Assembly: GCA_019787685.1 (NCBI GenBank)
Contig: JAHNUO010000070.1
Span: 1-64,000, forward strand
Source: Chiua virens
Taxonomy: Eukaryota; Basidiomycota; Agaricomycetes; Boletales; Boletaceae
Length of the DNA stretch: 64,000 nt
Direction of reading: 5' to 3'
Part shown: positions 1-64,000 of the stretch, piece by piece
How positions within the stretch are numbered: position 1 is the stretch's first letter
Layout of the letters: every line of letters starts with the position of its first letter
Notes under the pieces: model-generated
The model's input: the letters and a program-made list of their open reading frames with translations, nothing else
Database searches by the model: none
Told to the model about the DNA's origin: nothing
Program-made: the position numbers and the translations under genes

Positions 1-1612
1 AATAGAAACAATGATACGGTGTTGGTCATGATGCCAAGGGCTCACAACTCCTTGCAATGATTGCAGAAACTTTGAAAGCACTAAATTTTTAGGAAAGATA
101 TTATCAGCAACTACCACAATGGCAGTAGCGTACGGGAAATGTGCCAATGCCTTGCCAATATGTATATTCCGCGATAATGATGTCAACGATCCTCATAGTA
201 TGGCAACAATCTTATAATATGTGTAATTCCTTTTCAGACCTCGGTAAGATCTCCAATGATGAATGATATTGATTACACAAGCAACTCTCAGCAAGTTAGA
301 TATAATGATAGGGTATTGGCCGTGATGATGTAAGGGCCGCATACGATGGCGAGCGTGAACACTTCGGATGGAAGGATGGAATTTCTAAGCCAGCTCTGGG
401 GTATGTGGTAAATTTCGTGGTTTCTCGCCTTTCTTCACCGTCTACTCAAAGGTCTAGCGACAGTCAAACCGAGGCAGCGTGATCATAATGGGATACCCAG
501 GAGACTCTCACTATGGCGAGAAATCGCGCCCTGCGTTCACCAAGGATGATTCACTTATGGTCTTCCGCAAACTTGAGCAGAATATGCTGTTCCTTAAAGA
601 CTATAATAAAATACATTGGCAGTCTCTCTCGGCTCAAATGATGATGGGCGTTAACGTTAACCTCACACCTGAACACAGTGAACAGAGAATGTCATCGTAG
701 GGTGTCCCGCCGGCGCGCCGTCCTTGGATCGAAGACCCCGCTTGCTAGACCCTCGGAAGATCGACGACGACTTCGACTACACTGAGACGGTCTCCGGGTG
801 TCCTCTTGCTGTCCATGCCCGCAAGACATCCGAGTACCCTCGAAACTTGTAGCCGATCGTAAGCAATGAATTCCTTGATTCCTCTGTAATCGTTCACGCG
901 GGTATTCCATATAGCAATGAGGTTCCTACCCAGTGACGCTTGGTTTGTAACATTTCTCCTGAGGAACGCGAGGCGTGTATCCAACTCACGCAGGGACAAG
1001 AAGAAATTTACAATTGCGAATATGGCCTCTTATTTTTCTGCTATCGATCCACGGCCATCAGTAACAATGACTTCTTCTCGCTCACCAGTCCGAAACCTCG
1101 AAGAGTTGGCAAGTAAAGCGTATCATCTGCTCGCTATAATTTGCCAACGTTCTGAACAGGTCGAGAACCTATCATTAGTGGCCCTTCACCGGTGCACGAA
1201 TTCAATGACCAGATCGATATCACTAAGGAAGTCCAGGTCACACTTCGGATCATCAATAAGCTCGGTGAGAGGCCTGAAGTGTCTGGTGTTGCGAAAAAAG
1301 TGGCTTTGACAGTGCAAAATTTCTTCGTAACTTTGTGTGGTGGAGAATATTATTTCATTTCTAGTATCAACTCGGCGTCGGCAGCGTCACTACAAATCAA
1401 AATTTCGTGTCAGAGCTCGGCGTATGGGCCGATCGAGATCGAGGCTAGACGCGGCGGTTTAAGTAATGTGCGGTCACGTTTGGAACAGGACCAGTCCGAG
1501 GCACAAGTCTGGAAATATAAGAGCTTGAGGACGGTTAACAATTCCTAACCATCTCCACCCATCTGTCGCAATCATACCTTTCCCTGAAGCTCTCTCTTGC
1601 GTCCACATCAGA
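1..1612. other. No assignable gene; scattered exon-like ORFs
   Basis: No gene can be named here. On the minus strand a reading frame at 745-999 (no ATG) and a short stretch near 1190-1300 have protein-like composition and could be remnants or exons of a minus-strand gene. Plus-strand frames at 917-1309 and 1192-1548 overlap them. No splice-consistent model was found, so nothing is called. Confidence 0.3.
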
Positions 1613-2542
1613 ATGTCTACCAAACTTGTCGGCGCGACGAATCCCTTCGAATCGCCTGTCAAACCCAAGTCAGGCGGCACCGATGTCGGAGCTCAACAAC
1701 CCGACGTTCTCGCCACTGCGGACCTTTTGCTCGAACAGCTCAAGGGGCTCGAGAGCCTGTGCTCCACGGTCGAGGAGCGTGTCCAGCGCAAACGTCGAGC
1801 GCTCAAGGAGCTCGAGTACCTCATCTCGGGGTCGAATAGCACAGAAGGTTCACCACGCAGCCCTGGTTGCCCAGCCAACACTCCTATCCATTCTCGTTTG
1901 CAACTTGTATCTCCCCGCCTTCGAGGACTCTTCGACTTACGCGGACCAGGCCAGGCGAACCTCGATGCGATCCAAAGCTGCCTGGATTACTCCCCGGGGA
2001 CCCACGGAGAGGATGATAACCTGTCCACGTGCGAGGACCCTGGACACTCGGACGACTGGGTAAACGATGACGAACAAGCCTTGCTCTTTCCATCTGACTA
2101 TAAGGATGCGCCGGTGCAGGTATCCCCGAAGAAGGTGGAAAAGACGTTGCCTGCGCTACCGCGTGAGAAGGGCGGCGAGGTCTTGGAGTCCAAGATTCCG
2201 AGGAAGCTTTATGTGAGGAGGCAGGTTTCGACGACGAAGAGGTTGACGGGACGCCCGGCGTCCAGCGCTGTGATACGAAGTACCTCGCACCGGCGTCGTC
2301 CCAGTGTACGCGGCAGCAAGACCACGAGCGCTGGCACGGATCTCACGGCCAAAGGAACGATGCGACGAGGCTCATGGAAACGGAGTATCATAGAGAACGT
2401 CCAGACGAAAGGCGGCGCCAAAGTTTCGTCCACCATCGAGAACACAAGTTCGAAGGGCAACGCTCGCAGGAAGGAAAAGCGGAAGGGGGTATGGTCGATC
2501 TACTCCGTCTGCTCAGAATTCGGTTTGAGTGGAACCCACTAG
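1613..2542 (+). CDS. Uncharacterised Ser/Arg-rich protein, single exon
   Basis: An intronless ORF of 309 residues starting at an ATG in a plausible context. Residues about 35-70 are rich in Leu, Glu and Arg and could form a short coiled coil. Before that lies an NPF tripeptide (ATNPFES), a motif that EH domains bind in endocytic proteins. The rest is low-complexity, rich in Ser, Arg, Lys and Pro, and looks disordered and basic, especially after residue 190. No catalytic or membrane segment is visible. It ends about 600 bases before the AT-rich block. I do not recognise the family. It could be a lineage-specific regulatory or cytoskeletal protein. The long open frame and codon-like composition support a real gene. 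Confidence 0.55.
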   Translation: MSTKLVGATNPFESPVKPKSGGTDVGAQQPDVLATADLLLEQLKGLESLCSTVEERVQRKRRALKELEYLISGSNSTEGSPRSPGCPANTPIHSRLQLVSPRLRGLFDLRGPGQANLDAIQSCLDYSPGTHGEDDNLSTCEDPGHSDDWVNDDEQALLFPSDYKDAPVQVSPKKVEKTLPALPREKGGEVLESKIPRKLYVRRQVSTTKRLTGRPASSAVIRSTSHRRRPSVRGSKTTSAGTDLTAKGTMRRGSWKRSIIENVQTKGGAKVSSTIENTSSKGNARRKEKRKGVWSIYSVCSEFGLSGTH

Positions 2543-3149
2543 ACCTTCGCTGGAGCAACTCGCTGTAACGAATTTTAGAGAAGCGTCGCGTGATCATATT
2601 GCATTTGTCTCGAATCACGTACTACTTTGTGACGATATATGATAGTCTCCGGGTCGAATCCCTCTAGGAAACTTGCCATCTGTTCTACTACTTATCATAG
2701 TATGAGGAGTCAGAATTCTGAGCATAGGTTTTCAGGTTGAGTTCCGCATTGCGAATTCCGAGTCTGGCGCTCTTGGAAAGAAAAGATCAGACTGTGGACT
2801 CCATGTCTGGCTGAGTGAGAGTTAGTAAGAACCCAGTAACTGGCAGGGTTGGTGGTCCGTGTCGGTAATACTAGTGCAATAGGTGCGGACGGTGCGGACG
2901 GTGCGACCTCGCCGGGATCGCGGTCTGACGGTGTGCGACACTTGTTACACTCGGAGACAATTTTTTCTGGCGTACCTCAGCGCGCCACATAAATTGAATT
3001 TTCCTTGGTGCGGTGCAAGCTCTACTTAGCGCTCGGGCTCGTCGCCGAGTCGGGCGTTTACAAGGTCACTGGGGGGGAACAATTGCGGCTGTGCAAAAAC
3101 TGCAGCCGTGGTAAAGACTTTCTAAATGTAACATTTCTTTGCTAGTGCT
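2543..3149. other. Intergenic; short tandem repeat
   Basis: No gene seen. Around 2882-2906 a 9-nt motif (GTGCGGACG) is repeated almost three times. Base composition changes from about balanced to AT-rich toward the right edge of this stretch. Confidence 0.5.
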
Positions 3150-3289
3150 GTGGTCCGTGTACTGTTTCATTTCATTTGGTCTGGTACTGCATACTATTCC
3201 ACCAAATTTCCATGTCTTTGTCAAGCTTCACCAATCTCTCATCCTCGACCTGTAAGTATTCACTGGGGTGGCTCGTCAGCAATTTCTCA

Positions 3290-5262
3290 TCAAAATCTCA
3301 TAGCAAATGAATGTTCTCCCTTCCCCAACATTGAGACAATGCTACATATATGTTGAAAGGTGTCAGTGTACCTGTTGGTGGCATTCCAATATCTATTATG
3401 GCTGTCTGGATTGTCTGACCTTGTGACCAGTAATCTGTAAATGCATTTGCTGCAGTGAGAGGTAATTGCCTTCTGAGTACTGTCTTGCAATCCTTGTTGC
3501 TGACTTGAATCAAGTATGTGCATTCCAGTGGTATCAATGGAATCACTTTTTGAAACTTCCAAATCAACAAGGTGTGGGACTTTGGTGTTGAGCATCTTGA
3601 TGAGAATGTACGTGGGTGGATATTCCAGTTCAACCACAGACTGTGAAGGATTGTATGGTGGGCCTTGGTGGCTCCATATTATTTAAAATGATCCTGACAA
3701 TCTCCCCTCTTGCCCCATTTGCTATATCCAGATCTGTGTCCACATTGAAAGTAATTGTTACTTTCATACTGACAGATAACATTATCATGTTCAGAAGTCC
3801 TGTGCATTTGTCTTGCCTTGCCCCCTATGTGAAATTTTGGATGCTGCTGATGAATATGAAAACAGGCTGATGTGACAGGACCAGGATTAGTGGAACGGTC
3901 ATGGAGGAGTTGAGAAATCAATGGAAGGACAGCATGGATTAGTAAGTACAAGAGAACACAGTATCTCAATATGATGAACTCAACAATTTCCATGTTGCAC
4001 ATGATGGAGCAGGTCAAGCCATTCAGCATTGACAACACAGACCTGTTTTGTCAAATGAATGATGGTGTAGGAGTTAGATACTCCTTATGGTTGTAGGATA
4101 CCTTTTCCTCACTCTTCATCATGTCCTATCACCTCTCATCTCATCCACCATTGACTTCATGCCAGCCCAGTTTCAGTCCTAGCATTTACAGATCATCCGA
4201 ATCCAATCCAAGTCCAATCCAAGTCAACATGATCCAATCCAGTTTCATCATACGTATTCCACCTCATCTGATTTGACTTGTTCTATTTGATTTGGCCTTA
4301 TTAAGGTTATTACTATCATAACACCTTCCTTTCCTTTTGTTATCTATAAGGTTTGACACTCCTTTCTTAAATACTTACCCTACATTGATCCTGTATACTT
4401 ACCTAGGGTCAGATTGCCTTTAACAGTCCTGGGTTGTGCCCAGGACTATAAAACCATGTTTCTAACATAAAATATTATCTTTCTGTGTTCAGGAGATCTT
4501 CTGTTTACTTTCCCATGTGTGAGTGAGCTGGATAGCTTTTCTTTTACCTTGTCCTATCGTTACTTTGTATCTCATCTACCCAAATCAATCCTATCATTGC
4601 CTCAACTCCACCCAGATACTTTTTCATCAACCACTTTTCATTCTGGATTGTTCAGCAGCTTCTAGGACTCCTAGACAAACCCAAATCCTTCATCCCTTTG
4701 AGTATAACCCCCCTTGGGATAAACTTATCACTCTACCTTTCTTCATTTCACCTATTATTTGTTTTCTACAACAGTCTGGAATTGTTCATATATAGACCAC
4801 CCAAGTAATTCCTTGGCATCATCTTTAACAGAATTTATGAGCCAATAAAGTGGTTGTCCTATCACAGGCAGAAATTGATGGAAGTCCCCAACCAAAATCA
4901 CATTTACACCTCTGAAAGGTCAATTAGAGTGTGGGATGTCTGCAAGACTCTTCACAATGGAAAGGGATGCTGAAATCTGAGCAAGAAACTTTGTGTGATA
5001 CCATGGATTTCTCATCAATAATGAGATATTGCCTATCTTGCCAGAAGGTTGCAAGTTTCTGGTTTGCTTTGTGTGATTGAGCTTGGCCATTGAGTGGAAT
5101 CTGGCTAACTACATGCAGTGTCTTTCCATCAATGATAGATGCTGCAATTCCTGTATATGTGCTCTTGGCCAGCATATGGATTGCTCCCTGTCACTGGAAA
5201 TTCTCGGTGATACACTGAATTGTCTTTAATTTTCCAACACCACCCTCCCCTGGTATGATCAT
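3290..5262 (-). pseudogene. Broken PIF1-like helicase of the fungal type
   Basis: Read on the minus strand, this holds the ordered motifs of a fungal PIF1-like DNA helicase in different frames. A Walker A loop (GEGGVGK) lies near 5230-5250. GIAASIIDGKT and the Walker B LIIDEKSMVS lie at 4924-5175. The motif III-like VGDFHQFLPV lies near 4890. The FNVDTDLDIANGARGEIVRI region is near 3680-3770, and the C-terminal TDYWSQGQTI and FNIYVALSQCWGR motifs are at 3298-3450. Stop codons and frameshifts separate these blocks, and about 0.7 kb of unrelated sequence interrupts it near 4060-4775. Such helicases occur in Helitrons and as scattered fungal gene families. The N-terminal Rep domain that would prove a Helitron was not seen. 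It is almost certainly non-functional. Confidence 0.85.
4060..4775. other. Block interrupting the helicase, with hairpin and TATA-like box
   Basis: Helicase homology stops at about 4775 and resumes at about 4058, so this roughly 0.7 kb is an insertion or a long intron. It contains a perfect inverted repeat, AGTCCTGGG at 4425-4433 and CCCAGGACT at 4439-4447, with a 5-nt loop. TATAAAACC follows at once. The TATA box and size suggest a solo LTR or short non-autonomous element. No clear target-site duplication was found. Confidence 0.35.
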
Positions 5263-6033
5263 CATGCTCCAAGACCACACCTTCTTTATACTGTCAATTC
5301 GTGTAATACTAGTACTTATTTATACTTGTACTAAAATATGCTTTTCTCTTTTCCAAACCATGCAATTCTTTCAATGTAATTATATGTACTGCTCCTTGTC
5401 TGTGCTTGTACTTGAATACTCAATCTGCTTTTTATTCCTTTTTATCATGTCTATTATTGTCTACACATCTATGTATGACCACTATTCATTTTGGAATAAA
5501 CTTGTAAACAAGGTCACTGCCAATATTTGGCTATAAGTCTAGTTCAGTAAGTATGTATGATTTTTTGCACACAGTAATTTTCACTCCATTTAGTTTGATC
5601 CATGACTTGCCTCCAATGCATGTACATGATCATTGATGACTTCAAAGGATGGCCTTGTTAGTCAGTGCTTTATGTAAAAGGTTATAATTGGGTTCTAAAG
5701 TGGCAGAGGCCTATACTTCAGTAATCTCTGAATGTATATAAAAAACTAATTATACCTGTTTTTTTCTTGCATTAAAATATGATTTATGATCTTTTAGAGC
5801 ATTATATAATAGGTAGCTATATCATTATATAAATAAACTTTTGATAAATTGTGCAAAGACACTTTATTTGGTCTGTCTTCTGCAACAAATATATGGAATA
5901 ATTTCAAGACCACTCAACATGCTTCATTTCAGCTAATTTATTACAGCAGCACATGCAAACACATTTTGAACACATTGCATCATCCAAATTACAGTCAAAG
6001 TGATGCTTGATGATATTTTTAATCAATTGATAA
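5263..6033. other. AT-rich intergenic sequence
   Basis: No gene is visible. The sequence lies between the start side of the broken helicase and the stop codon of the GTPase gene and probably holds the latter's 3' untranslated region. Confidence 0.45.
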
Positions 6034-9000
6034 TCAAAAGAAAAATGGCTTACAAAGTAGATTCTGGGCAATCACATTCATAATAAGCTTTTTCATTTCC
6101 TTCTCTGCTTGCCAGTGAAAGTTGTATTGAGGTACAAGGTTAGAGATTGCTTTGTTGACATTGCAGATTGTGTCAGATGATTGATAGAGCTCCCTTGCCA
6201 ATGTAATTGGATCTTGAGCACCTTTCTGGTACAAAAAAAAGGAATGTTCTAGGATAATGGCAATGGCTACAAATGCTAATAAATATAGTGATGGAATATA
6301 ACAGAATACTGACCAATGCCTAGATGAAGTGCTTCAATCCATGAATGATGTTCTAAAGAGGACTAAATCAAAGAATATGAGATACAAAGAAGAAAAAATA
6401 ATTGTCACATTAGTTGACTTACTATAGATGGAGATGTAGTTGGGAGTGACATTGTATTTGGAGAAATGGAAGGCTTTGTATCATCATATTCAAAATTGAT
6501 CAAAATAAGGAGATGAGAACTGAAATGAATTGAACATACATTGGAAGACTCCAATATCTGTGAAATTGGTATTACTATTTGTATTGCAAATATTAAAAGC
6601 ATGACGAACCTGCTGAAAAATAAAAGTTAGGATAGAATAAACGCTGAAGATTTAAGTCATACATGCTAATAAAGTAATTAAAAGAGTGTTGGAATTTGAA
6701 AAGGTGATTTGTTAGTATATATAAAAAATGCTTACATCCTAAGGATTTGATGTTAAAGTAAATAAACAAATAAAAGGTTATAAAATATATACCATCTATA
6801 ATATATATCCAGGTGATAGAGGAAGTGATGAATTATAGAATAGATGAGCATCCATCCTTTGGGAAGCTCATTTACAATGAAAGCACTTACTTGCTATGAA
6901 ACAGAAAATAGGGGAAAGGACATAGGGGCATGGATGAGCATCCTTTAGAAAGCCCATTCATAATTAGAGCACTTACATCCTATAAAGCAGAGGACAGGAA
7001 AAAGGACACAATGGTATAGATGAATATCCTTTTGGAAGCCCATTTACAATCAGAGCACTTACCCACTATGAAACAGAGGATAGGAGAAAAAACAAAGGGG
7101 TATAGATGAGTATCCTTCAAAAAGCCCATTTGCAATCAAAGCACTTACAAACTATGGAACAGGGACAGGGGAAAGAACATAGGGACATGAATGAACATCC
7201 TTCAAGCTAGAAGCCCATTCACAATCAAAGCACTTACAAGCTATGAAACAGAGGAAAGAGGAAATGGCACAGGGGAATGGATGAGCATCCTTCAGACTAG
7301 GAGAGCACTTACCCACTATGAAAAAGAGGACAGGGAAAAGGACACAAAGGCATGGATGAGCATCCTTTAGGAAGCCTATTTATAATGAGAGTACTTACAA
7401 ACTATGAAACAGAGGACAGGGGAATGAAAAGAGGGGGATGGATAAGCATTCTTCTAGAAACTGATTCATAATCAAAGCACTGACTTGCTATGAAGCAAAA
7501 AAAAAAACAGGGGAAAGGACACAGGGGCATGGATCAGCATCCTTCTAGTATAAAGCCCATTTACAATCAGAGAACTTACATTCTATGAAACAGAGGATAG
7601 GGGAAAGGACACAGGGGCATGGGTGAGCATCCTTCAAAAAACCCATTCACAATCAAAGCACTTACAACCTATAAAACAGCAGACAAGGGAAAGGATACAG
7701 GGGCATGGATGAGCATGCTTCTAGAAGCCCATTCACAATCAAAGCACTTACTCCCTAGTATGAAACAAAGAACAAGGGAAAGGACAGAGGGGCATGGATG
7801 AGTATCCTTTTGGAAGCCCATTCACAATCAGAGTACTTACAAGCTATAAAACAAAGGACAGGGAAAAGGACAAAGGGGCATAGATGAGCATCCTTCTGGA
7901 AGCCATTCACAATCAGAGCATTCACATCCTATAAAACAGAGGATAGGGAAAAGAACAAAAGGGCATAGATGAGCATCCTTTTGAAAGGCCATTCACAATC
8001 AGAGCACTTACATACTATGAAACAGAGGACAAGGGAAAGAACAGAGGGGCATGGGTAAGCATCCTTTTTGGCAGCACATTCACAATCAGAGCACTTACAA
8101 ACTATGGAACAGAGACAGGGGAAAGGATAGAGGGGCATGTATGAGTATCCTTCTAGAAGCCCACTCATAATTAGAGCACTTACTCCCTATGAAACAAAGG
8201 ACAGGGGAAACAACAGAGGGGCATAGATGAGCATTCTTCTGGAAGTTCATTTTCAATCAGAGCACTTACTCCCTATAAAGCAAAGAACAGGGGAATAGAA
8301 AGAGGGTCATGGATGAGCATCCTTCTAGAACCCCATTCACAATCAGAGCACTTACAACCTATCAAACAGAGGACAGGGGAATGGAAAGAGGGGCATGGAT
8401 AAGCATCCTTCAGGAAGCCCATTTACAAGCAAAGCACTTACTCCCTATAAAACAGAGGATGGGGGAAAGGATAGAGGGGCATAGATGAGCATCTTTCTGG
8501 AAACCCATTCACAATTAGAGCACTTACATACTATAAAACAGAAGACAGGACACAGGGGCATGAATGAGCATGCTTCTAGAAGCCATTCACAATTAGAGAG
8601 CACTTACTCCCTATGAAACAAAGGACAGGGGAAAAATAGAGGGGCATGGATAAGCATCCTTCTGGAAGCCCATTCACAATCAAAGCACTTACTCCCTATA
8701 AAACAAAGGACAGGGGAATGGATACAAGGGCATGAATGAGCATGCTTTTGGATTCCAATCAGAGCACTTACTTCCTATGAAACAAAGAACAGGGGAATGA
8801 AAAGAGGGTCATGGATAAGCATCCTCATTCACAATCAGAGCACTTACTTTCTGTGAAACAGAGGACAGGGGGAAGGACAGAGGGGCACAGATGAGCATCC
8901 TTCTGGAAGCCCATTCACAATCAGAGCACTTACTCTCTGTGAAACAGAGGACAGGGGAAAGGACAGAGGGGCATGGGTGAGCATCCTTTTAGAAGCCCAT

Positions 9001-10635
9001 TTACAATCAGGGCACTTACTGCCTAAAAATCAATCAACATCCATTAGATTTTTTTACTGTCCTGACCATTTATATTGTAAAAAAATTGTATACCTTCACA
9101 TGTGGAAACCATGCTGCAATTGCTTCCACCAATTCCTTCTCTTCAGAGTCTGTCAGTTTTTCATGTGTTTTATGTTTAGACCGAATGAAAGGCATCAATT
9201 TCCTATAATGTACATATTTCAGTACATATCACTGATTTTCTGCAGTCCACATCAATTACCTTTCTATAGCATACTCAATGCAAATCATCATATTTGTCTG
9301 CTGTGTAGTCACAAGCAGCATCTGCAGTTCTCCATCCAAGGTCACCAAAGTCCTCTTTAAGAGAAGTTCACATCCTTCTTTAGACTTGTCCATGTCTTTG
9401 TTCATCTCAGATCAGTTCAACCTGATCTAAATCCATAAATACACACCCTTCAACTCCACATATGTCTTTGGTGGATACTTCATTCCTTGCACCTTCTCCC
9501 ATGCAGGGTTCTTCTTCAACATTGCATCAGCATTATCCTGCCCTCTTGCAGTCCTTTCCTCATAAGGCAGTTTCTGTTCCTCAGGTGTTAAGGCTGCAAT
9601 GCCTTGCACCAGAAGTGCATCACATTTTGTGAACACAAGTACAACAGGCACTAAACAGGCAAGTAAGATGAGAAAGAACATTCCTCACATCACTTACCAC
9701 TCCCTGTGTCACATTCACCAAAAAACTTCTCCTCGGCAGCCAACACAGCCCGGTGATATTGGTCCATTGGAATGCAATACCTGTTCAGCAATGTGTCATT
9801 CATGGTCCACCACAAATGGTGCAGCTATCTCTCAGTACCATATAGCATGAATCCGTTCCTTGAGGAATGCTGTCTTTGCATGCTTCAAAACAAAAGCCTT
9901 TGTCTGCTCAAATTCTTCTATACTCCCAGATTCGAATCCCTGCGAGTCATGAAAAACAAATCCTGGATTGCCTCGAAAGACTAATTCCTTCCAGATATCA
10001 TGTATTCCGCGCTTGAGAAATGTTAGCTTGGTGTTACTGATAATGATGTCGCAGTAGCTATGGAACTCACATCACTGGATTCCTGGATTATTTCTGGATC
10101 AACCTTACCGCAGAAGATCAGCACGTCTCGATGTCATCTTAGTGACATTTAAGTATACCTCATTTCTGTTTCTGTCATAGATCACTGGATCCTCCGTGGA
10201 GTTACAGATTTGCTTTAGTATCATGGTCTTGCCAGCGTTGGGTCGGCCAATGATAAGGACTCTGAAGCGCCCAAATTTCTCTCTGATGCTGTCGATCTGC
10301 ATAGTAAATTCTGTGGATGTTTCTGCGCTACTGGGCTCGACGACTTGGATGGGTTCGGCGGTTGGCTCTGCAGGAAGTTCTACAGGAGGTCCTGCAGGTG
10401 TTTCTGTGTGCGATTCCGCGTGATGTTCTGGAATGGGTTCGCTAATGGGTTCGCGCAGTTGGCTGTGCTGAGGTACTACAGGAGGTGCTGGGGGAGTTTC
10501 TGCGCTTGATTCTGCGCGATGTTCCTCGTGATGTTCCATGATAGATGCTGCGATTGGCGTGGCAGAAAATTCCAAGGGAGGTCTCGTAGGAGTCTTGGGG
10601 CAACAGCACAGAAGGTGGCGAGCAAGTTTTTTCAT
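6034..10635 (-). CDS. G-domain GTPase with about 30 single-codon exons
   Basis: A P-loop GTPase of the large basidiomycete G-domain family. Exons with matching phases are 10109-10635, 9839-10036, 9698-9780, 9447-9650, 9260-9395 and 9094-9202, giving 419 residues. The first 115 residues are Pro/Glu/His-rich. G1 is GRPNAGKT (about 130-137), G3 is DSQG (about 206-209) and G4 is TKCD (about 277-280). After FPHVK the frame is in phase 0. It then meets an array of 3-nt exons (6610-9022; see the repeat entry), an 18-nt exon (6540-6557), a 51-nt exon (6423-6473) and a last exon (6034-6225) ending in a TGA. All these lengths except the last are exact multiples of three with good acceptors and donors. 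The model predicts about 535 residues. Uncertain points are the exon 1/2 junction, the 197-nt intron at 6226-6422 and the exact stop. The G-domain part looks intact, so this is probably an expressed gene. Confidence 0.8.
6610..6795 (-). other. Four further 3-nt exons in non-repeat introns
   Basis: Beyond the array, minus-strand acceptor-triplet-donor units continue: ATG at 6793-6795 (TTATAG before, GTATAT after), GAT at 6736-6738 (CCTTAG, GTAAGC), CAT at 6663-6665 (TATTAG, GTATGA) and CAG at 6610-6612 (TTTCAG, GTTCGT). The introns between them are 54, 70 and 50 nt. They are not copies of the repeat, and the 50-nt one has a CCTAAC branch-like site. The 95-nt intron before ATG begins as a repeat copy and then diverges. 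Donors after the ATG and CAG are weak, so those two are less certain. Confidence 0.6.
6843..9019 (-). repeat. Tandem array of about 25 introns separated by 3-nt exons
   Basis: On the minus strand each unit (modal length 86) reads GTAAGTGCTCTGATTG..., then a conserved GCTCATCC (a CTNAY branch-site match), a C/T-rich tract, then TTTCATAG. Exactly three bases follow before the next GTAAGT. Introns measure 72-92 nt, 83 in 14 of 25. The donor is GTAAGT in 24 of 26 units; exceptions are GTGAAT after 7926-7928 and GTCAGT after 7485-7487. All 26 triplets are preceded by AG. Triplets are GGA at 8693-8695, 8608-8610, 8442-8444, 8270-8272, 8184-8186, 7752-7754; TTT at 8099-8101, 7399-7401, 7149-7151; TAT at 8528-8530, 8012-8014; GTT at 8356-8358, 7666-7668; GAT at 7926-7928, 6977-6979; CTT at 7841-7843, 7238-7240; TGG at 7313-7315, 7063-7065; CAA at 7485-7487, 6891-6893; single GCA 9020-9022, AGA 8934-8936, AAA 8848-8850, GAA 8772-8774, AAT 7580-7582. 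None is a stop codon. A partial unit continues to 6843. Confidence 0.9.
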
Positions 10636-12060
10636 GGTAGTTGTTGTTCGTTTGGTGTCACTGAGAGATGAATCGATGATGGTCTGAGATAAGAGCGACG
10701 TGGATCAACAACACACAACAATATCGCCTGATATGTACGTCGTTGCCAGGTGTACATTCATCTTGACATCCAAGTACTCGTGCACTCTCCAGACTGGAGT
10801 ACTCCTCGACTTCACCCCCGCACCCCCATTGATGATCGATGCGCAACCACCTTGCATACCACGCTCACCAACGGCGGCCGTCTGCTCTGCACCCCAGTCC
10901 CCATGATATTGGTCTGATGGCTGTGGGTCCAACGGTCCACCGCCAACTCACTCGCGTTCCGGTTCCGCACTGTCAACGTCATCGGGGTCGACGTATGCAA
11001 TTTCGTGGTCACAGGGAATATGGCGACCATGCTGCGCAGCAGACCAAGTATCGGCTGTGGAACATATGTCAACAAGAGAGGTTCGTAGTGTGCTCTGATA
11101 GAATCCTATACCATCATAAAAGAATAAACACTGCTTACCTCTTCCACGTTCGCGTCTATTTTGCCGATCCGAGAACGACGGTCTCGTCATCATTTCAGGT
11201 CAGTCACAACCCAACTAAGGTCCGAACTCTGCACAACAGTCAGGTTCAGCATGACCACAAAATGGCGCATCGCACACCTCTTCCAATCTGCTTCCAACGT
11301 CGTGTCAACTACATTGACATCCAGACTCTCCTAACCCACCGCGTAAGCATCCAAAGACAATGAAAAGAACAAATGCACCATACGACCCGACACTCTACGA
11401 CCGTCGTTCGCCTCTCCACATATCTCCCAGTCATCTTGCAAAACACCTAGATCCATACACCACGTCCTGACGCACGATAACAACAATGTCCTCAAACATT
11501 CCCCAGTGTCGTAGTTCATCACCTCCAGATCCATCCCGCCTGACCTCATCCTCGACTGGATAGACACGTTGACACCCGATTCTTCAATGCAACACTGCTC
11601 GACAACACCATTGTCTTCACGACAGGCACCCTAGCTGCAAACTGAACGCCCTTAATCAAGACCGACGATAGCTGCCTATTAGACACCATGAAATTCCATT
11701 GTACGTGGTCAGCCATTAGATCACGGACATGACCACGGTACGCACCTGCCTTGTTCACCTCGGTCAGCTGCAACAACTCATCGATGATCATGTCCAGCAC
11801 GCGATCGTCCGCATTCGTGATCTGGACTGCGATGGGGTATGCCTGCTCCAACACTGCCAGTTCTTGGTGCAAAAACGAAGCTGAGTGTCGATGCAGAATG
11901 TTCAGAGACTGAACGAGATCCATGCATCAGTAACGAACCCCCACCAGAGCTCAGACACTCGCAGGACACTCACTCAGAAGGATAATCAACACCGTTCACA
12001 CACAGCTCACTATCAAGGTGCGATCACACTCGATTTCCGTGGCACATACAGAACTCAACT
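10636..12060 (-). other. Possible minus-strand gene or gene remnant
   Basis: Protein-like reading frames lie on the minus strand at 11546-11923 (ATG at 11923, a Leu-rich, helix-like 58-residue stretch), 11331-11640 and 10948-11193. A candidate intron (donor GTGCGT near 11745, acceptor near 11670) joins part of the first, but the step to the second frame needs a frameshift near 11530. No family is recognised. It may be a decayed gene, or one whose splice pattern I could not resolve. Confidence 0.25.
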
Positions 12061-15000
12061 ACCCACCTTTCTTTAAAGATCACTGCAATGTTGGAGACCA
12101 ATCATCAATCCATTACGACCCCAAACGACAACGAAAACACCGACCGACACCCGGTTCCCTGGTTGTGCATCAGCCTTGATCAGCTTCTCGCCATATCCGA
12201 TCCAGCAGCACAGGCCTCACAAGGTCTGATGAGGAGGCGCGTCGTGGTGAAAGATGGTAGGCGTATATTCCTCCAAGAAGAGAATCGTATCAATCAGGAG
12301 CAGAGGGACCATCACCTGTGGAGAGCCAGACCTAAAAGGCAGCCTCTTCGCCTACCCAGACCTCAGGTTTCCAAAACACCGTTGTGCTTGTTCACTGCAA
12401 AAATATGGTCTGTTGTCACAGTAGCACGCACGAATAGTTTTGAGGCCCATGACTACGGTGTCCTCTGTAGAAAATCGAAGAACTTTAATCTTCGTGAATA
12501 TTGAGTGGGATGATCGTACACTTTGACTCACATCTTGCCTTGAGAAGGGCTGTGTAATAGATCATCTTGTGGCGTTCCAGGCTCGTGGATGTCGCCTATT
12601 GTTGGGAAAAGGTCAGCAGGCGACTATAAATCATCCACCCATATACTATGCAGTCTATACTCAATCATCTTTACCAACAATCTCGCCATAAGCCACACCG
12701 TTGACCTTCTTCGCATGCACATACTACGTCATGAAAAGGAGACCGAACATGGCATTCTACTTTTCCTGCAGCCAAGACTTAGAGATCAGTTCAGAGAACC
12801 TATATCCAACGCATGCACACCACACATACCGAATGGCGACTGGTAATACGTATGCGTGACACGACAGTGTCGACATCGACCTCCCCTGATTCGTTGTCAA
12901 ACAACATTGTTTGAGCAACGCAAACGACTTCACGAAGAGCTGTAACCGAGTATCAACTCAATGCCAGTGTGATAAACGATAGAGACGCGCACCAACGATA
13001 TGATCCTCCCATTTTGTTTGCATAACCAGGCAGGTGTGACGTCCCACTCGCTAGAAACCATTCATGTCTGGCCTTGGCAAAGCGCGCATGTAATAGACAC
13101 ACGGCTTGGGCCAAATCGGAGCATCAAGACAGCACCCCCAAGTCGAGTGGTGCACCATTCGGACTGACCGCTGATACGAGTGATGTGCCTGCCACTTATG
13201 ATGGGAAGGCGAGTGCGACACGAGATCCGAGAAGCTCGCCAAGGACGAGGTGGCTGAGATCATGAGCAGAGCAGTCTAACGTCATGCCGGATGAGAACCC
13301 ACCGGCATGCCATCCAATATTTGAATGTCTCCGCGCCGATTCCCCAGCCCCATGAAAACTCAGACGAACTGCGTGTATGCAAGTGCATGCTCGTCAAGGT
13401 AGAGTTTCGTGATCTGAGGACGTTCATGAGGGCCCTTGAACGGTTGTTCTGGCGTGAGTCTCACATTGGAGGATGGTAGCACCTTTGCTCCTGTCCATCG
13501 TTTGAGCACGATAGCAGAGCTTAATATGATCATGAAGATCATATAGCCATCCATACTTGAGCGCCACTTCGTCTTTGCCTCTGAATTCAGCAAAGCAGGC
13601 GGTCCAACCTTCGGGGTGAAGTGGGGATGGACTTGCAGTGCCGATAGGAATCAAGGGCGAGGACAACGTCTGCGAGTGTCGATGACACGCGAGTATTATA
13701 CTGAACAGAACATTCGTACAAAGTGTCTTGTAGGCTAAACGTCAACCGACGAGAGGCCACGAGAGAAGCAGACAACTCACCAGCGAACGAACTCTGTCGG
13801 ACTGACCGAACTGAGCGGCTCTCGAATCACTTTTTCTTGGGAGAAAAGAGGGACGGGCAACCAGGGAGGGATCATCTAATGGGAGGTCAGAGACAGCCGC
13901 GATCGAGAACCAAGGACGAATCAACCGCCTTTCTACTTGCCAACAAGACAATGGTGAGCTTGATGTCGCGTTCCCTAGCGATCTTCTTGTGCTGTACAAT
14001 TTCCCTCCTGAGTTCCGAGTCCTGCTTGCATCCCTCCTCGACACATTCAGGTTCAGTCCGGATCAAGCTACTCGGGGCCACAGAATTCCATTTTCGGTAC
14101 CTCATAGATGCGCAAGATGAGGATAAACATGCTCCCAGTGGAGAAATGCGGAATGTTTGCATATCAATACGGGTGAAATGAGGCCGCATATATGGACAAC
14201 GCGGAATGGAGGCGTGAGCGAGGTGAGTGATGAGTGCGCCAACGAATCCTCGGGTGGGGTCTTCTGGCAGGAGTCGCGGCACGAGTTTACGGGAGGAACT
14301 TCGATCGCTGTGGTACCCATATCGAGTGCCATTGTTGGGGCTAATGTTTATCATGATCGATCGACAGACGACATTTGCGAAAGCAACGCGGCAAAGTCAC
14401 AATCCGACAAATGGCGGGCAGTCAAAACAGAAATTGACGTGATCATTACATAACTCGAAGGAGAGTGCTTGGAAATGGCAGGAAGTTCCCGTCAAATGGC
14501 AATCTCGGATGCAGTACGGCCCTACGGGTACAATGACAGTCGCCTCAGGTTCTTCAGGCATCCGACTCGTCCGTGTAATACTCACGAGTCACTATACAGT
14601 GTGCCAGTCAGGTGTCCTCGAACCTCGACCCCTTCTGAAAGTGCCTCTGCCGATCTCGGTGACCGTGACGTCCTGGAACACATCAAGTCCTTTCACCTAG
14701 TGTTAGACTATAGTCATGGTATCGCTGGACTTCGAAGAACATCCACCCCAAATTTAAGGGTACCAGTCCTATGATCGCAGCTGTCAATGAATCGAGGTGT
14801 TTGCAATTCTCACGCACAAATATACTATGTACATACCAGTTCAAGCCAATGATGGCATGAGACACCACTGCGCTGACAGATTTCCCCCTTCGTGGCAGGT
14901 CCATGCCTGTTACGCAGATAAAGCTGACTGGGACCGAACGTGGACCCCAAAACTGTTCACCATTCCCGGAGCCTTGATCATGATAATGGGGTACGTCTTT

Positions 15001-15201
15001 CTTAGGTTCCAGAATGACATTTTTCTGAGCCCAATGACATTCAGTACTGCTTCGTCAATTGCCATGTGAGCTCCTGAATTGTATTCAATCTCTTCGTGTC
15101 AGTTAATACTCTCCGGCTTCATGAGTAATGGGCCTCTCGTATGTACCCACTGATTATTTTTATTTTGTTGTTTGTTTTATTCCTGACACTATGATACGTA
15201 G
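12061..15201. other. About 3 kb without a recognisable gene
   Basis: Several open frames of 60-155 codons occur on both strands (for example 12088-12504 plus, 13887-14354 minus, 14683-14904 minus). None shows a known motif or splice-consistent neighbours. Parts may be old gene fragments. Nothing is supported well enough to call. Confidence 0.3.
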
Positions 15202-16510
15202 GTCATCGGCTACGTATTCTGTTTCTGTCTTACGGGAGCGCTGGTTGTCCAGGCTTGTGCGTATGTATCTTTGTGTTTTTGATGCGCACCAGCAGTTTAT
15301 GCTCTTCAGATATCTATTGGCATTAGGCGAGTGCCGTGGTTTTCCTTTGTGGAGTTGCAACTGATTGCCCCTCAGTGACAGTCGTCCTTTTTCTGGAAAC
15401 CTTCATGACCGTATTGGTATTTTACGGGTTTGGGGCGATATCAGTCCAACATGTCGATTGGCCGACTGTATCTTCATGCATGACGCTAGCCCCGATCACC
15501 GGGCTTGGTGAGCACCAGCACATTCACATTACTGATCGCTCAGCCTAATATGAAGCAAGTGACTACACTAACTCAGGGTATCGTTGGCGAATATCGTCCC
15601 TCCGGAAATCACGCCTAATCGCAATCCCTATCATGATGGTGACATACTAGTTCTTTAGAGCAGAATTTAATGCACATCACTGATGGCTCATCTGTTTAGC
15701 TTTCCCTGCTCCAGTTCATCAGCATCACATATCTTGGACTTAGTGTAAGTCTCGATCGCTGTTCTCTTGCTGGAAGCTTTCCAGCAAGGCCTATTCCCTT
15801 CGAATGTACCTTCCACCTCCACTCAAACTGCCGACTACTCATACAACCTCTCCCCCTGGTTGGAGGTGAGTACATCACTTTCAATTCGTCTAGGAGTCCA
15901 ACCATTTTAATAAACCTGGCTCGGAAGTAGTTTTGTTAGTGATTTGGCCATTACAGTCCGCGTGATCCTTAGTGTAAGAACTGCTTGCGTACTCTCTTTT
16001 TCGGGGCCATCTCGCTCTCGTGCGCACAGCTTCATCCCTCGAAATTTCACTTTAAACGAAATAAGTCCAGCTTGGTCAGACTAACAAGGCTAACGATCGA
16101 GACGGTTCTAGTAACGACGATCACTGCACTCCTCGAGCTGATCCTTGGCATCGTTTTCGAAGAAGAATTCTATCATGTCGCTGTGTAAGTCCGGAAGTTG
16201 CTTTCGAACAACGTCCACGTCCACATTTTCGATACATTTGGTCAGGTTCTTTGTCCTCTCAAAACTATAAGTGGTCATCTTCTCCGGTCGTTCGCATCCG
16301 TGCCAAGAAACACTGGTATCTAGCTACGCAAATCACTCGCTGGCGACCTTGAATTTCCGCCTCGTTTTTAGGAGTCAAGCCGATCCAACTCTGATAACCA
16401 CCGTCTGGGACGATAAGTCAACGAATCTACGATCAAGTCAATTGGGCTGCCAATGTTGTGCAGATTCGGATCTACCCCGAGAGGCGAGTCTGCTGCATCA
16501 AGTTTTTTTT
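15202..16510 (+). pseudogene. DUF6534-like multi-spanning membrane protein, probably decayed
   Basis: Plus-strand pieces follow the order of the DUF6534 family common in Agaricomycetes. At 15202-15257 there is a membrane helix ending VVQACA. At 15336-15515 comes a segment with FLETFMTVLVFYGF. At 15985-16185 is the hallmark region FKRNKSSLVRLTRLTIET followed by a helix and a good GTAAGT donor. From about 16322 comes YANHSLATLNFRLVF. These proteins normally have seven helices and unknown function. The piece containing FVLSK near 16245-16265 is followed by ATAAGT where a GTAAGT donor would be expected, and no single consistent reading joins all pieces. That suggests decay, although an intact gene with unusual splicing cannot be excluded. 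Confidence 0.45.
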
Positions 16511-16824
16511 TGACTCGTTCCAGGTTGTGTAAACTGACTGGTCCGAGAATGACACACATACTAATCGGGGACCGGATATATGGGACTAAGGGAGGGGGGA
16601 ATGATTTTATGGAGCAGTTACAGCAGCATGATCTTCATGACAGGTCAGTCTGAATGTAAGCTAGTATTATGACGATTTGACATGCAAGGACCGACGTGTC
16701 TTGAGAAGTCACTAATTGACGGTGACCCAAGTAAGCGTCAATGGAATAATCAGAGGGGGGATAACATGCTTCTATCTGCTTCACCCGGAGAAACTCTCCA
16801 CATTGAGCGAATGACATAACGACA

Positions 16825-17735
16825 CTAGTGAGCTCGATGTTGCGAAAGTCTAGACGAAAGAGAGCTCGACTTGGTTGGGGATTGTCTGTGTCTAGCATAC
16901 GCGATGAGAGCAGCTCCGTTCTGGTTCTTGAAGGCATCCATAGCTTCCGTTGCGATACTCGCATCCTGGAACTGGATGAATGCGCTTCTCGAGGAAGGGT
17001 TCTCGTTCTTTTGGTCTATCAGAAAGAACATCCTCAACATCCACCAAGAAAACAGGTTCCAGAAAAAACATGACTCACGGAACCGCACAGCCAGAATGCT
17101 ATCCGCAAAAGCGCCAAACCTCGTCCGTACCTCGTCATCTGATTCCCCCTGAATACCAGGCAACATGAGCGTGTCTGAAGGCTCGGCAAATTTCGATCCG
17201 ATCGACGAATTCTGCGCATGTTCCACAAAGAGTTGCCTGTCAAATACATATATAGGGTCCGCCACATGCGAGTCCACAAAATGAACGGCATCCGCGATCG
17301 ACTCGAACTGGACAAAACCGACGCCTCTAGACATGCCAGCGTCTGTGGTCACTGAAGTACACGCAATCAGCTTCCAATGTTCAAACGACCCAATTTTTTT
17401 TTCCTAAAAAAAAGTAGAACAAGAAACGTACTCAGTCTGACGGACTTGATTTTTCCAAATTCTGAGAATGCGTCCTGGAGTTGTTCGGCAGTCGCCTTGT
17501 AAGGGAGGTTCGCAACGTAACAAGTGCCGGTGGGTTTTGGAGACGTTCGCGCGTCATCTCGGGTTTCGGTGCGCAATGTTGGTGCGGCAGCGGAGAATCG
17601 TCGTACGGTCGTGCTCAAGGGCGCAGCCCAGCGTGCAGGCTGAGCAAAGTGGAGAGCACTCAGTGAACGCGAGCATAACCGCGTCACGGATAGCCTCAAA
17701 GGACTTGAACGAGCCAACAAAGACCTAGAAAACAT
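16825..17735 (-). CDS. RRM RNA-binding protein, probably mitochondrial
   Basis: Three exons (17432-17735, 17079-17351, 16825-17015) with matching phases encode 255 residues. The start is the ATG at 17735. The N terminus is rich in Arg, Ser, Leu and Ala without acidic residues, as in a mitochondrial presequence. The first RRM carries RNP2 CYVANL (about 72-77) and RNP1 RGVGFVQF (about 110-117). A weaker second RRM follows, with AFIQF in the last exon. The C-terminal tail is short and rich in Ser, Arg and Gln. Such proteins act in organellar or nuclear mRNA processing, but the sequence does not fix the target. It lies 180 bases downstream of the E2 gene on the same strand. Confidence 0.8.
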
Positions 17736-17915
17736 GACGAAGTAAGGAAAGGTCAAGTAATATCTACCGTAACACCAAATTTATCCGAGACATTTTTATT
17801 GTCACACGGCGGTCACAGTGTCACGCTACAGTGGAAAACACTACATGTGTTCGATAACGATACGATCAAGGAAAGATGACAGTACAATTCTAAACTCGTC
17901 CAGCAAAGTTCATTA

Positions 17916-18914
17916 TCATAGTCTCTTCAAAGCCTTCTTGCGCTTTTCCACGCCAACAACTCCCGGTGCTGCTGTCCTCTTCACTGCTTTCGAGGCAGTG
18001 CAGAGTGTTCCTACGTTCGAATCTGCAGTAGATAGTGGGGACGGTGACGTCAAGCGTTCTTTGCCATCCTTACTTGAACAAGACGAACGAGACGATTGAA
18101 GTGTGTTTTCGGGAGAAGACCGCAGTGGTTGTGGAGGCAACGTTGACGAAGCAGACTTGTGGGCCGAGGAGGTCGACGATATTGCAATCGCCTGGGCAGG
18201 TTCTGGAACAGCAGTGGGTAACGGAATGCCAGTCTCCGGATCATCAGCGCCGGATGGTTGGAATTCCGGAGGCTTCATCCGTGGAGTGGCGTGCACGCTC
18301 GTGATAATCTTCGCTCGCGAGAAGTAGCTATCATAGTCCTCCAGTAAAAGCTTGCCAGCTTCCTCATCAAGCGCAGACTCTGGATTTGGATAGATGAGAA
18401 GGCATTTTACGGTCACTAGAATGTGACCGATGCCATAAGTCGACTTCCAGTCCTTCTTCAGAGTGTTCACGCATATTTCACCGGCTGAAGAGACGTTCGG
18501 ATGAAAGATCTTGGTAGCAAACCAACCTGAAAAACGCGTTAGGATGACATCAGCGGACCAAATGATAAAAAACAAACACTTAGGAGGAGTGGAAGGGAAT
18601 TCTTCGGTGAATTTAAACCGTACTCGGAAGTACCCCCCCGCATACGGCGTTCCCTCTGGCCACCAGTCAAAACACAATTAGTTTGCGAAAACATAGAAAA
18701 TCACGCAGCCTCACCAGGCCCCTCGATTACTCCAGTAACATCGAGGATATTCTCCTCATTTGTGACAATACGGATCCCTTCTGGAGGATTGTTCCTGAGT
18801 TCGGTGATTTCTCGCATCAAACGACGCATCGCAGCTGGTGTTACAGACTAAAACGCGTGTATACGCGTGATTAAGTCATAAAGGACATAGTGAACGAGCA
18901 GTACGACGTACCAT
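17916..18914 (-). CDS. UBE2S: Ubiquitin-conjugating enzyme E2, UBE2S type
   Basis: Four exons (18912-18914, 18715-18847, 18578-18655, 17916-18526) with consistent phases encode about 274 residues. The UBC fold is clear: [20 protein letters not shown], then [18 protein letters not shown] with the active-site Cys at about 90, and [18 protein letters not shown]. The spacing and the basic C terminus ending KALKRL match UBE2S, the E2 that elongates Lys11-linked chains for the anaphase-promoting complex, whose Leu-Arg tail docks on the APC/C. Between the UBC fold and that tail is a Ser/Pro-rich linker of about 100 residues. The first coding exon appears to be just the ATG, directly before a GTACGT donor; a start at the internal ATG in exon 2 is the alternative. 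The third intron uses a weak donor, GTTTGT, required by phase. Confidence 0.88.
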
Positions 18915-19167
18915 GTCGTGGATATTGGTGATGGATATTTGAACAAGTTGACGTTGGCCGGTCGGCTGACAGATTGAAGTTCGAAAAGCTCGAACATTTC
19001 AAACTCCGCACACCCTGTCTCGTCACGTGTGACAAAGTCAATCACGTGTCAAGTTCAAACCCTAAGTTAAGGTTGACAAGCTTCAACGAGTCGTGAGTCG
19101 ACGAATATTGTGGCATCATCAATGCTAGTACAGAAGTGTATAAATAGTAGCAACATATTATCGTTAG

Positions 19168-20497
19168 TCTGTTAGAGCAGTAAGATAACTCTGTCATCGA
19201 CCACATCAGACTGGACCGTAGAATGAAACCGAGTCATTGGACATACCTCTCTTTCTTCCAAAAACTCCAAGTATGTCAATGCAACAGCAATCCAGAAACT
19301 TGTATCCACACCCAGAATCCGCTCCTCTGCGCGATCTATCTCTAGCAACCCCGTGACCGATCCGACTGTCAATATTGGCGTTCTGTCGTGGAATGTAAGA
19401 AGTGGTGATGGTATTTTGGGAATGAGTTGTGAGAGTCGTTGTCGCGGTTGCGAAGAAGGCCCAGCCTCCTGTGGCGCGTTTACTGGTCTTTCCAGTGCAC
19501 AGAGCGTGAAAGAAGAAGAGTGAGATGGTTTGCTGTTCTGCAGCAGGGCAAGAGCACGCGTAAAGAGCGATCGCTGTTCACCAGGCTGGGGACCAGGGAC
19601 ATGCGGGGACGAATGAGGCGCGAGAATAAATTGTGTGATCTTTGTGGGTATCGCTTTGAGCGCATCCTTCGGTATCCTGGTGGACGTTGACTCTATTGTG
19701 TCGAGTTTTGCGTCAATTGGCGACGGTGAAGAGGGTGGGATGACAACAGGGGCGGCAGGAGGGGTAGGGGGATATGAATGCACAGCTGTACTATCCGAGG
19801 CCAGGCTGTCAGTCGAGGATTTATGATCATCAGCTACCTCGAATGCTGGGGGTGTCAATGTAGGATATACATTTGTTCGACACGAGAAAGACAGCGCCCC
19901 GTCGGAGAAGTTCGGCGAAGCACGAGGTATGGGAAGCAGCGGGATGAAGACCCCTGGGGGGAAAGCAGGGGATCGTATGCGAATATACCATCCCTGTTTT
20001 GGGCGGTGAATTACCCAGCAGATAGTCGAAGTTTGATTATGCTACGAAAAAGTTCAGCCTTGTTTCTGATCTCAATGACACAAAATACAGAATACCCACG
20101 ACGATATGCTCAATGATCTCACGGTCTGAGAGGAAGCGCTCCTGATTTCATTGAGATTGAGGCCAAGAATGAAAAGGAGAGGCTATACTTTGTACCATAT
20201 CACTTTTGTCGAATTCTCCTCAAATATGTTGACGCGCAGATCAGATATCACGTCTGAGCTAGGTAAGACAGGTTGAACAAAGGACAGTTAGAGTCACGAG
20301 CAACCCTGAATGACACACGGACCTTTGTATCACATATCTGGAAAGATTGGGATTATGGGTATGATGCATTGGTGTGTCAACACACGAGTCGTATGCTCAA
20401 CACGGGGCTCACGACGAAGTTGGTCGAGTTTTAAAACGTCCAGTTCGAACTTCGCAGTGCCTGATTTAAGTAGTGGCCCAGACTCAGCTTTCCGTGG
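19168..20497 (-). CDS. Uncharacterised multi-exon protein, 5' end not found
   Basis: Four exons join in phase: 20334-20497, 20189-20258, 20100-20141 and 19247-20041. They give at least 357 residues. The first visible exon starts in phase 0 after an AG at 20498, so an upstream first exon is missing from this model. The order is a charged region (VLKLDQLRRE), a segment ending REIIEHIV, then a compact motif with WVIHRPKQGWYIRIRSP and Pro-rich sequence after it. A long Ser/Pro-rich linker follows, then a C-terminal region with ILGVDTSFWIAVALTYLEFL. After 19247 a GTATGT donor suggests a last exon, perhaps beginning at 19167 after CTAACAG. I recognise the WYIRIRSP-type motif as recurrent in basidiomycete proteins but cannot give it a function. 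No signal peptide or clear membrane helix is visible. Confidence 0.6.
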
Positions 20498-21519
20498 CTA
20501 TGCTGGGCAAGCATAGTTGCCATTTTTATCCAAGCTCTTATAGCTATCTACTAGTGCGTCTAAGATGCGTTGTTATTATACATAACCTTTGGATTTATCT
20601 AACATCCCATTCCCTTCTCACCGAGAATCAGGTACACTACAGTACGAGCTTTATTGCCGCTGGGTGGTGATTGATTTTGATCCCGTGCCGCCGAATAGAT
20701 AACTTTCAGTCCTGCAGAAATTTTTGCAAGAAGTGCCAAAGATTATCATCGTCGATTCACTGAGTACTATTACAGACAGACTCGTCGGTAACACTGAACG
20801 TTTTTCCATCTGCCATGCACTTACGAGAGCCGGCTTCGCGATTTCACAGTGTAGGTTCAGAAAGGGAGTGGCACATTCTTGCAAGTGCCGCCAGTGCCCG
20901 TCGTCCGACTCGCTCGCTGCGATAACGGGTCAGCCTGGGTCTCAGGTCAGGCATTTTGCGGGTAAGGCAGAACTTGTAGGTTTGTCGTTGTTGCCGAGGG
21001 GCGACAGACAATCACGAGGCGAGTTCGAATATGATTAGCTGAGTGTGAGGAGTGCTAATGAGTGGAGACTGAGTACTAAGATCTGAGGGTTGAATTCGAC
21101 GGGAGCTCGAAGTACAGGCTGCAATGACCTTCAAGCTCAGGCTTATACTACTCGTAACTAAGACAAAGGAACAAAGGATGCAACCTAGTCGAAGGATAAA
21201 AAGAAAGCACTAAGTAAATATGACGGCTCGGACATGGAAGAGAAAAGGGGAAGAAACGTGTAAGTACTAAGCACGCAATACTTAGAGAGTAGCGAACATC
21301 GATGTCGATACTTACAAGCCTGGCAAGCGGTAGTAGTAAATAAGAAAGGATTCCAAGGACGACCACTGATATTTATTTCGTAAAATAGGTGACAACGAAG
21401 CAATATCATGATACGTCTTACAATGAGGCTAACATGTTCGTACCACGCAGGTGGACACACCCCTTCGAGTTGTAGGTTGTCACATGAACACTGGACCTTC
21501 TTGCGCCTGGTGAAGAACA
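20498..21519. other. Intergenic, no gene seen
   Basis: It should contain the missing first exon and promoter of the minus-strand gene ending at 20497, and the 3' end of the membrane-protein gene. An ATG at about 20560 (minus) opens a short frame, but not in the right phase to join. Confidence 0.4.
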
Positions 21520-23244
21520 TCACGTAGCAGCTTGGAATATATTCGTAGTATGCTGGCGGACACGCCGGTCGTAAGAAGTCGTATAAATGTGATACCCTCC
21601 CTGTGCCTGATGAAGAAGTTCCGTGAGCTTTACTTGGCGGTGATCAGGGAATAGCGGCAAGGTTGACGCAAAGGAGATGTTCGTCTCGTGTGCGATACGA
21701 TCAGCCACTCTAGCCTTCCAGGCTTTCCAGACATCTGTTTGGTCTGGAATGAGCATATCTAACAGTGTCAAGATATCGATCCGTGCGCTTTTAACAGGGC
21801 GAGGAAGATCGTGACACAACACCAAGCATTGGAACGTCGCGGCGGCGGCCAAGGTATCGAATTCCCATCTCTGGACGGGTGGGTGGCCGATGATGTCCAG
21901 CAACTTTGCGGTCCGAATATGGTAGTTTCGGGATGAAATAAGAAGGATGCTGGCAAGGGCGCTTGGGATCGCGTGGAACAATATCGTGGGGTGGAAAAGA
22001 CCTCGTAATACATGGTCTTCTGCTACCACCAGTTCGTACACGAAAATCAATAGGAATGTCAGTGCAGCACCCGACACGATTCTGATTGGTCTCATGAGGA
22101 GCGCATCGAAGAGTGTGTCGACATCAATTTCTTGTCGACGCATGACGCCACGGAAAACGGTGTACATCGGACGAGCGGATGCCATGAGCAAGAAAAACAC
22201 GGTGGGCACCAATGGGATGAAAGCCATGAACAGCGATGACGGGCTCAGCAATAACCAAAATCCTGCAAGTATGGCAAAGGGCGCTCCTTGGCATAAGCCC
22301 CTCAGTGCCTCGTAGCAGAACCATTGACCCATCTCCCATGTCCCAAGATGGTCACTCCATGAAATGGGATGGGAGATGTTGAAACTGCTCTCCGCGATTG
22401 CCTCAACAACACTTTGGGAGCCTATCAGGACTAGAGTAAAGTCGCGATCCAGAAGTATTGCGTGGCCCAGCGTAGAAACGTCTGATCTCCGAACAAGAGT
22501 AAGAACACCATCTCCGCGGAGCGCAGCATAAAAGAAAAGTCCGATGATGAGACTAGCACCGATTATCCAGTTAGCAGCGACGCCAAAAAGAACGCCAGCC
22601 AGGTAGCCAACCCAGCCGCCGAACCAATCGCCGAACCAATATGTTATCCAATCACCGAGCCAATAGCCAAAGGACGTCGCGTCGATCGGAAAAAAGATAT
22701 GGAGAAGGAGTGTGATGAACATTTCGAGGAATTGTATCATGACGACGAGACCATAGAAGTCAGCTGGTACGGTGTATCTCCTTTCGATGATTTTCGGCTC
22801 GACGTCGTCCAGGTTTGTCACGGCAACGCGAGGGGGGTCAACGCCCTCGATGCGTAATGTCGCAGAATGGAGGTCGCGCTGCCGTAGTTTCACATTTTTG
22901 CTGTGGTCGAGAAGTAAACTTGCCAAACGCCCGGGTTTCAGTTTCTGGAGACTTGAAAATGGGTAAAGAAGATCAAGCCCTGATTGTCCTGTACTCCATA
23001 TGATGGACATTGGCAGTGACCAAAAGTCGAGGATGAGTGGAGCGAGTTGTTCTGGTCCACATACAATCTGGGTGAATCTCCAGGCGAAGGCTTTGAAGTC
23101 GGGTATGAAAGTCCTAACGAGGCTCCAGAAGGAAGCTCTGTGGTCGTCGGTAGGTTCCTCTGTACTAGTACAACCAATAGATTGAGACGAGTGGCCATTT
23201 GATTCATCTGGTGAACTTGAAGATCCAATCTGTTGAAGTTGCAC
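21520..23244 (-). CDS. Polytopic membrane protein of unknown function
   Basis: A single long exon of about 574 codons. At least six hydrophobic segments can be seen: about residues 165-190, 205-240, 300-345, 380-400 and two more near 420-450. Between the first and second is a run dominated by Trp, Tyr, Phe, Gly and Asp in which GDW, YWFGDW and GGWVGY recur. The C-terminal 130 residues are soluble and mixed in charge. The frame opens with GTG, not ATG, at 23244. The first in-frame ATG is about 80 codons in, so the true start probably lies in an upstream exon; an ATG at 23402 can be joined using a weak donor near 23300. The family is unknown to me. No transporter signature is seen. Confidence 0.65.
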   Translation of the reverse strand: MQLQQIGSSSSPDESNGHSSQSIGCTSTEEPTDDHRASFWSLVRTFIPDFKAFAWRFTQIVCGPEQLAPLILDFWSLPMSIIWSTGQSGLDLLYPFSSLQKLKPGRLASLLLDHSKNVKLRQRDLHSATLRIEGVDPPRVAVTNLDDVEPKIIERRYTVPADFYGLVVMIQFLEMFITLLLHIFFPIDATSFGYWLGDWITYWFGDWFGGWVGYLAGVLFGVAANWIIGASLIIGLFFYAALRGDGVLTLVRRSDVSTLGHAILLDRDFTLVLIGSQSVVEAIAESSFNISHPISWSDHLGTWEMGQWFCYEALRGLCQGAPFAILAGFWLLLSPSSLFMAFIPLVPTVFFLLMASARPMYTVFRGVMRRQEIDVDTLFDALLMRPIRIVSGAALTFLLIFVYELVVAEDHVLRGLFHPTILFHAIPSALASILLISSRNYHIRTAKLLDIIGHPPVQRWEFDTLAAAATFQCLVLCHDLPRPVKSARIDILTLLDMLIPDQTDVWKAWKARVADRIAHETNISFASTLPLFPDHRQVKLTELLHQAQGGYHIYTTSYDRRVRQHTTNIFQAAT

Positions 23245-23491
23245 CTCTGTGACAATTCACCAAGACAACTTTGAGGAGATATGGAAATAGACAGGACCTG
23301 GTCCGTGCGACTCAGAGGCTTCAATCGAGTCAAGTAGGTCCCAGTGGGACATGAGTCAATGGAGTGGGTTGCGAACTTCGGATCCGTTTGGTTCAAGTAC
23401 ATACGTTATTGTCATCCTCGTGTTGTGGCTTACATGAAAACAAGTTGGAAACGTCGTAGTAGTGGCTGTGCCAGACGCGTCTCTGATAAGT

Positions 23492-25736
23492 ATGCCGCCA
23501 TCGGGCGCGTTTGGATGGCTCTGTGTTGCTCATTCTGTCGCTGACATTGCGTTTCGTGCAGCACAAATTCGAAGTGCTCAAGCCCTACCCAAGCCGAGCT
23601 TACCAGTAACGTCGTCTAGTGGCCCACAAAGCTTCGAACCTCGGCCTTATTCAACGAAAGGAGTCGATTCTACACCCAGAGTACCTGGTTCAGACGTTCA
23701 TGAGCAATCTAACCTCCCGCAAGATGTGAGGAGTATTACTGCGTTCAAAGATGATCCATTGTCTCCGAGGCTTTCTGGAAATACGCAAAGTGATGTAAGT
23801 ACCTGCGCGTTTTTTTACTCGCCCTCATTCAGGCACAGACCGTGTCAGCAGTCCACTTAACATTGTCACTTATTGACCAGCCTATAGAACCTACGCCATC
23901 GTTTTCTCCCGTCGACTCTCCAAAACCCGAACCTGCTATAGCACGTAACTTACATTCGTCAAAGGTACCTTCCTCAAAATTAGGCCGTCTGTTTCATTAT
24001 GGAGGTATGTCCAAGGTATATATGCGTAGTAACAATGCTCATTCAGTTTGAACCCGTAGGCCTTGCTGCATCTCTGGGTTATGGTGCTGCCACGGAAATC
24101 ATTCGTCGGTCGACAGCTACGTCGAGTGGTACCCCACAGGGCCCTGTGATGATGACAGAAGCTAATATCAAGCGATTGGTTTCAAAACTTTCGCAGATGC
24201 GAGGTGCTGCACTCAAGCTCGGACAATTTATGAGCATACAAGGTTTGGATGTCACCGGTTTGAGAAGTGATGTGCTCACATGTACGAACCAGACACACAC
24301 ACACTCCCACCTGAAGTAGACAAAATATTTAGACGGGTACAAGATAGTGCTCATTACATGCCTGATTGGCAGATGGAGGTAGTTTCGGTGTCCTAATCCC
24401 AATAAAGGTTCATTTACGTGGCATCAGGAAGTCATGTCATCTGCCCTTGGTCCTTTGTGGAGCGACAACTTCACATCATTTGATCGCATTCCCTTCGCAG
24501 CCGCCTCTATTGGGCAGGTTCACACGGCGGTACTAAGAGCCTCTATCTCGCCTACTGGTAGGGAGGAGCGAGTTGCCGTCAAGATACAATTTCCAAACAT
24601 CGCAAGCTCAATTGCCAGTGATATCGGTTATGTCAAGTTGCTACTGACTGCAGGACAACTGTTACCAAAGGGTTTGTTCCTAGACCGCACCATTCAGGTA
24701 AATCCAATCACATCAATAGATTCGGTGCAATAATAAGTCGTTTTCAAGGTCATGAAGGATGAACTGGCCGATGAATGTGATTATTCGAGGGAAGCCAGAT
24801 CTCTGAAGCGATATGGTTCCGCGGAGCTTCTTGGGCAGGATTCTCGCTTCAAAGTACCTTGGGTATGGGAGGGCAGTACTGACCGTGTACTCGTGATGGA
24901 ACACGTTGGTGGTGCCAGCGTCGGAGAGTTATCTGTCTCGACCCTTCCGCAAGAGGAGCGTAATGAGGTAGTCGGATCATTGGTGTAATCACCTCTGACT
25001 GATTAATACCACCAACAGATTGCAAAACGCATCATCGACCTCTGTTTGCGAGAGCTGTTCCAGTTTCGATTGATGCAGACCGACCCAAACTGGACCAACT
25101 TTTTGTGGAACTCCTCAACTTGGCAGGTTTGTGCATTGCCTGCTGTGTTGTAGATTACGTTCATGATCAGCTAGGTTTCCCTGGTCGATTTCGGTGCCAC
25201 ACGTGAATATACGAAGGAATTCATGGATACCTGGTTGCGTATTCTTCAAGCAGCAGCGATTGAAGATCGCGCTGCCTGCGTTGAGTGGAGTCTCAAACTG
25301 GGATACCTCACGGGTGAGGAGAACGAGGTTTGTGCGAGCCTCATAATTCCAGATATTTTCAATTTGATCTTCCATGTCACTTCACAGATTATGTTGAATG
25401 CCCATGTCGACTCCATGATTCTACTGGCGACTCCCTTTAGATCGTCTACTTCTCAGCCGTTTTCATTTGGGCATGGTTCCCCTTGGGCGGAAATCACAGG
25501 GCAAATCCGTGCACGCATCCCTATTATGCTTCAGCATAGACTCACTCCACCACCTCGGGAGACTTACAGTCTTAATAGGTCTGTCGGTACTTGCATTGCG
25601 TAGTAAATCGTGAGCTTACTGATTACAATCCAGGAAACTGAGTGGTGCATTCTTGCTTGCATCGCGACTGGGTGCTGTTGTCAATACAAAGAAGCTATGG
25701 GATGATGTAGTAGATGGATATCAATTTGGTGCATAG
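23492..25736 (+). CDS. COQ8: COQ8/ABC1 (ADCK) family atypical kinase
   Basis: Ten exons join in phase (23492-23794, 23881-24004, 24060-24242, 24293-24378, 24428-24697, 24749-24967, 25019-25126, 25175-25327, 25388-25578, 25634-25736) and give about 579 residues. The family's hallmarks are present in order: KLGQFMS of the KxGQ motif at about 195, the Ala-rich loop [10 protein letters not shown] at about 255, VAVKIQFP with the nucleotide-binding Lys, QTDPNWTNF at about 415, and VDFGAT at about 436. COQ8 is a mitochondrial matrix protein that stabilises the ubiquinone-synthesis complex and has ATPase activity. The first 140 residues are poorly conserved and Ser/Pro-rich, as expected of a presequence plus linker. 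Some introns have weak donors (GTTTGG, GTTTGT) but phases leave no alternative. The protein looks complete and functional. Confidence 0.9.
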
Positions 25737-25960
25737 AGTTTGCCGCAGCGTATGATACCTTGTAAGTCAAATCTGTATGCGTGCCATCGGATGATCTAAC
25801 CCATACCATGGCATGATAGGATGTAACATCATACCTGTACTCGTTCTCACTTGATAATCTGCAAGGGGACCAGTTATCCAGCTCATGTTAGTGGGCCAAA
25901 GTTGCATAACGTGTCCATATCAGCCCCAACTTCAACTACCTTCTCTCCCCAAACTCGGTG

Positions 25961-26422
25961 CTATCTCCTCCCAGGAATATCCTGCCCTTTCGTTTGCTCC
26001 TGACAGACATCGCTAATGCAAGTGACTCCATCAACAGAAAATTTTTCACTGGTGTCTCGATGTTTCCTGTTGAACATGTTCAGCGATTTCCGAGAGTCAC
26101 GAAAAGGTATACACAAACTCGGATCAATGTGTGGTGGAGTATTTTTCACTCTGTCGGTTATGCTGTTCGTGTCTTGGGTGCGAACCTTCGAGACTGGAGT
26201 GGAGACAGTTGGCTCAGGTGTCTTTGGTAATTCGTCTTTGGCCAGTTGCTCCAACAGCTGGCACGCTCGTTCATTGAGCTTGGCTTCCTCTCTCTCGAGC
26301 TCGTGGAGACGGTGGAGGAATTCAGGGATACGATCGACGAGATTCGAGGCCGTTTGGCTCAGTGAATGAATTTGGGATGGGGTAGCAAGCTGGGATTTAG
26401 ACATGTCCAGCGCGTTGACCAT
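25961..26422 (-). CDS. Small coiled-coil protein, uncharacterised
   Basis: A single-exon frame of 153 residues from the ATG at 26422 (an alternative ATG is at 26404). Residues about 25-65 are Leu/Glu/Arg-rich with heptad-like spacing (FLHRLHELEREEAKLNE) and should form an alpha-helical coiled coil. The rest is polar and Thr/Pro-rich. It is convergent with the COQ8 gene and starts about 240 bases from the divergent small gene at 26664. I do not recognise the family. Confidence 0.5.
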   Translation of the reverse strand: MVNALDMSKSQLATPSQIHSLSQTASNLVDRIPEFLHRLHELEREEAKLNERACQLLEQLAKDELPKTPEPTVSTPVSKVRTQDTNSITDRVKNTPPHIDPSLCIPFRDSRKSLNMFNRKHRDTSEKFSVDGVTCISDVCQEQTKGQDIPGRR

Positions 26423-26663
26423 TGGGAGTGTGAGTGTGGTGTGGTGAGAACGATTGTGCGGCTGGCTCTTCAACTTGGGCGGCCCGGGTTGTCGGGATTG
26501 CGTGTTGCTGGACTGTGGTTGAAGCAGTTCTTATAGTGATTGCGATACAGACTGGTCCGCATAGTCCATGGTCAGGAAGTGGACGTAGTATGCTAAACGT
26601 TGTTCAGCGAAAGTCCGGTACTTGTGAATGTACCACAAAGGCATCAAGTTCAGCACTTTGACA

Positions 26664-27113
26664 ATGTCGACTCCGAACATGTCCACCAACCCAGCCAGTG
26701 TCCCACTCCTGCTTGCTCCGAGCCTTGAGTCGCTCCAAAACCCTGACGTGCCTGGTAACGTCCCGATCGATGCGACTGCATCGGTGAAGCTCGACAACCT
26801 GGGTCCAATGATCGTGAATAGTGATGGGGTGACATTCGCTTTGAATCGATCGCGGTGCTGGTTGCTGAGTTGATTCATGCCACTCCCTTGCTTTCTAGAC
26901 GTTGTCGCGGATTGCGAACTGGGAACACATGACGGAAGCAGAGAGGGACAGGACGATGAGGGTGCTTGCGGCGAGGAACAGGTATGTGGGGCGTTCACCC
27001 AGTGTTTCTCAGCTCAGTTGTTGAATTCCCGGCACCGTGACTGCTTGGCTTGCAGAGCTCGTCTAGCAAAGCAACAAAAGGACGATTCTGACACGTCTTC
27101 CACGTCGTTCTAG
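26664..27113 (+). CDS. Small conserved fungal protein, about 101 residues
   Basis: Three exons (26664-26828, 26899-26981, 27056-27113) in matching phase. The middle carries LGPMIVNSDG at the end of exon 1, followed in exon 2 by TLSRIANWEHMTEAERDRT and VLAARN. I know this block from many small unannotated basidiomycete proteins; no function is established to my knowledge. The C terminus is Lys/Asp/Ser-rich. A longer minus-strand ORF (26531-26998) is antisense to it and is taken to be a shadow. Confidence 0.7.
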
Positions 27114-27469
27114 GCTATTGCCTCTTGGCGGGACAACGTTCTCGATTCTAATATCAGGCAAACCAACTCCTGACACCATATGCATGCAATTCAAGTTGGG
27201 TGTACATACACCCCTTCAAGCAGTGACAAATTTCAATGAACCAGCTTGATTCCGATTCGCTCTGGTACTTGTATGGCTGTTCGTTCGCAGGTGGATATAT
27301 GCATGTCTTGACATTTCCGTCTTGTGACTAGACATTCTGAGAATTTGTGTTCTTATCTTCCAGAGTATATTCTTGGCATCTTGACGAGATAAGTAATCGG
27401 ACGTGGAAGTTCATGCAGGGTCGCCAACAGTAACTTTTCACTTTCACTTCGCCATTCACCTCACTTGTC

Positions 27470-30400
27470 ATGTCCAGTGCCCAAATGTATTCCGAATTTA
27501 GGCCTCTTCTCAGTACGTGTCATTGATCCGTTACTTGATTTGTTGATGTTGTTTTCTGCCAGGTGAAAGTGTCGGATATGGCGTGGTCATCGGTGCGTCC
27601 ATCGAGCCCGCGTTTGTATGTACTAGTCACATCTTTGTCTTGACTGACATGCAGGGGTCGGATTCTTCTTTGCGTTCGTCATGCTAATGCTGACGATCCT
27701 CCAACGCAAATTCTTCAAATTCTCTCCTGCGTCATCCGAGGAGTTCACTGTACGTTCAGGTTCTTGTCAGATCGCCACTGTCATCACTCATGTTCAACAG
27801 AGTGCTTCGAGGAGCATTAAGGTGCCTACTTGGCTGTTCGTCAGCGAGACTTGTCACCACTGAACGTGTTCCTAGCCTGGTCTTGTTTGCTGTGGGATGT
27901 CCGTTTTTTCATGTCTGGATTAAGTCGGATTTAGGCCTTATGTAATTGTTTTCTCGGAATTAGAGTGAGTGCTTGGACATGGAGTGCTACTCTTCTCCAG
28001 TCAAGTACAGCTGCATACGAATATGGTTAGTTATTGCGTTCCCCGAGACTCAGTTACTGATTTCTGCACAGGTGTCAGCGGACCATGGTGAGCCATATAT
28101 CTTCCATGTCACATCCTCGATGTCGATCCCGGTCGTTCCAAAGGTGGTATGGAGTTGGTGGAACCATCCAGGTCTGCATGTTCGGCATGGTGGCATCCAA
28201 AGTGAAGATGAATGCCAACGGCGCGCATACCTTTTTGGAAATAGCCAAGGCGCGCTTCGGAACTCCTGGTCACATCCTCTTCATGTTCTATGGCTTTCTC
28301 TGTGTCCTGATTGTCTGCGGGTCGTTGTTGCGTTCGTCCACCTTGTTTATTTGTTGGAACGTTGACTACTAACAAGTTGCTGAATGCCGTTGCATAGTCG
28401 GAGGTGCTGCGACCGTCAACGCGCTCACAGGGATGAACATCAACGCCGCTTGTTTCTTACTGCCCATCGGCATCGCAGTCTACGTCATCTTTGGAGGTTT
28501 GCGTGCGACGTTCATCTGCGACTGGAGCCATACCATTATTCTTTTTATTATCATCTACATTTTCACCTTCAGGGCCTAGTCAGTCCCGTCCGTTGCACTT
28601 GAATAGACACGATGCTGACTATCATTCACTGCAGTGGAACGGCGCCGGCTGTTGGCAGCATATCGACACTCTATGACTTGTTGCAACAAGCAGCGGTCGA
28701 TTCGCCGGTAGCGGGTAATCAGGATGGGAGCTACCTCACAATGAAGTCCAACCAAGGTCTTGTGTTCGGCGCAGCGACTATTCTTTCTGGCTTCTCAGGA
28801 GTGTTTTGTGACCAAGGTGGGCCTGAAAATCTCAATCTCTCTTGACTTGGGTCAACGAAAACGCCATAACGCATGCAGGTTATTGGCAGCGAGTGAGTAG
28901 GCAGGATTCTAATTCCTCTCAGTATGGTCAATGGTTTATTATCAGGCGATCGCGAGTCATCCTGAATCGACCACGAAAGCTTATGTGAGTAACAGAAACG
29001 CTACAGTCGAAATCACACATGGACGCGACGACAGATGTTGGGCGGTCTTTCCTGGTTCGCGGTACCTTGGGCTTTTGCTTCTTGTCTAGGCCTGAGTGCC
29101 AGGGCATTGCTCAACAATGTGAGATTTCTTGGAGTACGTGTTTCATTTCTGATACTCTTCCAGCCCAGCTTTCCTACATATCCATCTCCACTGTCGCCCG
29201 ACCAGGTGAACGCGGGGCTTGCTGCACCTGCGGCAGCTGTGGTTCTTATGGGAAAGGGGGGCGCAATCGCCATTCTGCTTGTTGTTTTGTGAGTGAGAAT
29301 GTCTTGTTGTGAATCTGTCGGTCATTTCCGAGTCTGTTTCAAGCATGGCCGTTACATCTGCCGCGAGTTCTGAGCTCATCGGAGTATCAAGTCTGTTGTG
29401 AGTGCAGGTATTTTACATAAATGTGATACACATTATTCACTGTTCTCTGTGCATTTGTAGCTCGTACGAGTATGAATATGAATACATTTTTTGCCGCTTC
29501 CATCTATTCTGACGAGTGTGTGCTAGCATCTATCGAACGTACATTCGACCAAAGGCAACGGGTCAAGAAATTGTCAGAGTATCTCATTATTTCATATGCT
29601 TCTGGGCTATCTGGATGGGATGCTGGGCTTCCATTGTAAGGTGTTCCGACCTCAGTTGATGTAGAAATTAATGTACGTTTCAGCTGAACGCCGGCAACAT
29701 CAATCTAGGATGGGTGAGCTTCATACTGACTCGACCAACTTCCGCACTGACGGCATTTTGCTTAGCTCTTCTATGTACAGTAAGCGCATCCCCATGTCTG
29801 TGTATCATCGCTTCTAAGTTGTCTCAGGGGTGTAATACTAAGCCCCGCTGTGATACCAATCGCACTTACGGTCTCGTGGTCCAAGTTGACACGTGTAGCT
29901 GTATTCTGTGGAGCGATAGGCGGGGCCTGTTTAGGAATTCTGGCATGGATGATTAGTTGCTGGAAGATTTACGGTATGTTTGGGCGTTCTATTTATGTTG
30001 CATAAGTATTGTTCACCGTGGCGACAGGCCAGATTAACATCCCGAATCTTGCGAATCCGTATTCCGCTGTTTGCAGCGGTCTCACGGGGCTTCTCTTCTC
30101 TGGCGTACTTACCGTGTTCGTTTCCTTGATGAGTAAGTTGAGGTCCAGAGTAAACTGTGTGCTTCTGAATAGGCGGTGCAGACCCAGCGGACTATGACTT
30201 TTCGGGGACGCGCGCGATTGCAATGTTGGACGATGACGTTGACGAAAAACATGCTCGCGAGCAATCGGAGAACAACACCAAAATGGGGGCCGCATCTCCC
30301 GACCTCGAGGGACATTTAAAGGACGTTCAAGTTTCGAATGATCCGGTTGATCCGTCCAAAGATGAGGAACACTACATAGCATCACTGCAACCTGTTTTCA

Positions 30401-30732
30401 AGAAGGCTTTCATCTACTCCACCGTCTTCACGGTTATCGTGGTCATCATCGGCATGTTTTTTTGTCCTGGAATGATCTTGGGTTAACGTTACGTCAGTTC
30501 CATTTCCAATGTTTTTCTCGCACTATGTATTTAGCCGGGAGTTTTACGTGTTCTGGACTGCCTGCTCGATGTACGTCTATTCCACTCACCCACGTTGCCC
30601 GAGGCAGTCCGTTGATCTTGATGATACAGTATCTGGGCGTTTGCAAGCGGGGCGTTTTGCATCATCTTACCCTTGTGGGAGTCTCGCAAGGAGATGGCGG
30701 CGATATTAAAAGCAGCACTATCATCACGCTAG
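27470..30732 (+). CDS. DUR3: Urea/solute:sodium symporter, DUR3 type
   Basis: A gene with at least 14 introns; the first exons (27470-27512, 27563-27592, 27655-27749, 27801-27821) join in phase. It encodes a polytopic transporter of the solute:sodium symporter family. Visible pieces in DUR3 order are GYGVVIG followed by GFFFAFVMLML in helix 1, VSAWTWSATLLQSSTAAYEYG, NANGAHTFLEI, a helix-rich region with GLRATFICDWSHT, and GLVFGAATILSGFSGVFCDQGYWQRAIAS. Next come SWFAVPWAFASCLG, a segment with VTSAASSELIGVSSL, and a last helix followed by WESRKEMAAILKAA. DUR3 proteins import urea and, in fungi, also polyamines, at the plasma membrane under nitrogen control. A hydrophilic acidic loop at 30220-30400 precedes the last helices. 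The reading appears intact. Confidence 0.85.
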
Positions 30733-31156
30733 CTTGTCTGCGAGTGATGCCGATGTGACTCGGATCGAATTCCCGTTGCCGAAAGTGGGAGATCTAAACT
30801 GTATCGCAGGACAATAGGGACAATAGAAAACGTCTTCTCGAGTGAATCTTTTTGTTTCTCATCATTACGCTTCCTGCAACGTTTCGGGGTGTATCTTATT
30901 GTCTTCGTACCGGAGGCGGGTCCGCATTTCGGTAGCTGTTAGCCATATTAGGCAAGGTTCGGGGGTGTATTTCCTTTTCTAGACATGCCATATGATGTCG
31001 CCGTGTCACATCTCACTCTTTTGTCTTGACCAACTCAGTCATGGCACGCGTAGAATGCAAACGTATTTATGATGCAGGCTCCGCAATCACTCGCTTTAGC
31101 CCGGTTGCAGGTCGCCCCATCACACACGCATCGTACATTGTTCCGTTCTTTCAAAC
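30733..31156. other. Intergenic, no gene seen
   Basis: Contains the 3' region of the transporter and the promoter of the next gene. No structure stood out. Confidence 0.5.
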
Positions 31157-31797
31157 ATGAATTCCCTTGCAAACACACGGTCACCGAATCACAGTGGTCC
31201 AACTGTTCGCGTACCCGATGACCTCCAACTGCGCGTGCATGTGTCCAGGGAGTCCGAATCGACCATGACGCCCACCCTAGACTCCCGAACCAGCAGCACT
31301 CCCACGCTCCCACCGCCCCGGACGCATCACTCAGCGAGACAGCTCAACGACGATGCGCTGGGTGATTTCTTTGGGGGACGAAGCCACCGTACGCGGACGC
31401 AACAGCGTGCTCCGCCGGCTTATTCGCCCGATTGGGATGGCGAGAAGCTCCCCGAGTACGCCTCGTCGCCCGATTTCGAGATGGAGACGGTCGCAAGACA
31501 CCTATTCAAATATGGATTCTGTACGTTGTCTCGGTGCGATCCTTGGTCTCCGTACTGACCTGCTTTCGATCGATAGTCTTCCCTGTCTTTTGGGCTATCG
31601 GTGTTTATTTCTTGTTTGCACCGATGCGGGTGCCGTCAGATTGGCAGTCGGATAAGACGGTGGAGGAAAAGGAGAAGATACTGGACGAGATGAGACATGC
31701 GGAGGCCAAGTGGGCCAAGCGCTGTCTATGGGCCCTCCTCTCGTTTTCTCTCTGTCTCGTTCTGATAATTGTCGCCGTGGTCGTCTCGAGGCGATGA
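31157..31797 (+). CDS. Two-helix membrane protein with PPxY motif
   Basis: Two exons (31157-31520, 31577-31797) in phase encode 194 residues. The N-terminal 120 are disordered and Ser/Thr/Pro-rich and carry PPAY and LPEY, the first being a PPxY motif of the kind bound by WW domains of Rsp5/Nedd4 ubiquitin ligases. Two hydrophobic helices follow (PVFWAIGVYFLFAP, and LWALLSFSLCLVLIIVAVVV close to the C terminus), separated by an acidic-basic loop of about 40 residues. This layout resembles fungal adaptors that recruit Rsp5 to membrane cargo, but the resemblance is in layout only and no family is assigned. Confidence 0.6.
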
Positions 31798-32196
31798 GAT
31801 GGCTGGACCTTTCTCGTTCGTCGATGCTTGGGATCTCTCATTCCTTTACACTCCTTATTGACAGATTCAAAACGTACGCTGTATTTTTTGGTGTGCATGT
31901 TACATTGTTACATTACTTATACTTAAGTTGTATTGACACCCAGAAATATCTCAACGTGTAGTCGATGTTGTGATGCCTTGAACCAGGGTCGATTATTCGA
32001 TTTGTCCGAATTGTTGGGGTCAGTGAGCAATAATTGACGTTGCCAAACCATCGGCACTCCAAGACGCTTTCCCCACACCTGCCCTCCACTTGCTGTGAAC
32101 TTCTACTACTATCACCCTCCAATCGAGGTGTTACTTGATGATCATACATGATTTAAATGTGACCAACCCTGCGACACGGACCCAGTCTCGCCCACA
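31798..32196. other. Intergenic, no gene seen
   Basis: Promoter side of the first small secreted protein gene. Nothing further was recognised. Confidence 0.5.
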
Positions 32197-32474
32197 ATGA
32201 ACTCCAAGTCTCTTGCCGCCCTCATTCTCGCCACCACCGCGGTGACCCTTGCCTCCGCCAACCCCTGTCGAGCCAGTAAGACTTTTAATCCATCCCAAAT
32301 CTGTCCATTGTCGTATCATGCTCACTATAGCATCCACCAGGCTGCAATGCCATGGCAATCATGTGCTACGCTGTTGCCGGCGCCACCTTTGGCGGTATGA
32401 CCCCCGCGGCATCCCCTGCTGTCATGGCTTGTAATGCCGCATTGGCCGTTTGCATGGCAGTATGTCCCCCTTGA
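32197..32474 (+). CDS. Small secreted 'zygote-specific'-like protein, copy 1
   Basis: Two exons (32197-32275, 32341-32474) in phase give about 70 residues: a signal peptide of about 20 residues cleaved near ASA-NP, then a short Cys-containing mature part. The second exon has CNAMAIMCYAVAGATFGG and CNAALAVCMAVC, the pattern of the fungal family often annotated as zygote-specific class V-like protein, whose function is unknown. It lacks the GPIAYxxCQTG start and the AxAP tail of copy 2, so it is shortened at both ends. An earlier AG at 32330 would shift the frame; the acceptor at 32340 is chosen because it preserves the family motif. Confidence 0.7.
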
Positions 32475-33079
32475 GCTTCCAGGGCCCAAGCTATCAGTAA
32501 GTGTCTCCCCGTCCTTATCATGAAGTGACACACCTACCCACCACCAGTCTTGTCATACGGTCAGCGATTCAAGAGAATGCATGAAACCACGATTTCGCAT
32601 TGTATCAATAGTTCATACTTGACGGGATTTTAGATTTGGTATTCCTGTCCTCGAGAGAGTAGCATTGTGAACTTTTCACCTTGGGCATTCGTGCGACCTT
32701 GCTCAAGTCCATGAATTGGAGGAGAAGCGAAAACCCACCCAATGCTTCCCTATGTATCATGTTGTTGTTATTCTGGGCCTATATCTGTCAATATTTCTCT
32801 CCTTGCTTCCCACTTCGTGGTGGGTCCGACCTAACGAGCCTGGTCATGCTCATGGCATGAGTTCTTAAAGTTTGCCGAACCACCACTGGCAGGCGGCGCT
32901 AAGTAGAAGCCACGCACAAGACGCTTCGAGTTTCCGCACTTGCCCTATACTTGCTGTGACTTCCCTATCCCCTTTTGGCACCATGATCAGCGCTGTCCAA
33001 AGCGGGTCGTCAATCGACGCCCACAACGAATAAGTATAAAGTCCTGACCGTTTCTCACAAACCCCGCTCTTCATCAGCC
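32475..33079. other. Spacer between small secreted protein copies
   Basis: No gene. The sequence just after the stop codons of copies 1, 2 and 3 shares a related CAAGCTATCAGTAAGT-like stretch, showing that the duplicated unit includes 3' flanking DNA. Confidence 0.5.
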
Positions 33080-33387
33080 ATGAACCCCAAGTCTCTCGCT
33101 GCCCTCACTCTCGCTGCCGCAGCAGTCCCTCTTGTTTCCGCTGGCCCTATCGCTTACGCTATATGCCAGACTGGTCAGTCTTTTCCATCCATCGTCGCGG
33201 TGGCATCCTGCTCACACATGTATCAGGGTGTAACAGCCTCGCTGTTGTGTGCTACTCCGCTGCTGGGTTTACCTTTGGCACCGTGGCCGCGCCCGCCGCG
33301 CCCGCCGCAATTTTGGCTTGCAACGCTGGGTTGGGCCTGTGCATGACAGCATGCGCGGCCACTGCCCTTATTGCCCCAATCCCTTAA
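33080..33387 (+). CDS. Small secreted 'zygote-specific'-like protein, copy 2
   Basis: Two exons (33080-33173, 33227-33387) in phase encode about 84 residues. Signal peptide MNPKSLAALTLAAAAVPLVSA is followed by GPIAYAICQTG, then CNSLAVVCYSAAGFTFG, an Ala/Pro-rich stretch, CNAGLGLCMTAC and a hydrophobic end LIAPIP. Six cysteines are spread over the mature part. This is the full-length form of the family and the best candidate for a functional copy. Secretion is inferred from the signal peptide; the role is unknown. Confidence 0.78.
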
Positions 33388-33988
33388 GTAGCGGGGGTCC
33401 AAGTTGTCAGTAAGTCACTACCTCGCTCTCCTTACTATGTTGTGTGACACACCTGGTAGTGCTCGCCACCAGTTTTGTCACATAGCTCGTTACTTGTCTC
33501 GAATCTGGAATTCGAGACAAGCAACAACCTCACGTTGTATTTAGTATCGTGTACTCGAACTTGCCGGCATCACAGTGCTTTAACGTGTAGCATTTCTATT
33601 TTCGGTGCACACTGCATGTCATGATGAGGTGGAGTGAAACGTACCGGACACCTGATTGTGCATCAGAGTACTGTTGAATCTCGGCAGGACATCAGTGTTT
33701 CACAAATTTGTATTCTTATCTCGGAGAAAATAGCCTCGTATAGTCTTCCGCACGCGTGACGCATTCTTGGTCGTGTCCATGAGTTGGAGGTAAAGCGAAA
33801 AGCAACCAGATACATTACCACGTTGTAGTCCGAGGGTTGTTATCTTGCTTTCCATTTCGTGTTACCTAACTCCTACTTGCCGTTCACTTGCCTGTGACTT
33901 CCTTATCCTATGATCTGCGCCGTCTAAAAAAGGTTGTCAATTGGTGTTCGTGGTAGAGATAAGAACCCTGATGAATCTGCTAGGTTTC
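33388..33988. other. Spacer between copies 2 and 3
   Basis: No gene. Stretches before copy 3 resemble the DNA upstream of copy 2, consistent with tandem duplication. Confidence 0.45.
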
Positions 33989-34290
33989 ATGAACCTCAAG
34001 TCTTGCCACCCTTCGCCACAGTGGTTCCCTCGTGTCCGCTGGCCCTATTGCTTATGCTGCCTGCTAAACTGATCAGTTCCATCCATCACGCCAATCCAAT
34101 GTCATCCTGCTCATGACGGCATCTACCAGTGTGCAATTTCCTCGCCGATGCATGCTACGGTGCAGCAAGCGAGACCTTTGGCACGGTGTCCGCCCTCGCC
34201 GCTCCCCCTGTAATTTTGGCTTGCAATGTTGGGCAGGGAATTTGTATGTCAGCATGTGCTGCCACTGTCATTGTCGCCCCAATCCCTTAA
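33989..34290 (+). pseudogene. Small secreted protein, copy 3, broken
   Basis: The ATG and following bases match copies 1 and 2 (MNLKS...), but a deletion puts the signal peptide out of frame and the region before the intron reaches a TAA. The second exon homologue (about 34120-34290) still shows ACYGAASETFGTVS, CNVGQGICMSAC and the terminal IVAPIP in one frame and ends with TAA, but has lost one cysteine. It is a recently decayed duplicate. Confidence 0.75.
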
Positions 34291-34902
34291 ATAGCTGGGA
34301 CGAAGCTATCAGTAAGTCGCTATCTCGTTCTCCTTTCCAGCGTATTGTGTGACCCACCTGATAGTACTGTCAGTTTTGCTCCATGGCTCGCTGCTTGTCC
34401 CGATTCCTGATTCGAGACATGCAACAACTTCACATTGGCACTTGTATGGGTAGTGTGTACTTGAACTTGGTAGGATAACAGTACTTGAGAGTGTAAAATT
34501 CCTACTTTCAAGAAAACATAAGCACATAGTTGGGACGAAATGGAAAACAAATCAGATACTTGATTACACGTCAGAATGCTGTCGGAAGTTGTTTGTCTCG
34601 AAGTCTGTCCCTGATTCGACTTGTCGAGACAAGCAACTCGGACAATCTCATGTATCATATAGTGTGTACTTGGACTTAATGGTAGTGCTTTACTCACGGT
34701 TTGAGATTTGGCAATGCTTTTTTACGCCCCCTGTAAGCTTTCCCACATGCGTCCTCGATTATAGTCTTCGTGATGCTTTACTCTGAGTTTGTCAACGTTT
34801 GTTTTCCAGCTTGCCGTTCACCGGGCCGGGTAATATCGACGCCGTGACGCGTGACGGTAGCACATTGGCAGACTCGGAGGTGGGGCGGTAAGCATTGCAA
34901 CA
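34291..34902. other. Intergenic, no gene seen
   Basis: A near-repeat CGAGACAAGCAAC or CGAGACATGCAAC recurs in this stretch and after copy 2 (about 33515, 34415, 34624), so part of the spacer is itself duplicated. No coding potential was recognised. Confidence 0.45.
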
Positions 34903-36890
34903 ATGTCTTTGTCTGATCCTGGCTCCGTCGTTCGAATAGCCATCGTATGCAATTGTTTCGTCCTCTAGACGTGTATCCTTGACTTTTCGTACAGGCTCTG
35001 GCTGCCCTCAAGCACAAGCCCAGAAATCAGTCGACCGCATGTAAGTGAACTCACCACCAAATCTATGACACGAAGGTGCGACCACACCCAAATCAGCTTA
35101 CCTGTTGGATCTTCAGGCGCGTTTCTCGATCGTATCTAAGGACAACGACGGGCGGGATTGGCGGACATATGCGTTCGAGCTCGAGAAACAGCTCGCAGCA
35201 TTCACTGCCCAGCGCGATGCTGATCAAGAACGTACGTGTCGATTGCGTTCCTCTGCTAGTGCCCAACCTTGGACTCAGAATTTAGTTCAGTACTTTCTAA
35301 GCTTCGTGCCGACGCGTCTCAAGCAACGTCAACGGATGGACCGCCCCCCAAGAAGAAAAACAAAAAAAACTCCATCAAGGATCAACACGATCTCGAATGG
35401 AGTTGGGACCAAAGTCGTTCCGGTAACACCATTCAAACGACGATACGCGCGCATATATGACTAATCTTACGCATGCAGACTGGTCACACGTACTGTCGTC
35501 CCAATATCCCGCATCGCCATCGCTCGTCGCAGTGTATGCCTCTCTTAAATGTGCCCTCAATGCTCCTAATACAGACCTGTTTTCGTACGCATCACGCCTC
35601 GCCGACGCGACTCTCCGTGCTCTGGATACGATGCACGTCTTCTTGTTCTTCCCTCCATGTCCGATTCCAACCCAGGCGACGCACCACAAACCAGAACATA
35701 TAGACAGCAACCGCGTCGAACTGACGTCCCCGCTCCTCGTATACGTCCTCCGGACAGCCTTACCTGCCGTGGTCTGTACCGTGCACGACAGCAGCAGGTC
35801 AAAACGTCAATGCCAGCGTCAGCGTCAGCAAAAGGAACACCCCACATGTCCTGATCACAACGACCTATATACGCACCTTGATAGGGTCGTCGATCGCATT
35901 CTCGAGTGTATCCTCCTCCCGCTCTTACGTGCCTTCGTCCCACTCTGTTCTGCGCGGCTTGCACCACTTCTCATTCCTGCGCCTGCGCTCAAGAAAGACA
36001 AGGACAAGAACGGAAAGAACGTCGGAAAAAGCAAAGACAAAGACAAAGACAAACGCGCCAGTTCCGTCTCTGCTTCCGCTTCCACTCCAACAGCTTCAAA
36101 GGCCGACGTATGCACCGACGTGTTTGCCCTCATCGGCACGTCACTCGAGGCGCTGGATGCCCTCCCTCCCTCCCAAACCGTTCGTGGTGCCAGTCCAAGC
36201 GCCAGCAGCATCGCACGTAGTATCAGGGACCGACTCGGGCTCGAGACGATCCGCGAACTTGAGGCGCTGTACGCGGTCCCTCCCCTTCCAAGCTCCGTTC
36301 ACCCATCCTCTGAGCAGGCAGCGGGCGGCACGCCCGGACCGTCGGATCCGTCGCCGCCCCTACCAACACCTACGTCACTTTCGGCACAATCTCGGTGTTC
36401 TCAATCCCAATCCCAGCCCCCAAGGCAACAATACCAACGGGCAGCGACCGCAGGGTTCCGCGCAAAGCGTCTCGAGAGGCTCGCAGGTACGAGAGCGGAG
36501 CGCGTACGAGCGCTAGCGACGAGGGATGCAGGTTGGTTCCTCGCGAACACGCTCAACTTGTGCGTCGTCTCGTCTGCACCAGCACCAGCGGTGGGTCGTC
36601 ATTCTGCTGCTGCCACTTGGAAGGCCGAAGACGGAGGAAAACTGCTTCGGGAGGCCCTGCTCGATCGGATTGGGAGGCTCATTCGATCCGTGCCGTCCGC
36701 TCCGAGTGGTTGCGTCTCAGATGGCACGGTCAAGGTCCAACTACCGCCGAGCAGCGGCCAGGACACCCAGGGTGAAGTCGACGATCGAGCTAGCGCCAGC
36801 GTGGTCGAGTCCAAGCTCGCCATCAGTCCAGTTTGTCAAAACATGCTGTTGGCCATCTGTGAACGTGTAGTCTGTCAACTTGCTTCGTGA
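34903..36890 (+). CDS. Uncharacterised 592-residue protein
   Basis: Five exons (34903-34944, 34995-35040, 35097-35231, 35279-35422, 35479-36890) join in phase. The N-terminal part is helical: KHKPRNQSTASYLLDLQARF, then WRTYAFELEKQLAAFTAQRD, likely a short coiled coil. A Lys-rich patch (PPPKKKNKKN) that could be a nuclear signal follows. The long last exon has helical blocks around VLSSQYPASPSLVAVYASLK and LLVYVLRTALPAVV, separated by Lys/Asp-rich and Ser/Pro-rich low-complexity stretches. It ends in a helical region containing GWFLANTLNLCVV and CERVVCQLA. I do not recognise a family. The arrangement suggests a nuclear scaffold-like protein, but this is only composition. Confidence 0.6.
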
Positions 36891-37306
36891 CAGGTGTCGA
36901 AAGAATTCTTTGATTCCTCAAGACCTCGTGCCATGCTTTTGTTAGATGTGACCTTGATATTTATAAGTCCATCCATCATTCCATGTATGGTATTACCTGG
37001 CGCACCATCTTCCATCTTGTGCACAATCACATCTCCTGCCCCTAACTTTATTTTCATGCCGAGATGGTTGGAGGATCTAAAGGCTGGCGTAAGATACCCG
37101 TCATTTGGAATGTGAAAATTCGCGTTGTGTAAGATACGGTGGTCCAAAGCGAGATCCAAAATGATACCGGCAAAAAACCGATAATCATGATGCTGAGAGT
37201 CCTTTACATAATCGAGCATATGACCGAGCTCAAGTCCCGTGTATCTCACCCTTTTACGCCTTACGCCTTACGCCTCCAGGTCCCGATCACTCCACCAGAT
37301 ATCACA
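36891..37306. other. Intergenic; minus-strand ORF of unclear status
   Basis: A minus-strand frame of about 124 codons (36875-37249) has a fairly protein-like composition and overlaps the 3' end of the previous gene. No motif or splice partners were found, so it is not called. Confidence 0.3.
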
Positions 37307-38017
37307 ATGGTGAACTGTAAGCAGGTATAACCCCCCCAAAATGACGTCCGTCTCCTTATGTCTGCGCCCAGTCGCCGAACTCAAAGCCAAGGCCGAGAAA
37401 GCCAAAGATGCCAGCGTCACTAAGATGACGAACACGCGCGACCGCCTTTCCAGCACGCCCTCTTCCAAAGTCAACTGGGACCCGAACTGGAAACGGGCAC
37501 CCCCGCCGCGTCCGGGGTATCCGCCAGCGGCGGGTATGAGTGGGAAAGGTGCTGCGCCACCAGTGCCTTCCTGGCCTGAGGGGGACGTGAGTGGACCACC
37601 AGCGATTTCTCGTGCTTCACGGCCGACGGATGACGCGCGTGCTCTACCGTCGTATGTGCCGCCTCCCCCGCCCACACGTGCATCGAGTGCGTACCCACCC
37701 GGTCACGGTCACCGAACGAATGCCAGTGTGGCGTCCCAGGACACTGGAGAAGAGAAGATTGACTGGGCAAATCTGAGTTTGGAAGATAAGGAAGCATTCT
37801 TTGGATGGCTGGACGAGTTTTTTTCGCGGTACCTCGGGGTGGAGCTGGGTCCCAGGGGGAAGACAGCGTCGCCTTTGATGTCCGGAGCGCTTCCCGGACA
37901 GAGACTGCCGAGTACCAGGGCTCCGGTAAGCACGTGTGGTCATTTTATTGCGCGTGTGGGTCATGTCGAACGTCATCGCAGCCGATGGTCAATATCGCGA
38001 CTCGGCCGCAAGTTTGA
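37307..38017 (+). CDS. Conserved fungal Pro-rich protein (MVNF N terminus)
   Basis: The first coding exon is only 10 nt (37307-37316: ATG GTG AAC T), joined to 37372-37925 in phase to give MVNFAELKAKAEKAKDAS and a TNTRDR block. This start is familiar from unnamed fungal proteins with an acidic-basic N-terminal helix and Pro-rich body. NWDPNWKRAPPPRP and several PPPPP runs suggest SH3-domain partners, as in actin-patch proteins. Near the end is a conserved IDWANLSLEDKEAFFGWLDEFF helix. The end of the gene is uncertain. After a GTAAGC donor at 37926 an in-phase exon 37982-38017 stops at TGA, but another frame there (DGQYRDSAASLMDVLPSKEI) also looks coding and would need a different junction. 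Confidence 0.6.
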
Positions 38018-40594
38018 TGGATGTTCTACCTTCCAAGGAGATATACATGCGCAGTATGTGAGTCAAGTCAAGATACCAGCCCATAAATTAGTCAAAGATT
38101 GATGGAGTAGGACGTAAATGTAGTTGAATCTAAGATGAGGGAGATGTAATGGAGACGGTAGCCTGCGGACGACTCGTCCACGTCTGTTAACGCGGAGTGC
38201 GTTCGCAATCTGGATGTGGCATCTGAAACAAGTTTTGTATCCGCCGGTTTTCCGTGACGACCTGCGACGAGGTAAGGCGTCAGTGTATAGGGGTAGAATA
38301 GAAGGACGGACGGCAGGGCATCCGCAGTTGGGAGCAGTCCTGTGCATATGAGACTTGCTTGTTTTGCATCTCGGAGAGTTGCAATCTGCGACCTCGCCGG
38401 TGAAGTAACGCCCATGAAAGTGCTGTGACAGTGTCAGAGTGGTCGACAGCATGTAACCACGGAAGCAACTTACGCCGCATCCTCTGTAATAGTCGCCTAC
38501 ACTGTTCAATTTATGTCATGAGCGATGAGCCTGTGTGGAATGAATCGTGACGTACACTTCGTGGTGGCACATTTGAAGAAAGAGGGTGCTTGTCGGTAAA
38601 CCGAAAGAGTTAGTGCAGACGACCCACTTGGAGGAAAGCGAGGTTGGCTTGGAGAGCAGGATGAAGGACGATGGTTTATATCTTGTGTGCGTCACGCCGA
38701 ACCGCGCCAAGCGGCTGTGGGATGGCGGAGATGTGGCAGGTGGGTTCGATGTCAGTGGATTGGTCAGGGAGCGTGCGGGACGGCCTTTCGACCACATCAG
38801 CCAAGTTATATTCCGCGACGCAGCATCTTCTGTTTTTCTTTCTTTTTCCAATCGATCATGTTTGTTCCCTTTTCTTGAGCGCCTCGGAAATATTTCGAAT
38901 TGTACCCCAGCTGCGTCATTTCGTACAGCTGTCGGCATCCCCGGTGTCGTCCGGATCAATTACCGCGACATCTTATCTCATCGATGTGACGACGACGGAA
39001 AAAATAGTTGCCAAGATGACCGTCCGATGCTAACAATAATAGTGTTTCAACCACACCCGCACTAAATCGAAACATCAAATAGCTTATATTATTTTTATTT
39101 TACCGCGGCAGAAATATTGATACGGAGCAGTAACTCCATGAACGAACAATCGCCGAACATTGGACACGACGGAACGTATGCAGCCATGTTTTCCGCGGAC
39201 ATCTGATGGATGTCGTCCACTCGACATGAAAAAAAAACAAGAGGATCGATCATGATCGTGGTGAGCTAGGCGAGCTAACATACGAGTGCGTCATTGGAAC
39301 GATTGATGAAGCGGGAATAGTGAGAGCAGGACGGTCAGGGCGCGGACTGAGGGTTGTACCATATAGCGCGACCTCGAGGACAGTCGGAGAATCGAGTCGT
39401 TTCGAGAGGGCGTAACGATCTACTCTTTTTCGTTGACGTATGCGAGCGCACGTAGAGCGGGAGATAGTCGACTGAGATGTCGCAGGAGGTAGTGGGTCGA
39501 GGAAGGAGCCCACTCAGCCCGCTTTACGCACATGCGAGGCAAGGACTCTTACCGGGTGGCTGAGGCAAATAACAGTACGAATGTGGCAGCCAATGATACC
39601 TTTCAAGTCGTCTACGGCAATCAACTGAGGGTAGAGGTCAAGGGTTTAGATTTGCTTCACATATGGATGACCCACGTTCCAGGGACCCGAGCGACACCTT
39701 GGACGGGACACGCTGCAAACGTCATGTCTCGTTGCCTAATCAAGGGAAAAAACGCGGCAAGATGGCGCTCATGAGGCTCATCAACCCGGTCAACGAGGAC
39801 CGCTTTTTACGCGGTGGGTGGATACAGGTGTAGCGCAGATCGACCGCAAAGGATATCTGCGACCTCGTCGACACCGATGTCGTACTTATTGAACATTTTT
39901 AAGGCCCTCTTGAAGACGCGTGCAACCGGTTGCATCGTTGCAGTTACCGGACGTCCGGTCTGTGATGCGCAGTTGCTTCTTCGGCTCCTGGAAGAGAGTT
40001 GACGCTGACTAATCTGCCTCATTGAACCGGGTTATGGTGAGACCCGACAATTTCCGCTGGATTGGCGTCGTACTCCAACTGAAAGGTTTATTTCAATGGA
40101 CCTAAACAATTTGCTGACCTCATCTTTGCGAATGGAAGATAGGCCTTCGTAACTTTGGGATGAGTTATAAAGACACAAGTATTGGCCCCTTGATGGCCTC
40201 GAGGTAGACGATAAAGGTGCGTGCATGTTGCCTCGTTACCCTTTCTTCTTCGGCCTCCACTGAATCTGCGCATCCGGCAGAAGTCCATTCCGTCACCCGG
40301 TCGTACAATAAAATCCTACTCGCTTCGGTTCCAGTGTCAATCCCAGCCGAAATAGGGACCGTCGTGGGGTGGACACGAGCTGGGAACCCAGGCTTCCTTC
40401 CATATTTGCCAATTATTTGCGTCTGGGGTGCCTCGATCTTGTTACATCGTGTCCGATGCGAGCAATACCTGCATCGATAATTCTCAGGAACCCGGTTCTG
40501 AGCATATGGTTCTCGTCTCACGCAGCGAGGTATAAAGCGACGGGGGTGCTCGCGTCAATGAACCTCACTCCTCATCTGCTCTACTTTCATCGAC
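38018..40594. other. About 2.5 kb without an assignable gene
   Basis: Open frames on both strands at 38516-38959 (minus), 38586-39065 (plus), 39250-39513 (minus) and 39807-40521 (minus) have some protein-like character. None has a recognised motif or a splice chain. The minus frames at 39.2-40.5 kb could be exons of one unresolved gene. Confidence 0.3.
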
Positions 40595-42445
40595 ATGTCC
40601 TTCTCGCGCAAGACGATCACGACGACCACGATCAGCAAGAACTCACCCTTGTCTGCATCGCTGGTGTCCGAGCAAAAGACGAGGTCGCTATCCGAGTATG
40701 GCAGCCGACCTATCACCCCCGCGTTGATAGAAACCCGCACTGTGATTCGCAAGGAAGAGTGGCTCGAGTCTGCTCACAGGAGCACTGAACATTTCAAGCG
40801 ACACGGATCGCCACTCCCCTTGGTTTGGGTATGGCTCTTGTATCTTAACTCTCCAAACCAAGATCAATAACAACATCTAGGTCCTGACCGAGGGCAGCGA
40901 GATTCCAGACAACGCCGTTCCCTTTGGGGAAGATCGCAACGGTTGCACCGTGTACATTGCCCGTGCTCTTTTGGAGGGCAGTCTTCGTGAGTAGTCGGTG
41001 ACTGAATACCGCTCCCGGTGAACTCATGATCGTGATCGGCAGACATCGGTAAAGCGGGTCCCCAGTTTGCCGGAGCCGTGATTGGATATGCTGGCAAAGA
41101 GCACATCGTATGCACTTTTCTTGTTTCTTAAAGAAATCGAGCCGACATTGAGAGCGCAGATAAACAACTACGAAATCCTTGTATGCGCCTCGCAGCTCCG
41201 CTGGGGCTTCAATTTTCCAGAGCAGGAGGGGCATCTTTCCCAGGGTACGGTCGTCCTCGCTCAGCAGCGTTACAGAACCACGCACAGATCGAAATTCGAT
41301 CTGGACCAGTTCAACACGACTCTTGTTGAGAGTGATATTCCCCGATACATTCCGAACTGCTTCGAAGACAAGGAGGTTGGCATTAGGAGATTGGCGTGAG
41401 TGCCGATGCCAAGTCTCTTTCATTTTATTGAGCCCATATCAGTGAGATCAAGACTGTCATCGTCATCGACGATTCCATGTCAGTAAGTAACATTTCCAGC
41501 GTCTGAAAACATGCATTGATTCTGTTCTAGATGCAAGAGGGTAATCTCTGGGTACAAGCACGGGAAGCTCTCGCTGACATTGTGGGCATTGCGAGCAAAT
41601 ACGCGTTCAAGGGCGTTGACATTCATTTCATGCACGGGGATGACTACGCTCCCAACATGACGGTAATGCCTTTCTTCTCTGGACTACGAAGCAAGCATTG
41701 ATATCTTGGATGTCAGTCAAGAGCCGACGTCGTTGCGTTGTTCAACAGGGTCCTGCCTGAAGGCACGTGTCGTCGTTTACACACCCATGGCGATGTGATC
41801 CTAACCAGACTCTTTAGGCGAGGACACTCCGACTGGTACCAAACTCGCCCAGATCCTTGAACATTACTTGCCTCTTGTTGAGCACGAGCGCTCTTCTCAC
41901 GAACCTATCACCGTCGTGGTGATCACTGATGGTCTCCCAAGTGAGTTGCAGTCCCATGTACCTGCTATCACGGCTTACGAATTGGACGCGTAGCCGACCA
42001 AGAGGATCTTGAGAGGGTCATCGTTGCTGGGGCGCACCGACTTGATCGTCATCGCGTCAAGCATCACATGTTTGGGATTCAATTCGTGCAAATTGGTACG
42101 GACCCAGGTGCTTCTGAACTGCTGCACATGCTCGATGACCACCTCGTGAACCGCTACAAGATCAGGGTACGCTACTTGGTTCGCAGTAAACGTGATAGTT
42201 GCTGAAGTCTTGGACAGGACATGGTTGACAGCACTCCCTTTGATCCTGCAGCGGGTGCATTTGACGCAGAGTACATGCTTAAGATCCTTCTTGGGGGTAT
42301 CCGCCGGGATGTGGACCGGACTGGATCTGCGTTGCTGTCGCCCCTAGCGCGCTCCCACGAGAGATCTCCTTCGCACAGTTTGACCAGCAGGTTGGGACCC
42401 AATAGCCCTCGTCTCACTCCGTTGTCTCCCAGGTCTGGGTACTGA
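40595..42445 (+). CDS. DM9 (DUF3421) plus von Willebrand A domain protein
   Basis: Ten exons or so; the first seven (40595-40828, 40881-40986, 41043-41107, 41160-41395, 41443-41482, 41531-41662, from 41717) join in phase. After a Ser/Thr-rich N terminus comes a DM9/DUF3421-like repeat at residues about 79-160: LTEGSEIPDNAVPFGED, GCTVYIARALLEGSLHIGKA, GYAGKEHI and NYEILV. DM9 proteins bind mannose-type sugars in animals. A von Willebrand factor A domain follows, beginning KTVIVIDDSMS, which contains the DxSxS metal-ion site, with VVVITDGLP later. The Ser/Pro/Arg-rich tail ends at a TGA. The intron after LPE starts with GC (AAG|GCACGT) if phase is to be kept. A cytosolic adhesion-like or sugar-sensing role is conceivable but not shown. 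Confidence 0.72.
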
Positions 42446-42866
42446 GGGCAACAGCGATCCTTTCTCCTGAGTTGACTGTACCACCACTGTATCGCCCTTG
42501 TACTGTTTTTACACGCCTATGAAAATTACCGGGGAATACCTCCTCGGCTGTCTCGGTGTCGACGATTCTGTTTGCTCAGTAGGAAAATCATTGTTCCGTT
42601 CTGCTGCGGTCTGGGTGTGATAATCAGGAGTAAGAAGGGGGTTTACGTGTTGCAATCTTAGTAACAACTTACCGACCCCAGTCGGAGGAAAATCTGCGCC
42701 GACCAAAGGTGGGGTGGAAGATTGGGTGGTGTCGAGTGCCGCGGCAGACGAGGGGCCATGATTAATCCTCGATTAAAACATACGCCTGGAGACTTTCCTT
42801 TTTTGGAAGTGTATGACTGAATGGTTTTACATTAATTTCTCACGCTCATCGCTGTCTTATGTAGCG
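42446..42866. other. Intergenic, no gene seen
   Basis: Promoter region of the kelch gene. No other structure was recognised. Confidence 0.5.
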
Positions 42867-44546
42867 ATGGCAGTTGGCCGCGTAGGCCCGCTCTCTTTGC
42901 TCGACACCACCGACGACGACAACGACACTATGAGCACCGTCTCGAACAACGACGACGCACGTCCTAACACTATTCAGACATCCCGCTCACCGTATCTTCA
43001 CCCGACCCATCAGGCAACCGCATCCACATCCACGTTCAACTCCCCTCCACCCGCATCCTCGTCCTCGACTCCAACACCCACCACGCCCGGCACACCCCGT
43101 GTTGCCGCATCCCGCAAACCATCTTCCCTTCGTCACGTCGCTAACGCACCAGCTGATCCACCCCAGGCCATCAAACGTCATCCCTCATCCCCCTCTACCA
43201 GGGACACTAAACCCAACCGTGCCCTTCGCGAGCGCGAGCCGCGTCCCCGGAATACCCCCCGCCTACCGCACAGCGACGATGTGCCCATCACCCCCGCGAC
43301 GCACATGTATTGGTCGCGCGCGCCAGTCCACGGGACGGTCCCAAATCGCAACATGCGTGCCCACACCGTCACGCTGGTAGACAACGTCGCCTGGTTGTTC
43401 GGTGGCTGTGACGACAAGGGGTGCTGGAAGGACATTTACTGCTTCGATACCGGTGCGTCCTCGTCTCGTGACCGCCTCCTTCGCTGAATACGTGGCGGTA
43501 GATACGATGCAGTGGTCCCACCCGGAGGCGTTGGGCCAAGTGCCGCCGCCTTGCCGTGCGCATACCGCGACGCTCGTGGACCGTAAGATCGTCATTTTCG
43601 GTGGTGGAGAAGGTCCGACGTATTATGATTCGACGTATATCCTGGATACGACGACTAGGCGGTGGTATGCGCCTATCTTTCCAGGCCAATCGGAAGACGA
43701 GCAACCGCCGCCACCACCGACAGATGAGGATGAGGATCCGGTCCATCCCGCTCCGAGACGGGCGCATACTGCCGTGTTGTATAACGGCAAGATTTATGTC
43801 TTTGGAGGCGGAAATGGTCTGACCGCGCTCAATGACTTGTGGACGCTGGACGTATCTCGTCTGGACACGTCGCTCCGTGGTATTGCTAGCGGGAGTCTGA
43901 AATGGACCCTGGTTAAAACAAAGGAACCACCCCCACCGAGAGGTTACCACACTGCCAACCTGGTTGGGAACGTCATGGTCATCGTGGGGGGGAGTGATGG
44001 TTGCGAGTGTTTCTCGGATGTCTGGTGTTTGAACTTGGGTATGGACCTGTTGATCGTGTCGTTTGGGCCCGTGAATGATGCCTATCGACGCAGATTCGTT
44101 GATCTGGACGCGGGTGTCGCCGTCGGTGGCGCATCGTCGGTTATCGCATACCTCGACCCAAGTGGGGTCCTATCTGTTCATTGTTGGCGGCCACGACGGG
44201 ACGACATATAACCACGACGTCCTTTTCTACAATCTTGGTTTGTCATCTTCTTGCATGGACGTTTGATGGACGGCGTGCTGATTCCTTTTTCTAGTGAACC
44301 TTCAGTATGAGCCTCGTTCCGTGAGTGGTAGGCCGCCGAGTGCAAGGGGATACCACGTGACGATTGTTGCAGACAGCAGACTGTTCATGTTTGGAGGCGT
44401 CAGTCATGTCTCCGTTGTCCCCGTGCTTGGCTGATCGCGTCTTGTAGTTTAACGGGTACGATGTTTTTAACGACGTCCACATCCTCGACCTCGCCGGAGC
44501 GGCATACTTGCCTCAAGTGATGAGCTTCCGGATAGACGTTGAGTGA
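42867..44546 (+). CDS. Kelch-repeat beta-propeller protein
   Basis: Exons include 42867-43452 and 43502-44038 (in phase), then three shorter ones. The first 150 residues are disordered and rich in Thr, Pro and Ser. Six kelch-like blades follow, each with the GG doublet and a Trp or Tyr: AWLFGGCDDKGCWKDIY, IVIFGGGEGPTYYDSTY, IYVFGGGNGLTALNDLW, VMVIVGGSDGCECFSDVW, YLFIVGGHDGTTYNHDV and LFMFGGFNGYDVFNDV. This is like Tea1/Kel1-type and other fungal kelch proteins. It lacks a visible coiled-coil C terminus, ending shortly after the sixth blade, so it is shorter than Tea1. It probably acts as an interaction scaffold. The start could also be the in-frame ATG at 42813. Confidence 0.8.
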
Positions 44547-44864
44547 AGGTTGTTCACGTGTCTCAAGTTCAAAATCATTCCAACTCCCTTGTTTTTCTTC
44601 TGTCTTTGGTTTATCTTTTTGACCCTCGCCTCGCCGTGGATCGCATGAGGTGAACCTCACGCATCGTCGTATGATCGTTGTGTTCTCCCTTCCCATTTTC
44701 CTTTTTTTTCTTGGTAGAGTATATACATCATACCTTAATTTTACATCTCGCTCACCATATAACACGGCATATACATACCCATGGGTTTATCCATTCTATT
44801 TGTACCTTCGGGATTCATGAAACACGAATGCCTTTTTTACAATGATGTTGCATGAATGTATGAA
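44547..44864. other. Convergent 3' region between kelch and METTL14-type genes
   Basis: Both genes end here from opposite strands. No further gene seen. Confidence 0.5.
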
Positions 44865-46781
44865 TTATTGAAATCCGTCGTAGCCTGGTTGAGTCCATTG
44901 GTTCATACCCATGCCGTTCATGGGCCCCATCATTCCTGCCATCCCGACGTTGCCCATCCCCATCCCGTTCATTATCATCCCGTCGCCCATCCCACCATCC
45001 CACACCATCCCCTCTGGATTGTCTCCACCCATCCACATCATCCCACCTTGTCCGGAAGGATGAAACGGCGCAGCGCCCAAGCCGTCCATGTTCATCCCCA
45101 TCATCGGCATGTTCATATTCCCTATACCCATCCCAGCCATATTCATCCCTACATTCATCCCCATCCCGCCCCATCCCGCCATCTCCACCGGTACACCGCC
45201 CATACCCATACCAGGCGCCATCCCCATTCCCATCATCGGCGACACGATCATCGAGTTCTGTTGTGCACCCTGAGGATGTGGTGCCATCTGGGCCATATTC
45301 GGGTTGGCGTTCGGCCGGCTATTGCGTGCAGCGCCCGGTATACCGACGCTGACGCCCCCACTGACGCCCACGCCCACACCCCCGCTGACCCCGCCTCCAC
45401 CGGACAGCGGCCCACTCCGTACGGGCGATTTCGGCCGGAGGGTCTCGATCTCGTGCGTGTTGGGCACAACGCACTTGCCCCCACCGAGCGTGGCGAGTTT
45501 CCTGGTCATCTCTTCCCAAGCGTCCCTTTCCCAGGGACGTGCGCCGTCGGGGATGCACGCGGCGCGGTCGCGGGCGAGGTCGGGGACGTGTTCGTGTTCG
45601 CCGTCGGCGAGGACGGTGACCCAGCCTCGTCGGAGGGAGGAGCGGGCGCGGCCAAAGATTTCGAGTCGGCGTGTGCCGAGACAAAAGTTTTCGATGAGGG
45701 TGTACATTTCAGGGGGTTTGCGTGTCGGGTCGGAGGGATCGCCTTCCCAGATGATCACGTCTGTGTCTGGGGACCGTCGGGTGTGAGCGTGAGAGGTGCA
45801 GTGAGGGGGACGTACCGACGTTGCAATGCACGAACCAGCTGTCGGTGGATCGTCGTACGGTGCCCTTGATGCCCATCAAACAATGCTGTTTGGTTCGGGT
45901 GAGCAAGGACGTCGTGGGTGGATCTGTCTATGAAGATGGCAAAGAGCAATCGTCAACGGTGTGGATCGAGGTGTGGATCAAGTGGGATATCGTGGGGGAC
46001 TCACGCCTGGGCCGCGATTGGAGTGGAGGTTGGTCTTGACCCAGACGACGTCCTCGCATCGTCTGTAGCCCCATTTGGCGAGGACTTCGCGACCCCGCTC
46101 GAGGCCTTCGCCGGCACCGCTGCCGACCCACATGAAGACAAAGGACGGATCGGCGGCGAGGGAGGGCACCGGGAATTCTTGGAGCTCGTCCCAGCCAAAC
46201 GAGGACGAGAACGGTGGATCGAGGAGGATGACGTCGAATTTCAATGGGTGCAACGAGGGAAACTGATGCAAGGGCAGGTAGCACGACGGCGCGGCATGCG
46301 TGTCGACCGACTCCTTTTTGAGATTGAGCAGACGCTGCTGTTTGGGGTATCTGCGGATGGTATGTGCGTCGGCGAGGGGTGCACGGATGGGCTGGACTTA
46401 CTCTTCGAAGCGGCGTTCGAGTTCGGCGCCGACGACCCAGTTTTGGGGCCATTCGCCGCTGTCGACGTACCTCTGGGAATAGTCATTACGGATGGTCTCT
46501 TCCTCGGGGATGTAATTTAGGTAACGGGCTACTCGGGCACGTTTGGCGGGTGGGAGGTCCGGTCTTTGGGGTGGCTTTGGACGGGGTGGGAGTGGTGATG
46601 ACGGAGGTGTCGGCGACGGTGATGGGGACGGTGAGGGGATGAGAGGGAGCTTGAGGAGATCTTGTGGTGGAGATGGAAGCGTACGGAGCTGGCGACGGTT
46701 GTTACGCTGTACATCGCGTACCCGGGCGATGAGGTCGTCGTGGAATGCGAGGAGACGCTCTGCGTAGAACGTCGTGGACAT
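44865..46781 (-). CDS. METTL14: METTL14-type MT-A70 family protein
   Basis: Four exons (46402-46781, 46005-46350, 45816-45927, 44865-45766) join exactly in phase and encode 579 residues. Diagnostic METTL14 blocks are [39 protein letters not shown] (about 165-174), [51 protein letters not shown] and [13 protein letters not shown] followed by GWVTVL. METTL14 is the RNA-binding partner of METTL3 in mRNA N6-methyladenosine writing; Kar4 is its counterpart in yeast. Animal METTL14 has EPPL at the vestigial catalytic site, while this protein reads DPPF, with the acidic residue but not the aromatic Trp of METTL3. Its C terminus has Gly/Val-rich repeats and a long Met/Gly/Asn-rich tail in place of the RGG tail. 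No METTL3 partner gene is in this window. Confidence 0.88.
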
Positions 46782-46836
46782 GGTGATAGTACTTGCCTAT
46801 CTGGGTTGTACTACGACATAAAAAAAAGTCGACACC
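46782..46836. promoter_or_regulatory. 55-bp divergent promoter, METTL14-type and NOC2 genes
   Basis: The two start codons (46781 minus, 46837 plus) are separated by only 55 bases, so both 5' untranslated regions and any promoter elements must overlap or lie inside the neighbouring coding sequence. An A-rich run (CATAAAAAAAAG) near 46816-46826 is the only simple element visible. Confidence 0.6.
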
Positions 46837-49476
46837 ATGGGCAAATCAACCAAGGCGACGCGCAAGTTCACCTCGAGCGGACAACTCAAAAAGACGATCC
46901 AGTCGAGAAAGAAATACCAGCAGACCAAAAAGAAAATCGAGAGTCGACGCGGTGCGAAAGGAAAAGGCAAGGCTAAAGTACCGGTCCAGGGCGAGTCCGA
47001 CGATGGCGAACTCAACGACGAGGACGTGGTCGCGTTCGTACATTCGTGCCATGGTCTATCGTGTGTGCTGACGTTCTAGCAGCCCCAAGTCAAAAGGAAT
47101 CACTGTGGATGACTTTCTCGGTGCTGGCTTCATGGAAAACGGCAATGTATGGCATGCACTACAGATCGTCGACTACGGACACTCATGAACATCACAGGTG
47201 GACGTCGAACAGGACGATTCTGATTCAGAGGAGGACGAAGAGGAAGACGTTGCGGATGACGAGTCTTTTGCTTCCGTCGATGACCTCGAAGGTGCGTTTT
47301 CCAGCGACCTCGTTCTTCCTCACAAACACAGTGTTCCAGACGAAGGCGCCGCGCACTTGCACGAACTTTCCAAACTGGCCGAAAAGGATCCCGAGTTCTA
47401 CAAGTACCTTCAAGAAAATGACGGGGAACTGCTCGAGTTTGATCCCGACGACGCGGTTGACGATGAAGAAGACACAGAAGAGGAGGATGACGTCGACATG
47501 GTGAACGAAACGTTGCCCATCCTCACAAAGGACATCCTCCGCGGATGGCAAAAGGCTCTGCTCGACGTAAACCTGCTCTTCCTTACATTACTGTCGGGCC
47601 CCGCTGATGTGTTTTTCAGTACCGTTCCTTGCGCGCCTTGAGAAAACTTTTGCTTGCATTCCGTTCTGCTGCACACATGAACGAGGAAGATCAATCGCTC
47701 GCTTGGCGTATTGACAGTTCAGCGAGTAAGGCGCTGTTGAGCCCGTTGTAACTTTTCACTCACATGCGCTTTCAGTGTATAACAAGCTCGTCACTACCGC
47801 TCTCAAATTTACCCCGGTCATTCTTGTCCATCATATTCCTTACAAGATCCTTCCCAATGGGAAATAGTACGCGAAACATGTTCCTCTTCCCTCCTGTCAT
47901 GTTCATCATTTTCCTAGTAAACCACCTACACAAACAACGAAACAGAAAACCTTGCAGAAGCTCATCCTAGCGTACTTCAACAATGTCATCCACTTGATTC
48001 CCCAGCTTACGGACAAGGAGATGCTTCAGCTTGCCTTGGCGGAAAGCGCAAAGATCTTGCCGTACGTTACCACTAGCCGGAAATCGGTCAAGGCCTATCT
48101 AAAGGTATTTCATTTCGAACCCTCGGCGACTTTATGATATTCAAGTAAACAACTACAGCAATGCCTAGATGTCTGGTCTTCAGGTGAAGACAGCGTTCGG
48201 ATAGCAGCTTTCTTGTCGATTAGGATGCTTGCGAATGCCACGGACAATGCCATGCTAGACCTTGTCATGAAGGTTAGGATTTTGCTGTCGTACGCCATTG
48301 TATCGCTCATGGCCATCTCAGAGCACATATCTCCAGCTGGTGCGCTCCTCGAAATCCACGAGTTCACACAAGTTACCCTCCATCAATCTCATGAAAAATT
48401 CTGCCTCGGAGATTTTTTGCTTGGACCATGCCACAGCGTATCAGCATGCGTTCGGGTACATAAGGCAGCTTGCGATCCACCTCAGGAATAGCATGAAAAC
48501 GAAAACCAAGGTACGTCATCGACCTGGGTCTGATTTTTTTTTCTCTGTATCTCGACTGCATATAGGAGGCATACCAGCAAGTATACAACTGGCAGTATGT
48601 ACATTCCGTCGATTTTTGGACCCTTGTCCTGGCAAGGGCATGTAGCGCAGAAGCGCAGGCGGAACGCGGGGAAGAGAGCGAGCTCAAACCTCTCATCTAT
48701 CCTTTGGTGCAAGTAAGCCTTGGCGCAATCAAGTAAGCTACCGCGTTTCTTGCTTGCCAGATTTTCTCACACCTTCCAGGCTCATATCCAACGCCCGCTC
48801 GTACCCCTTCCATCTTCACATCGCTCGCTCGATGCTCCATCTCTCGCGTCACACAAACACCTACATCCCGCTGACGCCCTACCTACTGCCCATCATCTCA
48901 TCACAACTGACGTCATCGGGCAAACCCAAACCGTCGACGCTCCGCCCGCTCGATTTTGAGTCCAACATCCGCGCGCCGGCACAGTACCTCAAGACGCGCG
49001 TGTACTTGGAAGGCCTCGTCGACGAAGCGAGCTTCATCCTGGCCGAGTGGCTCATCAGCCCGCCGGTTCACGGGAGCATCGCGTTCCCGGAGATCACTGT
49101 CCCGATCGTGGTCTCCCTCCGCAAGACGATCAAGACCGCCAAGGCGTCGTCCAAAGGCGGGGGTCAAAAGGACACCGGGGTCGTCAAAGCACTGACGGAG
49201 TGCGTGGACGAGAGTGCCAAGTGGATGGCGGACAGACGCAAGGGGGTCAGTTTTGAACCCGGGAGGGTGTCCGAGGTCGAGCGGTGGGAGGCCGAGCTCA
49301 AGGTCGAGGCGTCGCCGCTGGCAAAGTACGTCCAGGTGCAACGCAAGGCGAGGGCGACGCGGCGACGCTTGGTCGACAAGGTACGCGTGCGGGTATTCAT
49401 GATGGCGAATTGGCGAATCTGACGTGCGCGACAGGCTGCCAAGGGCGAAGACGAGATGTTGGAGGAGGAAGACTGA
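46837..49476 (+). CDS. NOC2: Nucleolar complex protein 2 (60S ribosome biogenesis)
   Basis: A multi-exon gene with at least nine introns, beginning [11 protein letters not shown] and ending at the TGA at 49474-49476. Its order matches Noc2: a basic N terminus, a long Asp/Glu-rich region ([20 protein letters not shown]), [36 protein letters not shown] and [14 protein letters not shown]. Helical repeats follow, including [80 protein letters not shown] and [22 protein letters not shown]. Noc2 pairs with Noc1 or Noc3 to move pre-60S particles from nucleolus to nucleoplasm. Long minus-strand frames over 48.9-49.5 kb are shadows. The gene appears intact. Confidence 0.88.
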
Positions 49477-51291
49477 TGCACTGCGCATTCGCACCAGGGA
49501 AAAACCAAAGGGGTAGCGTACAAAAATTTTATTCTCCAACTCGGGTGTTGTCGATTTGGATATGGTTTTGCGATGCTCCCATTTTGCATTTCATCACTTG
49601 CACTCGTGTCATCACCATCTTACACATCTGGCCGTCACTGACATGTCATGCGCCTGGCTTCGCATTCCAGTTGGGGATCGTGTTGATCCAATGGACGCTT
49701 GGGATGATCACGTTGGTGAAAAAGTTTCCCAACCAAGGGACGCAGAACAAGGGCTCCAGTGATATTAATTTATACCGATATCCAATGTGGTGAAACGACA
49801 AACATATTTCTTCTGGTGCGAGTTCTGGAACATGTGCGGACGGATGGTCATACGCCCAAACGATTGCACAGGCCACCCCGTCCCTGGACATCTCAGAGAT
49901 AGAATTGGCTAGCGATGGAAACCTAGAGTCTAAGTCGTACTCGGGTCCCCTTCGACCACGCCTCGGAACCCATGGGCTCGCACGAATTTGGCGGTCTGAC
50001 GATCCACGATTTTTTTCTGGGGGGGTTGTTTTTGGTCAGCACATGGTCCGACGGCGTATGAGCGTGCGTTTGAGAACACAGTGGGATTTATATCCGGCAT
50101 AAGAATGGAAACGGAAAGCCAGCCCAGGCTCATGTCATCTCGCGTATCTCGAACTGGGAGGCCGTCGAGGCTTTCATAATCGGTCGTGCGTCATCCCGAG
50201 TGCATCGACGAGGGCCGTTGCCTGGTTCTTGTACGACCGGTCGAGCGCGTCAGGGATGAACTTGACGGGACGATCCTCTCTCGACCCTCGAGCCGTGTAC
50301 GCCTTGTTCGGACGCGTCGACCGATGACGTTCATCGGGCCGAGCGAATCACTGGTACTGCCACCCGTTCATGGGCGCATCGCGTCACGACCAAATCACAA
50401 TCTCATCAAGTGTCAGCGAGAGAAGTCGAGGTCGTCACGTCGTCAAGGGACAGGTTGGCGCGTGTGGTATAGGGTGCGAAATGGGTGGCAGAAAAATGTG
50501 CGCGGGCGTAGGTGGGAAGTGTGTGTCAGGGTCGAGAGGCGCGTGTCTTGCTATAAAAAGTCAAAGTCTGGCGTGTAAGGCGAGAGGCAAACGGAAAAAG
50601 TGTAACGGAACGTACAGGGACGGTCTCGCGTGGTGACATCGCGCGTCTGACACGGCCCGGAGATAGGCTGCAAAAGGTGTAAATTAGATGTTGGATGACA
50701 ACAAATGACGCAGGGCGGGTGCGGTCCTTGCAATGCGTTTGCTGTGTTAGTATTAGGGACGAAAGGTAGTGGCGTCCGGGTGTAAGTATTTCCAACTTGC
50801 TTGTGTGGGGGAACCAACGAACTGGGCCAGGGTTCAAAGTTTCGATATGGTTTGTTCCATTCTGTTTCATCATATCTCGTCACGTATCAATTTTTCCGCT
50901 TCCTGGAATGGGATGCACTGCTTCGAAAACAACTCTGGATAGCGCGGATCCCCGCGGAATCAAAGAAAGGTAGAGTAATGTGATGAGAAAGAAGGGAAGC
51001 AAAGAAGAGGGAGCATCTTGATGGAGAGTCCATATGGGCTGGCTGAGTCAGCCAGTTTCCTCTGGTGATGACCTGGGATGCAGAGGATGAAACGGCGGTC
51101 CTCGGGGGAGCGAAAGAAGTACAGTTATCACCATCTGGGCCATTCTAAAGCGGTGCTCTCGTTGGCTGGGTTGAACAAGATATTTCTGTGCATTCGATCC
51201 GAAGTACCGTGCCCAGAACATGTCAACCTCACGATGCTTAGTGGATCATTGAGAGGAAGGGAGATACAGTTTTGGGAAGGAAGTACTCGGA
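49477..51291. other. About 1.8 kb with no firm gene; exon-like minus frames
   Basis: Minus-strand frames ending at 49646 (with LGNFFTNVIIPSVHWINTIP), 49930 (with KIVDRQTAKFVRAHGF) and 50175 (with ALDRSYKNQATALVDALGM) look protein-like, but no ATG, splice chain or family was found. They could be exons of a gene read right to left, or relics. Confidence 0.3.
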
Positions 51292-51654
51292 TCATCTCCA
51301 AATGCCGAAGAAGACCTGCCACCATGGCCGACGGATGCCCTGTGCGCTTCTCTCGAACCCTTGAACGAGACGCTCATAGTGCTTGGGCATCGACGCTGGC
51401 TCCAACGTCCTTTTGGACAGTGTGTACTGAGGTGCTGTGAGGACGAGGTCTGTTGCGAACGAGAACGTGCTCACCTTGCTCTGGACGCCGTTTTCGAGCA
51501 AGACGCGTGCAGACTGTGCCGCGTCGGATGTCAGTCGCGGATGCGTCGTGAGAGAGGCGAGAAATGTTTTAAGCTGCATGTTTGGACGGAATGGATCTGT
51601 AGGCCAAGCAGCGGCGATTGTCTTGAGCTTCTGAGCATGCTTGGAGGCGGCCAT
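51292..51654 (-). CDS. Small protein resembling UQCC2/Cbp6 assembly factors
   Basis: Two exons (51475-51654, 51292-51426) with a 48-nt intron in phase 0 encode 104 residues. The N terminus (KHAQKLKTIAAAWPTDPFRPNMQ) has the helix followed by WPxDPxRP seen in short mitochondrial proteins of the UQCC2/Cbp6 group, which help translate and assemble cytochrome b. The C-terminal half has YTLSKRTLEPASMPKHYERL and a terminal RRPWWQVFFGIW. Length fits the family. The assignment rests on the N-terminal motif only and is tentative; another LYR-like or small inner-membrane factor is possible. Confidence 0.55.
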   Translation of the reverse strand: MAASKHAQKLKTIAAAWPTDPFRPNMQLKTFLASLTTHPRLTSDAAQSARVLLENGVQSKVSTFSFATDLVLTAPQYTLSKRTLEPASMPKHYERLVQGFERSAQGIRRPWWQVFFGIWR

Positions 51655-52832
51655 GGACGAGCAGTGTTGAGATGGCGTTGAAGCGGCGCCAATCCGGTTC
51701 AGGGACTTTGAATCGGACTCAAAACCTTCGCGGAACGACCGTTGTGTTATTACTATAGGTCGGGAGGAGGTAGTACCATGGCAGCGGACAATTGGTATTA
51801 GCAGAACAATTCAGGCGGTAAGTCCATATGGTCACTCTCTCCCCCCCGTTTCCTTGGGTCATTTCTGGACGTTCGCGAAATCAAGTCAAGAGACCTCGGA
51901 CTTGCCGGCGTCATCTTTCTCTCCCACCGATCCATCTCATTCCGTCTTGCGGAATGAAATGTACCCACACTTGCCACGCTTTCGTGGTTCCAGTCGCGAT
52001 TCAGCCAGCTCCTCAATTGCCGCGTCCTTTTGTGACCGCTCAGTGGGAACGGTCAGTGTTATTCTTTGCCCCGATAAATCATGATATCGATTACTGCAGC
52101 CGTCCATCGGTGAGAGCCTCCCAGCTGTCTTTGTGGCACGGACTTGCACATGAATTTTTTCTCTTCCGTTTTCCATTTTCATTCGCCAGAATTCCCCCCT
52201 TTTAGCAGGGTGGATCATGGGGTTCGCCTTCGGTTGCGCCGATCTGCTGCGGGTTGAACGGCAGTGTTTCCGGTTTTTTCCTCTGACTTGACTCACACCA
52301 TGACATATGGCAGATGCCGGACGTCTTGTGGAGTGGCGACGCACACGTGTGCCTTGGTATTGTCTCCTGAGAAGACGGCCAGGGGACATGTGCTGTCGCC
52401 GACAGGTACATCCCGCGAGGCGTAGCATGTCGGCTTTTCCCTTGCTGACACCTATTTTCCGAGTCGCGATGAGATCCATGGATACTCATATAGAATGATA
52501 TGTGCGCTTTGCCCGCGCGACATCGGGGGAAAGCAATTGTATGTCGACGCACGGTTCGCGGCAGCGATGCTTCGTTTCCCCTTGTTTCATTGCTGAAATA
52601 CGACGGTGTCTGTCCGAACGAGCTGGTTCAGTCAAGGATGGTGGTAGACGTGCTTCTTTGTCCTGTAGTACTTGTCTATTTCAAATGATCCTGTATGTAC
52701 GATGCTAATCAACGCCCGCTCACTGTGCGGCCTTTGTGCACTGCCTTTTCTTGCAAGCGCCCGACCCGTTCTGGAAGTCATGCACGCGCTGTGCCTCCAC
52801 CCAACCCACCTTTCCCCCCTCCCTGCCCATCA
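51655..52832. other. Intergenic, no gene seen
   Basis: Open frames (51937-52479 minus, 51828-52205 plus) are without motifs and overlap each other. Nothing is supported. Confidence 0.4.
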
Positions 52833-55800
52833 TGCCAGGTTGTTGCGGTAGCTCCGCCCCCAAGGACGACCAATACTCCAACCGACCCCAGCCATTCAAC
52901 CCTTCTATCGTCCAACAGCAACCACAGCCCCATGAAAAACCAGCGCTTCTGGCTGGGACGCCGTCGACGGTGCCATCACCACCCCCACCCAGTTTCCACA
53001 CCCACCAGGGATCGCCGACCAGGCTCGGCGGGGTGCCGTGGACGACACCGCACGCCAGCATGATGAACATGAACGCAAGCCAGCCGGGGATGGCCTCGTA
53101 CGACCTCTCGTCAGGCCGGCCGAACACGATGATGATACCCGGGACGTCGACGACGCCGCTGTACCAGCCCAATCCGGTCCGTGCACCCCCGCGACTGGCG
53201 TCGACTTCGCCCTCCATCACGGGGTCCATGGCCAACACGGTAACGTCGATGTCGATGTCGAGGAACGAGTCGGGCGGGCTGGGCGAGGGTCGAATGTCCA
53301 TTTCCATCGATTTCGGTACGTCGTCGGGTGGTGTGCAGGTGCGCGACTGACACGGTTCGTTTCTAGGTACGACGTTTTCGGGCGTGGTGCGTGTGTTTGT
53401 TTGCGCGTCTGGTTTGAGTGGTGGATTGACAGGTCGAGATAGGCATATGCATCCTCACGCATCGCGTCGGGGGCTATTCAGCAAATTTTGAATTGGCCGG
53501 GCTCGTTTGAGACGTTTCGCAAGGTCCCGACGTGTCTTTTATATGACGAACATGGACAGGTATTGGCATGGGGACTCGAAGCCAAGAACGCGAGTCCCAT
53601 GCCGGGCACGTTTCGATGTGAATGGTACGTCCGGTCTGTTTCATCTCGAGGTTCAGATCATGTTTTCTGATTTCATAAACACTAGGTTCAAATTGTTCCT
53701 CGAGCCGCGTGCCTTGCGCGACGAGTCTGCTGTCGACCCGCGGTTGCCACAACTTCCCGTACGTCAGCGTCGTGCACTCGAGAAAAAAGATACATGTATC
53801 TCATTCCCTCGGATAGCCCGGCAAGACTGCCATGAATCTGATTGTCGACTTTTTGACTTGTCTGTGGGAATATGCAAAGGAAGAAATCACTCGAGAAATA
53901 GGGGCGGTTGCGGATCTCAGTAGGCGATCCTATTTCAACCTCGTGATGGGAGATGTCATTGACCGGCTATAGACACCGCCGATGTCGTGGTGACCTGCCC
54001 TGCGGCGTGGGACAACAAGGGATGTGATCTCATGCGAGCAGCCGCCATTGAGGCTGGTTTCGTTCAGTCTGCGCGCGCAGGGGATATTCATTGGCGCGAT
54101 CGCTTGCGTATCATAACGTATGTCAAAGAGTCTCGGTTGACGACCGTTGCCGCGTCACAGCTCCATGTACAACCGTGTCCTGACATTCTATCTTTAGAGA
54201 GCCCGAAGCAGCTGCCGTGCACTGTGCGCGCTTGACGGATCTCCACAAACTCCGTCCAAGTCAAAACTTTATGATTTGCGATGCAGGAGGCGGTACGGTT
54301 GTATGTACTTTGTTTTATATTTTGTTTCCGCTTATCATTTTTTTATGCGCCCGGTAGGACCTTGCGTGTTACAAGATCATCGGGCAAGTCGGCCAAAACG
54401 GAAACCTCGAGATTGCGGAAATATGTGCACGCTCGGGCGCGAACTGCGGTTCGCTCTTTCTGGACCTTCGATTCCGGGGGCTCGTGCAAACGCTACTGGC
54501 GGATCACCCTGCGCACCTTGACGCGGCGAGCTTGGCCTATTTTATGCATTCATTCAGCCAAACGGACAAGCTAGCTTTTCGTGGTGAAATGGATGATGGT
54601 AAGCGTGTAAAAATAAATGCTTGCTTGCCGGTCGTCTAAATGAAATCCCGCAGAAACGTATTTCCATTTTACGTGCTTCAATGTTCAGGACCCGCATGAT
54701 CCTTCTGTCGGATTAATTAATGGCGAACTTGCGATACCCGGCATTTTAATTCGGCGGGAAGTTTTTGACCCTGTCGTCAATCAAGTGAGTGGCATCATAT
54801 TCGATGGTTAAGTGTAGGTTGCTGATGGCTATTCAGGTACTGGAAATGATTGAGGAGCAGTACGGGAAGATTGAGCAACGGATCGACGCATTGCTTCTCG
54901 TGGGAGGCTTCGCAGGGAGCGAGTACCTGTTCCGAAAAGTGGAGGTGAGTTGATGCGCCCAGCGTTCGCGAAGTGATGCTCAAGGGTGTTCCATGTGGAG
55001 ACGAAATTCTCTGGAAAGATTAAAGTCATCGCACGGCCGTCTGATGCAGACACGGCCACCGTGCGCGGTGCCGCTCAGTACGGACTCTCGCGCAAGGCGA
55101 TCGTGTCGACAATGATTGTTCCGCGGGCATACATCATGAAGGTGAGGTGATGTGTGATGTTTCATTGGGAACGTTCTTTCTGAGTGTCGCAGGTGAAACT
55201 GCCAGCGGAACCGGAGGATTGGCTGAAGCGGCCGGCATATATCAAGGAAAATAGCTCGAGGGTGGCGATATGTGAAAATCGGTAATGACGAATCTGGGTT
55301 TATCTAGGTGACCAGATTGGTGACCGAACGATTAGGCTGCAATATCTGGTGATGAAAGGTGCGATCCTGCGCAAGGGGCAAGTATATATTTACGAAATTT
55401 CCCGGTGCGAGAGCTGATCGGGGATCGTGTGGGGGCGTGTGTAGACAACGCGTGAGGACCAAGTTCTGGTAAGGCCGCGACTGTATTGAGCGTCACCACG
55501 AGCCTGACTGGTCGGTGACAGCAAATTCTCACAGAACAGCCAAGGTGGGGGGTCAATAGAAGCCCAGGATGATGGCTGAGAAGGATTCACAGATTGCAAT
55601 TTTGTGGCAGTCCTGTACACGGCAGAGTCGGACAAGATTATGCGATATACGGATGAGGCAAGGCTGGGGAGATGACACGTCACGGGGACATCAACTGACG
55701 TTTTATGCCATAGGGGGAGCTAACGGAGCTCTGTAAATGGACGGTGAATCTGAGCTCGTTACCCACGTTCCAGCAGAACGCGAGCGTTGCGCAGCCGAGC

Positions 55801-55959
55801 GGGTTCTATACGGGTGAGATGTCATGATGGTGAGTAAGACGATGCTGACGATGCACAGAGTTTGAGCTCGGACTGGAGATGGATAGCGCGGAGGTGCGGG
55901 GGGTGCTGTTCTACGAGGGGGAGGAATGGAGCCGTGTCGTGTTTGATTTTTTGAATTAA
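52833..55959 (+). CDS. HSP70-like ATPase of the HSPA12 type
   Basis: A gene with about a dozen introns. It starts MPGCCGSSAPKDD, followed by a Pro/Ser/Met-rich, probably disordered stretch of about 140 residues. The ATPase domain begins ISIDFGTTFSGV, the phosphate-1 loop, split by an intron after 53315. Later come VVVTCPAAWDNKGCDLMRAA, EPEAAAVHC, NFMICDAGGGTVDL (phosphate 2) and LLLVGGFAGSEYLF (adenosine loop), then a short beta-rich end containing CNFVAVLYTAESDK, FELGLEMDS and WSRVVFDFLN. This fits HSPA12-like proteins, which keep the actin-like ATPase fold but lack the normal HSP70 substrate-binding domain and are expanded in Agaricomycetes. Two adjacent Cys near the N terminus could be lipid-modified. 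Substrate unknown; reading appears intact. Confidence 0.82.
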
Positions 55960-56125
55960 ATAAGACTTTTTTTTCTGTTGTCAGGTTGTTGAGATCAGAG
56001 ACAAGTCGGGCATGTCCGTCAGTTCGGCCAACTCCGTGTGCATAACCCGTCCACCTCGAAACTTGACTGTCTGCATTTATTATAAGTATCCGCCAGCTCG
56101 AGCATGCTGTCCATCACACCTCCCC

Positions 56126-57734
56126 ATGTCCTCCTCATCCCCAATCCACCCCCTCCTCGCCCGAGACGCCCGCTTCACTAACTGGGGCCTCACCTTCTCG
56201 TGTGCGCCCCTGGCTATATTCGAGCCCGAGAATGTGGACCATTGCCAGCTCATTCTCGACCATGCTCGCCGTCACGGCAGGACAGTCCGCGCCGTCGGGG
56301 TCGGACACTCCCCAAGCGATCTCGCTTGCACCTCCGGATACATGCTCCGCACCCTGAAGCTCAACCGCGTCCTTGAGGTACGCCGATCTAGCCGTGGTCA
56401 CGTCCATCCCGTTTTGTAACCCGCGCAGGTAAACGTCGACAAACAATACGTCGTCGCCGAAGCCGGTATCACGCTCGACTCGCTCCATACCGAGCTCGCC
56501 AGGCACGGTCTTGCCATGTCTAATGTCGGCTCCATCTCCGACCAGACGCTCGGCGGCATCATCACCACCGCAACGCACGGTACGGGCATCAATTATAGCG
56601 TTATCTCCACGCATGTCATCGCCTTGTCCCTCTTATTGGCCGATGGCTCCCGCGTTTCCTGTTCCCGCGAGGAGCGTCCGGATCTCTTCATCGCGTCGAT
56701 ATGTGGTCTCGGCAGCACCGGCCTTATCTTGACGATCACCCTCCAAGTGGAACCCGCGTTTCGTCTGCGTGAGATGCAGCATACGACCGCATTTGACGAT
56801 TGTGTCCAAAATATCGACCGGCTCGTGAAGGGGTCGCAACACGTTCGCATATGGTGGTATCCGGCCGCGGATTCCATGCGGGTCTTTTCTGCCGATCGGA
56901 CTGCAGAGGTAAGCACCCGTTCCGTCCGCCCCAAGATCCACCCCTTATCATCATTCCGTGCCTTGGATCTGCCAGCCAAAGCGAATAATGGCAACCTGGC
57001 TCTCCCATTCCTTTTTCGGTTTCCACGTGCTTCAATTCCTCCTCTTTTTGGGACGCTACTTTCTCAACCTGAACATGTTCTCTACAAGGTTCGCCGCGTG
57101 GCTCGTCAAGGACGACGTCGTCAACGTCGATGACAGCTACCGCATATTCAACCTCGACGTTAGAGTGAGTTTCACGCTTGTCCTCCCACCCTCCCTTTCG
57201 TCGCCAACCTGTTGGAAAGTTTCCCCAACACACTACAGAGTGGGCTATTCCTTATGGGAACACACAACGTTGTTTGCACGACCTCCATTCGTGGCTAGCC
57301 AGGGAATTCGCCGACCCGCACGGCTTACGACCACATTTTCCAATCGAGATCCGGTTTTCGGATAGCGACGACATCTGGCTTAGCCCGAGCAACGGTCAAC
57401 GGACGTGCTGGATCGGTATCGTCCAGTACAAGTGCGTATTCCTTCTCGTCACCTGCGTCACATCTCTGACATAACCAGACCATATGGACTAGAAGTTCCA
57501 TACAGCGACTTGTTTGACCGCTTCGAAGCGATCATGTTCCGCCATGGCGGGCGTCCCCATTGGGCAAAAGCCCATCCCCTCCGACCGGATACGCTTCGTA
57601 CGCTATATCCCCGTTTCGACGACTTCATTCGCGTGCTACAGGATGTGGACCCCCACGGCATTTTCCGCAACGAATACGTCCAACGCCACATATTTGGCAA
57701 GGCCGATTGCGATGCCAGCGTGTTCAGGTGTTGA
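56126..57734 (+). CDS. ALO1: D-arabinono-1,4-lactone oxidase
   Basis: Several exons from the ATG at 56126. The FAD-binding half has the histidyl-FAD type motif VRAVGVGHSPSDLACT, then EAGITLDSLHTELARHGL, GSISDQTLGGIITTATHGTG and GLGSTGLILTITLQVEP. The sugar-acid oxidase half has VRIWWYPAADSMRVF, YRIFNLDVR, EWAIPY, a region ending IEIRFSDSDDIWLSP, and the C-terminal HWAKAH of the aldonolactone oxidase group, followed by LQDVDPHGIFRNEYVQ. The enzyme makes D-erythroascorbate from D-arabinono-1,4-lactone with O2 as acceptor and sits at the mitochondrial membrane in yeast. A hydrophobic stretch (LQFLLFLGRYFLNL) near residue 290 may be the membrane contact. It lies 166 bases after the HSPA12-like gene and is convergent with UBC7. 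Confidence 0.88.
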
Positions 57735-57868
57735 GTGAGTATCACATGGTTGATCAATCCAGGGACGGTGACTACATTATCCCAACTCATTATTATCGTA
57801 TACCTTGCACATAAGTATACTCTTTCATCATACAGCTACGCGAGTACATTCTTCCTTATACTTGGCAC

Positions 57869-58899
57869 TTATAGCCCCAATTGGTGTTTAATGGATTCTC
57901 TCACTAGTCGTTCGTATTCCTGTGGATAGTGGATAATTTGTTGAACACGACGTGCAAAGGGCACGTACCAGTTTGTTGTCACGGTAGAGCTTGCAGCAAT
58001 CAATGTTGGCGCCGCTCTCCAGGTTCGGTTCTACCCAAATCGGAATGAGGGACCAAAAGACGGCGACAAGCGAGGATCGAGATCGGTGTGGGGTGTGTAT
58101 ACGCACCGGCAAGTATGGAAATGACACTCAGGATGACCTTTTCGACGCTCTGGACCGGGCTCCAGCGTTCGGATGCCTGTTCGTACATGGTAGGATCGTC
58201 ACCGGGGGTATGGAGAATGGATATGCAGACAGTGCCGTCGGGGTAAACTAAGCATCCGAACACGGGACATGTACGTCAGTCGGAAGAGAAGAAGCACGGG
58301 GATGGCCATTGTGGCGTACTGACTATTTGGATGGAACAAGGGTGGTTCGAATTTCATCTTGAACGGGGAAAGTGGATAATCAGGCGGCTGCGGAAAAAAT
58401 GACACAGAGATGAGACCACGGGTGACGTTGGAGGACAGACGAGGTGAGGTGAGATGGTGTGGAACGCGCAAGGGCCATGGTAGACGAGGAATCAAGGGAC
58501 ACGCACAAAAGTGAGCTTGGCGACAAAGATGCCACCGTCCTGCGAACGTGTGACGACGGTGGGCGGTCAGGCGACGGGGGTATGACATTGGCAATAGAGT
58601 AGAACCCACGAATGGCGTGCCTTTCGGACCAGATATCAGGGCTTCCCAAGTGAAAAAGTCGGATTCCGAGATGGGCCCTGAAAGCCATTCAATTCGAAAA
58701 AAAAGGTGGGCACAACGAGGGTGCGCACCTGCTGTAAACATGCCGTCCGGGGACCCTTGTGTGTGTGCATGTGAGACTATGGACCGAGTACGAAAACGGA
58801 GGGGCTAGAAGGCGAACCTCCAGAAGTGAGTTGTTTGTATTCTGTCATCAACCGGCGTAGTGCGGTGGAGGTGTTACCAGAACCCCTTGATGCGCTCAT
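57869..58899 (-). CDS. UBC7: Ubiquitin-conjugating enzyme E2, UBE2G2/Ubc7 type
   Basis: Six or so exons from the ATG at 58899 ([18 protein letters not shown]). Joined pieces read [33 protein letters not shown], a [21 protein letters not shown] region, [18 protein letters not shown] with the active-site Cys, then the acidic insert ending [40 protein letters not shown] and a final exon [16 protein letters not shown] complete it. The 13-residue insert after the Cys is the hallmark of the Ubc7/UBE2G2 and Cdc34 branch, and [11 protein letters not shown] fits UBE2G2. Ubc7 works with Hrd1 and Doa10-type ligases in degradation of misfolded ER proteins. The gene is convergent with ALO, with 134 bases between stop codons. 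Confidence 0.88.
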
Positions 58900-59770
58900 C
58901 GTGTTAATCGTGTCGTATCGTATCGGAATGGGGCTTGTTTCGGTTCAAAGTCGGTTTGCCTCACACGCCGCGGACGGTGTATATTATGCTCCGTACCACC
59001 ACAGTCACGAACGGAAATGAAGGGTTGAATGGAAAAAAAATGATGAGGGTGGTTGGTGAGATGGGACAGTGACTCCGATGAGAACGAAACTGGCCAATCA
59101 GTGACAAATAAACTCCCCATCCACCCAGTTGTCATTGACAATCCCAGACCACCCGATCACTCGCCAACACCCTCGCTCGAGAATCAGAGCCCCAGATCCT
59201 GCTCATCTCGATGCGTGCTCGGTCCGGACACTCGACGGCAATTAAACATCGGAGCCAAGCTAGAAGCCCAAATGCAATACTTGTAAAACACCATCACGAC
59301 GACGGGACAGGATCCACTTTCTCACCCCGCACCATGTCGGTATCGCTAACCGGTGATGGTATAGTACTGCGCTTTCATTCCCCACTCTTTTTGCCGCGCA
59401 TCGCCTTGCTCTGATTTATCCCATCATCTCCGGGCCTAACACGGGGAAACGTACAGCCCTCTCTTGTCGTTGCACACACACATCTACGCCAGATATGACA
59501 AGGTACCTTTAGTCAGCCCCGACCAACTGGGCAAATCGAAATACTTGGACGGCCACACGCCACACATGACCCGGCCGTGGTGCGAACTCTGTAATCGTAC
59601 CGTCCCCCTCATAATCGTTCTTTGGGGTTGCACAGCCAATACAGCCTGGTCTGCGATTGATAGGATCATAATTCATGGAACACGATGCAATCTGTCATAC
59701 CCCTTGTTCCGACGCGCTGTTGCTAGGGTACGCCGTCGAATACGATCGGTCAGAAACAAAATACAAATGG
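58900..59770. other. Intergenic, no gene seen
   Basis: Promoter of UBC7 and 3' region of RPC2. Plus-strand frames such as 59053-59286 have no start and no motif. Confidence 0.45.
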
Positions 59771-62700
59771 TCATGCATCATCCAGAACCAGCCGGGGCAC
59801 GACGTTCATCGCCATCAACTGAAATATCCTTCAGCACCGACCACACGGCTCACATTCTGACTCACCTCCTGAAACAACAGCTTGGCAGCGTACGGAATCG
59901 TCAACGTCGCCATCTTTTTCGAACTTTTGCAATACGAACACCATCCGCGATATCCCATGAGCCCGCACGTTTGACAAGCGTTCACCTCAAATTTGTCCGA
60001 CGAAATCATCAGCCGCTCCAGCAGTAGTTGGGTTGCACCGTATCCGATAAGGCAGTCACGTTCCATTTCTCCGAGCCGCAGCCCTCCTTCCCGGGACCGA
60101 CCTTCCGTTGGCTGTCGTGTCAGCGTTGCACGTGGCCCTCTGTACACGGTCATGAACATGAAAAACGTTGGTATCAGGACGGATGTATACCTTGCACGCG
60201 CGTGCATCTTATCCATGACCATATGCTCTGCCATCAATGTGGAAAAAAGGGGGATATAGAGTCAATCACTCGAAGGCACGACCAAATGGAGGTTTCTCAC
60301 TCAGTTTCTACAAGAACAAGGATATATAAGCGAGTTTCAAATGGAGAAGGTAGCTATAAACTGTACCTGATAATAAATGGGACCAAAGTAAACATAGGCT
60401 TCCAATGGTTCGCCGGTGATGCCACTCGTAAGCATATCCTTTCCAGCGTAATTGAACCCGTGCTCGATCAAGATTCGGGACATATCTTCGACCTGAAGGG
60501 GATATCATTGACCTGGACCAATGAACAGCGTGCAGTGTAATTAGTACCTTGGACCCGCCAAATGCGGTTCCATATTGAAGCTTGCCGCAAAGAACGCCCG
60601 CCTGTCGTCAGGCGTAAACATACCGGCCACCAACATGACATGAAAAACCGACCTTGCCAGCCAACAGCTCGATCATCTTCCCCACCGTCATCCGAGAGGG
60701 GAAACCATGCGGATTCATAATCGTGTCTAGATCACAGCGTCAGACTGACGCCCCCCGATCGCGTCATAACGTCTTACCAGGATTGATCCCTTGGTCATTG
60801 AACGGCATGTCCTCTTGATTCACAATCAATCCGCACACGCCTTTTTGGCCATGCCGCGAAGAGAACTTGTCGCCCAATTCCGGCCTCCGCGTCTGGCGGA
60901 TCAACACCTTGATCAAGGTCTGGTCGTTCTCGGTGTCGCTAATCATGACCTTGTCGATGTACCCCGCAACCGGCGATTTATAACTCATCGGCATATTTTT
61001 GTAAGGCACCGTCGCCGCTTGTCCAGTAAACGTGTTGTCGTTGGCGTTGGTCGGCGTTTGCTTGTTCACGTAAACGTCCCCGGGGTCGACTCTTTCCCCG
61101 ACGCCCGCGAGCCCGTCCAACTGGACGATGTCGTACTTTTTCTGGATTTGGCCATTCTCGTCCAGCGGTGCATCCGCGAGCCGGTCAAATCTGAAGACGG
61201 ACACCACGTCAATGGGGAAAAACCGCACATCTCAAAGGGGAAAACAACACTGACGTGCCATTGGGATATTTCCGGATAAGTGTCGCGTTCTTGCGCAATA
61301 CTTGACATCTTCCGTACCCGCGATCTAGACTAGCCTGGAGCGCTTTCCGTGAGCCTCCGAGTCAGGGGGACATGTCGATAAACAGACCTTGTTGAGAATC
61401 AGCGCATCTTCGATATCGTACCCAGAGTAGCTCATCACGGCGACAGTCGCGTTTTGACCAGCTGGCAAGCGATCGTAGCCGACCAGTTCGATCGTCTTGG
61501 TCTTGACCATAGGCTGCTGAGGATAGACGGACAAGTAGAGAAGCGTATCAATCCTTTGAAATTGGTTATAGCCTATCGCGCCGATTGCTTGTTTACCCAT
61601 CGCGCACTGATACGTGTTTCGAGGGGACTGATTATGGTGCGGGTAGGGAATAAGTCCAGCGACGGCGCCCAAGATGGTGAATGGTTCGATCTCCAAATGA
61701 GTCGTCCCAGGAACGATGTCTGATTCGTACAGTGCAACATACGAATCGTTCTCTTCGTTGACATCGAGATATTCCACAAGACCGTGGCTCAAAAAGTCGT
61801 CAAACGGCATCTTCCCGGCTTTCAGTTCCTGGCCGTCGAAATCACGTCAGCAATCACTATGACCCATGGCAGGAATTGGGGCACTAACGTGGATGTGCTC
61901 TGGAGTGACCTTTGGCACCCCCTTTTCCACAATGATCATAGGTCGGCATATTCGCCCTCCGTCGCTTGCGATGTGAACGGCGCGGTGATGATGGTTGACG
62001 TAGATACCGACAAACTCACTGACACGGCCCGCCCTGCGCAGTCTTCGGAAGTTGGTAACAAACCGGGCGGAATATCTTGTCAAACCGACAATTGTTCCGT
62101 TTACGTTAACGACAAAAGTATGGGGTCCATATATCTCCGTGCCAGTGCCTAGGCTGATATCTTTGGAACACCATTGATGAACTTGTCATGTCCAAATGAT
62201 GGTTGTTAAGAACAGACCTTCCACTCCGAGCATAAAGGCTAAACGTATAATAGGTTCCTCTTCCACGTCTGTGGTGATGTGCGTCATGAGCGCGAGATTT
62301 TTCACGAGACCGCAGGCTTCCCCTTCTGGAGTGTCACTCGGACATAGCATGCCCCATTGGCTAGGTTGTAAAGCACGCGGGCCGCTGACCTTGCGGGTCT
62401 TCTCAAATTGGGACGTGATGCGGGTCATCATTCCTAGAGCAGATATGAAGCTCAGACGACTGAGAACGTGGGTAACGCCGGCTCTTTCCATCTTGAACCG
62501 TTTCAGAGACCAGTTTCCGGTCGAGATCGCGCGAACGAAACCCGAGGTAATGTGATCACCCTGAAACTGCATTGTGTTGAAGGCATCAAATTCATTCGTT
62601 CGCGAGGGCTTCTTCAGGACCTTATCAATCGCAGATTTGAGATTGGCATTGAATGTCTTGAACAGATCCTCGAAGAGCAATGCCAAGAGCTGACCGGCAC

Positions 62701-63990
62701 TTGAATTTGAGTTTGTTTGAGTATCGAAACCAGTGGAAGATTTCGGTATCACTTACAGCTCCAAGCGTTTGTTGCCAACATAGTCACGATCGTCAACCGT
62801 TTTCTCATCATCCATGGCCATGAGGACGCGCCGAGTCATGGTCGCGACGAAGATAGCCTTGGACCTGAGATCTAATCCAACAACAGGCACGTGGGCCAAC
62901 ACGATCGTCGCCAATGCCTCTAGCGCCTCTTCCCAGGAAGGCCTCCTCGGGCCCACTACCTTGCGATTAACCTTTACCCTGGATCCGATCCATTCCAGGG
63001 CCTGATGACGAGTGAATATACCAAGTTTAGCCGCCTCTTCCAAATTTGCAGCGAAAGCATCCTTGTAGGCGTCCGTGGTACCCGCAGTAAGCAGAAGGAT
63101 TTCCTTGTCCGACTGGATACCAAGCGCCTTGAGAGCAATCACAATTGGGACATCCTCGTGAATCGAGTTGTGGCGAAGGTATATCTTGCCCTTCTTGGTG
63201 GCCACGTAAGTTTTAGATTTGAGACCACCATGGGTCGAACTATAGAAAGAAGGGCAGAGTGAGGAACGATCTAGATGGAGATGATGCATGAATGCGCACG
63301 AGGTACAGGATGCCTGAACGACACCCTTTACGGAATCCGTTTCGACAATGATTCGGTTCTTACTCAGCTGCTCCTGGACAAGAATGACTTTCTCGGTGCC
63401 TTTCACAACGAAATAACCACCAGGATCAAGTGGACATTCGGTCATGCGAGCAAGCTGTGCTTCGGAACGTCCCGTCAAAATACACTTGCTGCTACGAAGC
63501 ATGATGGGTAACCGGCCAATGTTCACATTTGGTCTCCTCACGACATTCTTGCCGCGCGTATATTGAATCGTCACGAGGATGGGCGCGCTATAGGTAATGT
63601 CGCGCAGTCGACATTCGTGGGGGGTGATACTCTTATCGATGGCGTCTAGATCGGTGCGGTCAGGGAAACCAACATGGATGTCGGTGTATTTGAGCCAAAA
63701 TCTGGGGTCGACGTCGGACGTGACCTTGTTGTTGGCTTTGACGATGTTCTTGATGTCGGTATCAACAAAGTAGTTGAATGAGTCGATGTGTTGTTTGACG
63801 AGACCTTTTACTTTGAGAAAAGCGGGCAACAAGAGCCATTTGTCCTGTAAAGTTGGTTTGAGCAAGTGCGAACTGGGTGAGATACAGAACAACGCACTTC
63901 AATATTTTTGATCGGATCTGCGAGACCCAGCCCGCGCCAGTTTGTGAGGTTCAGATGGTGCCATTCATCGTCGCCCGCGTCGACGGCCAT
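59771..63990 (-). CDS. RPC2: RNA polymerase III second-largest subunit
   Basis: A multi-exon gene spanning from the ATG at 63990, ten bases inside the window, to the TGA at 59771. The start reads [20 protein letters not shown], then [26 protein letters not shown], which is specific to the Pol III subunit rather than Rpb2 or Rpa135. Core blocks follow in order: [114 protein letters not shown] and [12 protein letters not shown]. After these come [22 protein letters not shown] and the C-terminal zinc-binding [16 protein letters not shown]. The last exon is short and ends [11 protein letters not shown]. The subunit forms half of the active-site cleft of the enzyme that makes tRNA and 5S rRNA. It looks complete. 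Confidence 0.92.
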
Positions 63991-64000
63991 CACCGAGTGA

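Follow-up and report, generated by a model that had tools for sequence, protein, structure and literature searches.

An 86-bp tandem repeat lies in a Chiua virens gene for a P-loop GTPase. It is best read as successive single-codon exons, whose in-frame splicing would yield a hypervariable segment of the protein, separated by near-identical introns that would let recombination reshuffle the codons frame-safely. We place the probability of this reading at about 0.82. The 3-nt spacing, the candidate splice signals, the family-wide layout and the differing triplet strings of most sister copies can be read directly from the DNA. We infer that the triplets are included in Chiua mRNA, and that fast exchange between introns together with selection for amino-acid diversity probably keeps them varied. 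A preliminary description of the window (the whole stretch of 64,000 nucleotides that was analysed) had proposed single-codon exons generated by tandem amplification of an intron. As a prediction of splicing, this is still the best reading, and it is backed by the layout of the family, the near-zero number of stop triplets, the avoidance of competing splice sites, codon exons outside the repeat and the variable peptide of transcript-like relatives.

The window belongs to an assembly of 48.3 Mb in 136 contigs, and the gene lies on its minus strand. The gene opens with seven ordinary exons (10635-9094), which cover a Pro/Glu-rich N-terminal part and a P-loop GTPase domain. Exon 1 (10159..10635) carries the start codon, the proline/glutamate-rich N-terminus and the G1 motif GRPNAGKT; it is the same in the NCBI model of this gene (P0001; JVU11DRAFT_12919 in the public record), which also contains exon 2 (10071..10103). 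Exon 3 (9839..10011) contains the G3 motif DSQG and is followed by exon 4 (9698..9780), exon 5 with the G4 motif FTKCD (9447..9650) and exon 6 (9260..9395). Exon 7 (9094..9202) ends in ...AAWFPHVK. The joined exons upstream of the array sum to a multiple of 3, in agreement with the earlier statement that the exon preceding the array ends in phase 0. A diverged intron (GTATAC...TTTTTAG; 9023..9093) separates exon 7 from the array (6891..9022), which comprises 26 predicted single-codon exons and 25 array introns. The triplets read GCA AGA AAA GAA GGA GGA TAT GGA GTT GGA GGA TTT TAT (1-13) and GAT CTT GGA GTT AAT CAA TTT TGG CTT TTT TGG GAT CAA (14-26), and their translation is ARKEGGYGVGGFYDLGVNQFWLFWDQ.

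Downstream of the array, a diverged final intron of the array type (6796..6890) leads to four additional predicted single-codon exons that lay beyond the preliminary description: ATG (6793..6795), GAT (6736..6738), CAT (6663..6665) and CAG (6610..6612), all in non-repeat introns. They are followed by an 18-nt exon encoding ILESSN (6540..6557), which corresponds to ILQASS in locus L010 and, placed by eye, to VIPSSQ in the relative P0005. A 51-nt exon (PSISPNTMSLPTTSPSI; 6423..6473), a 49-nt exon (6314..6362) and a last exon of 233 nt that reaches the stop codon and encodes the hydrophobic segment ILEHSFF (6034..6266) complete the gene, all on the minus strand.

Tandem Repeats Finder detects the repeat at 6853-9019, with a period of 86 and 25.4 copies. 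On the minus strand, this minisatellite-like unit resolves into head-to-tail introns with donors and acceptors, as first described: 26 AG-NNN-GT junctions run from 9022-9020 to 6893-6891, and each spacer is exactly 3 nt. The donor is GTAAGTGC at 21 of the 26 junctions and GTAAGTAC at two; GTAAGTTC, GTGAATGC and GTCAGTGC make up the rest. Intron length varies from 72 to 92 nt, and spacer length is constant. The candidate CTNAY branch match noted earlier is present in the consensus introns as CTGAT or CTCAT.

Minisatellites are frequent in introns, and the NCBI model P0001 contains none of the array triplets; past WFPHVK it reads seven intron residues and then stops. The repeat could accordingly be a minisatellite within one long intron (9093-6796; ~2.3 kb), in which case exon 7 would be joined to one of the tail exons and the triplets would never be translated. 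However, a neutral spacer should not hold 3 nt while the length and sequence of the introns drift, should contain stops and should match the rest of the unit in uniformity, and four transcript-like relatives carry extra residues at this position. We consider the minisatellite explanation improbable in view of the comparisons across the family.

The genome contains 83 matches to a 58-residue exon of the window gene. Thirty-one loci were read, including the window; 12 (L009-L020) were chosen for array matches, and 18 (L021+L023, L022, L024-L038 and L043) were chosen from the list of GTPase exons, blind to arrays. Arrays are present at 29 of the 31 loci and at 16 of the 18 chosen blind, some of which are close sisters of others. 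Among the 31 loci, no array was found in L022 and L028, both of which look like fragments. Most arrays have an 86-bp unit; in L030-L035 and L038 the unit is 88 bp, with a clearly distinct 85-nt intron. Array size ranges from ~5 triplets (L031) to 55 (L015). Apart from the 5-nt spacer in L021, no multi-codon exon was seen at array positions in the loci read. The predicted single-codon exons of the tail are widespread as well: GAT and two further ones in non-repeat introns were found in 27 of the 27 copies whose sequence extends over this part, using a search pattern anchored on GAT, and an L/M/I codon precedes them in 24 of the 27. The C2 copy (L021), selected as a candidate for its 294-aa open frame, turned out to contain introns. 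A search of the genome for retrocopies with a three-exon protein query yielded no clear intronless copy; the matches are exon-by-exon or run through a short intron.

Spacing was measured with profiles of the intron core that omit the outermost 8 nt (5´) and 9 nt (3´), so that splice motifs were not selected for, and it was read between neighbouring cores 5-40 nt apart. AG-NNN-GT occurs in 849 of 853 junctions located in this way at 29 loci, a total that covers recognisable units, as heavily decayed ones escape detection, and that counts the near-identical pairs L018/L020 and L026/L036 twice. The 849 junctions comprise 807 found directly, 40 assigned by motif in a wider context and two assigned by eye (TGG in the window and GAT in L033). 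Two of the four exceptions are the 5-nt and 2-nt spacers of L021, which predict a frameshift in L021+L023; the others are a lost donor in L019 and a lost acceptor in L031. The strongest case for kept spacing is L024, an old array with decayed introns of many lengths, in which all 17 measured junctions are AG-NNN-GT. In sequence terms, splice signals flank predicted in-frame internal exons of a few nucleotides, the arrangement that characterises microexon genes.

The introns of an array are often uniform and the triplets between them are not. Among 22 arrays measured, 13 have modal-length introns with an identity of 97-100%; triplet identity, measured in eight of these 13, is 33-48%. In 12 arrays, the triplet columns vary more than nearly all intron columns. 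The 26 introns of L029 differ at 0 of 2,158 nt, and its seven internal triplet types require at least seven base changes. In L017, the 32 introns fall into two sequences, and there are six internal triplet types. Linkage between triplet and intron variants is absent or weak, with P<0.05 on one side or both in 4 of 16 testable arrays. The histories of triplets and introns are uncoupled in these comparisons of sequence, and the columns of the unit do not evolve alike, as those of a non-coding minisatellite would. Intron identity is lower in older arrays (81.5% in the window, 90.5% in L018, 82.2% in L026, 73.7% in L027 and 67.7% in L033). Hypermutable triplets were considered and dropped: triplet bases differ at 0 of 150 positions between L026 and L036 (introns, 27 of 4,021) and at 0 of 60 between L018 and L020 (introns, 20 of 1,471). 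The combined 0 of 210 nt, against 47 of 5,492 nt in introns, is no proof of constraint on the triplets, since ~2 triplet changes are expected at the intron rate.

The triplets bear a coding signature. The set comprises 814 triplets from 26 arrays, after removal of two near-duplicates and of L028 and L031, which have too few units; the count includes the first tail codon in most arrays and one doubtful entry from L043. Shuffles, in which bases were permuted by position within arrays, serve as a guide and not as a probability because the avoidance rules were picked after looking at the data and the units within one array are not independent but share ancestry; against them, stop triplets number 2 of 814 versus a mean of 50 (both TGA, in the decayed L019), NTA triplets, which would give TAG across the exon/intron border, 1 versus 113, and NGT triplets, which would place a second GT ahead of the donor, 14 versus 111. 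Most amino acids are represented by a single codon, the exceptions being Ala, Arg, Pro and Ser with at least two each. Glycine is encoded by GGA 151 times and otherwise eight times, leucine by CTT 129 times and otherwise eight times, and GAA (59), TAT (52) and GAT (42) have no synonymous alternatives among the triplets. This pattern fits a choice of amino acids under a putative splicing constraint. An apparent absence of Ser and Thr was dropped as a feature after TCA and TCT were found in L037 and L038.

Most sister copies differ in their triplet strings and have homogenised introns, a feature that also goes beyond the preliminary description. The strings differ in 9 of 11 sister pairs (L012/L016, L009/L014, L010/L011, L010/L015, L029/L037, L032/L034, L032/L035, L034/L035 and L030/L038) and are identical in two (L018/L020 and L026/L036). 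In the nine differing pairs, both the number and the order of triplets differ, and the flanks are 91-99.6% identical (at least 97% in eight pairs), with ~200 nt of upstream flank compared for L026 and higher-numbered loci. An allelic relationship is probable for L012 (contig C31) and L016 (contig C13): their upstream sequences match at 98%, part of this sequence is confined to the two contigs, and a stretch at a distance of 44 kb is 100% identical to the mirrored place. Alternatively, a segment of more than 44 kb may have been duplicated recently.

We suggest that all or most triplets are spliced into mRNA, that unequal exchange and conversion among identical introns would keep the introns uniform and reshuffle the codons with no loss of frame, and that selection for diverse residues would hold the triplets apart. 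Simple block duplication was rejected as the sole engine, since internal repeats of triplet runs exceed those of shuffles (P<0.05) in just 4 of 27 arrays. The order of successive triplets is non-random in 2 of 25 arrays (L010 and L032), with low power in short arrays, and the longest triplet runs shared between sisters exceed shuffles in one of eight pairs (L009/L014, P 0.026). Near-random order with few block repeats implies either frequent exchange at the level of single units or a dedicated mechanism. A more radical possibility is programmed codon-writing, in which near-random strings from a small alphabet would be rewritten faster than the flanking DNA mutates, the identical introns would act as frame-proof spacers, and dozens of genes would hold a repertoire of recognition peptides; this idea is speculative, and we regard it as doubtful.

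Identical introns between differing triplets also resemble one element inserted repeatedly, and near-identical introns, as found in introner families, are present in the arrays. An introner-like mobile intron might thus have inserted between the codons of an older coding stretch. However, every codon boundary would need an insertion, older arrays keep their spacing despite drifted introns, and the 12 places outside the window that were read from among the matches listed all fall within the GTPase family (40 of 93 candidates scored). We therefore regard an introner-like origin as very improbable, and chains of single-codon exons amplified with their introns account better for the arrays.

Four of eight transcript-like relatives support the predicted inclusion of the triplets in Chiua mRNA. 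The eight proteins come from short jgi or lgn contigs (1.1-1.8 kb) and lack interruptions at the positions of the many Chiua introns, and for these reasons they are taken to be transcripts. In four of the eight (P0005, P0072, P0020 and P0065), which are known as proteins alone, WFPH is followed by a low-complexity segment of 15-30 residues and then by LD with R or E. With limits set by eye, the segments read (SQ)ERFEVFREFVFEFAN-LDRA in P0005, (TK)EKELLWLLGGLEEELLLERKRDRERNQLMN-NLDE in P0072, (IW)ARYYYDDVRDLDVLDLLRDLDVLLLLKREK-LDRS in P0020 and (LW)RLDDNFDFDHFDFLDNFDDNF-LDRV in P0065. The LD pair matches the predicted L/M-D single-codon exons that follow the Chiua arrays. S, T, C and P make up 0 of the 96 residues of the four segments, a composition class that was chosen after seeing the data. 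P0005 aligns with the conceptual protein of L010 on either side of the variable segment, and P0005 and P0072 are 61% identical overall with different variable segments. The other four do not fit: P0033 and P0058 have a segment of another kind, and past WFP the P0013 protein continues for 38 residues and P0027 for 11 before they end. A second protein search gave no match to the Chiua C-terminus.

The length of these segments also bears on a variant of the preferred reading that does not exclude it, in which the splice sites are real and many codon exons are skipped or alternative, giving in-frame isoforms of varied length. Because each array exon is a 3-nt unit in phase 0, with donors and acceptors that are near-identical, any donor-acceptor pair would keep the frame. 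The 15-30-residue segments of the relatives suggest instead that many units are included together, and we hold extensive skipping to be possible but not the likelier course.

The family is that of a P-loop GTPase (MMR_HSR1-like) by both motif and profile. The G1, G3 and G4 motifs of the window gene were recognised by eye, and in a search with Pfam PF01926, P0020 scores above the cut-off (E 5.6e-5), with P0005 and P0001 just below. A predicted model of P0005 has a mean pLDDT of 81 and forms a helix in the variable segment (298-315) with moderate confidence. Its best matches among solved structures are a bacterial dynamin-like protein (TM 0.33-0.34, normalised by query length) and G domains, and the model supports a GTPase and no more.

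If spliced as predicted, the arrays would let a protein vary codon by codon; the tandem introns would supply homology for recombination and stay out of the protein, and whole-unit events would remain in frame. The arrays would also test how the spliceosome handles dozens of consecutive 3-nt exons, would point to a putative family of recognition genes in mushrooms, and may be the reason that annotated relatives end near WFP (22 of 31 NCBI models with this motif stop at most 46 residues after it). In the open-licence PMC literature, no report of runs of single-codon exons was found. Schistosome micro-exon genes likewise encode proteins from many tiny in-frame exons, but those exons are longer than one codon and are not known to be amplified copies, whereas the Chiua exons are predicted single codons.

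Splicing of exons no longer than one codon is described for the 3-bp exon of Drosophila hth (PMC7392893) and for the microexon of Arabidopsis APC11 (PMC4674806), and microexons go down to 3 nt and 1 nt. In these accounts they occur singly, whereas in Chiua ~5-55 would occur in succession, strongly variable and between often near-identical introns. Introners are near-identical intron families that insert into many genes genome-wide (PMC9860276, PMC4457414); the array introns form similar families but, in contrast to introners as described there, are in tandem, one per codon, and seen in one gene family. The HYP effectors of potato cyst nematodes (PMC11228951) resemble the arrays in having conserved flanks and a central domain whose motifs come from a small set and vary in number and order. 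Their motifs, as reported there, are 5-6 residues long with order rules, whereas the Chiua motif is one codon between introns, with no order rule in 23 of 25 arrays. A functional analogy may lie in the Podospora HNWD allorecognition genes, whose repeats evolve in concert, carry a few diversifying codons and are reshuffled within and between members (PMC1805685, PMC2873952). By this likeness, the Chiua segment may be a recognition surface for self/non-self or for a parasite. Fungal allorecognition genes have alleles of differing specificity that trigger incompatibility; in Chiua, the sequence shows allele-like divergence for one pair, L012/L016. Both systems involve nucleotide-binding proteins with homogenised repeats and few diversifying codons; according to these sources, the HNWD repeat itself is coding (WD40), whereas the Chiua repeat is a predicted intron and the codon alone would be exonic.

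At loci L009 to L016 of the Chiua virens GTPase family, a diverged unit is located upstream of the first triplet of the intron array. The acceptor position of this unit is occupied by GA or AA, and an AG immediately precedes GTAAG or GTGAG. Judged from these sequence features, the unit is possibly a zero-length exon or a dead unit. Irregular spacing was observed in L021 (positions 2461–2551 of this locus), where the spacers TACAT and TA replace the 3-nt triplets as if two triplets had been partially fused; a frameshift would be predicted for this copy. The copy L019 is decayed: two of its triplets are TGA and one donor has been lost, which makes it a natural pseudogene control. For at least one region, represented on contigs C31 and C13 (L012, L016 and L039–L041), the assembly appears to contain both haplotypes.

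The Pro/Glu-rich N-terminus of the window gene contains a coding 96-bp tandem repeat in exon 1 (10349–10524, minus strand). The matching stretch in L010 appears longer, which suggests that this repeat may be a second region of variable length.

Among the 31 NCBI gene models (from proteins P0001–P0059) that bear the WFP motif, 22 reach a stop within 46 residues past the motif; P0038 was excluded from this count because its WFP is N-terminal. Some of these short models apparently run on into an intron. The early stops suggest that microexons hidden from annotation may be widespread in Agaricomycetes.
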